Source: Syncephalis plumigaleata (Eukaryota > Zoopagomycota > Zoopagomycetes > Zoopagales > Piptocephalidaceae). From it: a stretch of DNA of 64,000 bases. Below are positions 1 to 64,000 of the stretch, one piece after another. Both the position numbers and the translations under genes were made by a program. A model generated the notes under the pieces. It saw nothing but the letters and a program-made list of their open reading frames with translations, had not been told where the DNA came from and did no database searches. The stretch covers positions 905,485 through 969,484 of the forward strand of contig JAIXMF010000009.1 of the NCBI GenBank assembly GCA_025201365.1, in the 5' to 3' direction. Within the stretch, counting starts at the first letter, position 1. Every line of letters starts with the position of its first letter.

Positions 1-3000
1 CTCATACGATGAAAAGTATAGTCACATCCATTAGTTATGTAGATGGTTAATCTACTACTACATCATGATCGCTGTAGTTGCTAAAGCTATAAAAACCAGA
101 AACAGCATACAATTATGACGTATGATGCCTGTGTGTACAAACAAACACAACGAGGCAGGATTGCGGCACATGTGGCTACAATCCCTTATACAACAGTATA
201 ATTCTACCCATTACACAGACAATGGGAATTAGTGTCACCCGACCAATAAAGATGATAGGTGCACCACGACCATTCTCGTTATTGACTGCTTCTTCTCGGG
301 TTAACGAGATACCTTGACAGTCATGGCAGTAGTAGTAGTAGTAGCTATAACAATAATAAACCACATATATTCAAGCAATCATCCATTTGTAGTTATTCGA
401 TAATGTCGATCACAACGACTACCAATTCAGTAATGGTGTAGCACGTTTCCCTATCGAATTATCGAAAAGTAATAATAATAGTAGTGACAATTATAGCTAT
501 TTCATGAGGTATACGTGTACAATTTATGCAACGACGTAATAGTAACATGTAATAATAATGAAATCATCATCACTCTACTGTAGATAGAATGTGATGCAAT
601 CATATCGGAATAAATATTAAACAACTACACCGAACGTATTACATTACACCATCGCAGTATCCCATATTCTTTAGTGTCATTCTCTTTGTGCATCCAAAAT
701 AACCAGTATAGCCCATAGTTACTACACAACCAGTGTCACTGTTACTTACCGAATTGAACGTTGTTGATTGGTGGTGGTGGTGGTAGATCAAGGGAATAAG
801 GCAAAGGTATATAGCGATAACAATGATGCAGGATGTCGAGAGTAGCCACAGGCTGGAGGAAATCTCGAGATATAGAAATAGAATAAAGTAATGTGAAAGG
901 TAAGAGTAAAGCGAATTGGGATTGGATGACGACGATAACAAGTAAACGATGGAGCTTGATGATGGTGGTGATAGGTCTGTACAGGATAAAGTTACGTTAG
1001 TATAATAAGCTTATTAATATAGATTGTGACATATAAATATATATATATATGTAATATCAATTAATCATTTAGATGATGATGATTAATCAGCAGTATGAGC
1101 ACTATCAAACAATGGTAAAAAGAAAAGAAACGGAACAATAACGAGTATGGTGGAATATGGAAAGAATTGTAGCAACTCGTACAACCAACATTAATACAAA
1201 ACGTGTGTTGTACTAATCGACCAATAAAACAAGAGCGAGTCTCCTTGGTCAAGTACAAACAACATGTGACCAGCACATGAATATGACGACATGAATAACA
1301 CCGACATCAGTCGTGACATGCAGCAAAGTAGCGGGTGGAAAAGAATAAAAACAAACAGACAACTTACACTTTACGATGTTTGTTGTGTACGCGTGAATAG
1401 GAAAGAAGTGAATAAACAAATAGAGCTATAAACTGTTTACAGTAAGCGAATAAACAATAAGGGAATAAACAAGTGCAACGCAATCGTATGCAAGATAAGA
1501 GATAGAGAATGATAATTAATAATAACAATACTAATACTAATAATAAACAATATAAGAATAGACGGCAGTTGAAATGATGATATGCCAAGAAATAGATGGT
1601 GTTTGTCCGAGGAGTAAGTGTCAGACGAGTAGAGTACAGCTAGTGTAGATGTGTCGTGATAAAGATGAATGAATCAATAAAACGTGTGCAGATACACACA
1701 ACGACATACAACGATGATTCGAGAAAAGAAAAGAATACAGTTGTAGAATAATAACGTGGAATGAAATGTGAAGTGAGAGAGAGAGGGTGCGCGTAAGTAA
1801 GCGTGTTCGATACACAGTGTTTATATAGAGGAAAAGAGAGATGGTATGAGGTGATGACGTTAAACAAAGGCGCGCGCGTTGAATAAAATCATCAATGGTT
1901 GCTGGCCTTTTAAGCAAAACGGATAGTATTGGTGTAGTCGATCACAACGAGTAACGCAGAGAGAGAAAGAGGAAGAGAGAGAATGCGAAACACTGTACCA
2001 AAACAATGGATAGATAGATGGAAAGAGAATAGGAGATAAGTGATGCAGTAAATAGCAACGAACAAGTGACGTATTTATACACTCGTCAGGATAGTAGAGA
2101 AGGTGTTGCTATATTATTACTGCTGTTACAAGATAAGTGGTGTGCACGTGAGAGTAAAGCAGTAACAGGTAGTAGGTGCCAAAAATCAAAGCAAGAGATA
2201 AAACCGAGTAAGAAGGAGATAAGCGCAAGAGCGTGAATAATAATAATAAGGAGGAGGAGGAGGGATGAAGAGAAAATGACATGCCGACGATTCAACAAAG
2301 GCCACAACACATCTATCAACAAAAACGACTCATCATCATCAGCATCGTTGTGTTTAGCATATTGTCGCCTTAAAACACTGCAATGACGGACGTGACGTCG
2401 ATCAGCTGGTTAACACACGCGTGCTCATGTGCAAGGAACTTTCATTATCGGCAAGGCTAGTGAAACGCGACATATTCAACTATCTATACATATGCGTGTA
2501 GATAAACAGACAAGTAGATAGAGACACTACACATGACATGACATGCAACCTATCCATTCATAAACACTTATCGAGAATAAGTGCATACGCACATACACCT
2601 ACACACTTGTATTGGAAATGGATAAGAATACATAGGGAAAAAAGGAGTATTAACATAAATCATCTAGAGACATGATGATCACAAATGTATCATTCCGCTA
2701 CAGCATCAGTAAAGAAACAAGTCGATACAAACCAGCCGCATCATATAGACATATGTATATATACGTACAATATCTAGTTCAATAAGAATCAGTACGATTG
2801 AACGACTAAGAGGTGGATACGCAGAGTAAGAAAGAAAAGTAAAGCACGTTTTCCTAATGATCATAAAAGAGACAAATAGCAGTAATCACGACACATCTCA
2901 ATATGTCGTGCATCCTTATGACGAATACGGATAGGGCGTGTTCCCTTAAAACTCATCAAAGATGGTAGGTCGTAGGTGGTATGTGTGCAAGCATGCGCGT

Positions 3001-5749
3001 GTAGTCATATCATTAACCATCTACTGGGTAACCCATCTCTATCCAGCATCATCATTCTAGTAGGCAACTATTAGGGTGCTGAGCACTTGCATTAAGGCTT
3101 GTCCTCCCACCAGGGAGAAAGAGAGAAAAAGATCGAATACCGTATACATTCTATCTACTAACTATTACTAATATCAGCAGATGATAGATGATAGATAGCC
3201 ACGGTCTATTGATCTACACGCATACCATTCTCACCGGGATGCATCCACCTAACAACCGAGTCATTTCTAACCGTATCCTTCTCCAGTAACCATAACAAAG
3301 AGAGACAGCAATCGTAGAAGGGGTCAAAGAGAGGCGTGGCAAATAAAAAACAGACGAATACACGAATAGATAAATGAACAATGCTGATTTATCCCGTGTG
3401 CTTACCTGTGGATGGTACAATCAAAATGTCAAATAAAAGAAGAGGAAGAGGAATAACACTGCTGTTTTTGTGCGTGTATGGATATTATCCACGTCAAGTA
3501 GAAGAATTGGAATAAAACTGACCGTGTAACAACGATGAAACTGGTTGATTGGTACGCACAAACAAACACGCAGAGATAATAAAATGAGGAATAAAAATGA
3601 AGAGAGAGGCAGATGTAACTAGTTAGCTAACTAGATAGAGATGTAGATAGACGGGAGAATGTCACGTTGTCCTACACGACCACACAGCCAGCCAGTCAAT
3701 CAAGTCAATCGAATCAGTCAGTCAGTTAGTCGAGTCAGTCGAGGATTAGAAGGGAGTCAAGTGGGATAAGCGGGGAAAGGAGTGTATGCGAATGAGGAAG
3801 AGAGATGAGGAGAAGGCTAAGTTAGATCGTCGTTTGTCGTTCGCTACACGTGGTAGCATACTACCCACAAAGGTAAATACACCGCATTAATGGTGTTATC
3901 ATGCGCCAAGAACTAATCAGCATACCATATATATAAACAATACCGCGCTCTCTCTTTCTCTCTCAACTAATCTATAGCATATAATCGTACGCATTGATGT
4001 TTACTTACGTGGTAATAAGCAATGTATCACAAATGGATATGTGATCACGAGCAAGTATTGATTTAGGAGAAAGAAAGAGGAAAAAGAAGAAGCAAACTAT
4101 ATAATAATACGCGACAGATCAATCAATCTGATGGTTAAGATAATGGTGGATAGTACGATAGCAAGGTTAATAATAAACAGGTTAGAGTATAGGGCGTATA
4201 ACAATGATAATTAATGATGATAGTAGTGATAGTAGTAGTAAGAAGTAAGCAAATAAAAAGTAAGTAAGGGTTGTTTAATGAGTTAATAGGCAATCCTCTC
4301 AATGTGATAGTGTATATTTAAGAAATGTCTATGAATTGGCGATGCCATGTCATGGGCTCATTATTAGCCAATGGCATATTGTAGAAAAAAGACAAATTCA
4401 ACCAGTGGATTATGTCTCCGATGCTCGCTTAGTGGTTCATGTATCCAAGGATAGACACTCAATCAATGCTAATTTCTCATTCTCATACCAAAATGTAGCG
4501 CCGAATAATGCGGTTATCGTCATATTACAAGTCAGCTGCAGTGAGAATACCCACTGCTAGCAGTAATAGTAGTAATAGTAGGGCAGTATTTCCCTTATAA
4601 TAGTATACCCAGTCCTATTGCAATCTATCCACTGGGAATCACACATTCATCTTCCCCATCATCATCATCATCATCATCATCGCATATTACATTTTATCCA
4701 GACTACACCGATATAGGGATGCGTTATGGGTAACAAATACTCAGTATAAATGAGAACATTATCGGCCATTGCACTAATAGAAATGATGTTCTAGTAGCAT
4801 TCAATAGAATGATATGTTTAGAATTGCCATGATTATTCCTCATTCCGATACTCAATGATGTGTGTGTGTATGCCTACATGCATAGATGGATAAAATATGC
4901 CTCAATAATTACTCCCGTGCATATAAACACCGTCACTACTCCTACTACTACTACTACAAGTAGTGATCTATTTAGGGCGCGGTGTTTATCCATTTATACA
5001 TCTATAGATGCGTAGATTGGTTTTGTTCCTCAATAAGGAAAGGCCAATAGCACGCAAAGCAACTACACCTGTATCTGAAACATGGAGTAAAACGTGTGTG
5101 TGTATACGTGAATGGATGGATGGGTGAGTGAATGGGTGGGTGAGCAGGTGAGTGAATAGGTGTGTACGCGTACGCACGGGTAACAGGCATGACATGAACG
5201 GTGGCATATATGCATCGTCTCGCCTAGAGACAATAGCAAGTGCATTTCATGATATCATGGCAATACGCGATAGTATTCTAATACAACAACAAGCGCTACT
5301 GTTCCTCTTATTCATTCATTCATTCATCCATTAATTACTTACCAGTTGATGATGAAATAATCAAACTAGCGTATATAATCGCGTCCCTTTACTCTTTCCA
5401 ATTGTATAGCGATGATATGGGGGAGAGAAAGAAGGCGGAGAAACAATAAAGAAATATGTGTGTGTGTGTGAAAGCGTAACTGTAGTGTAAAGTAATAAGT
5501 GGTCTCTAAACTATCGCTAGTATAATGGATAGATATTGGTCTATCGAACGAGTAGCAATGAAATATAATGGTAATAAAGTGTAATAGAAGTAGTAACTGT
5601 AGTTGTAGTTGTAGCTGTAATAGAAAGTAAGTAAAATGTAAAAGAGAGATAGAGAGATAGAGAGAGAGAGATGATTCAATGGAACAAGAAAATGTATTCA
5701 TGCCATATTTTATAGGTTATATCACGTGATGTATTACACCATTCGCGTA
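1..5749. other. Repeat-rich spacer, no supported gene
   Basis: No conserved domain or exon chain was found on either strand. The stretch is AT-rich with purine-rich runs on the + strand and microsatellites: TA repeats near 1038, GA runs near 1770 and 1960, TCA repeats near 4663, and short TG runs near 5460. The open frames here are short, mostly on the minus strand, and rich in Leu, Ser, Tyr and His as expected from translating repeats. It lies downstream of the snurportin stop, so its first few hundred bases probably hold that gene's 3' UTR. Confidence 0.6.
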
Positions 5750-7202
5750 TCATTGACCGGTCAAGTAACTTGTCAGCATGGTTCTCGCGTGTTCCACGGA
5801 TATCCAACCACAGAGTGGTGTTCTACCAGGTACATAATGCGTACGACGATGTACGAGTAGTACACCATCAGTTCTTGTTCCTTCATCCATCATAGACGAT
5901 GCGCTTATTTGTCGTACGATCTGTTCAAGATGATCTCGTGTTGCCTCTCTCATTGCCAATGCTTCAAATCTATACCATTGTCGCTGCTGTTGTTGCTTTT
6001 GCGAACGTGGTTCTTCCAGTTCTGCCAACTGCGTTTGCAACCAGAATGATCTAATACGTAATTGATTATCATAACATCATCATCATCATCATCATCATCA
6101 TTAGTGATCATGATCAAGCATACCATCATGTCATCATCATCATATTAGTGAGCATGAGCAATCGTAGCATCATGTCATCGTCATCATTATTAGCTTACCG
6201 AAATTCTGTTTCGCAATTAAAGAACGGATGACCCTTCCAGCACATTAAATCCAATATGTAATACGTAAATGTTTGCTCGACATAAATACAATCAAGTATA
6301 CAGTAGTCACTACTTCGATTACCACTATCATCGAGTAATGAGTCTACAGTCTAATAGTACAATTATATCAGTGCTACTTACCGGTAAGCACGACTACCAG
6401 CAGGTAGAATAGATTCAAAATTACCCAATATCGTACCTATATTTGATACTCGTCAATACAATCTATCGCATTACTAGCTACTATCAAGTATATTTACCAT
6501 TACGTAAACGACTAATGGTTCGTCCTGCTACTGAAATGACCCAACACGTTTACCTACGGGACATTGTACGGCATACCATTCCTGTTCTAGATCCATTGGC
6601 AATAAAGTCATCGTTTCACCCTCCATGAGTGGTTGTCGTTTTACGCGTTTACGTCCACTTCTCGCCACTGCATCCTTCGTGGATGTCGTTGCCTTATCCG
6701 CTGTGCTTCGAGTGGTTGTCGCTGACATTGATGTCACTTCATCTGTTATATCGCTTTCATCTCTGATAGATCCTCCTCTTCACTATCATCGTTTGTCATC
6801 GTTGTCATTATAGGCAATAAGTCGACGTAATCGAGTTGTATAATCATGCTTCCTCTACACGACAACTATTAGTATATATCCGTTGTTTACTAGCACTCGC
6901 TATTCTATACGTGCACATACCTGTTGTGTGCCTCCAAATGACGTTGTCGTCTTAGTGCCAGTGCCTCTTGCGTGGATACACCGTGCGTCTTAACCGAATG
7001 ACGAGGAGGTGCAAGAGATGTTGCCGTTGATAAACGCTCTACAAGTTGTCTACACTGTCTTCTTTCTGGTTGTCTACCGATAACTGATCAACCTCGCAGT
7101 ATTACTACCCTCATCACGTGTGGTTATATGTTCTCTACTCTCACTAGAAGCAACAGCAGACTTGCTAGTCGATAAGCAAGTGTCATTCGTAGTCTGCGAC
7201 AT
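5750..7202 (-). CDS. SNUPN: Snurportin-1 homologue (m3G-cap-dependent snRNP import adaptor)
   Basis: Snurportin binds the trimethylguanosine cap of assembled U snRNPs and bridges them to importin-beta for nuclear import. Translated pieces on the minus strand follow the family in order. Exon 1 (7202 to 6921) ends in an importin-beta-binding-like Arg-rich stretch ([15 protein letters not shown]). Next come the cap-domain motifs [12 protein letters not shown] (near 6560), [19 protein letters not shown] (near 6220) and [13 protein letters not shown] (near 5830). There are at least six exons; intron 1 is 6920 to 6866. The reading frame breaks near 7075, probably once between 6860 and 6760, and near 6535, where one-base changes restore the family pattern. 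These breaks could be sequencing indels or decay. The start is the first ATG of the open frame, 189 bases from the divergent ARP4 start. The protein is absent from budding yeast but known in animals, plants and some fungi. Confidence 0.85.
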
Positions 7203-7391
7203 TGTACAATATAAGGGTGAAATAGCGATAGTAGAAAGCTTCACCTATTACAACACAAAGGATACCCGCACCATTATTATTGTTATTGTCATAAAAATGA
7301 TAACTGATTTTGTTGTTGTTTCTAATATCACGTCTTTTTCCAATCTATCGTGTAGTAATCTAACCACCTACTACGTCAATCGTATTACAGT
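7203..7391. promoter_or_regulatory. Divergent promoter, snurportin / ARP4
   Basis: Only 189 bases separate the two outward-facing start codons, so both promoters must lie here or overlap the 5' ends. The stretch is AT-rich with ATT/GTT repeats. No clear TATA box was identified. The assignment rests on position only. Confidence 0.4.
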
Positions 7392-9297
7392 ATGGCTACT
7401 TATGGTGGAGGTAAGTTGAATCAACCAGTGTCACGTCATAGATCGTATGAATCCATACTTACTGATTCATATGAAATGACTATAGATGAAGTATCGGCCC
7501 TAGTACTAGATGTAGGCGCGAGTTGGACTAAAGCCGGTTATGCCGGTGAAGATATGCCTTCAGCCTTCTTCTCCTCGTGGATAGGCGCAGTACCCGGTGA
7601 AAAGCTGCCACCACCAGCAGCAACAACAACTAACAACAACAGTAGCAATAATGATACAGCGATGGATGTGGATGGTGCTGATGCATCTACAACATCGCAG
7701 AATGGTACATCTGAATCCAACACCATGACAGATGGCAATCAAGGCTCAAAGACACGCTATTACATACATGGTGGCGGCGCCGCTCCTCCATGGCATGAAC
7801 ATATGGAAATGCGTAATCCGATGAAAGACGGCCTAAGTAAGTCATCTTTCTCATTCTTTCCTTTCCTCTAACCAATCTATCTATTTGTCTATATTAGTCG
7901 ATGATTGGGAAGCATTAGAACAAATATGGGATCATATTTTTGATTCTGCTTTACGTGTCAATCCAGCGGAACATCCATTACTCGTAACAGAATCCGCTTG
8001 GAATAAACGAGAATGTCGTGAACGATTAGCAGAATTGGCATTCGAAAAGTATAGAGCACCCGCGTTCTTCCTATGTAAAGATGCCGTATTAACCGCGTAA
8101 CTATCCCTACTACTATTACTACTTATGATCTATAGTGCTCATTCATTTGTTTATTTATTTATTTAGATTTGCCGCTGGTCGATCCACTGCATTAGTCGTG
8201 GATGCCGGTGCCGGTACCACTCGTGTCGTGCCAGTATACGATGGCTATGTCATGCATAAAAGTAAGTCATCATGATTACACTGTTATTATTACTAATGAC
8301 TAGTAATTACTCACAACAATAACAGATATAGCAAAGCAATCACTTGGTGCACATATGCTATCCGAGATTATTCTACATCAAATGGAAACAGATATCAATA
8401 TTAAAGTGACACCACAATATAAAGTGAAACAAAAGGAACCGGTAGACTCGGAACAACCCGCTAAAGCCACACTATACGATCGACCAAACACGACGGATAG
8501 TTATGATCATTTGGCTAAACTGGTAAATGAATTGATGACCCTCTATTATACATCTTACTAACGTATAATGAATCTAATGGATATTGTTCATTAGCAAGTC
8601 GCAGAAGATTATAAAGAAACCGTATGTCAAGTATTCGAGACTGTTTGGGATCCAATGTATGTCATCTAACCCTATTGCTTATCATCACCCTATTAACCCT
8701 AGTGTTTCCTTCTATTAGATCGGTGGGTGCACGACCTACGAAAACCTTTGAATTCCCCGATGGTTATAATCGATTCTTCGGTGCTGAACGTTTACAAGCA
8801 CCTGAGATCCTATTTCAACCGGAAAACTTTCTACCCGCTGTAAGTACACATCTCCCTCCTTACCCTATTACTCATTCATTTATTTACTTGCTGGTAATAG
8901 AATTGGCCAAAGCGTGACACTTATCGCGGTCTACCCGGTCTAGTCTACACGAGTGTATCCGGTTGTGACGTCGATCTACGACCACATCTACTGAATAATA
9001 TCGTTGTAGCAGGTGGTAATTCATTATTCCCTGGATTCACTGATCGATTACAGCTTGAACTATCCATGATGGCACCTTCCGTAAGTCTATACTATTTGTA
9101 TCTTTTACGTACTCTAACTCAAAATTCTATAGAGTAAAGTACGTATTCATGCTCCTTCCAATAGTATGGAACGACGTTGTGGTAGTTGGCAGGGTGGTTC
9201 CATCCTAGCCTCATTAGGTGCATTCCATCAAATGTGGATCTCACGTAAAGAGTTTGAAGAACAAGGTGCTCAAATTGTCGACAAAAAATGTCAATAA
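7392..9297 (+). CDS. ARP4: Actin-related protein 4 (Arp4/BAF53-type)
   Basis: Arp4 is a nuclear actin-related subunit shared by NuA4, SWR1 and INO80 chromatin complexes. There are eight exons: 7392-7836, 7898-8096, 8167-8261, 8326-8522, 8595-8656, 8719-8839, 8901-9080 and 9133-9297. They join in frame to 487 residues. Family marks are [18 protein letters not shown] near the N-terminus, the AMDVDG patch matching the MEIDG patch of BAF53, [13 protein letters not shown], the [14 protein letters not shown] segment, [16 protein letters not shown], and the C-terminal [19 protein letters not shown]. An Asn/Thr-rich low-complexity insert lies between residues of about 75 and 120. All splice sites are GT-AG with introns of 52-72 bases, and no frame break is seen. 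The stop lies 165 bases from the convergent SET2 stop. Confidence 0.93.
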
Positions 9298-9462
9298 TAA
9301 TAATATGAATAAATATGACTACTCATCTACTATTATTATTAGTAAATACATGAATGTATATTTTATTATCACTTAGATATGAATTAACTAATAGTATACA
9401 TAAGATTACTCTCTCTCTTTAGTGTGTGTGTGTGTGTTATCATAGAACATAGTATGATAGGG

Positions 9463-12400
9463 TTATGATCGACCAGTAACTGCTTTAGCCCTGAATCGTG
9501 TCATACAATCCTTAACGAATTTCTTTACTCGATTACGATATGCTTCATCGAATTCTGGCAGTTTACCCGATCGAATGGCTTCACCGCGTTTATCCTTTTC
9601 TACCATTACTTCTGCCATCTACATACAATAATATAGTCAGTATATCAATTACAAATGAGTTAGTTAGTTAGTTGACTTGCCTTCTTTGCCTCTTTCTTGA
9701 ATCGTTCTGTATCACCGAATTCAACTTTATACTTGCTAAGACATTTGACTACAATTTCTGACACTTTAACACGTAGTTCTCGTATGAGTCTTTCATCTAA
9801 TGCTGCTGATGATGTAGATGTAGATGTTGTTGTCTGATTAGATCCAGTAGGTCGTCGTTTCTTATCTCTTCCTCCATTCTGATAATGATTCGATTCCTGT
9901 GATGGATATTGAGATGATTTACTACTAGTAGTACTACCATCCATATACAATGCAGATTGTTTACGTTTACCATGTAGTGATGGTGATGATGTTTGACTAT
10001 TCGTTGATAGATCAGCACTACCATAACCTGATAGTAGAGATGGTGAATACACAGGTGATTTTGTTTTATGTAATGCTGAGGATGCCGATGTCGATGTTAC
10101 TGTATCATTGTCACGCATCCTAGCATGTTCTCTCGGTGTAGTATTACTATCCATCTCCTCTTTATCATCCCATACAGGACGTGACCATTGTGTCTTGCCT
10201 GTTATCGTGTTATAGTAGTAAATACCATCAGATGATGTAGCCGATTTCCAATGAGGCGGTAATGCATCCACTATTTGATCTGATGTCGATTGTTCATTGG
10301 TAGTTGCATTCGGTGTATTAGGTGTATAGGTGGTGGATGTATTATTACTAGAGTGCCCATTATTACTCTCATCATTAACAAGCGTGGTGACACTAGGTGA
10401 AGATGGTCTATCTACATGATTATGTTGCGTATAATTGTTATAATAATGTGATGATGATCCAGGACTTGATTCAGATATGGGATGATAACTATTCGATGAA
10501 TTGTAATGACTATCTCGTAGAGGATAACCACGCGAATCATGATCATCTTTCATCATAGATATGGCAGTATTTCTTGATGGAGATCCATCTACTCCTGCTC
10601 CTGCTGCTGCTGCTGTTGTTGTTGTTGTTGTAGATAGGTTGTATGTACGATAATGACTCGATGTAGGATGAGATGGTGAAGATGGTACACTATGATGATG
10701 AGGATGTGATGTTGATGTTGATGATGTGGCGAGACATTAGATGATGACGATAAATGATTACTATGTGATTGTTGTGATAATTGTCGCATAGCCAATGGTT
10801 CACGAGGTAGATTTGCTTCATCAAACTCGGTAGCAGCATAAGCAACAGGTGCTACATTATTTGATTTGGAAGAGTAACGTGATGAATAATTATAATGTGG
10901 ACTGGATAATTACGTTGATAATGAGATGAATAACTTGGTGAATGATTGACATGTCCTACATTCGATGATGATGTAGCTGTAGCTGTAGCTGATGAAGGAT
11001 GTGGGGGGTGGTGGTGGTGGCGCTCTACGATAATAATTTGAATGATAGCCTGGACGTGAATGATGATTGTGATGACCATGATGATAAGATGAGTCATTAG
11101 CATCATAATAACGCGAATCGTAATGTCGTGAAGCATGTTGATGATAATGTCGTTGTGACCATGGACGATGTGAGTTATAATGATAATTAGATGTAGATCT
11201 ATCAGAGGATCATATTCAGCATCATCTAACATATAAGTGCTTATTAGTTAATTATTGTATATATTATGTAATAGTATACTCTACCTAGATTGGATCGATC
11301 ATGTGGATGTTGATAGTTGTATGGTGTTGTTGCTGTTGTTGTTTGTGATGATGGTGGTGGTGGTGAGTATGAATCAGATGATGATGGACGTGGATTGTCA
11401 TGATAATTTGCTGGTTGATCTGATGTCATTTCTGTAGTACGTGATGGTGGTGGTGGTGGTTTACTACGTTTTGGAATCTTGTATACTACTTTTAGATCTT
11501 TCCAGTCATCAATTAACTAATCATCATGTTATTAGTATCTATCCTATTACTACTTCTGCTAGTATTATATTACCTTATTGGCCATTGATGATATGGATAC
11601 ATCATCATGAGTGGTAAACATCTCAACTACTTCATCTGCACGACAAGCATTCACCGTATTTCTAATAGTAATGGGTAATCGATCCATTAATCCCAATATC
11701 TACAATGATCATTATTAGTTAATAGGTTGAGTAATTAACATGCTACTTACTAAACGACAAAGTTCATCACTTTTATGATGATATTCCACTAGATACAACT
11801 TCAACACTTGTAATCCGTGTGTATTCATAAACTTTCGTAATAATGCAGATGATTCAGTCATCTATTATATAAGAGGAGATATATGAATTATAATAATGAG
11901 TATATGAATATTCATACTTGTTAGTCACTTACATTCAGGAATACTAGTAGTTTTTGTGCATAATCCAGTTGATTGGCATATTTCATCATTAATGGTACAA
12001 ACTTTTCTACTTGTTCCATGGTTTGTAGACCTCTTGGTCGATTCTAGAATAGTTACTCGTATATGAATACATTGCATAACAATATATATATATATACTTA
12101 ATGATATTTACCTTGTTATGTCTATGGCTAGTAGTAGTGCTCTTTCTCTCTGTGTCACTCTCATCTTCATAGATATCTTCATTATCGGATAGTTGACTTA
12201 GTTGACGACGTCGATGTCGCTTCGATAGTCGATTACGTCTTGTTCCACTTTCTAAGGCTAGTTCCGTCGAGTCATCCAGTTCAGTCTCGTTATCCTCCAA
12301 TGTAGTACTGGAAGTAAAGAAAGCTAACATGATCATAATCATTAGCATCATTTCCTATAGATGATATGATAATGTGATTACTTACCTAGATCGAGTTCTA

Positions 12401-13880
12401 ATTGTTTCTGCGTTGATTTGCCTTCACTGCCAATGTAGCCTTTACAATTGGGTTCACCGCAGTAACATGGTTGTGCTTCAGCTCTATAGTGTAATATCAA
12501 TGTATTAGTTAGTAATTCAATTGGCAACACAACTATAGTAATACATACCCATAACGTTGAAATTTGTAGTCGAATGTTAACTCTTCACCTTGTAGGACAC
12601 GTCTTAATGTAAATATCCCCATACGAGTCCGTGCACCTACTGTCCACTTTTGTAATACACAATTAGGATTACAACTGTGATTGATAAATCGAGCGTATGA
12701 TCCTTTCTTAGTGGCATCAATGTACTACGATAGACAAATAAATATATGGTTAGTGTCATTCCTATATCAATGGTTACTATATCACATTAACCGCTTACCT
12801 CTTCATTGTTAAGTGTCATGAAATAATGATGAGCAATGCCTTCTTGAGCGTATTGACGTGCCCGTTTCACAAACCATGATTGTGGTAGTACTTCACCCAC
12901 GTATTCCATAACAAAGGCATTACTAATAATCATATGTATCAATACGTATATAATAGAGACAATCGTATGAAATACTTACGCTTCTAATCCCTCCAATGCT
13001 TGTAGTCCATATCCTTTCTTTTCTGTTTTAACTGCTTGTACTGCAGCATATTCTCTTTGTTGAAATCTACAAGATTAATCATTATCCTCGGTTAATACAA
13101 TCATTACTACTAGTTATTAATGATGATCACATCTAACCTTCTGTTCAAGCAGTAATTGCCACAAGGACAATCTTCCGGATTACACTCAATGTATAAATGT
13201 CGATTAACACAATTGGAATCCTCGCCACATGCAACTTCACGATCATCGACATCTACAACATGCATTATCATCATCATTGTCAATATCGAATGTATATATA
13301 GCCACTTCATATAATACTTACCTGGTTCATACTGGCATTGACAGGGGAAACTCTCACTGCCCAGCATACCTTCCGCTCTTCCCTTAGCACCACCTCGAAA
13401 TAAACACTCGGTAATCGGTTCAAATAGATGTAATGCTTCTTTATCTGCATTAGGTAATAATGGATAGGATACATGAGTGGATGACGATGATGAGGATGTC
13501 GGTAACATTGACGACTCTTCCATATACGAGGTATCCTCTTTATTGATATGAGTTAGTCTATAGGTATACAATCACTGTAATATCAACACATTACCTGGTG
13601 TATATGCTTCATATATTTCATTATCATCATGATGATCCTCTTTCTCGCTACTATACGGTGATGCATGACTCGTATGGAATATATCTATCGTGAAATAGAT
13701 CAATACTAGCTTAGTATACTTGTACAATGCATACTAGACAAGCAGCTTACCCGATGCATGATGTGCTAATAGATCGGTGGATGCTAGCGTACTATTATTG
13801 CCATCATTGTGGCTAGTACCGTTGCCATGACTGTTAGTTACAGAATGTATTACTGTAGACACCTCCATCGTGCCACGCAT
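9463..13880 (-). CDS. SET2: SET2 histone H3 lysine-36 methyltransferase
   Basis: Set2 methylates H3K36 while bound to elongating RNA polymerase II. Domains in order on the minus strand: an acidic/Ser-rich N-terminus (13880 to about 13450); the Cys-rich AWS region (CNPEDCPCGNYCLNRR near 13160); SET (EYVGEV near 12900, ARFINHSCNPN near 12690, ELTFDYKFQRYG near 12570); post-SET (CYCGEPNCKGYIG near 12450); a helical TFIIS/LEDGF-like segment (12030 to 11480); a long His/Ser/Asn/Tyr-rich stretch (about 11430 to 10340); one WW domain (LPPHWKSATSSDGIYYYN near 10230); and the C-terminal SRI domain that binds phosphorylated Pol II CTD (9830 to 9463). The gene has about a dozen exons. Within the low-complexity stretch the frame changes near 11200, 10908 and 10735, probably indels in repeats. 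The upstream of two nearby in-frame ATGs (13880 and 13868) was chosen. Confidence 0.9.
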
Positions 13881-14432
13881 GCGTTACTGCTGGCTAGTTC
13901 TACTGGTTGTAGATAGTGTATACTCGTCACTTGTAGTGATCAATAGTGAATCGCCGCTTTGGATTCAATCAACAATAGAGCATATATAGATGAATGAAGA
14001 TAGAAAGTGGATGACCAGCAGTATAGTTGCACTTGCTGGTAGATAACCAACGATGCCTATAGGTGTATATAATACTAGTAATAGCGGTAGTAGTAGTAGT
14101 AGGAATAATAATAATAATAGTAAAGATGAATCAATAGAGAAGGAATAAAGAAGGATCCGCTATTTGCATAGGATCGTCAAGGGGGCGAGAGAGTAAAGTG
14201 CCGTGCTCTCACTGAATGTGTGTGTGTGTGTTGGTGAACAAAAAGCGTTTCTGACTTTGTAACTGTCATGAATAAGTTAATAGTAGGGTGGACATTGCCA
14301 CGTGAATATCAACCAATCAGCATGATCAATGTTATGATTAGCATTATTGGCTGAGCCATTGATTGTGATGCTTGATCATTTTGTTTAATAAACTGAATAT
14401 GAGTGCTTTTTTCTTTTGCTCCTCATTCTACG
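13881..14432. promoter_or_regulatory. Divergent intergenic region, SET2 / CMC4-like gene
   Basis: This 552-base gap separates outward-facing starts. It holds GTA/ATA triplet repeats near 14080-14120, a TG run near 14217, and an AT-rich stretch with CCAAT on the + strand near 14313. Promoter function is inferred from position. Confidence 0.35.
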
Positions 14433-15032
14433 ATGGATACAGCACCTTATGAACCTTTACTGAATTCCAATAAGTATTAGCTTATTTACTAGTATCTTTG
14501 ACTAATTCCAGTTTACTGAAGGAATTACTTGCAGCAAGTAAGGAATTGACTGAAAAGTATAAGGAATTACGATTACAGAATAGCAAGATTGTTCAACTAT
14601 CCGATAATCTATTGGATATCTTACCGAAACACGAAATAAGCAGCGATACACGTCCAGTTGCCTCACCAACTACTAGACATCGAGTCAATGATCTCATTCT
14701 GAATAGTGAGTATGAGTGATGGATATAGAATATTACACTATAGACTTATACAATCTAGTTAAATAGTTAGTAACCATGGTCATCATCAACAATCACTTCC
14801 TCATCTCTACTTCAGCAGCAGTAACAAAAACCACACCACCATGTCAAAAGGAAGCATGCGACATTCAATCTTGTCTACAGTCGAATGATTACAAGAAGCA
14901 CGTTGTCAGCAATTCATCAAAGCACTACACAAATGCTGTCAACAATTACATGAACAAGGCGGTAGTTCACCTGTATGTCCTAAACAAATTGGTAGATCAA
15001 CTGCATCAAATAGTAATCATACTACACATTAA
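14433..15032 (+). CDS. CMC4: CMC4-like twin CX9C protein with N-terminal coiled coil
   Basis: CMC4 is a small twin-CX9C protein of the mitochondrial intermembrane space, imported by Mia40-type oxidative folding. The C-terminal part carries the family pattern: CQKEACDIQSCLQSNDY, then ARCQQFIKALHKCCQQL and a final SPVCP. A one-base loss near 14891 splits the two halves; one base more restores the known spacing. Exons are 14433-14473, 14512-14705 and 14816-15032. Splicing exon 2 to exon 3 is in frame and would fuse a Lys/Glu-rich coiled coil (residues of about 14-60) to the CX9C domain, giving about 150 residues, twice the usual CMC4 size. Intron 2 (110 bases) is longer than its neighbours, so the first two exons could instead be a separate small gene ending at 14719, with CMC4 starting at the ATG at 14776. 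Domain identity is firm; the fusion is not. Confidence 0.72.
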
Positions 15033-15076
15033 CAGGAATAAATACAAATGACTATGCTGCGACTATTGAATAGATC

Positions 15077-17585
<2,509 letters not shown>

Positions 17586-17743
17586 CAATGATAATAAGAA
17601 CGAATACGAATCAGCAAGTACACTTTAGTAGAAGATTATGAATAATGGTGCGAGTGAAAAAAAGAAAATAACACTAATACTTTTATCTATTTCATAGTGG
17701 TTCACTTTTTATTTCGTTTAACCACTCTAGTTATTTAGTCAGT
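17586..17743. promoter_or_regulatory. Divergent promoter, ELP3 / bL36m
   Basis: 158 bases separate the two start codons. The stretch is AT-rich and includes a T-rich run just upstream of the bL36m start. Function is inferred from position. Confidence 0.35.
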
Positions 17744-18021
17744 ATGGTGTTGTCACTACTCAGATCAGCTGCTACTCGTTCGATCCACTCGGGATTATGG
17801 CTTACACGTAGTGCCATTATGGCCACTACCACACCACTACTAGTACTAACATTACTTCACCAGAGACATTCTCAATGTTTGGTATGCTTGGTCAAATACG
17901 CGGTATGAAGGTGCGCGCTTCCATCAAGAAACGTTGCGATGGTTGCAGTATTGTACGTCGTCGCGGTAGACGCTTTGTTATTTGCAGTCGAGATAAGCGA
18001 CACAAACAACGACAAGGATAA
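17744..18021 (+). CDS. RTC6: Mitochondrial ribosomal protein bL36m
   Basis: bL36m is the smallest protein of the mitochondrial large ribosomal subunit. The last 38 codons (from about 17905) give [18 protein letters not shown] and end in RHKQRQG, an almost textbook bL36 with the zinc-binding cysteines of a four-ligand site. Upstream, an Arg/Ser-rich sequence from the ATG at 17744 ([17 protein letters not shown]) looks like a mitochondrial targeting peptide, but it lies in another frame. One base must be gained or lost somewhere in the CTA/CCA repeats at 17820-17860 to join them. A later in-frame ATG near 17877 could also serve as start. There are no introns. The gene is divergent from ELP3 and convergent with NDUFAF6. 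Confidence 0.88.
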
Positions 18022-18122
18022 AGGGATACTATGCACAGATACACGAATAGGCATAACACATACTACAATAATAAGCGCGCTTTTATATATCACTCGTATC
18101 TTTATTGTGCTATAAAAGTAAC

Positions 18123-19454
18123 TTAGAATTGATGTTTTCTATTTGCTTTGTAAAGCCACCACGGTAATTGCCATGGTCTAGTGGTCAATGCACCGCTAAA
18201 TACATTGAAGTGTTCCTTTTGTAATCGAGTAAGATAAGCGCGTGCTGGTACCTAATCATAACAGTAGTTAGTCATAGTAGTAATAAGGATTAATAAGTAA
18301 TGACTTACTGCTGCTAGCATGGCAGTAATACTAGACGGTGGCAGTCTATCCTCTTTAATGTGCTTATTGGCAATTTCTAAATGACCATGAGCTGTTGATG
18401 CTAGATCATAGATGACTTCATTGATGTTTTGTGCTTTAGGTCCTTGTCGGAACATATCTTCTTCAGAGACACCATGCTATGTAATAGATATCAATATAAG
18501 AGTATAAAGAGCATGGTTGCCATAATCAATACGAGTAGCTTACTTTAGCAAATAATTCTGATGGTAAATAGGATATACGCTTGGATGCATGATACGGTGT
18601 TGCTCGTAATAAAGTAGCAATACCATATGACTTGCCTATATGACTTGCTGTATGATCAGCAGCTACATTGCGTATGCCTAACAATTCTAATTGCAAATAA
18701 ATGGCTGATGCATGTGTGGCTTCTGTGTAATTCTCTAGATCAGCTACTGTACGATAGAATGGTTGTAGCAAGTCTTTTTCCTAAGTGATTACTGTTACTA
18801 TTCCATGTTGTTGTTCCATCTATTGATGTACACTTACTCGTTCATTAATAATACGTTTAATCCATGATATGGATACAGCTGGACTATTGCTATCACGATG
18901 ATTAATCAGTGTATGTGCAAGTGCAATCACTACTGGATGTTGTCGTGGTGGTCTTCCCTAGATGACACTCGCTCAATGAGTATCAACACAATAACAAATG
19001 ATTGATATACTTACTGAGAACACTTCCTCCATTGCATCACGCCAGAATTGCAATCGCATCTGTCCAATATGATGTTCTGATACAACATCACGCACTAGAC
19101 TCAACTCAATGAATAACGATCGTAATGCCCAGTACCATCACGTAACTCGCGTGGATATAAAAGACCACAAAGATAATGGTCATAGTCATGTTTTCTAATA
19201 CATACATAGATGTATATATATATCATGAAGATCAACTGATTGACTAAGATAATAGTAGATCATGCTTACCGTACAAGATCACGACAGTAGGTTAACGCGT
19301 CTGATAATGCCACCACATTAGAGCCTGAAGTAGACGAGAATAATGCCACACTATTAGCATGATATATAGGCTTCTCTCCTTGTCTACTCGTTAAAGCAAT
19401 AGTAGACGGACGACAACGCACTATTGTAGAATATAATGAACGTCGTATGGTCAT
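18123..19454 (-). CDS. NDUFAF6: NDUFAF6-like complex I assembly factor (squalene/phytoene synthase fold)
   Basis: NDUFAF6 belongs to the squalene/phytoene synthase fold family but acts in assembly of mitochondrial respiratory complex I. The start at 19454 begins a basic, Ser-rich presequence (MTIRRSLYSTIVRCRPST). Family segments follow: YCRDLVRKHDYDHYLCGLLY (19280-19180), HIGQMRLQFWRDAMEEVFS (near 19050), DHTASHIGKSYGIATLLRA (near 18640), YHASKRISYLPSELFAKHG and VIYDLASTAHGHLEIANKH (near 18400). The Asp-rich catalytic motifs of true squalene synthases are not seen, as in NDUFAF6 proteins. There are six exons with introns near 50-60 bases. One apparent base loss near 19128 breaks the frame; restoring it gives ALRSLFIELSLVRDVVSE as in the family. 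Its presence implies the organism keeps complex I. Confidence 0.88.
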
Positions 19455-19861
19455 AGTTGCTCTAGCATGATTCACGCTCGATAGAACGGATAACAAAGAG
19501 AACGTTGTCGATACATTAATACGCGTCTATGTGTCAACCTAGACTATATAAGCTATATAGATACACGTAATCAATAACAAGAATGAATCTAGACTACAAT
19601 CATACAATTCATAATCGTTGTAGAAGAGAAACAAAGGGTGCACGTTACAAGTAGCAAACACAAGCCATTTTATTGAATTAAATCATCTGCTCTCTCTCTC
19701 TCTACTTCTTCCCTTTCTTGTTCCAACTATAAATACGGTTCAGTTATTGAATTCATCATTTACGCTACTATTGTCATTGTCCTTCATTTGTTCAGCATAG
19801 TTACCTGACTACTAAGTGAAGGTGACAAGAAGCGTCTTCTATTTTCTACTATATCGATATA
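19455..19861. promoter_or_regulatory. Divergent intergenic region, NDUFAF6 / mahogunin-like gene
   Basis: A 407-base AT-rich gap between outward-facing starts. A short in-frame extension without an ATG continues upstream of the NDUFAF6 start. A CT-rich run (near 19690) precedes the + strand gene. No specific element can be named. Confidence 0.35.
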
Positions 19862-21636
19862 ATGCAAAGTTTATGGCGTACACTACGAGGTCAACCTCAG
19901 TCTCAACCTGCTGATAACATACCCGTGAATAGTAATAGTGCAACATCTAATAGACCAGTTGATTTAGAGGGAGGTCAGCATGGTCAAGCACCCTCTACAC
20001 CTGCTATCGGTCAGCCTGCCATAGCCAGTGATCCCTTAACGTATGGACAAGGTCTGTATTTCGGGCCACAATTTATTGGTACTGCAGATACAGCCGAGGA
20101 ATTAGGCAATACAGCATGGCGTAGAGTAGGTGGTGGTGGTGGTCATAGTCACATCAATAACAGCAATAGCCATAATGATTATGCTTCATTATCATTCAAT
20201 GATGAAACTGAATCATCTCGATCTCGTAGCAATACTAGTTCTAATTCAAAGAAGATAAAGGTAAATTAGTTATGTTATGTTATTCATTCATTTATTAATC
20301 ATCCTACTTGACTTGTAGAATGATGATACAACAAACAATAATACTACTAATTGTACTGACTTTATTGTGCCTTTAATATACGCAATATTCAATTAGTACC
20401 CACAACAACCACATCTGATAACAGTGCAAAGAGCACACCAGATCTAGATTGTCAATATCGGTTAACTTTTCAATTGGATGCATTACAGCCTGGTAAACTT
20501 ACTGTAGCATGGCTAGCACAACCATATCCAACAGAGGATACATCGGGTGTATTAGCGTAAGTTATCACTTCATTCTACTTATAACTTACTAATCACTCAC
20601 TGTATACATATATTCATATAGTATTCGTACTTGTACTGCACCCTTAAAGATACCACCCACTCATCGTATGTCATTTGCAGAGGGTGTTGGTCAATATTAT
20701 GAAGCATCCTTAATCATCTACTATCATCTAATGATCTACCAGATCCAGATATACTAGTGCTACCTTCACTTAATAGTACACACCGCTCATCATCTACTAA
20801 TAATAATAACAACAGCAATACAGAAGATAATAATGAAATGGCACCAGGTGGCATTATTCAAATTGCCTTAACACGCGTAGCCACTGCCATTTCATTATCG
20901 AATCAACAAATGAAGTGCCACCACACACTAATACGATGCCTACCAATCAACCGCATCCCTCATCTAATGTTTATGCATCGACTAGTGAACCGAATGAATT
21001 CCTCTAGATCATTTAAACAATGACAATGCCATTGATATTCCATTAATTATTCTTATAGAATCAGAATCAGGTATTCATTGATTGATCATTTGATACTGAC
21101 TCATACTCATATTCATATGCTATGATAGGTGCTCAATCATTATTGACATTGGCTTCATTAACAAGTTCGTTAACCGACGAGGGTATCAATCCAATGACTA
21201 TACTGTTGCAGAAGTTTAGAGTGAGTACTACCTATATAGTAGATGGCTGATATTGATAGTGATATACACTCGTATTAGACTAAAGGACAAACCTACATTC
21301 TTGAGCGTGTCTACGGTGTTGACGATGATGATGATCATGATAATGGCAATGATCCTACATCGAAATCTACTACATCCAATGACCATACTACTGATGAATC
21401 TGGTATTTGTGTGGTGTGTATTGCTGATCCATCTACGGTTGCCGTATTGCCATGTAGACACTTGTGCCTCTGTGCTGAGTGTGCCGAGGAATTACGCAAT
21501 CGTAGCTGTTTCTGTCCTATATGTCGACAAGGTAAGAAGCCATACATGATAGTTGACATAAATATACAACTAGACTAATATACATGATTGATTAGCATTC
21601 CATACAATGATTCGTATTGGTGATGTATCAGCTTAG
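19862..21636 (+). CDS. MGRN1: Mahogunin (MGRN1/RNF157)-like RING E3 ubiquitin ligase
   Basis: Mahogunin-type E3 ligases pair an N-terminal MGRN domain with a C-terminal RING that recruits E2 enzymes. Exons: 19862-20260, 20319-20556, 20622-21070, 21129-21220, 21279-21531 and 21596-21636. The N-terminus is Gln/Ser/Asn-rich. The middle exons carry DCQYRLTFQLDALQPGKL and MSFAEGVGQYYEASL, matching the beta-rich MGRN domain. The fifth exon has YILERVYGVDD and then the RING: CVVCIADPSTVAVLPCRHLC, with LCAECAEELR and CFCPICRQ. The last exon gives FHTMIRIGDVSA, as in the family tail. Frame breaks near 20370 and between about 20930 and 21030 need single-base corrections. No transmembrane segment is present. 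Substrates are unknown. Confidence 0.85.
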
Positions 21637-21980
21637 CAGTTACATTTATACGTTATTATTTATTATATATTGTAATTAATAAAGAGCATTAGTATCTGAA
21701 TTGATTATCATTGTCTTTGTTAATGGCATATCAATCATGATGACCCTTGTAGATTCTATTACGAATATTCATAATGAAGTGTGTAGACTTTGTTCTTTTT
21801 CCTTACCTTTTTGTCATTGTTACTTATTTACTACTATCAACCAGCCTGCCACATCACTCACCTACTTGTTTACAGTGTTACGCGTGTACACGTTGTTCTA
21901 CCTGTTGAATCTCATTGAATGATAGAGCAAGTGTTGTTGTTGTCGCCACCTTGTTCGTTCATTTGTTATTACAACTAGCA
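21637..21980. other. Spacer between mahogunin-like and kinase genes
   Basis: 344 bases in a head-to-tail arrangement. It starts with an AT-rich stretch and an AATAAA near 21678 that could be the polyadenylation signal of the upstream gene, and ends in the kinase 5' leader. Confidence 0.35.
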
Positions 21981-23660
21981 ATGACAGCGGTTAAAGAAAC
22001 TACCAGTGCTCATTATACGGAAACGGAAGATGGCACCTATAAACTCAACCAGTACGTTATTAAAGAGGAGCTAGGCCAGGGTTCATTCGGTGTGGTACGA
22101 CTAGCCGTTGATCAGCGTACCGGTGAAGAATATGTAAGTATCTACTCGTTGAACGGCGATGATGACTGCCACCCACACAAATGTATATTTATAATATGTT
22201 ATTTGTGCGTATTAGGCCATTAAACAATTTAGTAAGCATCGTTTACGTCGTAGGGTACGTGAACAGCAGTTGCGTGGTGCACGTGGTCGTGGCACATCAT
22301 TGATGATGATGCGTGGACGTGGACGCGGACGTGGTCGTCCCATCCTAAGTGGACCACCGCTCATGCCCACAAAGGATGACGCGAGTGCAGAACATCAGGG
22401 ACACAATCCACTCATGAATGCTGTATCGTTGGCAAGTGCCGGTCGTACCGAAGAGGAAGAGGAAGAGATCGATCCGCTACGTCTTGTACGTAAGGAAGTG
22501 GCCATCTATAAGAAACTATCGCATAAGAATGTGGTACGTCTCTTTGAAGTGTTAGATGATCCCGAACATGATACATTATTTATGGGTGAGTACATCCTAC
22601 AATCAATAACAGCTAACTGATCTACTTGTGCAGTATTTGAGATGTGTCCCGGTGGCACATTAATGGAGATTACACTGAATCAGAAACGTGATGCATTACC
22701 CATTGATTTAGCACGTAAATACTTTGGCAGTCTTGTGTTGGGCATCGAGTATTTACACGAGAATGACATTGTTCATCGTGATATTAAGCCCGAGAATCTA
22801 CTATTGTCACAGGAGGGTGAGCTTAAGATTGCCGATTTGGGCGTGTCCGAGATGTTCGAACACGGCGATGACACGATGAAACGTACCGCGGGTAGTCCGG
22901 CGTTCATGGCACCTGAACTCGTTAGCGTGGATCGACACGTATTCTCGGGTAAGGCCGCGGACATTTGGTCGATGGGCGTCACTCTATTCTGCTTGTGCTT
23001 CGGTCAATTACCGTTTGTGGGTGAATCCATACTCGATGTGTACTCGGCCATTCGTGAGACACCGCTAAGTATACCCGAGGCTGATGCAGACGCACGTCTT
23101 GTTCACCTACTTGAGGGTATGATGAATAAAATACCCGAAGATCGTATGAAAATGAACGAGATACGCAATCATCCCTGGTTGACCGATGATGGTAAACAGT
23201 CACTCATACCGCATGAAGAGAACTGTCAACGTGTAGAAGTCACCGAAGAGGATGTACGCGATGCAGTTCGACGTATTGGCAGTGTAATCACTGTGGTAAG
23301 TTAACAAAATGAATATGGATTGTAGTCACTAATGAATAAGCGGTTAATTAGATTCATGCTGCTCAACATTGGCGTCGTAAAACAGCAGCTCATCGTACTA
23401 GTGTAGCCGGTATTAGTCTAACCCCATCATCACCAGAGTCATCATTATCCGATGACGTTAAATCGATGACTACCGCAGCATCATCATCCGCTAATACCAC
23501 ACCAGAATGCAGTACAGAAGCAGCACTTGTTGATAAGGTTACTAAGAAGACAGATGCAGCACAAGTTATTGTAGAATCACCGGAAGCAACCATGATCACC
23601 ACATCACCAAATGATATTGCATTAGACAAACTGACACTATCATCATCACCCTCTCCTTGA
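21981..23660 (+). CDS. CAMKK: CaMKK-like Ser/Thr protein kinase (AMPK/SNF1-upstream type)
   Basis: Kinases of this group phosphorylate the activation loop of AMPK/SNF1 and related kinases. Exons 21981-22133, 22216-22585, 22634-23295 and 23352-23660 join in frame to 497 residues. Landmarks: Gly-loop LGQGSFGVVRLA, catalytic Lys in AIKQFSK, HRDIKPENLL, APE in PAFMAPEL, and DIWSMGVTLFCLCFGQLPF. An Arg/Gly/Pro-rich insert between the VAIK and alpha-C segments (RGRGRGRGRPILSGPP) matches the RP insert that typifies CaMKKs. After the kinase core, VEVTEEDVRDAVRRI matches the CaMKK regulatory segment, followed by a basic AAQHWRRKTAAHR patch that might bind calmodulin and a disordered Ser/Thr tail. The magnesium-binding motif reads DLG rather than DFG. 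It is not a fungal Sak1/Tos3 by insert type, but the two groups are close. The start was chosen as the first ATG in frame with the domain. Confidence 0.88.
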
Positions 23661-23700
23661 CAAGAAAGAGATTAATAGTAAAGATTAGCATGCAAGTATA

Positions 23701-23937
23701 CAGTGTTTTTCCATCCAATTTGCGCATTTACCCTTTAACTTTTGTGTTTATTAATAAATAGATTTACACAATTGTTAACACCATTATCGCATTGCTATTA
23801 TTATTGAGTAGTTGTCATTGCCCTAGCAGCTGAGGGAGATGTTAATGATCGCGATATCATATATTGCAATTAGTGATAACTATCATTTATTCGTAAAGAC
23901 AAAAGGCTAACTGCGCAAATTGGATGGAAATGTTCGG
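23701..23937. mobile_element. MITE-like element with long terminal inverted repeats and TA flanks
   Basis: The left arm contains TTTCCATCCAATTTGCGCA at 23708-23726 and the right arm its exact reverse complement at 23912-23930. Weaker similarity extends the arms to about 50 bases each. Both outer ends abut TA (23699-23700 and 23938-23939), the duplication typical of Tc1/mariner-type elements. It holds no open frame of note, so it is non-autonomous. A third arm copy lies at 26222-26284. Confidence 0.65.
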
Positions 23938-24060
23938 TATATGATCAAGATTGTAATCCACATATACATATTCATTCATATGTTATTATTACAAAAGATT
24001 AACCATTAGTGTAGATAACCTTTCACTTTTACATCCTTGTTTAGCAGTAACATGAATCTA

Positions 24061-25250
24061 TTATGACATATCCACTTGTGCTATACTCTGCAAAAACTGT
24101 TTAGTGTCATGTATAGATTTGTTTATTATCAATAGCTCAGAATATGTTCTACTGAGTGGGTGAGCTGGAGGTACATATGGTGGAGCTGGATCAGTATTTG
24201 AGAAAGAATTGCTTCGATTGCCAGAAGGAGAGGAAGAAGGGGCCATAGGATACCCCATATTCCGAATGATAATATTTACATGGGTATTAAGCGCACTAGG
24301 ATCAATCCGATTATTAAACGCCAATTTGGTGAGAGTAGAAAGTAACCGGTAAGTGTTGGTATAGATTCCCATTCGCTGTTGTGCTGTTACCAGCTCAATT
24401 TGAAGCAAGCCATAATGTTGTAGCATCAGCAAATTCCCATCGGCATCGAAGCACATGTCTATAGCAAGTGTTCACGTTAGCTTGATGCAAACATAATCAG
24501 TTGGGAATAGCTTACTATTTGGATGAATGATATAAAAAAAACCTTTGACCTTTGCGTACATTAAGGCTATTTACAAATGTTAACATAGTGTAGAATACGC
24601 ACAGATACATTGCGAATTTACCTGAAGTAATTTGATGAATAAGCATGTTAAAAGACTCCTCTTTCTTGGACATCTTCTTGCTAAGGTTCTCTATATGCTG
24701 CTCGTAGGTGTATTTGCATGCATTATCGATGACATAGCATTGCTTTCCAAATGGCGAGGGAGTGGCTACAACATGGCCAAAGTATATGGATCCTAGCTTA
24801 ATATGGAGATCCGTATCTCGAGAAAGTGGTAAGGCATGTTGCTACAATGCTTCTTGTTAGCATCAAGTAGAATGACTATAATTATTGAGTTATCCACTTA
24901 CTGCATAGAAGAAGTGGACGGTATCCCCCTCTAGTTTACTTGGATCCACACATATAAGAGTGGCAGGGTTATTATTCCACTCTGCTTCTATATAGTCAAC
25001 AGGACCTTGCTTATCAGGAACCTCGAGGAGCATTAGTTTGTCCTCGCCAAATGCACCCTGTAAACCCGTTGGTTGACCAAGATACATTTTCGGCACTTGT
25101 GGATCTACACTCAATTAGCATATTGATAATAAATGACGATAACATGCTATACTTACTCTTGGGTTGACCCGCACTTTCTGCTGATTCTATTAAGGCTAGA
25201 AGCAGTGCAGCAACTGCGGTAATACTGATAATATTCATATTGAAGTGCAT
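24061..25250 (-). CDS. Secreted protein of unknown function
   Basis: I do not recognise the family. Five exons (25250-25157, 25104-24902, 24841-24622, 24566-24516, 24458-24061) join in frame to 321 residues with good GT-AG sites. The N-terminus is a classic signal peptide: MHFNMNIISITAVAALLLAL, then an Ala/Ser/Glu-rich cleavage zone. The mature part contains aromatic, Gly and Pro-rich stretches (MYLGQPTGLQGAFGEDKLML), isolated cysteines (LICVDPSK, GKQCYVIDNACKYTYEQH), and a basic helix (IENLSKKMSKKEESFNML). A Ser/Pro-rich segment (PMAPSSSPSGNRS) precedes an amphipathic end. No transmembrane segment or ER retention signal is seen. It sits between inverted repeats of a TA-type transposon (23701 and 26284), so it may be cargo, a bystander, or part of an element. 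Unlike neighbours it shows no frame break. Confidence 0.75.
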
Positions 25251-25955
25251 GATAAATGACAGATATCTAGCTGCATTGCCTTGTAACCGTAAGCAAGTAA
25301 CGTTAGACGAGCGTAGTAGAAAGCAATGGAGACGAGGATATAGATTATGTGGACATATTGCCTGGAAATATCCCATGTATTTATAATGACTGCCTACTCA
25401 ATGGCTTATGTATTTCCAAGTTGAATTTGGTTTGTAGCAGCATGATGCTATCATTCCTCTGTTACACCGTGCCATGTGGTTATTACCAGTATACGGCAAA
25501 TTTATGTAAAGTACCTTTCACGTACTCGCCTTTCGTCGTTTTAGCGAGTTTCAATGGCTCGAACGACTACTAGGGTTCTCCTTCAGCAACTTCGTGTATT
25601 CATTTTATTTGCGATTCAGTATAGATAACTCCAATATCCATTATCAAATACAGTTGATTAGCCATTCATTATATTCGAAATCCTCATCTTTTATCAATAA
25701 AAGTATCTTGCTCTGTTCGATATAAAGTGAACTGGAAACGCCATACAATCAAACCTTATCACACCATCATCCATCTGTTGGAGTTCTAGAACTTAATTGG
25801 GAATAGCAAACATAAATGCGCTAATGGATCGTATACCCATTTAGAATGTAATTATGGAAACGTATAACAATAACTTCACGGATCACTTACTACTTGTTGC
25901 ATTGTTTCTTCACTTCTTGAACGTTTAGGAGTAACAATAACATGGTGAAATCTCA
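25251..25955. other. Unassigned spacer, possibly decayed transposon body
   Basis: No intact gene. Short open frames occur, but none extends or matches a family. A Cys-Cys pair in another frame at 25895-25900 precedes the Fanzor-like relic and could be the first half of its zinc ribbon after frame decay. Confidence 0.35.
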
Positions 25956-26165
25956 TTATTTATTAGATGCACACATCAGAATTGTAAAGATGACATGAAA
26001 GGTAAAGGATTCGAGTATCGTTTATGGAATCGGGATATGGCAGCATGTCTGAGTTTTATTCAGATTATTCTCAGTCTTTGCAATGGAAATGGTGTTCCAA
26101 CACAACTACATCAAAGTGTCATTACTTCTAAATGTTCAATAAATGAAGGACAAGGGCAACAATAA
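25956..26165 (+). pseudogene. Relic of a Fanzor/TnpB-like nuclease C-terminus
   Basis: A 69-codon open frame reads RCTHQNCKDDMKGKGFEYR and then LWNRDMAACLSFIQIILSL, ending at TAA 26163-26165. A CxxxxC pair followed by a W-N-R-D-x-A-A-x-x-x-F-x-x-I motif is what TnpB and Fanzor proteins show at the second half of the zinc ribbon and the RuvC-III catalytic Asp (here codon 26034-26036). The upstream part does not continue in this frame; stops and shifts break it, so only a fragment remains. It ends about 60 bases before a terminal-repeat copy, which fits a transposon-borne gene. Recognition is by motif alone; a different transposase with a similar zinc-ribbon end is the alternative. Confidence 0.45.
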
Positions 26166-26221
26166 ATATATCAACCGTGATGTTTATCGCTATTCACATC
26201 TAAATACGTATGCTTTATCAT

Positions 26222-26284
26222 CATAACTATTATCTATTAGTAAAAGCAAAAGGTTAACTGCACAAATTGGATGGAAAAGTTCGG
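26222..26284 (+). repeat. Third copy of the TA-element terminal repeat
   Basis: The core TGCACAAATTGGATGGAAA (26259-26277) differs at one base from the right arm of the MITE at 23912-23930. By eye about four fifths of positions match over roughly 60 bases upstream of it. It also ends in CGG followed by TA. It would be the right end of a larger element containing the Fanzor-like relic. Confidence 0.65.
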
Positions 26285-27392
26285 TAGTCATGATATTGTC
26301 TATTATTGCTGTTACTACTGTTCTATAGAAGATACAACATTGATACATTGATACTGACATGAATACAAGTAGATTATCTCTAATAGTATTGTAATACATG
26401 ATTGATTTAGTGTATGTGTATTAAATAAACCTGCCGTTATAACAATTATGGTCGCATAAGATGGGTGCGTCATGAAATTGAACCACCAGTGCATGTTTCA
26501 TTCATACTACACTCGGGCTAGTAAAATAGAAAATGAGGGAGAGAGAGACGGATGTGATACTCGTACGGCAACATCCTCAAAGGATGCCATTCCTTCCATT
26601 TCATTTATTCTATTCTATCCTATGACTCTATTGATAATCATATTCGATATATATATACGTAAATATATATAAAGAAAAGATAGGCAAATGATAATAAATG
26701 ACGAGGGAAAGAATGGCATCACAATGAGGAAAAGAATGAAATAAAGAATGATGACCAAACAAAAATTGGATGTATAATAAAGAGGATGACTATAAAGTGA
26801 GGAGAGAGAGTACGAATAATTAGTAGATACTGATCTATATGGCAATCACCTATAGACTGTATATAGTCTATACGTATGTCATATAATGAAATCTATTAAT
26901 CTATCAATCTGATATGTATATAGTGTATACAGCGGTAGTATACACATACATATATATATACATCAGATCCTATATGAATTGAAAGAGAAAAAAAGATAAG
27001 AGACAGAAAATGAGATAAAACGATAGAGAAATAAACGAAAAAGTATATGTAAATATGTATGTATATAGAAAGCGAATGAACAAACGAGAACTATAGAAGG
27101 AAAGAAAAAGAGCGATGATGATGATAGGTTAACGAGTAGACGAACAAGTGTGAGTAGTAATGGTAATATAAAAAGCACTGAGTAATTGTCATTAACGTCA
27201 CAATAATAAGAGTAATAAGAATATAGTAATGTAGTGATAGTCATGGTATGTCGTCTACAACCATTATCATGTATGTTGTGTATACACATAGAGGAGTAGT
27301 AGTAATGGTGTTGATTTGTCGTTGATATGCTTTTTTCCTTTTACGTCATATCTACAAAGTAGTAAACATGCAAGTGAGAGGAGGGAAAGGCA
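26285..27392. other. AT-rich spacer with TA and GA repeats
   Basis: No gene supported. Contains TATATA runs near 26647 and 26950 and purine-rich stretches near 26530-26800 and 26980-27110. Its distal end is probably the 3' UTR of the phosphodiesterase gene. Confidence 0.5.
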
Positions 27393-30300
27393 CTACTGTG
27401 AAGACTTTAACGTTGCAGTATTGGTAGATGCACGACGTGGATGTGGATGATGTACCATAACAGGTGAGGATGGTGATGGTAAGGGTGATGCAGTTGCAGT
27501 TGTAGCTGGTGTGGGTGGTGTTGCTGGTTTCGACACTGACAAGGAACTACGATACTGAGCGTTTGCAGTCAAGGGTAGCCAGGAAAGAGCACGAGCAGCT
27601 CGCGAGAGTGTACGTAAACATAGATTGGTCAGATTATCACGAGGCTATATATATATAATAGGCAAATATACGTAATAACATACAAAGAGGATATTAATAA
27701 AATGTACATACAATAAACTAATAGAGACACCACCACCACCACCACACCACTATTATCCATATATCTCCATCCCTCCCCCTCCACCGATCATGTATTTTGA
27801 TTGCCTACCGATAAGTGTCCATTCTGTGGGCTAGGTGAATGACGCTCATGATGTTCTTCGCCTTCATCCTCTTCATCTTCATCTTCATCATCCTCCATTC
27901 CTTGGAAGTAATCAGTAGAAGTAGGCGAGAATAGTTCGCTTGTTGGTGTGGCACTTGATAAATGTTCATAATCACTCGATGGATGATGTCGATTAGGACT
28001 GGCAATATCGGTATCAATACGTAATAGCTTGGTATGTCGATGTTCACCACCATTTGCTGCTGCTAATGTGGATGATGTATGTTCATCATTGTTGGATCAA
28101 CAGAGGTAAATACACCCAATGGCATGACAGCACTGCCTCGACGTGATTCTCGTAATGATGACGATGAACTTGGTAATGGATGTTGTATTGAATGACGTAC
28201 TGAACTAGTAGTAGTGTAGTGGTAGTAGATGACACACTACCATTTGTTGGGACATGACTATGACGACGTGTATTAGAAGCAGTACTATTGTTGTTGTTGT
28301 TGTCAGATAAGAGTGGCAATGTTGTCGATACTAATGATGATGCTTGTTGTACGGTATTATTCGTATTAGATGATTCGTTAATCGCATCAGATGATAATCT
28401 AGACGAGGCCATTACATAATTCTCATTGATCGTGGCGTAATGATTGATCGTCATCGTCGTCGTCGTCGTATTGCTGTGTAAATCGGCTAATAATGAGCGA
28501 CTAAGACGTTCATGGTCATGATGTTCAAGTACCTCTGGTTGTGGATCGTGATAACCAAATGTCTCGGCACTTGTACGGGTATACGCCGAGGAACATGGCA
28601 CCGTAGCCCTACGTAGTCGATGTGCTCGTAGTTCCGCTTCACTATTGGTACGCATCACTAATGATGGTCGTAGGGTGGTCGGAATGCCACAGGTGGTATT
28701 GCTAGCTAGAATAAACGGTGGATCGCCGTCTAGATTACGAATTACATCGGATGATGTGGCACCGCCGACTGACGATGAGCGTGACGATGTCATGAATGAT
28801 GGCCGACTAAGCGTACGTCGCAATGAGTTACGACGCATGACCATGTGTGCCAGTGTGTTGCGCCGACGAATAAGTCGATTCTGCCAGTCTGCCGGTACTA
28901 GTAAGTGGCCGGCCGCCAAACTGACACGACGCTCGCCAAGGCGACGTGGTGACACTGGAGCAGCGCCCGATGAGGATTTGGTGGTATTGTTACGCTTGGC
29001 ACTCTCCATCATACGTAGGCGTTGCACGTTGGCGTCTAAGTTTTGTAGGAATGGTCGCATCTCCGGAATGAGCTCGGATAAACCCACGAAGAATGGTCGA
29101 ACAAGTTCGGCAAACTCGATGTTACCGGTCATCTCCTCGTCGGCCGGACGATCTAGGCCAGGCGACAAAGGGAGGCCTTCTTCGCGTTCGCACTTGCTCT
29201 GATGACGAAATTCTGTGTTGATGCTATGGCTCCACCATTTGAATACGGCCCATGGACGTGCCGTGTTTGAAATGTCAGCTGCGTGTAGTAGGATGGAGCA
29301 TAATGTGCTTCGTTGAGCGGGTGACAAACGAGTAGTGGGAAGAATGTCGGTGGAGGAGGAAGCATTCGATGATGTAGCGGTGGCAGTGGTGGTGGCAGTG
29401 GTGGTTGTAGTCGTGGTAGTAACATGGTTATTGACAGTGTTACGCGACTCACTAGCACCGCTGCTTTGACGACTCAACTGTGATCCGAGCGAGTTTGGTC
29501 CGAATAACTTTTCACTATTCACACTGCTATTGTCGTCGTCATTGTCGCTCGTCATACTATCCTCCTCGTCCTCGTCCTCTTCTTCGACCGCTGTGCTTGA
29601 TACTTCATCCTCTCTTTCGTCCGATTCATCTTCCTCTTCCATATCGTCGGAATCGCACATGTCACATCCATGCAGCTCATCTACCAAATGGTGTAGCTGA
29701 TCCAGCAGCTCAAAATGGAACTTCATATCTGTGTAGAGGATAGTATCATTGATACGTTTGTAAATATAATCGGCTGGTGTGTGTAGTGACTTTGAGCCAT
29801 TATCATCATCATCAGCGGTGGTGGTGGTGGAATCGGTCGTTGTCGTTTTAGTATTACTGGACACTTCCTGGGTCTCCAGTTCGGCAAACGATTGAGGAAT
29901 CCAACGTAATAGATCGTGTTTACGTAGTAATTCCGCAGTGATATCACATGAATAGTGTTCAAGTACAGATTCCTGATTATAGCGCTGTGCCAGTTGAGTA
30001 TTCGCGTTAACTTGATAGACATTGTTTAGACCAGGATGGCCAATATCGTGGCAGAGTGCGCTAATCATCATCGAGACACGATCGAGTGGTGTAAGCCATG
30101 TCATGGCATGTGGCATGTGTAGGAAGTCATAGACTACCGAGGCTACATCTGCTCCATGTGCAAAGGAATGATATGGATTATGCAAATAGCCTGCGCACAC
30201 ATCATCCAGGAAAGCGATCAAGGCACCTTCAGCGACCGGCATGGTATCAGGGAAGATGCCCAAACGACGGAACATACCAATCATGACGCCGTACAATTCA

Positions 30301-30596
30301 GAAACGGACCATTGCCAAAGATGACCGGCAGGCATTTCCTCATTTAGAAAAAACTGCTGGCAAACCTGTTATAATAAAAGTAACAATGATATAGCATAAC
30401 ATGGATTAGATACTAGTCATGATGGTGGTATTGTACATAGAATGTGTACACACTACACTACACTTACCTCAGTAATGCGCTGGGTGTCACGAGCCATGTG
30501 TGAAGTAGCACTATCGTCGTCACTAGTCATAGGCGATTCGCATCTGGAATGAGTGGTTGCCGTCATTGCTGATGTTGTTTCTACAGGAGATGCCAT
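27393..30596 (-). CDS. PDE2: Class I (PDE-fold) cyclic-nucleotide phosphodiesterase
   Basis: The product hydrolyses cAMP or cGMP and so would damp protein kinase A signalling. Exon 1 (30596-30468) encodes a Ser/Thr-rich N-terminus; exon 2 (30365-27809) holds the catalytic domain; the last exon is 27644-27393. Metal-binding motifs are HNPYHSFAHGADV (near 30170), the PROSITE-type CHDIGHPGLNN (near 30040) and LLHAADISNTARPW (near 29270). Large disordered inserts interrupt the fold: an acidic one near 29650-29520 (DEEDESDEREDE type) and a Thr-repeat near 29390. The C-terminal tail is Ser/Thr/Asn-rich. Frame breaks near 28210 and 28080 disrupt the tail; beyond them the sequence is clearly coding again (SSTLAAANGGEHRH, FSPTSTDYFQGMEDDEDE). 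Substrate preference cannot be told from sequence alone. Confidence 0.9.
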
Positions 30597-33500
30597 GGTT
30601 GACTTCTTTTGTATTCTGTAATAATATATCAGAGTATATATATATGTGTGTATGTGTGTATATGTATAGTATGTAGGTCAGGGCAATCTATACGCGTGGT
30701 GTCGAGAGACAGTTGATTATTAATACCGATACTATTACTACTATCAATCGATCAATTAATAATACTAGCAGCGTCAATGTAAATCCTAATGTCAGACACC
30801 ACAAGAAATGGAACAATTGTTGTGGGGAAGGGAAAGCCGAACCAACACGAATGTTGTTACTGCTGTTGCTGTTGTTGAAGAAGAGTGAGACCAGAATCAG
30901 TAAATGATAACTGAAATCAGCTTGATTGTGTGTATGTGTGGGTGTTAATGTTTTTTGTTGTCGTTACTTTTGAGATCGAGTAAAGGATTGGTGACACAAC
31001 GATCTATCGTATTCGGATAGAATATAGATAGATAGATAGAGCGTGGCAACTTTTAAACACAAAAAACAAAAACTGATTATACGTTCTTTCTCTCCTGATA
31101 TGTTTGTGCAAAAACGATCAGGTGGTAATAGATAAATGATGGTGAAGGAGGGGATATCGCGAAGGAAAAGAAGGAATGAGGTAAAAGAAAGAAACAGTTA
31201 TAATAAAGAAAATAGAAGCGAACAATGGCAGGTTAGTTGGCTGACTGACTGACTGACAAGTTGCTTGGTAGGTTGGCTAGTTGGTTGAATGATTGGTTAG
31301 GTATGTAGGTAGGTAGGTAGGTAGGTAGTAGTTAGATTTGATGGATGAGAACTACGAGGTAATCGTCAGGAAACGAAAAGAAAGAAAGTAAATAGGATTG
31401 AACGAGAAACCAAACAAGCACTGATATGTTAGACCGACAATGGATATCTATAAAACGAACACACAAATGAATAGGAGGATAAACAGAAGAAGTAAGGGAG
31501 TATTAGGAGAAAGCGTTTGATAATGTATCAAAAGTAGGAATGAAAGTAAGAGTTGTGTGTTATGGTTGTGTTAGGATCGGTGTGTGCCAGGGCCCGTTCA
31601 TAACGAAAGTGGAGTGCAACAAGTCAAGTATTACCGTGAGAGTAGGCGAGTGGGCGTATGGTGTGTGTGTATGTGTGTGTCGAGGAAAGATGTAAACCGG
31701 TATGCATGAAACGGAAGAATCAAAAGGCAAGAATGACACGCGGCACGTTGTTAGTGTTGTTAGTATTGTTGATGTTGGTAATGGTGTTGGCGTATGTGTG
31801 TATGTATGTATGTATTGCCACGCGGGTATCAGTGCGTGCGTGCAAGTGCGCGTAAACCATGCGACATGAACACCATGATGATAGTTAGCGTTAGACGTTG
31901 ATATCGTTGATATTGCGGTTATTGTCATACGGTTATGCCAGCAAAGCCATACGTGTATGTAATAAAAATAGCATAGACCATGAGATACAAGTGACAACAG
32001 TGTGAATACAACGTATGGTATCAATGTCAAACATGATGAAAAAGGAAAACAAAACAAATATAATTAGTTAGTTAGTGTTGGGTCTATGATGTATATTCTC
32101 CATTCATACACGTAGTGTACAATCATCACATTGACCTGCTTGTATCTCTAATCGACGACCATACATCACAGTGTCGTTCATTAATCGAGCAGGCATGCCC
32201 CCTTTTTACCCCAGTAACCCGTCCCCCCTCGCTCACTCATTCCTATCACCGCTATAATACTCCTACTCCTATCATGTAGCGGGAGCTTCTTTTTTATTAA
32301 AGTCACAGATAATAAACAAGTAAAACAATCATGGAAACATCACATCTCCACTAGTATTGTTTCTTTCTTTCTTTCTTTCCATGTCGTCATAATGCAATGT
32401 ACTCATTTGCTTATCTGGTAGCAGCATAGACAAGCACAATGAATTCTAGGGGAATATCAAGCATTACACGCATCACTAGTAGAAGTAACCGTATGCGCAC
32501 TCAGTTATACACATGACTGGCACCACTAGTTAGTTGTCGCGTTCTAGCACAGTGTGCGTGTACATGGTAATTGGTCACGAGAGCGACAAAGCCATGACAA
32601 GTCACATGCAGCAAAGCAACGATATGTTCCCATTCAACCAACCACATGTGGCAATCTGCACACCAAAGCCATATGGTGGAATTACTATACGACTTTGGAA
32701 GCAGCAGCAGCATGTGGAATGACTTTGCTGTCATCCATATATTAAAATAGATCTATCATGATCCACTAATCCCACACATCTAGCATTAAGCAATTGGCTA
32801 GATTGCACCAAATACACCATAATCATGGTGATACTCATAATAAACAGTCCACTCAATGTCACCACAATTACTTTATCCAACTTACCTATATAACCACCAA
32901 GATTGCTTGGTCGTCGTTGTTGTATTGTTGCTATTGCTGTTGTATCACTACTGTTACTAAAGAATAGTGTAGTCTATAAGATGTATAAGGAGATAATCAA
33001 AGTTAGAAGGATGTTACTGTATATTGTCAAGCAAAAAAAAGAGTGAGTAAGGGAGTAAAGAAGAAGAGAAAGAGAAAGAAGAGAGAGAGCGCAAGCTTGG
33101 CACACACAACAAAGAAAGAAGCCAATTGTCGTGCTTGTTGTTGTGGTGAGAGATCACGCGTGTCTTTCAATGAAGCAAGCAAGCAATAAGTGGTGGTAAA
33201 GATGTATACCAACCGATGAGATGACTAGGTGATTGGTCGATTGACCGGTTAGACTAGTAATAAGCTTGAAAGTATAGTTAAATAAAATGCGAATGGAAGG
33301 AATCAATCTAATGCGATAATGGCAATGACAATAGGTTTAAAATGGTGCAATTTTAGAAGCAATGTGAGACAAGTCTTGGAAATGGTCTCGCACCTTCACT
33401 TTGCTTGTTAATGAGCAAATGGGGAGTATATGTATGAATGTATGAATGTATGTATAATCAACGCTTTACGATTGCTGTTAAAGCGGAAGAGAGGAGGAGA

Positions 33501-36500
33501 GAAGAGAAAGATTGGCGTAATTCCAAATGATTGACGACGGGCACTACAATAGTGTAGTTTCGCTTATATTTCTATATCGAATGATAGAATTGGACTAGTA
33601 CGTCGATGATGACTGTGGCTCGTCCAGTATATTTCGCATCAAATTGTCTAGATGCACGAGATCAGGAATAAACTCTAATTCCAAAAGCACGATCAATTCT
33701 ATCTAAGATCTGTAAAGATCACCGTTTCTAGCAATGCGAAGCACCGACAGCTGATCTAATTGTTCGCACTTTGAATAATGACTGCTGCTGCTGCTGCTGC
33801 TTCGAATGATGATGATGATGATGATGATGCCTATGCAACTAATTTCGGCAGAAATGGTGCAGTATGCAAGAGATCGTGAAATAAAAAGATGTGTATATGA
33901 GCGCGTGTTGCGCGTGTGTGCGTATGTGGGAAACTGGCGTCTACAAAAGAGCGCCGTAGCTACGTGGGTAAGCGTGAGAGTTAATAGGGAAATCGAGGGG
34001 CAGGAGAGCATGACGAATGCTAGACTAAAGAAAAACAAGTCATTTATAAACCATGAAGCATATGTGGATATGTGTACGATTATCATTCATAAAGGAAAGG
34101 GGCATTGTTATGCTTGTCGCGACCATTGTTATTGTTCCTACTGCCACTGCAATAATGGTATAATAAACACAAGCACGCGCATATACAGACGCGCATGTAC
34201 GCATAAAAGCAGTGTAGATAGCAATCTAAACCCCATGCTAGCGCATATGACACGTTTGTGTATACATACACGTACCGATACGTACATAACAAGCCATTCC
34301 GGTACCAATCAAATGTAAGCGATGGTATTGCCACGGTTGCGGCTGTATTGCAAAGGAGAATGCGAGGGGCAAGGAGCTATGCTAATAGAGCGATTGATGC
34401 CATCAAAGTAGCGTGCTATTCTACGTTCTGTTTGCATTATCGTCATTGTAGACGCAACAAACGATTCGTTGATGGACTGGGCAGGGATGAACTAGGGAGC
34501 CGCTAACAATCGTAATAATACAAATGGTGGCAAGCACAATAATCATGATAATCATAATAATAATAGTCGCTTCTTTGGAACAGAGATGACATTTACAAAT
34601 ATTGTCCATTTCAGCATGATATACGTGCATATAGTCATGGTATCAATCAATCAATCAGGTAAAGCATCGTATACGCATGATGCAAGATGCAAAGCTGCCA
34701 TGGCCGCTCACCATATCGACAATAAACAAGAGAGAGAGAAAAAGAAAGAGAGAGAGTAGTGCAAATAGGTCATGACGAATTATGAACGATAATCGAATTC
34801 TATCAAGAATGATTGTAGCAATCGCTCTCCTTCTCCTTGATCGACATGTACAGAAAGACTGTCAGGTCGCTACAAACATTATCTATAAATGCGTAGGTTC
34901 ATGGTTTAACTGGACCAGGGGCAGCTAGACCAGATATCTACATCATACTTAATGAAGCGCAAATACCGCTATTGATCACAAGGTACAATGTGTGGCACGG
35001 AATAGTCCGTAATGAAGCCTAGCAGTGCCATGCCGTGCAACCGGCACGACGTTCACACTGGTTCAAACAGCAATGCACTAACTATATGACCGTTCACCTA
35101 TGTTCGACTGTCGTCTCGCTGTCTCACACTATGCCCTTCCAGCATAACTTACCGTTTCAAACTGTATCGTGTAAATGGTTCGAAGCAACAGCAATAAAGC
35201 GTTGTTATTTAGTCACGCGTGTATGGTGTATGTTGGTGTATCAATGTATAACGAGTATACGTATGATCTACAAGTGTAAGTATGGGTGGATAAGTGAACG
35301 AGGATAGAGTGTGTCTCGTGTAGTAGACGTAGCAACGTAATCGTCGTCTTGTTCGTGTGCTTGCTAATCAAGCTGAACACAACAACTAGTTAACGACTAG
35401 CAGCAGTGTTACTTGTCACCACAAGACAGTGAAAGCACGATAAATCCGCAGACTGTTGGTATAACGTAAGCGAAAGGTAGGACGCAAAAATGGCTGGTAG
35501 CAAGGGGATAGAACGAATAGAGAACAAAGTGGCGTAACGAACGATATATACTGGCCGCCACCCGAGAAGAGAAGAGGTCAGTAGGTGAAAATACAGAACA
35601 CGTCAACAATGTTACAATAATAATGAAGAGGATAGGGCTATAAACGGCGGGCGTATATATATAAGAATATAGCGGGTGTGGTTGTCGTAAGAACGACGGG
35701 CTAGCGATAGCGACGGTTAGGAATAGACGTGTAAGCGTTATATTCACGAAAGAGCATGGAGAAACGTGAATGCGAAGTCGAGCAGGAAGAGGAGGAACCC
35801 AAAGCCAACAGTGGTAGCAATTAGCATGGATAAAGAAATTCATCAAATGCCCATAATAGCAGGTAGCCACGTGGAGATAGTATGACAAGCTGTGTCTAAC
35901 AAGAAGCGAATGAAACGCGTTTAGCAAATCCACCCATAAAGAAGCTAATGACACGATAGTAGTTATGGCACGACGTGAGAACACAAGTAGTAGGCCATAT
36001 TCAGCCTAAATAGCAGTAGCAGTAGCAGTAAATGAGATGGAAAAAGAACCTGACAAGTAGACAATGGCGATAAGCAAATGATCACGGCAAATTACACGTA
36101 GAGCGGATATAGAGGAGTTAATCAGGCAAAGGCGATGATGGGTACGCTATTTGCAGTACATGCATGCTACACTTTTATCACTCTTACCTAGTTGTAACGA
36201 TGTTTTGAAATGAAGAATACTGTGCCAGATAGGCAGATACAAGTAGTAGTAGCAGTAGCAGTACTAGCAGTAGCAGTACTACCACGTTCGATAGACAAAG
36301 ATATTGGAACAAGTAGGTGCTAGACGGTGATAATCTACTTTTGCCTGTTTGAGCGAAAGACGATGTGCAATATACTAAACGGATGCAAAATGTAGTAGTG
36401 TATAGAGGTGTAGAAAGAAGTGAGGTGAGACAAAGTGAGGTGAGGTGAGTGTTTGTACAATAGTATGATGTTTGATAATAATAATAAAAGACGGCTAGCG

Positions 36501-37041
36501 ATAGCTTGCTAGTTGCGCTCTCGATGAAGAAGACAAGACAAGATTAATAAGAAGAGCGATAGAGGAAAGAAATGAAACGAGAAGAGAAGAGAAGCGTAGA
36601 GTGTAGAAAAACGACGATAACAACGAGCGCTCTATCAATGCGTGCCCGTTCTAAATCTATGCACAGTGCATGCATCTATCCATAGAGCAATTCAGTCTCC
36701 GGCATATCGCCTCTGCCCCATTCCAGCAAGACGTTGACGTGGCAAGTCACATCCACTCATTTCACCTATTCGGTGTAGTAGAGCGAAGAGAGGAATGAAT
36801 GAATGAATGAATGTATGTACGGTGTATGCATCGGCAGCTATCGAATTAGCATCACGTGGTAAGACGAAGCTTAGGAGAAAAATTGCTACTGCGTAAAGTC
36901 ATCGCGACTGTAGTACTATTAAAAATACCGTACAAGAGCGTTATAATGCTACGAACTGCTTAACTATATGTGTAATACGAGAATGACTCGCTGTCTTTAT
37001 TGTTCTTTCTAGCAAAATACAAAAATAATAAGTAGCAGAAG
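30597..37041. other. 6.4-kb gene-free, repeat-rich region
   Basis: No exon chain, domain or tRNA recognised on either strand. The first few hundred bases are the phosphodiesterase 5' region. Simple repeats include GTAG repeats near 31300-31328, TTTC near 32360, CTG/ATG repeats near 33784-33830, GAGA runs near 34730, GTAGCA repeats near 36010 and 36245, and GAAT repeats near 36795. Longer open frames (for example 33806-34318) have repeat-driven composition and no recognisable motifs. Confidence 0.55.
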
Positions 37042-37046
37042 CAAAA
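37042..37046 (-). terminator. Pol III T-run terminator of tRNA-Ser
   Basis: Five T residues on the minus strand (AAAAA on the plus strand) lie 6 bases past the tRNA-Ser 3' end, the usual RNA polymerase III stop. Confidence 0.7.
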
Positions 37047-37052
37047 AGATGA

Positions 37053-37134
37053 CGACAGCTGCAGGATTCGAACCTACGCTCCCAAAGGGAAACGCCTTAG
37101 CAGGGCGCCGCCTTAACCGCTCGGCCAAACTGTC
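37053..37134 (-). tRNA. tRNA-Ser(GCT)
   Basis: The minus strand folds as a long-variable-arm tRNA. The acceptor stem pairs GACAGTT with AGCTGTC (one G-T pair), with discriminator G as usual for Ser. The anticodon stem is GCGCC/GGCGT around loop CTGCTAA, giving anticodon GCT. The variable arm (TTTCCCTTTGGGAGC region) is followed by GGTTCGAATCC, a perfect B box. No intron is seen. Its 5' end lies 9 bases from the LTR retrotransposon. Confidence 0.93.
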
Positions 37135-37208
37135 TTATTAGATTGTAATCCGCTCCTGTGATATATGAACTTCACAGTAGGATTTCCTCACTTTAACGAA
37201 TCTCCACC

Positions 37209-37224
37209 TAGATTTGATCACGTG
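37209..37224 (+). repeat. SINE target-site duplication, left copy
   Basis: TAGATTTGATCACGTG, present once in the 3' LTR but twice in the 5' LTR, immediately before the SINE head. Confidence 0.92.
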
Positions 37225-37548
37225 GAGGATGGGGTTGTAGCCAAGTGGTTACGCTCTATTTCTCGGACGAATAGGTCCTGGGTTCGATTCCTGCCAATCC
37301 CGTCATAGGGAAAAAGGTATCATTTCTAACTAGTTAACAGAAATGTTGACATTTATTAACCTACCGACTATATGCTAGTTGGTTTTCTGCTACACAACCG
37401 TGTTCTGCACTCGCAAGACACATTTCCATTCCGTGGGCATTGGGCTGTTTGTCAAATTGTTTGTTATTATAACCCTGGTTTATTCATTTATAATAAAAGA
37501 CGGCATATAGCCAAATATGTTCTAACAAGAAAAAAAAAAAAAAAAAAA
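37225..37548 (+). mobile_element. tRNA-derived SINE, 324 bases, poly(A) tail
   Basis: The head (about 37231-37302) is tRNA-like: GGGGTTG can pair with CAATCCC, an A box (TAGCCAAGTGG) and a B box (GGTTCGATTCC) are present, and an anticodon-like loop reads CTCGGAC. The D and T stems pair imperfectly, as in SINE heads. A roughly 225-base body unrelated to tRNA follows, then a run of 19 A (37530-37548). Perfect 16-base target copies flank it. Internal Pol III promoter, A tail and target duplication define LINE-mobilised SINEs. It codes for no protein. Confidence 0.88.
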
Positions 37549-37564
37549 TAGATTTGATCACGTG
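37549..37564 (+). repeat. SINE target-site duplication, right copy
   Basis: Second perfect copy of the 16-base target; LTR sequence resumes directly after it exactly as in the 3' LTR at 42725. Confidence 0.92.
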
Positions 37565-37987
37565 ATGATACACTTGCTCATTACTACGTCAGGATCTATA
37601 ACGATCACCCACTCGCCTCTTATTCCCTTACACAAACAATCAACAACCACCCGACGATTCAACATAAAGTAGCATTCGCCATGCTACGCTTCCCGCTCAT
37701 CAACAAGTACTACGCGAACTAGTACATCTTCGACTAACTCGGCAAAGATGCGCTGTAGCAAACTCACATCTACTGCTGGTACCTCTTTACATTCATAGCT
37801 GTTCTAGCTATATAAGCGTACTTACATTTATACGAAATAAAGACATTATCTTATCACACACTTACTCATCGAACAATACCCTCTACTCTACAATTCTCTC
37901 AACTTATCATAGTGTCTTATCTTAACACGAGCTCTCGAATCTATCGTAACATTATTTCAGGCAGAACAAATTGCCGCGTTACAATTT

Positions 37988-38005
37988 TGGTGCTCACTAC
38001 AGGGA
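37988..38005 (+). other. Candidate primer-binding site
   Basis: TGGTGCTCACTACAGGGA begins 4 bases after the 5' LTR. The leading TGG fits pairing with a tRNA 3' CCA end. It matches neither tRNA gene of this window, so the primer tRNA is not identified. Confidence 0.45.
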
Positions 38006-38073
38006 GTTCTTCTAGCTAAGACTAAGACATTTATTTTTCATATTTTAGTTACATTTCTACATCAAGTATCGCA

Positions 38074-41000
38074 ATGGACGGCAAGATCGGATGTATGGAA
38101 GCCCCTACCTTCGGAGGACGCAAGAGTGAAGACCCCGAGAAATGGCTGAGCCGATTCAAGAAGATCAAACGTGCAAACAATTGGCTCGACGACCAAGCAA
38201 TCGCAATGGCAGGAGTCAGCTTAGAAGGGACGGCCGAGGCATGGTATGAATCCATCGAAGAAGTGACTACGACCTGGCAAGAATTCGAGAATGCCTTCCG
38301 TAGTAAATATGTTACCGTTGGCTATAAACATCATGCAACTAGGCAGCTCTTCTCGTATCGTCAAGGAAAAGAAGAATCCATCGACGAGCTACTCACCACA
38401 TTGGATAGCCTGATCAAGCGTGCGGAAATTACAAGCGACGAGGTCAAGTTGGAATTACTAGCTCAAGCTATTCGACCGGAGTACAAGCGTGAATTTCGAA
38501 AGGAAGGTCCAAATACATACCGACGAGCCAAGGAGTTATTACTGCGAGAAGAAAGTCTTGATTTAGAAGCGCAGGATATCTTACCAAGTATCAAGGCATC
38601 CTACGACCAACCAGCGTTAATTGGTCGGACCAAGAGCGAAGAAAGCAAGAGTCAGTCTCTCGAAACCAGCATGGAACGTCTAATGGAGCGATTTCAAGAA
38701 ATGTCGCTCAACATGATACAAGCCATGGTACAAGAAAAGAACAAACCCACGGAACGAAACAATGAGCGTTCATTCAGCGAAAGACGATGTTACAATTGTC
38801 AAGGCAAAGGACATATGGCCCGAGAATGTCCCCAGAGACAAGGAGAAAATCTGAATCTATTAGATAACGATGCTAATGAAGATGATTTGTTCCCCTTAGG
38901 AAAGAGGAAAGAACGAGATATAGCTATTCCCGCTACAAGGAAGAACGCTAGAAAAGCCGTTGCTACCGATATGGAAATGGATATCCAAGAACAGACGGTA
39001 CCAACAACACACGTTGCGCAACCAACGGTACAAGCGAAGGATGTACCACGAAGGAAAGCCCCCGCAGCGAAAGAAGGAAATGTGGCTGCAAGAGTTCCCC
39101 GGCAACCACGAATGCCTCCTAATCTAAATTTGGAGACAGACAGAAATGCGTACAAGATTGAGGATCAACTACGTTCGACGCCAGCAAATATCTCGATTGC
39201 ACAACTGATTTACCAATCACCGGCAATCAGACAACAGTTAGCACGAGCTTTACGACGTGAGATGGATGCCAACAATCTTGATGATGAAATTGGTCACAAT
39301 TACACTTCAGCTCGACGACGTGTAATCATCAACGGTATAGAAGTAATGGCAATTATCGATACTGGAGCTGCCAGCTCGGTGATCAGCCCTGCGTTGGTCT
39401 CACACTTAGGTATACGACCTAGACACCGCGTTGATCGAGTATTGGTCACCGCAGATGGACAACGACATACTCCCCGGCATATGGTGAAAGACTTACCCAT
39501 AAGTATTGGACCCCTCACTTTACCCGCGGATATCATTGTATTCGAAAGAACAGGTCATCTACTGATTCTAGGTATCGACTGGATGAAGAGAAATTCCATT
39601 ACACCAGATATCATTCAAAACAAGTTAATTTATCGAAAGGATGGTATAACAATGGAAATTCCCATGAATACGCAGCAGTACGACGATATCGACCCCCTAT
39701 TAGAGGACGCTCCCGTATTTGCCGCTCCAGACACGCCTCCAACGGATACCGCTAGCATTGAAACCTTATTCGAACATTTCAGTGTACAAAATGAAGGAGT
39801 AACTGCAGTGAACAGTCAGAGCGATTCAGGAAACGATGCAGATCTCGATATCATGGACCCGGACGATCTGTTTGGACTCGCAGTCACTACACCAACCACT
39901 GCTTATCAACCGTTACCGGAAGACGACAGAGCCCAGTTACAAGCGGTAGTTGACGACTTTAAGGATGTTTTCGCAGAGGAAATCGAGGAATTAGGACGTA
40001 CAACCGCAGCAACGCACTCGATTGATACAGGAGATCATTCGCCGGTAAGAATTCGACCTTACCGTGTACCACAAGCAATGCTACGTCAAATCAAAGAAGA
40101 AATCGAGAAGATGAAGCAAAGTGGCGTAATCGAAGAAGCACAATCACCCTGGTGTGCTCCACTTGTGCCCATTCAAAAGAAGAACGGTGGATTACGTCTA
40201 TGTGTCGACTATCGAAAGTTAAATGCAATCACTAGAAAGGATAAGTATCCCTTACCTTTAATTGACGAAATCATGGACGCCTTAGGTGGATCATCAGTTT
40301 ACTCAACACTCGATGCGCGTTCTGGATATTGGCAAGTCCCTTTGGCTACGGAAGACGATCGCGACAAAACGGCTTTTGCAATCCCTGGTGGAGGCTTTTA
40401 CCGCTTTTTAGTTATGCCTTTCGGTCTAGCAAACGCCCCTGGAACGTATCAACGCATGATGGAACGTGTGTTCGCTGATATGTTATGGAAAAACGTCATA
40501 GTATTCATTGACGACATTATTATTTACTCGAAGAATGTGGACGAACATTTGGAACATCTAAAAATAGCCCTCGATAGATGCCGAAAAGTTCAACTTCAAC
40601 TATCTCCCACTAAATGCTTCATTGGATATCAAGGACTGGAATATTTAGGTTTTCGAATTTCAGCTCATGGTTTAGCACCCACCCCGAACAAAATCGATGC
40701 GATTATACATGCTAAACCACCTACTAACGCTACGACAGTTAGATCATTTATGGGCCTGGCCAGTTATTATAGACGCTTTGTGGAAGGCTTTGCAACTATA
40801 TCACGCCCATTAAATCGATTAATGCGGAAGAATACGCCCTGGTCGTGGGATGAAGATCAAATAGAAGCGTTTCAAACGTTGCAATCCAAACTCGCTAACG
40901 CTCCTATTCTACGATTTGTAGATTGGAACTTACCTTTTGTTTTAACTACAGATGGATCTGGACGAGGTCTTGGAGCAATCCTACAACAACGGTTGCCCGA

Positions 41001-42615
41001 TCAGAAGGAAGTTGTTATTTCTTATGCTAGCCGTAGTCTCAGTCAAGCCGAAAGCAATTATAGTCCCACCCACCTGGAAGGACTCGCCGTCATATGGGCT
41101 GTAAAGCATTACCGACATTACCTGTATGGACGACGATTTACGCTTAAAACGGATCACTCTGCATTATTATCGCTATTTAAGACGTCAGAACCACTCACCG
41201 GTCGACTAGCTAGATGGCAATTAATGTTAATGGAATACGACTACGACATCGAACATATCAAAGGCAAGATAAACCCGGCCGATTACTTATCTCGACATCC
41301 AGCTCCTATGGAACAGCATACCGACCTATTTGCAATGTCATTCACCTTCTATAACGCAACTAGAGATTATGTGAACAAAATGGTTTATCCTACCAACGCC
41401 ACGGAAATTGAAAGAAAGCGATTACGAAGAATCGCAGGAAAGTATAAGGTTATCGATGATAAATTGTATCAAGTTATCAATAATCAGGAAAAGGAAGTAT
41501 TACATGAGCATAACGCTCACGAGGAAATAGCAAGGATACATAATGAAGGACACAATGGTGTCGAAAATACATGGAGACGTGTGAAGATGCGTTTCGCCGG
41601 CATCGGTTTATACAAAGTCGTAAAAGAAGTAGTAAAAGGATGCGACATATGCCAGCGAAATACCACGACGGCCATTAGACAGGAACCTATGCATTCTATC
41701 AGTTCCAGTTATCCATTCCAATTACTCGGTGTTGACGCCATGGGACCCATCAACCCCATCAGTACGTCTGGAAATCGATATATTTTGACAGCTATCGATT
41801 ACTTCACTAAATGGCCTATTGCTCGAGCTACCAAGGATATCACCACTGAGACGGTCATTCGTTTCTTAATAGAAGATGTTGTGGCATTATATGGAGTTCC
41901 TCAGCAGTTAATTACGGATCGAGGAGCCGACTTCACGAGCGATTTAGCCGACGAATTCTTTAAGTATTTACGAATTCATCATACTCCTACTACTGCTTAT
42001 AGACCACAAGCGAACGGTCAAGTAGAACGGTTAAATCGAACATTGAAAGAGCAGCTAACTAAACTGACTAACGGCAATTTACAATGGGATGTAGATTTAT
42101 GGAAAGCTTTATTAGTTATTCGCACCATGACCAGTGCTACTACGAAGTTTACCCCTAGTCGTTTGTTATATGGTTATGAGCTCAAAACGCCAGCCGTGTG
42201 GACGTTGAATACGAATAGTTTCATTGATTCCGAAGAAGAATACGATCAGCGTTTACAAAGTATTCAGTACGAATTACCGAAGTTACGAGAAGTGGCTCAA
42301 GAGAATACGCGAATTGCACAGATACGTCAGAAGATTCGCTACGATCGAACGGTTCAACCGCGTTCTTTCCAACCAAATACGGAGGTTTTATTACGGGTAA
42401 TGGTATCATCAAGCGGAAAATTCACTAACTTGTATGATGGACCGTACAAAGTCATTCGTTTATTACACCCCGGTACTTACCTTATATCGGATGGTAAGAG
42501 TTTCGATATCGTTCACGTCGACAGACTTAAACCATACCATGAATATCAACAAATGATACCTGTCGTTCGACCAAGCCAACTACGATCCACTCTTCGCCGC
42601 TTCCGACAACCTTGA
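38074..42615 (+). CDS. Ty3/gypsy Gag-Pol polyprotein, single intact frame
   Basis: 1513 codons with no stop or shift. Order by residue: Gag capsid-like domain (about 24-110, with WLSRFKKI and GTAEAWYESI); CCHC zinc knuckle (239-252, CYNCQGKGHMAREC); aspartic protease (IIDTGAASSVIS, about 427); reverse transcriptase (about 660-840, with LRLCVDYRKLNA and the active site FIDD near 811); RNase H (TTDGSGRGLGAIL, about 960); integrase zinc finger (H-x3-H ... CDICQ, about 1155-1195); integrase core D-D-E (GVDAMGP near 1218, TDRGADF near 1280, GQVERLNRTL near 1314); and a C-terminal GPY/F module (YDGPYKVIR, about 1454). No chromodomain follows. Gag and Pol share one frame as in Tf1-type elements, so the Gag:Pol ratio must be set after translation. 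Everything needed for transposition appears intact. Confidence 0.95.
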   Translation: MDGKIGCMEAPTFGGRKSEDPEKWLSRFKKIKRANNWLDDQAIAMAGVSLEGTAEAWYESIEEVTTTWQEFENAFRSKYVTVGYKHHATRQLFSYRQGKEESIDELLTTLDSLIKRAEITSDEVKLELLAQAIRPEYKREFRKEGPNTYRRAKELLLREESLDLEAQDILPSIKASYDQPALIGRTKSEESKSQSLETSMERLMERFQEMSLNMIQAMVQEKNKPTERNNERSFSERRCYNCQGKGHMARECPQRQGENLNLLDNDANEDDLFPLGKRKERDIAIPATRKNARKAVATDMEMDIQEQTVPTTHVAQPTVQAKDVPRRKAPAAKEGNVAARVPRQPRMPPNLNLETDRNAYKIEDQLRSTPANISIAQLIYQSPAIRQQLARALRREMDANNLDDEIGHNYTSARRRVIINGIEVMAIIDTGAASSVISPALVSHLGIRPRHRVDRVLVTADGQRHTPRHMVKDLPISIGPLTLPADIIVFERTGHLLILGIDWMKRNSITPDIIQNKLIYRKDGITMEIPMNTQQYDDIDPLLEDAPVFAAPDTPPTDTASIETLFEHFSVQNEGVTAVNSQSDSGNDADLDIMDPDDLFGLAVTTPTTAYQPLPEDDRAQLQAVVDDFKDVFAEEIEELGRTTAATHSIDTGDHSPVRIRPYRVPQAMLRQIKEEIEKMKQSGVIEEAQSPWCAPLVPIQKKNGGLRLCVDYRKLNAITRKDKYPLPLIDEIMDALGGSSVYSTLDARSGYWQVPLATEDDRDKTAFAIPGGGFYRFLVMPFGLANAPGTYQRMMERVFADMLWKNVIVFIDDIIIYSKNVDEHLEHLKIALDRCRKVQLQLSPTKCFIGYQGLEYLGFRISAHGLAPTPNKIDAIIHAKPPTNATTVRSFMGLASYYRRFVEGFATISRPLNRLMRKNTPWSWDEDQIEAFQTLQSKLANAPILRFVDWNLPFVLTTDGSGRGLGAILQQRLPDQKEVVISYASRSLSQAESNYSPTHLEGLAVIWAVKHYRHYLYGRRFTLKTDHSALLSLFKTSEPLTGRLARWQLMLMEYDYDIEHIKGKINPADYLSRHPAPMEQHTDLFAMSFTFYNATRDYVNKMVYPTNATEIERKRLRRIAGKYKVIDDKLYQVINNQEKEVLHEHNAHEEIARIHNEGHNGVENTWRRVKMRFAGIGLYKVVKEVVKGCDICQRNTTTAIRQEPMHSISSSYPFQLLGVDAMGPINPISTSGNRYILTAIDYFTKWPIARATKDITTETVIRFLIEDVVALYGVPQQLITDRGADFTSDLADEFFKYLRIHHTPTTAYRPQANGQVERLNRTLKEQLTKLTNGNLQWDVDLWKALLVIRTMTSATTKFTPSRLLYGYELKTPAVWTLNTNSFIDSEEEYDQRLQSIQYELPKLREVAQENTRIAQIRQKIRYDRTVQPRSFQPNTEVLLRVMVSSSGKFTNLYDGPYKVIRLLHPGTYLISDGKSFDIVHVDRLKPYHEYQQMIPVVRPSQLRSTLRRFRQP

Positions 42616-42643
42616 ACGAGGACGTCAAGCATTTGTGTGGGCA

Positions 42644-43143
42644 TGTAATCCGCTCCTGTGATATATGAACTTCACAGTAGGATTTCCTCACTTTAACGAA
42701 TCTCCACCTAGATTTGATCACGTGATGATACACTTGCTCATTACTACGTCAGGATCTATAACGATCACCCACTCGCCTCTTATTCCCTTACACAAACAAT
42801 CAACAACCACCCGACGATTCAACATAAAGTAGCATTCGCCATGCTACGCTTCCCGCTCATCAACAAGTACTACGCGAACTAGTACATCTTCGACTAACTC
42901 GGCAAAGATGCGCTGTAGCAAACTCACATCTACTGCTGGTACCTCTTTACATTCATAGCTGTTCTAGCTATATAAGCGTACTTACATTTATACGAAATAA
43001 AGACATTATCTTATCACACACTTACTCATCGAACAATACCCTCTACTCTACAATTCTCTCAACTTATCATAGTGTCTTATCTTAACACGAGCTCTCGAAT
43101 CTATCGTAACATTATTTCAGGCAGAACAAATTGCCGCGTTACA
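42644..43143 (+). repeat. 3' LTR
   Basis: 500 bases from TGTAATCCGC to GCGTTACA, 28 bases past the gag-pol stop. It is uninterrupted and defines the original LTR sequence. Carries the same TATA box (near 42968) and AATAAA. Confidence 0.95.
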
Positions 43144-43388
43144 AGATTTTTTTGCTATTTTTGCCATGGCAATCTGCATGATTTTAGACCGCTATTTTTT
43201 TTGCAGCCACATTTCCACCCGATTTTTTATGCTACGAGCAGATACGAGTAATTATACGTATTTCTAGCTTATCTAGAATCTATTTGGTTGAATTATAGAC
43301 GCGTACGCTTAGTTTTACGTTTTTACGTAGCTGTAAATCAATGGCTGAAGAGCCGCCGCTCGATGGTCGTACACAACGGTCTTATGGT

Positions 43389-43460
43389 GGTTTTATGGTG
43401 TAATGGCTAGCACGAGAGACTTTGAATCTCTAGATCCGAGTTCGATCCTCGGTAAGACCT
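43389..43460 (+). tRNA. tRNA-Gln(TTG)
   Basis: Acceptor GGTTTTA pairs with TAAGACC. The anticodon stem AGAGA/TCTCT encloses loop CTTTGAA with anticodon TTG. The T arm CCGAG-TTCGATC-CTCGG pairs perfectly. Discriminator T. A TTTTT run at 43464 serves as Pol III terminator. Before the LTR element arrived it lay about 250 bases from tRNA-Ser in divergent orientation. Confidence 0.93.
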
Positions 43461-43866
43461 GTGTTTTTGCTAATTTTTTATATAAATATTATTGCTATTT
43501 TGGATTAGCAAGATGCCGCAGTAAACGCGTATTCATAACTGATGCACTAGATTAGCCACTAAGGGCTGTGTAAACCAGTAATAATGCTGGTAAAGCTTAG
43601 CGGTTAAAGTTGAACTTATTATTTTATTGCATTAGTTACTATTCGTTATCTGTCATCTAACGATAATGTATAGCTATTAGTCAGTATTAGCTTGTTATTG
43701 TATTCAGTTAAGGAATAAAGTATGACTACATGTATTAGATTAGTGAGTCAAAATGAATGAGGTAGTACGCGCGCTCTATTTAATAGATTAGCGCGCGCGT
43801 GTGTGTGTGCTGTGTCGAGTAATTCGCGTTCTTTTTTATTACTGTTGTTGTTTCCACCACCCTATC
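43461..43866. other. Spacer between tRNA-Gln and RAD50
   Basis: Begins with the tRNA terminator and ends with a GC/GT alternating run (43787-43810) just before the RAD50 leader. Nothing else recognised. Confidence 0.4.
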
Positions 43867-46800
43867 ATGTCGTGTATTGAAAAGCTTCTAATTCGTGGTA
43901 TCCGTTCATTTGATCCACAAGGCACTAACGTCATCGAGTTCTACAAACCGTTGACGATTATCGTTGGACATAATGGTGCGGGCAAAACGGTAAGTAGATA
44001 GTGTTTTAGCGTGCCAGCGAGACTAACGACGCTCACGGTCTCTACATAGACGATTATAGAATGTCTAAAGTACATTACTACAGGAGATTTGCCACCCAAC
44101 AGTAAAGGCGGTGCGTTTATCAACGATCCCAAGGTAAGTGTTCGTACACGAGATTACGATAAGACGGCACTGATGTAGCGAGATACGGCTAGATTGCTAG
44201 AGAGGCGGAAGTAAAAGCGCAGATTAAACTGAAATTCCGAAATGTCAACGGTCGCTCCATGGTATGCACACGTAGTATGATGCTGACGCAGAAAAAGTCA
44301 ACGGTCTCGCAAAAGACGCTGGAGGGCGTGCTACTTACTAAGGATCCCGAGACGGGCGAGGTATGTACACGGTGCAACAAGTTGGTAAACGGCTCGATAC
44401 TCACGTATAGGTTTGTTTGTATGCACATATAGCAAGTTAGCTTAAGCTCGAGATGTGCGGATCTGGATGCCGATATGCCAATGCAACTTGGTATTTCAAA
44501 GGCAATCCTCGATAATGTCGTGTTCTGCCATCAAGAAGAGTCAAATTGGTAGGTCATATAAGAGCAATAATTGGTATGGAATTGTATTAACATCGTCGAC
44601 AAATACGATAGGCCATTGTCTGAACCAAGTATTCTAAAGAAAAAGTTTGACGAGATATTTGCAGCTACGAGGTAGGATGATGGTGGCAGAAGCAAGCAGT
44701 GTATATTGCATCACACATAACTGACTGCTTTATTACGTTAGATATACGAAAGCGCTTGATGCTATTAAGAATATAAGGAAAGAAAAGGGCGTTGATTTAA
44801 AGATGGATAAGCAAAAGCTCGAGTTCGTAGAGGTAGATCATGAAAAAGCCAAAAAGGTAGGCAGCTATGCGTGGAGGGAGAGGGAGATCATCGAATGACG
44901 GTAGATGACGTTGCTATCCATTTTCGTAGATTGAGAGTATGGTGGAGAGCACACGACGCGATGTTGATCAATTCACTAAGCGAATGGCCGAACTGGAGCA
45001 AGAGTTGAGCGTCGTTAACATGGAGATTGAATCGGCGATGGACAAATTACAGGAGTACCAGCAGAAAGCATCCCAGCTGGATATCCTGCGTAGCGAGCAG
45101 CAACAAGCTCAATCGGAATTGGATCGACTGCAAAGTACCATGACGGAACTTCCAGGTATATAATCGAGATATTGCCATGTAAATAACACCAACTAATAGT
45201 AGGCGTATTAGATTCACAAGAGCGTCTGGAGGAGATGTTGCAAGAGTTGAGAGATAGTTTCTCTAATCGAGCAGAAGCTATGAAGTCACTGGAAAATACC
45301 AAAATGACACTAGAGAAGGATATTGAAGTGTGCAGAGGGCAAAAGAGTAAACTGAATACTCAGCTTGGAGCACTGAATGCTGCATACGAGGTATTTATTC
45401 ATGAATGGCTGCAGTAGATAGTGTAGACTAATGGAGACTTGCCATTCACTAGACGTATATCGGTAATCTACACGTATGCGAGGAAATTATCCGCGAGCTT
45501 GATCGAGACATGGGCATAAACCAGATTACCGAGTCAGATTCATTAAGCCACGAGGTTATTGAAACATTTATTGGAAGGCTATCAACATTGACGAATGAGA
45601 AGCTACGTAGTATGGATGAAGTAAAGGTGAGTCTATGATGCTATTACATGAAGAGCAATGTATTTAATAAGCAAATAAATATATGATAGACAACCTATCG
45701 TGTACAAGAGGGTAAATACGCGCAACAACGACAGCAAATGGAACAAACCATTGCCAGCGCTAATGCTCGGAAACAGGCAGCAAGCCGTGGTATAGTAAGT
45801 GGATAGAATGAATAAGTGGATAGTGCTAACGTATGGATAACGTATAGGATGCAGCTAATCAAAAGATATCCGAGTATATGGCAGAGATGAACACTCTATC
45901 GGGAGCGGAAGCGCAGTTACGTTTGAAGGAGCGACGTTTAGCAGATGAGGTAAGAACTATTATAGTGAGTAGTGCGATATTGGCTACTTACAGTGTGCGT
46001 AAATTGAATAGGAGGCAAAACTCGAAGAGACACGTCAACGACATCAAGGCGATGAAGCAGACAATGAAGAACGCGAGCTTGATCGGAAAGTACGCGAAAT
46101 GGAAATGAACATCTCGCGTATCGACGACGAGGCCATGTCATTGGGTAGATCAAGTCAACGAAGAACGGAATTAGGATTGAAACGACGTGAACTTGCAGAG
46201 AAACAAATGGAGCATGCTAATCGGTAAAGTGGACTAATAGATCGAGTATATAATGTATTGATTGATTGAACACTAGAATGGAGGAGTTGCAGCGTGGCTT
46301 ATTGAAGGAACTCGACAAACAAGTGGACATTAGCGCGTTGGAAAGTGAAATAGACCTGTTCAATCTGCAATGCAGTCAACGAATGGTCTCGACCGATAAC
46401 GAGCATGCCGAGATTGCCAAGTCGTTAGCGGCCATTGAGGCAAAGATTGCACTTAATCAATTAGCATTGGAAAAGAAACAGGAGGAACTTGAAGGTTTGC
46501 AATACAGTTATTACATCTTTATAGTAATAATAATAATGTCATATATACATATAGATAAACAAAACAAGATTCGTTCTGCTTGTGGTAATGAAGATCTACC
46601 GGCAGCACTCTTGATGCTAGATCAAAACTGTGCCGATCAGATAGAGTAAGTGATGATTGTTACAGGACATGCTAGAATGATCCTAAATAGTATTCGTAAT
46701 ATTTATATTGCTAGACAAGTGGCACAATTACGAGCAGCAGCAGAGATGTATAAAATGTTTATTACACGAGCGGAAAAGAACCATCATTGTCCGTTGTGCT

Positions 46801-49413
46801 CGCGCGACTTTTCCGATTCGAGCAGTGAGACTCAGTTCATTGCATCGGTAAGATTTGAATAGTATTCATGATGATTGTACCTAACATTGTAATACATACA
46901 AGTTGCGTGAACGTCAAGCAAAAGCGCCACATGTACTAGCTATGGCTGAAAAAGAGCTGGAGCAAATGGAAAATAGTCGAGCGGCATTACGATCAATGTC
47001 GCCATTGTGGGATGATGTCGTACGATTGAGAACCGTGGAAATACCGCAGATTGTCGAGCAAATGAAGTTGGACAATAATGAACGAGAGACTACTTGTACA
47101 AGCTTGGAGCGGGTAAGCACATCGTAAATGATCGATCATTAACCATAACACTATATGTATAATCGATTGAATTAGCTGAAAACACTACGTGATACTACAC
47201 GATTGCAACATGAGGCAGCACGTAACCTGCAGCGAAAGAAAGAGGAAGGTCAACGATTTAAGCAGGAGATTGACGAGATTGAACGGACCATTGTAAAGAT
47301 TGAGGAGGAACTGCGCGTGTCGGGAAGTACGAAAACCCTTGAAGAATGCCAGCAAGAACGTGAGAAGCAATCCGATTTATTGTAAGTAATAGAGCGGTAG
47401 TGCTTATGGTGTATTTACGAGTGGCATCGTGTATTTAGGAAAACACTACGTCGTCAACGGGATCGTGTGATACAACAGAAGCTAGCGTATAAGGATGAAT
47501 TGCAATTCCAAATGGATGCTGTACATGCGGAACGAACGCAAGTACATCAACTGAGGCATAATATCGAGCGACATCGCCAGTTGGATCTGATGATTGAGGA
47601 GCAGCAGAGTGAGTCGCGTAAGCTTCAACAGGATGTTCGGGTAAGTGATATGCGTTTGAGCATAATGGCCGGTGCTAACATACACTACACTACACTACTA
47701 GGCTTGTGAAGCACAGCTTAACGAAATAATACCAAAGCGAGAAGCGCTAGATAGTCAAATCAGTGCAAGTAATGTTGAGAAGGAGGCACGCGAGAAGGAT
47801 ATACAAAAGGATCTGGATATGCTACAGAATGGTGCCACTCGTGTTCGTAGCATTGTGGAAAGTCTAGAACGGTAAGCATCGGATAAAGATGTGCTAATAA
47901 ACTAACTGACCAATTACTTGTGTACAACAGTTATTCAGTAGAAGGAGGACAGAAGGAGATACGCTTGTGTGAGAGTGAAATCACTAGAGTGGATGAACGA
48001 ACAGAAGAGATCGGCCGTCAAATCAACGATATTATTAAGCAAATACACGATGTAGATAAGCAAGCGGCAGAAATGAGCAAGATAGAGCGTAACATCTATG
48101 ACAACATACGATCGCGTACCCTAGTAAAGGAGCACGAGAAGCGACAACAACAAATACAAGAGCTAAAGCAAGAGTGTGCCCATTACGATCATGTATCCTA
48201 TAGTCAACGACAACAATCGCTAAAGGAGCAGCAATCCAAGTTGAATCGAGAGGTGAGTCAGTTACTGTTATAACATGGCATATATGTAATAACAACACCA
48301 TTGTACACGTCCTATTATTGTTATTGTTGTTATTATTAGCGAGCAGGATTAGAAGGAGAAGTAAAACAAATGCAAGATCAAGTTGTACGACTACGCCACG
48401 AATTGAATACAGATTATAAGAATATCGAGCAGACTCACAAGCAGCAATTTGTTAAAGTCAAGGCAAGTACATGACGAGCAATGATTATGCATGATTGATC
48501 ACAACTAATAATCATACCATTTAGACGACTGAACTAGCGGTTCAGGATATGGAGACATATAGTAAAGCATTGGATCAGTAAGTGATATTTGTTATAGTAT
48601 ATGAAATGGCTTACTTCAACTCTTTTGTATTATAACTAGGGCTATTATGCGATATCATTCGGCTAAAATGAAGGAAGTCAACAAGATCATTAGAGAGTTG
48701 TGGATTAGCACTTATCAAGGCAATGGTAAGAGCATGTCATCTGGTAGTTGTGAACCATTTGTTGACATACAGATTAATAGACATTGACACGATTGAGATA
48801 CGATCTGATCATGAAGCAACACGCGGTAATCGCTCGTATAATTATCGAGTAAGTAATGCAGTATGATAGGATTATGACAACTAACAATGTCGACAACAAT
48901 GATCATTAAGGTGGTGATGCTTAAAGGCAACACCGAGTTGGATATGCGAGGTCGATGCAGTGCTGGACAGAAAGTGCTCACCTCGTTGATTATTCGTCTT
49001 GCATTGGCCGAGTCATTCTGTCTAGATTGCGGCATTATCGCTCTTGATGAGCCTACTACCAATCTGGACAGAGAGAATATCGAAAGTCTAGCGGAAAGTC
49101 TAGCCAGGTAATTAGATTCATTATAATCGTGTTATTAAATAATACTAATGTCATAGAATATCATGTTAAACTAGTATTGTACGAACAAGAAGAAAACAGC
49201 AAAACTTTCAATTGATTATCATTACACACGATGAAGAATTTATGCAATTGCTCGGTAAATCTGAACTGGCCGATTATTACTGGCGTGTATTTAAAGATGT
49301 CAAGTAAGTGATACACACTCATATTTATAATGTATGTATTGACTATTGTAAATGGTATAAATAATAATAGTCAACACTCGACCATTGAACGACAAGCAAT
49401 TGCATTTGCCTAG
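43867..49413 (+). CDS. RAD50: RAD50 DNA double-strand break repair ATPase
   Basis: Rad50 is the SMC-like ATPase of the Mre11-Rad50 complex that senses and tethers broken DNA ends and telomeres. The gene has about 20 exons with introns near 50-60 bases. The N-lobe gives [18 protein letters not shown] and Walker A (GHNGAGKT, 43966-43989, split from the next T by intron 1). FCHQEESN marks the Q-loop region. Long Glu/Lys/Gln-rich coiled coils fill 44750-46700 and 46900-48600. Between them HCPLCSRDF (near 46788) is the CxxC zinc hook that dimerises Rad50. The C-lobe has the ABC signature [20 protein letters not shown] (near 48956), Walker [13 protein letters not shown] (near 49033) and the His switch IITHDEEF (near 49218). 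No frame break was noticed. The C-terminus FERQ-type tail differs little from the family. Stop is 82 bases from the convergent BCKDK stop. Confidence 0.93.
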
Positions 49414-49495
49414 TGTATTATACCAGATATAGAATATAATATAAAGCATGGTGAGTTAATCAGTCAGTCAGTCAATTAGTCAGTATCGATATAGT

Positions 49496-50937
49496 CTAGA
49501 TAGTTGTCTGATCCAAATGCGTGTCAATACTCTTTAGTCGAAGGAAAACATCGCAGCCATAGCCGGGTAGAGATAGTAGTTGAAGATTGCCACCGAAATA
49601 TCTTGCATAGATTAAGGTCATTGGTAATCCTATTCATGTATACATGTAGAAAGAATGACAATTAGTATAACTATATTAATAACAACTTGAGATACTTACC
49701 AAATCCCAAACCGGCTTATTATTATTAATAAATGCATTGTCAGTATTAGTATTAGTATTACAAAGTGTAGTTATATAGCTCACCCATAGGTCCACCTACA
49801 CCCGTCTGTATAGCCAGTCTAGTCTGTGTACTAAAGATGTTATCTAATGGCGTGTTCTCCTCTGGACCATCTGGTTCTACTGTACTGTAAGAGTAGTCGA
49901 ATACGCTTGATAATTGATCACCTGGAATGCCGCCACCTTGATCACGTACACGAATGCCGATATCATCTGCATCACGACTTACCGTAATCTGAATGGGTGG
50001 ATGATCTGTACGTCCTATACGCTCACTGTGCTCAACTGTAGCACGATAGGCATTCTTAAGCAGTTCACAGGCAATATACTCGAGATGCACGGGTATATAG
50101 TGAAATGACACATCAGTCTGTCCATCAATGACGTGTTCAGGTGCAGAGCCGTAATTAATCTCGCATAAACTTTTAACGAATTTTGCACATCGCTCTAGCA
50201 TCTGCACCGGTTTCAATTGTGTGTCAACAATGCCTATATAGCCGGCATTCGGTTGATGTAAAGCGATATAATGCTCGGCAATAAGACGAATACTAATACG
50301 CGCGTGAATCATATCATCGAGAAATTCCTTGACCTCTAATCGGTTCAAATACTGTTTTGATTCCAAGAAACCTAATAATATGCCATATGAACATCAACAA
50401 ACGTAAGTATGTAGCTAATAGATGTTTACCACGCGCTAGAATGGGAATGGCATCGGCGTGTTTAGCGGTGAGATCCAGTAGCATAGTCGTGAATGCCTCA
50501 TCATCCGATCGGTTCTCCATGGGCGGTAGTACGCGTAGTTTCTCGAAGGAGTCATAGTAGAGCTGATGCACCTGTTGGATATAAGGATTCGTGCCAACAA
50601 TAAATGGCAAACGCTGAAATGCTACGACACGTCGTGCCATACGCACCGGTAATTCCTTTTGAACAAATTGAGCCACTCGTATAAGGGACGTATCGTCTAA
50701 TGGCGGTTTACCAAATTGTAATAATTCACGTAATGTTACAGGGACGCATTCCTTCACCGCATACTAGATTCAATAATGTATGTATATATCAGTATATATC
50801 AGTATATGAGTATTGGTTGTATGGATTAGTAAAGGATGGGCGCTTACCTGTTTCACTGCCATTACATTGTAGTGACATTTTAGTAGTTGTGGCGTGCGTG
50901 TCTTTAATAAGCGAGTATAAAACAGTAATGGCGGCAT
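49496..50937 (-). CDS. BCKDK: Mitochondrial branched-chain alpha-ketoacid dehydrogenase kinase-like protein
   Basis: This family of mitochondrial GHKL protein kinases inactivates dehydrogenase complexes by serine phosphorylation. Exon 1 (from 50937) encodes a basic presequence ([20 protein letters not shown]). The N-terminal helical domain ([35 protein letters not shown]) resembles BCKDK more than PDK, since PDKs lack the [10 protein letters not shown]-type segment. The ATP-binding half has the N box [12 protein letters not shown] (near 50050), the G1 box [10 protein letters not shown] (near 49930), and the G2 box [16 protein letters not shown] (near 49650). The tail [16 protein letters not shown] follows the family. 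About five exons. The PDK alternative cannot be fully excluded. Confidence 0.87.
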
Positions 50938-51989
50938 TGGTTAATAATAGATTTCTAACTAGATTGACCAAGATAAAAGAAAGAGAGAGAGAGAAGGTTA
51001 AGGAGTTTACGCAAATATCGATGGCTGACTATTATGTATGACATACAAGAAAGAAAGGTGGGAATATATACTCGTTTCTTTTTGGGATTGCTTACTGTTT
51101 TAGCTTGAACATTACCGATTGTTGCTCTTTAGTATGGTATAGAACAATGTCATCTACAATTCAGATACTATGTCTAGTAGTATGAAGCCACCTCTTTATT
51201 TCTGATATGCTAGTCTGCTATGAATGCAATCATCATTATATCTCGAGTGGATATGCATATATCACGTGACGTTATTTGTTTACATCTTGAAACACCGTCG
51301 ACGCGTATTATCTAACAGCATATTTAGAGATGCAGCATGACGTGTATGCCGTATCTATCGCATCATACAAGTAGCATGTATGCTTAGAGAACTCTATTGA
51401 CATGTAGCAGATGGTGTGACCTAGAAAACAATGATACGGAAGCAGATTATAGTTAATGAATGATCAGTCTGGTATAACTGTGTATTTGGCTGTCCTTACC
51501 CATTCACTCACTCACTCACTCACTTTCTTTCATTCTTGTGTTTTGTTTACTGTATGCTATTATCGTTGCACATCAGAAAGTTGTATCTGATCTATTTATT
51601 CTAATTATTCCAAAGCATATAGCAAAGCTTGTCTATTCGCTTTAGTATACGTGCCTTACACTTGTGAGCAATAGCAAACTAGCCACTCGACTATTTGTTA
51701 TTGTTTTGATCCAGCGCTATTCTGGTTCAGTTTCCGAACACACTCTAGAGCTTTAGTCTATTACTACAATCCCTCCTTTATTACTACTTGTCGAGCATAC
51801 TCGTATTATGCTTGTATTGCCATATTCAATGTAAGTGACAAGCCTGTCTGTGATTTGAAAGCGTATCGTCAAGTGTGTGTGTGTGTTTACTGATATGATG
51901 CATGATTATCCTCTGCTCTTTATTATTGCCGCACCTTGTGGTTCAGCAGTATTCACCAGTCATTTAGTACAACCACTCCGCACTAGACC
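50938..51989. promoter_or_regulatory. Divergent intergenic region, BCKDK / disordered protein gene
   Basis: 1.05 kb between outward-facing starts. Contains a CAC(T/G) repeat at 51508-51526 (CACTCACTCACTCACTCACT), a TG run at 51880, and a T-rich stretch near 51070. No coding exon recognised. Confidence 0.35.
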
Positions 51990-54456
51990 ATGTTTTCCTG
52001 GCAACAAAAGAAGCTGCCGCAACGACAACGCGAGCCGTGTCTGGCTCTAACTCGTCGTATGCGATTCAAGATCTCGCTCTTGTCGACAATGAGCATACTC
52101 AAGAAGAAGCCGGTGACAGCCATGCGACACACGCTACAAACATTAAAGGACGGTGTGGCTAGTCTACCCACTGCGATGAAATCATCATCATCTACTCCAA
52201 CACAACAATCGATCAAGCAGTCATGCACATTGTCTCATACCATCAAGACACCTGCTCATGATGACGTGCTAACCATGCAAGCATCAATCGACTCTTCTAC
52301 TCCCATTGCAACTGCCGACACGTCCATCGATGGTCAAGCGGACAACATTGTCGAGCTGCCTCCTCCATTCTCTTCTTCATCAATGCCATCGACACCAACA
52401 GCGCAGCGACAATCAACATCACCCAAACTACCGTCTGCTTTCTGCACACCAACCAAGAGCAATAAGAAGCGGCTCTCTGCTGATGATGCGATCATTGATC
52501 AGCTGACTTCTCCTGCCTTCAACAATGCCTGTATCACATCATCATCATCATCATCAAGTCCTGGCATGCTGATGTGGCCATTCGATGAGACATCATCCAA
52601 TACGAAGGAGCAGATGAGCAAGAAGCAGACTGTTGATGCAACTTCATCAAGTCCTCTACTCGTATCTTCACCCACTATGAAGACACAAGCCACATTAGAT
52701 CTGCTTGAATTGCCATTCTTCACTGAGGCATCTCCTATTATTGCTATGAAGCAAGATAGTAAGAAGTCAGCAAGTAATGAACCCTCTCCTTCTCCTTCTC
52801 CTTCTTCTATCAGCAATGAGGAACAGACCAACAAAGCATTGTCTCCTATCCGATGCACATTACCATCTCCTGATATCGGTAATACGACATCAAATGTTCA
52901 AATACCATCATCGCCAACACCTGCATTGCAACATTCAGCGAATGCATCTGCACTATGGATTGCCAATGATGAGTGCACAAAGACGTCGACATCTAGCAAG
53001 TCTAAACTCCTGTCCTTCTCTAATAAGAAGAGCAATATGATGTCGAATCCTCGTACACCATTGTCACCACTCGCACTTGCCAATAATACCAAGAAGCAAT
53101 CTGTCACTAATGTATTGGTATCAAACAAGACTCCCCCACCAACTAGTGCCAAAGCGGCATCGACATCATCATCCACATCTAAGCATGCTTCATTGACCAA
53201 CAAGTCAAATGTACCTGCAAAGAATACGTTCAAGGCACCAGCACCCATATCAAAACGTAAACGAAATGGGAATAGCTCGAATGATAGTAGTAAGGTATGT
53301 ATTAATACTCTTCTTCTTCATGATATTGTCACAAGTAGTTATTAATCATAGCTCTATTAGATATCACCGACCTATAACATCGAGAATTACTTCATCAAGA
53401 GTAAAGCAGCATCAATCAATGAAGGAACGGCTAAGAAGAAGGAGAATACAACAACAACAACTTCTTCATTAGCCAGTTCATTGCAAAAGACCGCATTCCG
53501 CTCTACACCATCACTATTCTGCTCAGCCACATCTGAATCGACAACGAAAAAGGATGCCGATGGTTTCTGCCGTCCACCCAGCATCAAGCGTAAGCGTAGC
53601 GGCATCGAGGACAATGCTCAGTCCTGTTCATTCTTGAAGCGTAAGGTGCTGCCATTAGCAACTCGCTCGCACACCATGCCAAATCCATCAACATCCAATG
53701 ACAGTGACGATGATGTATTCCTATCAGCATCAGCATCACCGCAACAACGACAACGACGAGATACACGACGATTAAGCTCACCTCAACTGGGACTGAATGA
53801 GCAAGTAATGCGAAAACGCACTCGTGTCTCTGTGCATACCAATGGTGGCATCCACAAGCCTCGTTATGCTGAGCGTTCCTTGAGCGAGTCAGCAGTGAAT
53901 CACATCGGTGCTTGTCATAGCAGTGCACCACACACACCACCTTCTACTCGACGCTGTTCATCGCCATCCAATTCCATCGAGTCTACGAAGAATGCTACAG
54001 AGTCGCAAGAACAGCCATCGTCCACCACCTCACAAACGATCGTTCATGGATCCGATTCATTCATGTCGCCCATGTCGCGTCGTATCATTGCTGCAGCTGG
54101 CATGCGTCGATTTGGCGAGACCATGCCAATGGACATGCTCAAATCCAACCTGGTTAATGTAAGTATGATGCAATCTATGCTTCTAGTTCATGTGCTCATT
54201 CCTGTTCCATTAGCCATTCCTTTAAACCTTACTCCAATCATAGGACTGTCATCAGGATCAATGTATACTCATCACTGTTATTCGCAGGACTGGCTCTCAC
54301 CATTGTGAGGGACGGGCTAGCATTTTAGTAGTGGCACAACTGTCGACTACATTGATCAAGGAATGCAGACTTGCTTTCAGCAATGTGGATACTTTATTCC
54401 ATTACGATATAGGTTACAACAACAATCATACAAAGCGGGACCAATTCTTGTTATAA
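51990..54456 (+). CDS. Ser/Thr/Pro-rich disordered protein of unknown function
   Basis: I do not recognise the family. Exons 51990-53294, 53361-54158 and 54244-54456 join in frame to about 771 residues; the last exon is the least certain. The N-terminus is basic (MFSWQQKKLPQRQRE). Most of the chain is Ser/Thr/Pro-rich and predicted disordered, with many SP and TP pairs that could be CDK or MAPK sites (PSTPTAQRQSTSPKLPSAF). Lys/Arg clusters (ISKRKRNG, IKRKRSG, MRKRTRVS) look like nuclear signals. Exon 2 opens with ISPTYNIENYFIKS, which resembles a PCNA-binding box lacking the usual Gln. A more ordered patch (PMSRRIIAAAGMRRFGETMP) lies near the end of exon 2. A nuclear, phospho-regulated role is inference only. 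Confidence 0.65.
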
Positions 54457-55053
54457 TAAGAAACGGGCTAGCTATCATAGATTGCTGTGGCAATCATTTA
54501 GTAATTAGAAACAGTATTTATATTGTGTTGTCGCCTTATCCACCATTCATCATCAACCTTGTATACATTTGTAATCTTTTCTTGTATGCATATTAATGTT
54601 ATACCGTAGTTTCTTTCCATCAGTTACTTTCCGTTACCCTAATCACTCACCTATTTCAAGCATGTACTTGCTAATGTTCACTACTTTAATACATGCTGCT
54701 ATTATTGCTTATCATTCTAGATGAGCAGCTGTATCGTCTATCTGTTTCAACCCTTTACTCTTATACCCTAATAAATGACAATAGAATAGAACATTATAAC
54801 ATTATAACACGCAATATACTTGAATATAATATATAGATAGAAAGATAGTAAAGATAAGTCACAATAGAATACACAAATTGTATAGTGAAATGTATTTAGA
54901 ATGCTCAATTTGGTAGCAATTATTCGATTTCCTTTCAATTTTACTCACAGTTACAAGGTTGCTAGTAGCCTTTATTACTTCAATTATCTATTGTCCCTGA
55001 CATAACGTGGCAGATAGCCTTGCTTTGTTTCTATCTCTTATTTATTGTTTAGT
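54457..55053. other. Spacer before MTHFS gene
   Basis: 597 bases, AT-rich, with AATAAA at 54771 that could end the upstream transcript. No gene seen. Confidence 0.4.
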
Positions 55054-56106
55054 ATGAATGCTTCTGTTCAATCGTTGAAGAAGATACTGCGTAAAGAGTT
55101 GCGTAGTCGATTGCAATCAGTGTCGCCGACTATATAGCAGCTGAATGTAAGCTATATAGATAGTTGTATAGTATTGACCAGAGATGACACAGTTTGCTTA
55201 TTTATATTGTATTAGCTAGCAGTGTCAAGACAAAACTATTTGGACTGCCTATTTATCAGCGTAGTAACGTATTAGCATTTATATAAGTATGGCTGGCGAG
55301 ATAGAAACTCATTCCATTATCGAGGATATCTTGGCTACAGGTAATTGATGCTAGATTTATTCTAGCTATTGGCATGATGTACATCGAATGACTTATTTAT
55401 TTATACATTTATATGAATATTATGTGATAGGTCGATCCTGCTATATTCCACGATGGCAACATGATACTATGGAAATGGTATTGCTAACATCGGTCGAGGA
55501 CTTTAGAACCTGCCACTCAACAATTGGAATATACCAGAGCCACGTCATGATGAACCACGAGAGAATGGTAACTAGCATAGATATATATATATATTACGCG
55601 TAACATAGTAGTAATGATGGTGATGATAGCATTTGATACGGGCGGTCTAGATCTAGTTATTATGCCAGGTAAGCTATAATAGAAGTAAACATATGATGAC
55701 TATTCATTAATGGCTGCTTGCTCATTAGGACTCGCTTTTGATCGACAGGGTAATCGATTGGGACATGGTAAAGGGTAAGGATATTACTGTATATTGCATT
55801 AGTGACATAGTGTCTTACATTAAGGCATCTAGTTACTATGATCGCTTTATTGAACAGTGCGAAAAGTATAGTGAAAGCACAGGACAACCTATGCCACCTA
55901 CTGGTAAGTTATCTACCATTGCTGTGATTCTAGTTAGTCTTCAGTTTATTTATTGATATATATGTATGCATGTATGTATAGTGGCACTAGCACTATCGGC
56001 TCAAGTGGTTGATGATCCTCTACCGTGTAATCAATTGGATAGACGACCTGACTGTATTCTGACACCAACAGAGGAGATTATGCAAGCAAATTGGCAAAAC
56101 AAGTAA
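55054..56106 (+). CDS. FAU1: 5-formyltetrahydrofolate cyclo-ligase
   Basis: The enzyme converts 5-formyl-THF to 5,10-methenyl-THF using ATP and is the only route back from that folate store. Exon 1 gives MNASVQSLKKILRKELRSRL. Later pieces follow the family: TKLFGLPIYQRSNVLAF, SMAGEIETHSIIEDILATG, CYIPRWQHDTMEMVLLTS, LPLNNWNIPEPRHDEPREN, FDTGGLDLVIMPGLAFDRQ, GNRLGHGKG, YYDRFIEQCEKYSESTGQ and CILTPTEEIMQANWQNK. The GRLGxGKGYYD-type motif binds ATP phosphate. Apparent one-base losses near 55125, 55280 and 55515 break the frame; each is repaired by one base without losing conserved residues. At least six exons. Confidence 0.88.
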
Positions 56107-56262
56107 CGAAATAAATCTACGATTATTATTCACCGTTCATGATCTACAGGCTTTTTCTTTTTCTTTTGAATCGACACAATCGCTTCCTTTCCTTTCCCTT
56201 CTGAGATTCGGTTCTCTTTTTCATATCAGAGTAATTTCTCTTTATTCCTTTGGTTGATTATC

Positions 56263-56736
56263 ATGTTTGGCGCATTTCATGGTAGTCTAGTTGCACGCGG
56301 TGGTCTCTTATGGCAAGTAACGACATAGGCGTGTTATCCCGATAGCCGTATATTAACTGCGTGTCTATACTGGCTATTGGCTATATAGGAAGATACCTTA
56401 TCGTATGTCACAAACCCGCAAAGCTAATTTGCGCAAACGACTTCGAGCAGTCGATGATGTAATACGCGTTCTTTCAGAGACGGGTGTTCAGTGCAAGGCA
56501 TTGGTAAATATTGGTGTATTTGTAGGGTGACTACTACGTATTGGATACTTATACTATTGTGTGGATTATGATTCGTGTAGGAGAGAGCGAAGCAATTGCC
56601 AAAGGAATCGGAAATGACACCACGCGACAAATATAGTATATTCTCGAGTATTGACGCTGGTTATCGTAAGAGTGTACATAAAGTGGCGAAATACACTAAA
56701 ACACCTGTTCCACGCACCTCACCACCTGGATTCTAA
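56263..56736 (+). CDS. MRPL31: Mitochondrial ribosomal protein mL60
   Basis: mL60 is a fungal-type protein of the mitochondrial large ribosomal subunit. Exons 56263-56316, 56393-56503 and 56581-56736 join to 106 residues. The pattern matches the yeast protein along its length: MFGAFHGSLVARGGLLWQIP, then RMSQTRKANLRKRLRAVDDV, CKALERAKQLPKESEMTPRD, KYSIFSSIDAGYRKSVHKV and a final TSPPGF. The acceptor after AGGAAG (56391-56392) was chosen over the nearby TATAG because only it keeps the frame. The start fits the family N-terminus. No frame break. Confidence 0.88.
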
Positions 56737-56817
56737 GCAGAGACACGCGCGCGCATGACAATGATAATTCATTTAACAGATAAAACACAATATTTTATTT
56801 CAATAGTGATTGATACG

Positions 56818-58480
56818 CTATGTAGTAGCATTGGATAGTTGTTGCTGTGCCAGTTGCTGTGTAATAATAGGTTTGGTAGAGAATGGTGTACTATATACAT
56901 GATGGGATAGAATGGATTAGAGCTGAATGGTCATATTATTCATGTATATACTTACCGACAAGTAGTGCAAATGTCCATAGTGTCACAAAAAACTAAAGGA
57001 AATACGCATGATTGTGTTAACGTCGTAATTGATGATAGAATTGATTCAGTGTAGACATTATAGATTATAGCGTGTTACTTACTCGACAGACACACGGAAC
57101 AAACGTAGCCTACGCTAATGATACGACGATGACAGAAACATGCTGCACGGAAATCGACATCCTCTCGATTGGGCAGATATAGGTTCTCTCGTAATTGAAC
57201 GTCTGATAAGAAGGCACTCTACAGCATATAAAAGCATACTCATCTCGTGTTACTGGTGTAATGCGCTAAGACAAGTCGAGTGTACTACTTACGAGTAAAT
57301 ATTGTAGGAGGGCACCCGGACGCTCGATGGTGAAGTGTAGTCCACCTGTGATGTGAGCCGCTTGACGTAGGAATACACCACGTCCACTGTGTAGTTTACA
57401 TACATCTACTGATACATTCTAGAGTCGTTTCATTAGCAATGATCAGTTATTATTGAGATACACGATTGATTATTATAGCTAATACTTACTGATCGCTGAG
57501 CAGAGAATATACAATTCATCAGCGGTGTATATTGAGAGGGCACATCCTCTGATGCTGAAATAATTAGGGCTCGTGGTTGCCAACGTACACCCGGATTACT
57601 CTTTAGTGCTCGATTTGTATCTACGCAATCATTAGCATGGTTTACTCGCATCATCTAGCCTATCTCGTATACTGACAACAAAGAACTATGGATAGTGCAC
57701 CGCAATAGAGGGACCTGTTTCAATGATAGAAGTCATTCATTACAGCTGGTTAGTGCATACTTGCCTATTTATCTACATACATGAATTGGTAGCATTGTTA
57801 ATTACCTGCATTCGAGGCGAGTTCCATTGCTCCGATGCTGTAAATAATCGCTGCATTCTAGACCATATTTGCTGGTTCATCTCGTTGAATGGAGGGTAGA
57901 TACGGTCTTTTACTTGTTGATTCTCGCCGTCTACCTCCATCATGACCACTTCTGTGATTGCTTTCGTATCAGCATTGCTATTGCTACTATTGCTGTGTTG
58001 CTGGTCATCTGTCGGTGTAGCTGCACTATCGTATAATACATGACTATATATATATATATTAATAAAGTAGCACAATGCAGGATTTGTTATGATCAATTAA
58101 AGTATAAACTACAACAACTGTATTATTACCTGTGACCTGGATGTGCTGCTAATACCAGTAAACGATTTCGTGTATCAAGAGCCATAAATGAATTTAGAAA
58201 CACTAAAAGTTGGCGTAATGCCTTAGTAAACACAGCCACTCCAGCTTGAGGCGTATGGCTATTGCTGCTGCTGTTGCTGCCGCTATTTGCTTGATTCTGG
58301 TGATCGAGACGCGTCCATCCTAGTGGATTCGTGTCTATAATCACGGCCAGTAGACTAGGCTCGTCTTTACATACGACACAGACATTGTACCATACGGTTA
58401 TCATTATTGACTTGTTAATACACATATACATATACATATATATATACAAGTAAATATTTACCATTAGTGAGCGTGGTCAT
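56818..58480 (-). CDS. TFB4: TFIIH core subunit Tfb4 (p34/GTF2H3)
   Basis: Tfb4 is a structural subunit of TFIIH in transcription initiation and nucleotide excision repair; its VWA-like domain contacts Ssl1/p44. The start ATG at 58480 opens a short exon (MTTLTN). Then come [17 protein letters not shown] (near 58340), [20 protein letters not shown] (near 58170), [20 protein letters not shown] (near 57560), [19 protein letters not shown] (near 57370), LLQYLLSAFL (near 57300), and the zinc-finger end [30 protein letters not shown]. An Asn/Ser-repeat insert lies near 58270. About seven exons; the last ends with a Gln-rich tail at 56818. No frame break noticed. Confidence 0.9.
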
Positions 58481-58881
58481 TGTACAGACTATTACGATTA
58501 CGATTACTGCGCTACTCAATAATAGCCACAATTGGTATTATGAAGAGTGTCAAAAAAGAGAAGTTTATCCGAGAAACGTCTCCCTAACAATTGTCGAATC
58601 GATTACGGCCACGTTTAATTGGACATTTCTTTAATTCAATGCCAGGAACTGTAAAGGCTTTTTTAGAGCAAGTGGCGCTGATATCGACAACTCTCACTTC
58701 AGTCATCTCTATCCTCATACTACAGTATACCTTTATTTCTAGTTGATTATCATACTACGTGCCTTATCTATTCTGCATCTTGATCGCAGCTACTCCTACT
58801 TCTTCGTTCCACTCCTCTCTTTTAAACCTATCTTACGTACTACTGACCGGTAGAATAGTAGTTGAAGCTTAGCAAGTTAAC
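58481..58881. promoter_or_regulatory. Divergent promoter, TFB4 / LHS1
   Basis: 401 bases between outward-facing starts, with pyrimidine-rich stretches near 58790-58830 upstream of LHS1. CCACG at 58609 and ACGTG at 58748 resemble parts of unfolded-protein-response elements, but no complete element is present. Confidence 0.35.
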
Positions 58882-61800
58882 ATGCGAGTGAATGCCGTGT
58901 CGTTGTCGGCACTGCTGGCCGGTCTCACGGCAACTGTGACACTGTCAGGCCTGGCTAATGCCGCTGCCGTAGTGGGTATTGACTACGGACAGGAGTGGTA
59001 TAAGGTAGCACTGGTTAAACGGGGTATTCCGTTGGACTTGGTACTTAATCGCGATTCAAAGCGTAAAACCGCGAGTGTACTCACCTTACGCAATGGAGAA
59101 CGGAGCTACGGCTCGGATGCACTTAGTTTAGTAAGTTATCGCGTAGTATATGAAGGAGTAAACGGTTTACTAACCAATTGAATTGTACTACTATTACTCC
59201 TGCTACTTTTGTTATTACTAGGTGACACGTTACCCGACGAATACGTTCAGAGAGTTGAAACAGATCTTTGGCCGGAGTTTCGACGACCAAGTGTGTCACG
59301 AGTATCGTGAAGCGCACGTCAATCATATGGTGCCAGTCAGCAACACCACCGTAGCTTTCCGTCTAGAGGAGCAAACCGATCCTAGTGATCCACCTTATAC
59401 GGTGGCGGAACTTGTTGCCATGCAATTGGAAGAAGCGAATCGACAAGCCTCCGCCACGGCCAACGAGCCTGTTCGTGATTGTGTCATTGCCGTGCCCTCG
59501 TACTTCTCGCCTACCGAACGACAAACGATCATCGATGCGGCAGAACTGGCCAACTTCCGTGTACTGCAAGTGATCAATGATGGTGCGGCCGTTGCCTTGA
59601 ATTACGCCATGTCGCGTAGCTTTAACGAGACGCCCGAGTATCATATCATGTTCGACATGGGTGCAGCGAGTACCACGGTCACTGTAGCGTCCTATCGTAG
59701 TGTATCCGTCAAGGATGTTGGCAAGTATCTTAAGAATGTGCCACAAGTGCAAATCCACGGTCTTGCCTATAATCGCTATCTCGGCGGTGGTACCATCGAT
59801 CAACGACTACGTCAACACTTGGTGAAGCTATTTACTGAATCCGTCAAGGGTGTCGACAAGCCTATAGAAAGCGATCCACGCTCGATGAATAGGCTGCTCA
59901 AGGAGGCAACACGCGTTAAGCAGATCCTAAGTGCTAATCAGGAGACAGCGGCATCGGTCGAGGGTCTACACGAGGGACACGACTTTAGAGCAAAGGTATC
60001 GCGCGAGACTCTCGAGAATATCATGGACGATATGCCGGGTCAAGTTACGGCCGTGGTCAACGAGGCACTCATGCGAGCGGGTATTCCTTTGGTAGGTAGC
60101 ATGTTATTCATTCTAATTAGTTGTGTTCACTGCGCTATTTACTTATGCTTGGCATTTAGAGTAACATTCAATCGATTCTCTTGATGGGCGGTGGAACACG
60201 TGTGCCATTGGTACAAGCAGCGCTAAAAGAGTTGGTTGGCGAGTAAGTAGATTGATATTATTGAGTTTAGCAGCAACGGTAGTCTAATGGATGCTTGTTG
60301 TTAGTCGCATTGCTCAAGGCATTAATAGCGATGAAGCGGTAGCGATGGGTGCGGCATTCCGCGGTGCCGGTAATCTTCGTCAACTTCGAGTCAAGGAGAT
60401 CCTCTTCAAGGATATGGTCTATTATCCTATTCAACTCGTGTATAGAAATGAACCATTAGAGGGTGAAGGTAAGCGAGTTTGAAATAGTTGTCAATGTGAT
60501 TGTTTACTGATGTTGATATGATGATCGATAATGATAGCGCAAGGCAAGCAAAAAACCATTACTCTCTATAAACGCGGTGCCACCACGGATGTCGAGAAGA
60601 CCGTTACGTTCCCTCATAAGCACGATTTTGAATTCGAAGCCAACTATGCACCTTACGCCGATGACAAGTAAGCGGTGTAGTAGCAGCTATTACTCGGAAT
60701 GCGCATGCTGACTATTGCTGTCTAGATTTGTTGGATCTACAGAAATTCTTCGCGCCAAGGTCACCGGAGTGGCGGAAGCATTAGTGGTGCCTGAAACTCA
60801 TAAGTTGCTAGAAGGCAAGGTTAAGGTGACGCTAAAGATCGGTGCCAAGGGTGAGTTGGTTATCGAGGAGGCATTCGTACAACTTGAGCTTGAATCGATT
60901 CCGGAAGAAAAATCAGGTAAGTTATTTGGGGAATAGCCGAGGAACAAACAAGGAAGCAGCAATAACACGGTGAATGTTATTGAACGTGTAGATGACAAAG
61001 CAAATAATAAAGAAGAGACCAAAGAAGGTGAAAGCAAGGAGAAGAAGGACGATAAGCCGAAGAAGGAACAGCGACGCGTGAAGCTAAACGTGCAAATCGA
61101 GTCAAAGGCCCAGCTTGGTTTGTCCGAGGAGACACGCAAGCAAGCGCAGGAGCGTATGGCTGCTTTGAATGAAGCTGACAAGCAGCATCACCTACTAGAG
61201 GAGGCTCGCGATGGACTCGAATCGTTTGTGTATCGTATTCGAGATCTGCTCGATGATGAGGCGTATCGTGCCGTAAGCACAGATGCGATACGGGAAGGAC
61301 TCCAGCAGAAGCTGTCCGAGATATCCGACTGGATCTACGACGATGGTAGTACGGCAGGAATTGATGTATTCCATGCTCGATTGGAGGAGCTACGCCAGGT
61401 ACACGATCCCATATTCGCACGTCGCCGTGAACATTTAGCACGACCAGATGCGGTGAAGGCACTCGAACAAGCCATGGAAAAGGCCGAGGAATTCGTCAAG
61501 GGAATCAAGGAGACAGCCGAGGAGTTACGCTACCATACTGAAGCGGAGCTGACGGATCTTGCCACGCAGGTCGACGAGGCACGCGCCTGGATTAAGCGGG
61601 AACTGGATGCGCAGACGGCGCTGGCCACCGATGCTGAGCCTACACTTTGGACGAAGGACATTAAAGCGCGTACTAAACAGTTGAAGGATGCACTCAAGAC
61701 TTTGGTGAAGAAGCCGCGTCCACCTAAACCGGCATCAGAACCAAAAGCGGAGACTGAGAAAAACGCCGACGATACCAGTGACTATGAGTCCACTAACAAC

Positions 61801-61914
61801 AAACAAGAAGAAACTAAGACCGAGACCAATGAGCCGGTCAATGAAGACCAGAAAAAATCGGACAAAGAGCCCGCCGATGAAACGTCCGCACCAACAAGTC
61901 ATGATGAACTCTAG
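58882..61914 (+). CDS. LHS1: ER lumenal Hsp70-family chaperone Lhs1/HYOU1 (GRP170)
   Basis: Lhs1/GRP170 is the large Hsp70 relative of the ER lumen that also acts as nucleotide exchange factor for BiP. Seven exons (58882-59130, 59222-60091, 60160-60242, 60305-60468, 60538-60667, 60726-60916, 60953-61914) join to 882 residues. The signal peptide runs MRVNAVSLSALLAGLTATVT to about Ala-28. The ATPase domain shows VVGIDYGQEWYKVALV, DCVIAVPSYFSPTERQTIID, VINDGAAVALNYAM, MFDMGAASTTVTVASYR and LLMGGGTRVPLVQ. A Lys/Glu-rich loop (near 61000-61080) and a long helical C-terminal domain follow, as in GRP170. The protein ends SHDEL, an HDEL-type retrieval signal. The intron at 60917-60952 would be only 36 bases, in frame, and removes a TAG. 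No other irregularity. Confidence 0.93.
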
Positions 61915-62135
61915 TTTATTATAAGAGGAATAAATCAATATACATTGCTTCTACGTAGTTCTTCTTCTACTACTATTGTTGCTATTTGTATGCAGCATAT
62001 ACAATGATATAACATGGTAATTCATTTATTTTACGTTTAAACGAGTGAAATTCCTCTGTACCATCCAAGAGTCTGTTAATATATTTGACGCGATTATTAC
62101 TAGCACACACACATACGCGCGCGCGTTATCGTCCT

Positions 62136-64000
62136 CTAAACAATGCTATATTCGTCCGTTGTGCTATTTGTCTCGGTGGAGAAGATGATCTCTTCCTCGG
62201 TGTCTACTAGTTTGACCGATTCTACTTCGGCACGAGCGTAGCTTTGCGCTAATGAGAATGTCGCTTGCACGGGGAAGAACGTGTCGGCGTCGTCACCGCC
62301 ACGATTTACGGAGAATTCAAGCTGACCGTTACGATGCTCCGCGTTGACTTCATCAATACGCCATAGGATAAGACCGCGACTATCGTCGATTTCGTAGTTG
62401 CCATCAGCTTCATTGACCGAGGGCGTGGCTCCCGATCTATAGAATGTCAATAGCCGCTCTTTGTTGTCATAATAGCATCCGTGATTACTTACGGGTAAGG
62501 AATGCCAATCACCAAGTTTCTTAAGGTTAAATGTTCCATTTCCAGTTCGTACTCGATATTAACATCGCATGCTCCATTACCTGATGGAGATGGCCAGCAA
62601 TTAACTATAAGTAAAGAATAAGAAACAGTGTAAGTGGATGGGTACATCAGTCTATATAACGAATAGCAATGCTACAGCTACGTACTGGATAATGGAATGG
62701 CCCTTCATCTTTTGTCGTGAGACGCCACTTGACCACGGCCAATGGTGTATTGATGGGGAATGGACGAGATGGATCCTTGAGTACAAGTGTATTCGAGGCA
62801 GAAAACGCTTTCTTATCCATATTAGGGTGAAGCTAATAGGCAGACATCATTAGTAATCGAGCTATATAATCTAGTATTGCTAGCTAATAACAACAGCAGC
62901 AGCCGCCGCCACTATCCTTACCTTGAACTGAAGTTCCGAGTCTTCTAATGGTGACAGTTCAAGTTTAACGCGTGCCTTTTCCGTATCAGCGACGTGTATA
63001 ATCAACGCACCGCGCACCTCCATATTGTCGAGTCCACCATCGCGATTAGCGGTGACCGAGATTTTCTCTTCGATTTCCGCGTGTATACTATTTGCTAGTT
63101 AGAGCGTGGATTATATAATTACTCGTTAGTAACTTACTCTTCATGCGGCTCCGAGAATTCCTCTTCGACTTGTGCGGCCACCAATGCTTCCGCCGAAGCT
63201 AGCTGTGCTTCATCGATGCCTGAACTCAACAGCGCTTCCTGTAGTGCGGCATCCCCACCTAACGCATCCATAAATGAGCTTGCTTTGGCCTTGGCACCTA
63301 GTTGCATGCCTTTAGATTTACTGGAAGCCGACGTAGCTGATGTACTGATGTACACGAATACACACCCATAGACAGATAAATAAATAAATAAATAGACATA
63401 TGTAAATATACACGACTAGTACATACCTTGTATAAGTGGATCGATCATAATCGGGCATACTTGCAGGTATGCTGCTGCTAATCATACTGTTTTCGCCGTA
63501 GCCAGCGCCACTGCCAATAGTACTGCTATTCGATCGGATACTGCTGAATCCACTCGTGCCACCACTAGCACTAATGCCGCGTTTGGCCATCTCGCGTCGT
63601 TGTGCGTCCAGTTCTTTGGCGCGACGTTTTCTCTCGGCCGTCGCCTCCTTCTCCTTGTTCTTCTCGATGATCTCTTGGATACGCTCCTCATGACTGTCCA
63701 TTTCTAGAATGGTGCGCACCTGCTGCAACGTGACGTTCTCCCGATAACCCAGTCCGATAACCTCGTCAAACGCGTCGGCCAACTCGAATGCATTCGCCGA
63801 GATTTCACGTACCGTCGCACCTTGGTCGCATTGATCGGACACGACACGCGCCAGTAAACGGAGTGTATCTAAATCCTGTAAAATGTTGGATTGTCGATTG
63901 GTGAGCAACACCAGGTAGAGTTGATCGATAGGCTGGTAAACGTAGCGAACTGACTCGGTTTCAACGGTTGTATGCTGTTGGTCACGGATTAATTTAGGAA
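62136..64000 (-). CDS. RET2: Coatomer delta subunit (delta-COP), 5' part outside the window
   Basis: Delta-COP is part of the F-subcomplex of COPI, which coats Golgi-to-ER vesicles. The window starts around residue 40: TVETESVRYVYQPIDQLYLV is the longin-like N-terminal domain and follows arcn1/Ret2 closely. Then LDTLRLLARVVSDQC, LGYRENVTLQQVRTILEMDS and a charged helix (KEKEATAERKRRAKELDAQR). A Ser/Gly-rich linker (near 63560-63430) precedes the mu-homology domain: EEKISVTANRDGGLDNMEVR-type sequence (63080-62990), the INCWPSPSG-like pattern near 62560, and GLILWRIDEVNAEHRNGQLE (near 62360), ending STTDEYSIV. Some linking exons near 62460-62930 were read only in part. Convergent with LHS1, 221 bases apart. 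Confidence 0.9.

Follow-up and report, generated by a model that had tools for sequence, protein, structure and literature searches.

The window, a 64,000-nucleotide stretch of Syncephalis plumigaleata DNA, contains a gypsy retrotransposon whose 5' LTR is interrupted by an insert that we term SINE1 (Table 1). Alignment bears out the original prediction that a 324-bp SINE lies in the 5' LTR between two copies of a 16-bp target, of which the 3' LTR holds just one, and that it is made up of a tRNA-like head with A and B boxes, a body and 19 A residues. The predicted order of events, with SINE1 arriving after the LTR insertion, also stands: the 5' LTR is filled and the 3' LTR empty, and the 5' LTR pieces (bases 1-81 and 66-500) match the 3' LTR at 100% identity. 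The gypsy element is itself flanked by a 4-bp target duplication, AGAT. ARAGORN labels the SINE1 head tRNA-Pro(CGG), which is also the closest host tRNA (71%) among those in the fetched segments; at the curated Rfam threshold, the head is absent from the tRNA listing. What the original prediction overlooked is that the insertion point is not arbitrary. SINE1 begins 90 bp from a tRNA-Ser gene, within the spacing common to most of its copies, and so we regard the finding as one of targeted integration, beyond a clean pair of empty and filled sites. Past the 3' LTR, no match to SINE1 or to the SINE2, LINE-A and LINE-B elements described below was found upstream of the tRNA-Gln(TTG) gene.

Table 1. 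Features at the locus, in window positions; the last three rows give SINE2 copies at their own loci.
Feature	Position	Strand	Details
tRNA-Ser(GCT), presumed target	37053..37134	-	9 bp to LTR start, 90 bp to SINE1 5' end
Gypsy 5' LTR	37144..37983	+	500 bp plus SINE1 and one additional target copy
Target duplication (16 bp), 5' copy	37209..37224	+	TAGATTTGATCACGTG, LTR bases 66-81
SINE1 (tRNA-like head, body, A19)	37225..37548	+	324 bp
A box of SINE1 head	37238..37248	+	TAGCCAAGTGG
B box of SINE1 head	37281..37291	+	GGTTCGATTCC
SINE1 3' region (bases 194-305)	37418..37529	+	~82% identity to LINE-B 3' end
SINE1 tail	37530..37548	+	19 A
Target duplication (16 bp), 3' copy	37549..37564	+	TAGATTTGATCACGTG
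Gypsy gag-pol ORF, intact	38074..42615	+	1513 aa: gag, zinc knuckle, protease, RT, RNase H, integrase
Gypsy 3' LTR	42644..43143	+	Single empty SINE site 42709-42724
tRNA-Gln(TTG)	43389..43460	+	245 bp past 3' LTR
SINE2	L108:74-406 (C148:7773-8105)
SINE2	C35:128928-129259
SINE2	C35:130960-131290

A search of the 32.6-Mb genome (383 contigs) with the SINE1 insert as query, in which the best 40 of 54 candidates were scored, gave at least 49 matches, so the idea that the insert might be single-copy fails. For a gene of this host, the best named hits come from Jimgerdemannia and Rhizopus, at 43-47%, which suggests a fungus close to Mucoromycota. At least 27 copies are full-length, with a mean pairwise divergence of 0.7% and a maximum of 1.65%, in keeping with the recent activity that had been predicted. 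The 27 listed have 10 distinct bodies and A tails of 10-24 residues. Target duplications differ in sequence among most of the listed copies (best-match strings of 14-20 bp), and no nick-site motif was seen when they were read by eye; three copies (L025, one in L015 and one in L030) are missing a target duplication of their own. The boxed Pol III-type head, the many copies and the varied duplications and tails together identify the insert, at the level of its sequence, as a tRNA-derived SINE.

The LINE partner that the original prediction had implied is present as well. When the end of the SINE1 body was compared with LINE 3' ends, the match was to LINE-B, and an exact 20-base word from the SINE1 tail occurs at 45 places in the genome, 32 of them SINE1 and 13 LINE-B or LINE-B-like ends; the reversed word, used as a control, occurs nowhere in it. 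On C92, LINE-B contains two open frames, of 554 and 1317 aa. The open frames of a second family, LINE-A, measure 572-576 and 1262-1266 aa on C290 and C317, and its 5' end carries a tandem repeat of 43 bp. ORF2 of both families contains the Pfam domains Exo_endo_phos (an APE nuclease), RVT_1 and zf-RVT, with 49% identity between the two over the aligned part, and the nearest solved chain to LINE-A is human L1 ORF2p (E 2.8e-68). By their domains, and for LINE-A also by this nearest-chain match, we class the two as L1-type non-LTR retrotransposons. SINE/LINE pairs with a common 3' tail are a recognised general class.

The position of SINE1 relative to Pol III genes is strikingly regular. Run on the fetched loci, ARAGORN first placed a tRNA gene close to most copies; gaps were taken in genome coordinates, and Rfam recovers the target tRNA or 5S gene in all 21 cases in which SINE1 directly adjoins one, including two 5S genes and a tRNA-Ile with an intron. 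These 21, among 37 listed copies with an intact 5' end, have their 5' end 75-106 bp upstream of the gene, with gaps of 75, 83, 88 (four copies), 89 (two), 90 (four), 93, 94 (two), 95 (two), 101, 105 (two) and 106 bp; the median is 90 bp, 16 of the 21 fall at 83-95 bp, and every one is divergent to its gene. The targets comprise tRNA genes for Ser, Val, Leu, Glu, Phe, Asn, Ala, Gln, Cys, Arg, Pro and Ile, as well as 5S. At the intron-bearing tRNA-Ile, the gap is 88 bp (the first 5 SINE1 bases are unaligned), which hints that the spacing is measured from the 5' end of the gene and not from box B. The two 5S gaps, 75 and 83 bp, are shorter, as might be anticipated were the distance set from the start site, given the short leader of tRNA transcripts.

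LINE-B keeps the spacing of SINE1, and LINE-A in most cases a somewhat shorter one. LINE-B 5' ends lie 91 bp from a tRNA-Tyr gene on C92 (named tRNA-Leu when ARAGORN was run without introns), while on C148 and C223 the neighbouring gene is 5S, at ~85 and 83 bp, and another lies at 90 bp on C46 after subtraction of later material. LINE-A 5' ends lie at 80 (tRNA-Phe), 83 (tRNA-Thr) and 77 bp (tRNA-Tyr), and at 82 bp on C112 after subtraction; a 56-bp LINE-A fragment on C2, at 95 bp, is outside the main spacing. No Pol III gene was found in the fetched flank of the LINE-B at C1:770261, or in those of the LINE-B-like ends on C32 and C90.

For a 75-106-bp window chosen post hoc, and taking 956 tRNA candidates to represent the full set of Pol III genes, the chance per copy is 4.7e-4, or 0.017 copies expected among 37, and the probability of 21 or more has a log10 of -59.8. 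We also ran the comparison in reverse, from genes picked without regard to the elements: the best 63 of 956 tRNA candidates, and 22 5S genes from the best 47 of 936 candidates. SINE1 was found 88-106 bp upstream of 7 of the 63 tRNA genes, with two more at 201 and 208 bp behind a 5S gene, and upstream of 2 of the 22 5S genes, at 75 and 83 bp. On the downstream side, up to 300 bp, the 5S genes had no SINE1 and the tRNA genes had one, at a tRNA-Met that stands head-to-head with the true target, a tRNA-Leu. Around these same 85 genes, 9 of 37 SINE1 copies lay within 120 bp and 15 of 37 within 6 kb, against 0/71, 0/71 and 2/71 of other LTR-type RT hits within 120 bp, 3 kb and 6 kb, respectively. 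Those 71 hits were drawn from the best 150 of 179, with the window gypsy family, LINEs and lower-scoring rows excluded. A further control, 30 other RT loci totalling 104,460 bp with no tRNA found in them, is weak because the loci lie mostly inside long elements.

The 16 remaining copies fall into several groups. Three fit after subtraction: on C65, 591 bp to a tRNA-Sec gene becomes 87 bp once a solo LTR (500 bp) and its 4-bp duplication are removed, the same kind of correction gives 92 bp at C322:7000, and on C46 the gap is 91 bp without an 84-bp extra stretch at the SINE1 5' end. That stretch (C46:31598-31681) lies within the target duplication and perhaps arose by a template jump. Six more copies, on C2 (two), C317, C1:387278, C290 and C112, are in piles at Pol III genes, where they sit behind LINE-A, LINE-B, gypsy or another SINE, and one (C322:5537) belongs to a pile at a SINE head. 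For the other six, no Pol III gene lies where one would be expected. Among these misfits, C88:3009 is in a rearranged LTR, C351:74823 is beside a LINE-A and C340:1090277 is unexplained, and the last three (C268, C35:171146 and C1:2444832; L035, L036 and L037, respectively) share an unusual structure.

In these three copies, which we call SINE3, bases 1-205 of SINE1 are joined to a foreign tail ending in (TC)n. They carry target duplications, and none has a Pol III gene within 400 bp. A Pol III gene is found for 0/3 swapped-tail copies versus 20/22 unstacked full-length SINE1 copies (Fisher P 0.004, with the copies sorted post hoc). SINE heads also appear at the other end of the relationship: at three places, a LINE 5' end stands upstream of a SINE 5' end, in divergent orientation, at 74 (C351), 86 (C1:2444832) or 94 bp (C322), with no tRNA between the members of any of the three pairs, much as though the head of the SINE were being read as a tRNA gene. 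On C322, a 5'-truncated LINE-B, a SINE1 and a 5'-truncated LINE-A are stacked 94 bp upstream of another SINE1, and a predicted junction between an LTR end and a LINE-A 3' end was found there. From these few cases, we think the chances about even that the 3' tail sets the target, such that a SINE would inherit Pol III targeting through its tail while its head seeds new targets. As separate observations, a 41-bp part of the SINE3 foreign tail recurs at many places in the genome (best 40 of 84 candidates scored), and the 74-bp spacer between LINE-A and SINE1 on C351 (C351:74749-74822) resembles, by eye, the start of a gene for a signal-peptide protein.

The gypsy family has a spacing of its own. 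Among LTRs with examined flanks, 15 lie 5-27 bp upstream of tRNA genes, with the LTR start facing the tRNA in 14 and the LTR end in one (C88), and for five that are upstream of 5S genes the gap is 3-4 bp; two additional gypsy LTR ends are 104 and 245 bp from a tRNA. For the gypsy on C112, a tRNA was predicted at the outer end and then found 9 bp away. Together, these 20 LTRs, all 3-27 bp upstream of their genes, mark the family as Ty3-like, with integration at the Pol III start site. We considered, and rejected, the spread of SINE1 as a passenger of gypsy: the duplications at the shared LTR site vary from ~14 to 17 bp, and the 3' LTR in the window is empty.

One gypsy LTR site is occupied by SINE1 in eight separate gypsy copies, and LINE-A and LINE-B copies also lie at this site or within 10 bp of it. 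Such recurrence is what would be seen if the LINE endonuclease recognised the LTR sequence TAGATTTGATCACGTG itself, and one copy, C1:388, lends this some weight: its gypsy is 23 bp out from the tRNA, 14 bp farther than in the window, and yet SINE1 has entered at LTR base 81/82, with a gap of 105 bp. A local site preference may therefore act inside the spacing window. Recognition of the LTR sequence nevertheless seems improbable as the main explanation. Most other target duplications are unrelated to it in sequence; the filled LTR adjoins a tRNA in seven of the eight cases, the eighth being rearranged, while the tRNA-distal 3' LTR in the window is empty; and at least 37 LTRs are uninterrupted (37 among the best 40 of 49 candidates). 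Several of the latter stand beside tRNA or 5S genes and still have no SINE, so filling is not automatic even there. On C88, where the LTR is reversed, SINE1 occupies a different part of it, bases 440-455, and is still 88 bp from tRNA-Ala. This case, together with the differing target duplications, indicates that sequence is not the key. We find the eight hits best explained by the gypsy spacing of 3-27 bp to Pol III genes, which puts LTR bases 66-82 at the distance where SINE1 enters.

Copies might also gather at these genes passively, because insertions favour the open chromatin there, or by survival bias, if inserts land widely and persist only beside tRNA genes; the neighbourhood of a Pol III gene may be safe for an insert, and a degree of filtering is possible. 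Neither would readily place 16 of 21 copies at 83-95 bp with one orientation in all 21, or give LINE-A, LINE-B and gypsy differing offsets with downstream counterparts nearly absent; moreover, the copies are young, which leaves little time for filtering. We accordingly hold a passive origin of the pattern to be a poor candidate, no better placed than recognition of the LTR sequence. Poorer by far is the idea that a single tRNA-SINE unit was multiplied by segmental duplication, or that the pattern is an artefact of assembly, which we believe can practically be set aside. Repeats rich in tRNA genes are prone to misassembly, and C92 has two tRNA-Tyr flanks in inverted order, but the targets are varied tRNAs and 5S genes, and target duplications and A-tail lengths differ. 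The C92 arrangement comprises two tRNA-Tyr genes that share an 80-bp flank (C92:7233-7398 and 14110-14286), one carrying LINE-A at 77 bp and the other LINE-B at 91 bp.

The spacing, the orientation, the recurrence, the shared tail and the open LINE-B ORFs are direct observations, and we consider it highly likely that they reflect a SINE and its LINE partner targeting Pol III genes together, with LINE-B mobilising SINE1 and insertion at a set spacing. SINE1 would be non-autonomous and copied by LINE-B, with its APE endonuclease, RT and zinc finger, through the common 3' tail. The A tails, the target duplications and the APE nuclease point to target-primed reverse transcription. We suggest that the LINE machinery would nick the DNA first at ~74 bp and then at ~90 bp upstream of a Pol III gene (tRNA or 5S) in its assembled state, that the sequence at the nicks would matter little, and that the copy would be placed divergently, its 5' end facing the gene. 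The guide could be a factor bound at or near the start site, such as TFIIIB, with a reach specific to each element (~80 bp for LINE-A, ~90 bp for LINE-B and SINE1). Gypsy, by integrating 3-27 bp upstream in the manner of Ty3, would put LTR bases 66-82 in the firing line. Each insert would duplicate its target, and the next could reuse that copy, although the order of insertion is unproven by the duplications. The pile on C290 reads, outward from tRNA-Thr, LTR 1-74, LINE-A, LTR 56-81, LINE-B end, SINE1 and LTR 66-500.

The closest known counterparts are in dictyostelids, where TRE5, TRE3, NLTR-A and NLTR-B are tRNA-targeted non-LTR elements; a 2018 review, in the excerpt available, lists tRNA-gene-targeted non-LTR elements for dictyostelids only (PMC5911963). 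Dictyostelium TRE5 (TRE5-A) integrates 40-54 bp upstream of tRNA genes in opposite orientation, its ORF1 contacts TFIIIB, and it also hits 5S genes, according to the same excerpt (PMC5911963). The elements described here resemble it in their fixed upstream spacing, opposite orientation, 5S hits and an ORF2 with APE, RT and zinc finger. They differ in distance (77-83 bp for most LINE-A and ~75-106 bp for LINE-B and SINE1, versus ~40-54 bp) and in having a fungal host, and the excerpted TRE5 account includes no SINE of such behaviour. Because the behaviour is TRE5-like but the distance longer, we do not file them as TRE5, and our best reading of the comparison is that the Pol III-aimed SINE/LINE pair is convergent with it. 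Convergent targeting, and a Ty3-like element, DGLT-A, are described from dictyostelids in PMC5006619. The window gypsy resembles yeast Ty3 and Dictyostelium DGLT-A in its place at the Pol III start site (5-27 bp from tRNA genes and 3-4 bp from 5S genes; PMC5006619 for the known elements), and differs from both in host and sequence.

Among filamentous fungi, tRNA-derived SINEs such as Aspergillus fumigatus AfuSINE2 share the tRNA-related head and the target duplications, which are 4-14 bp there and mostly 14-20 bp here; the excerpt of that account makes no mention of integration at Pol III genes (PMC5063351). Among the papers listed, mostly open-access, titles and abstract openings yielded no fungal LINE and no SINE with such targeting. 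Should a tree bear out a separate origin, a fungal Pol III-targeted LINE accompanied by a SINE would mean that the same solution has been invented once more. The system also offers natural experiments, namely one SINE body with two tails and three element classes that keep different offsets to the same kind of gene, and in its layered inserts the original distances can be recovered by subtraction. If retargeting by tail exchange is true, then what directs LINE and SINE integration becomes testable.

A second pair is present in the genome. SINE2 is 333 bp long, with its own tRNA-like head, and its last ~50 bp match LINE-C (best 40 of 84 candidates scored). SINE1/LINE-B and SINE2/LINE-C thus both share 3' ends, and SINE1 additionally shows the Pol III spacing of its LINE. 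Most of the SINE2 and LINE-C 5' ends that could be placed lie upstream of tRNAs, at 246-510 bp or farther (815 and 1379 bp). On these thin data, their assignment to a downstream-integrating, TRE3-like family is not upheld; two of the three downstream cases also have a divergent tRNA beyond. SINE2 and LINE-C have repeatedly inserted at SINE1 bases 133-166. Finally, the tRNA-Sec gene on C65 (C65:2735-2821; L004:2411-2496) is called as a selenocysteine tRNA by Rfam at 74.7 bits in this fungal genome; selenoprotein use in early-diverging fungi has been reported, as excerpted from PMC10386755.
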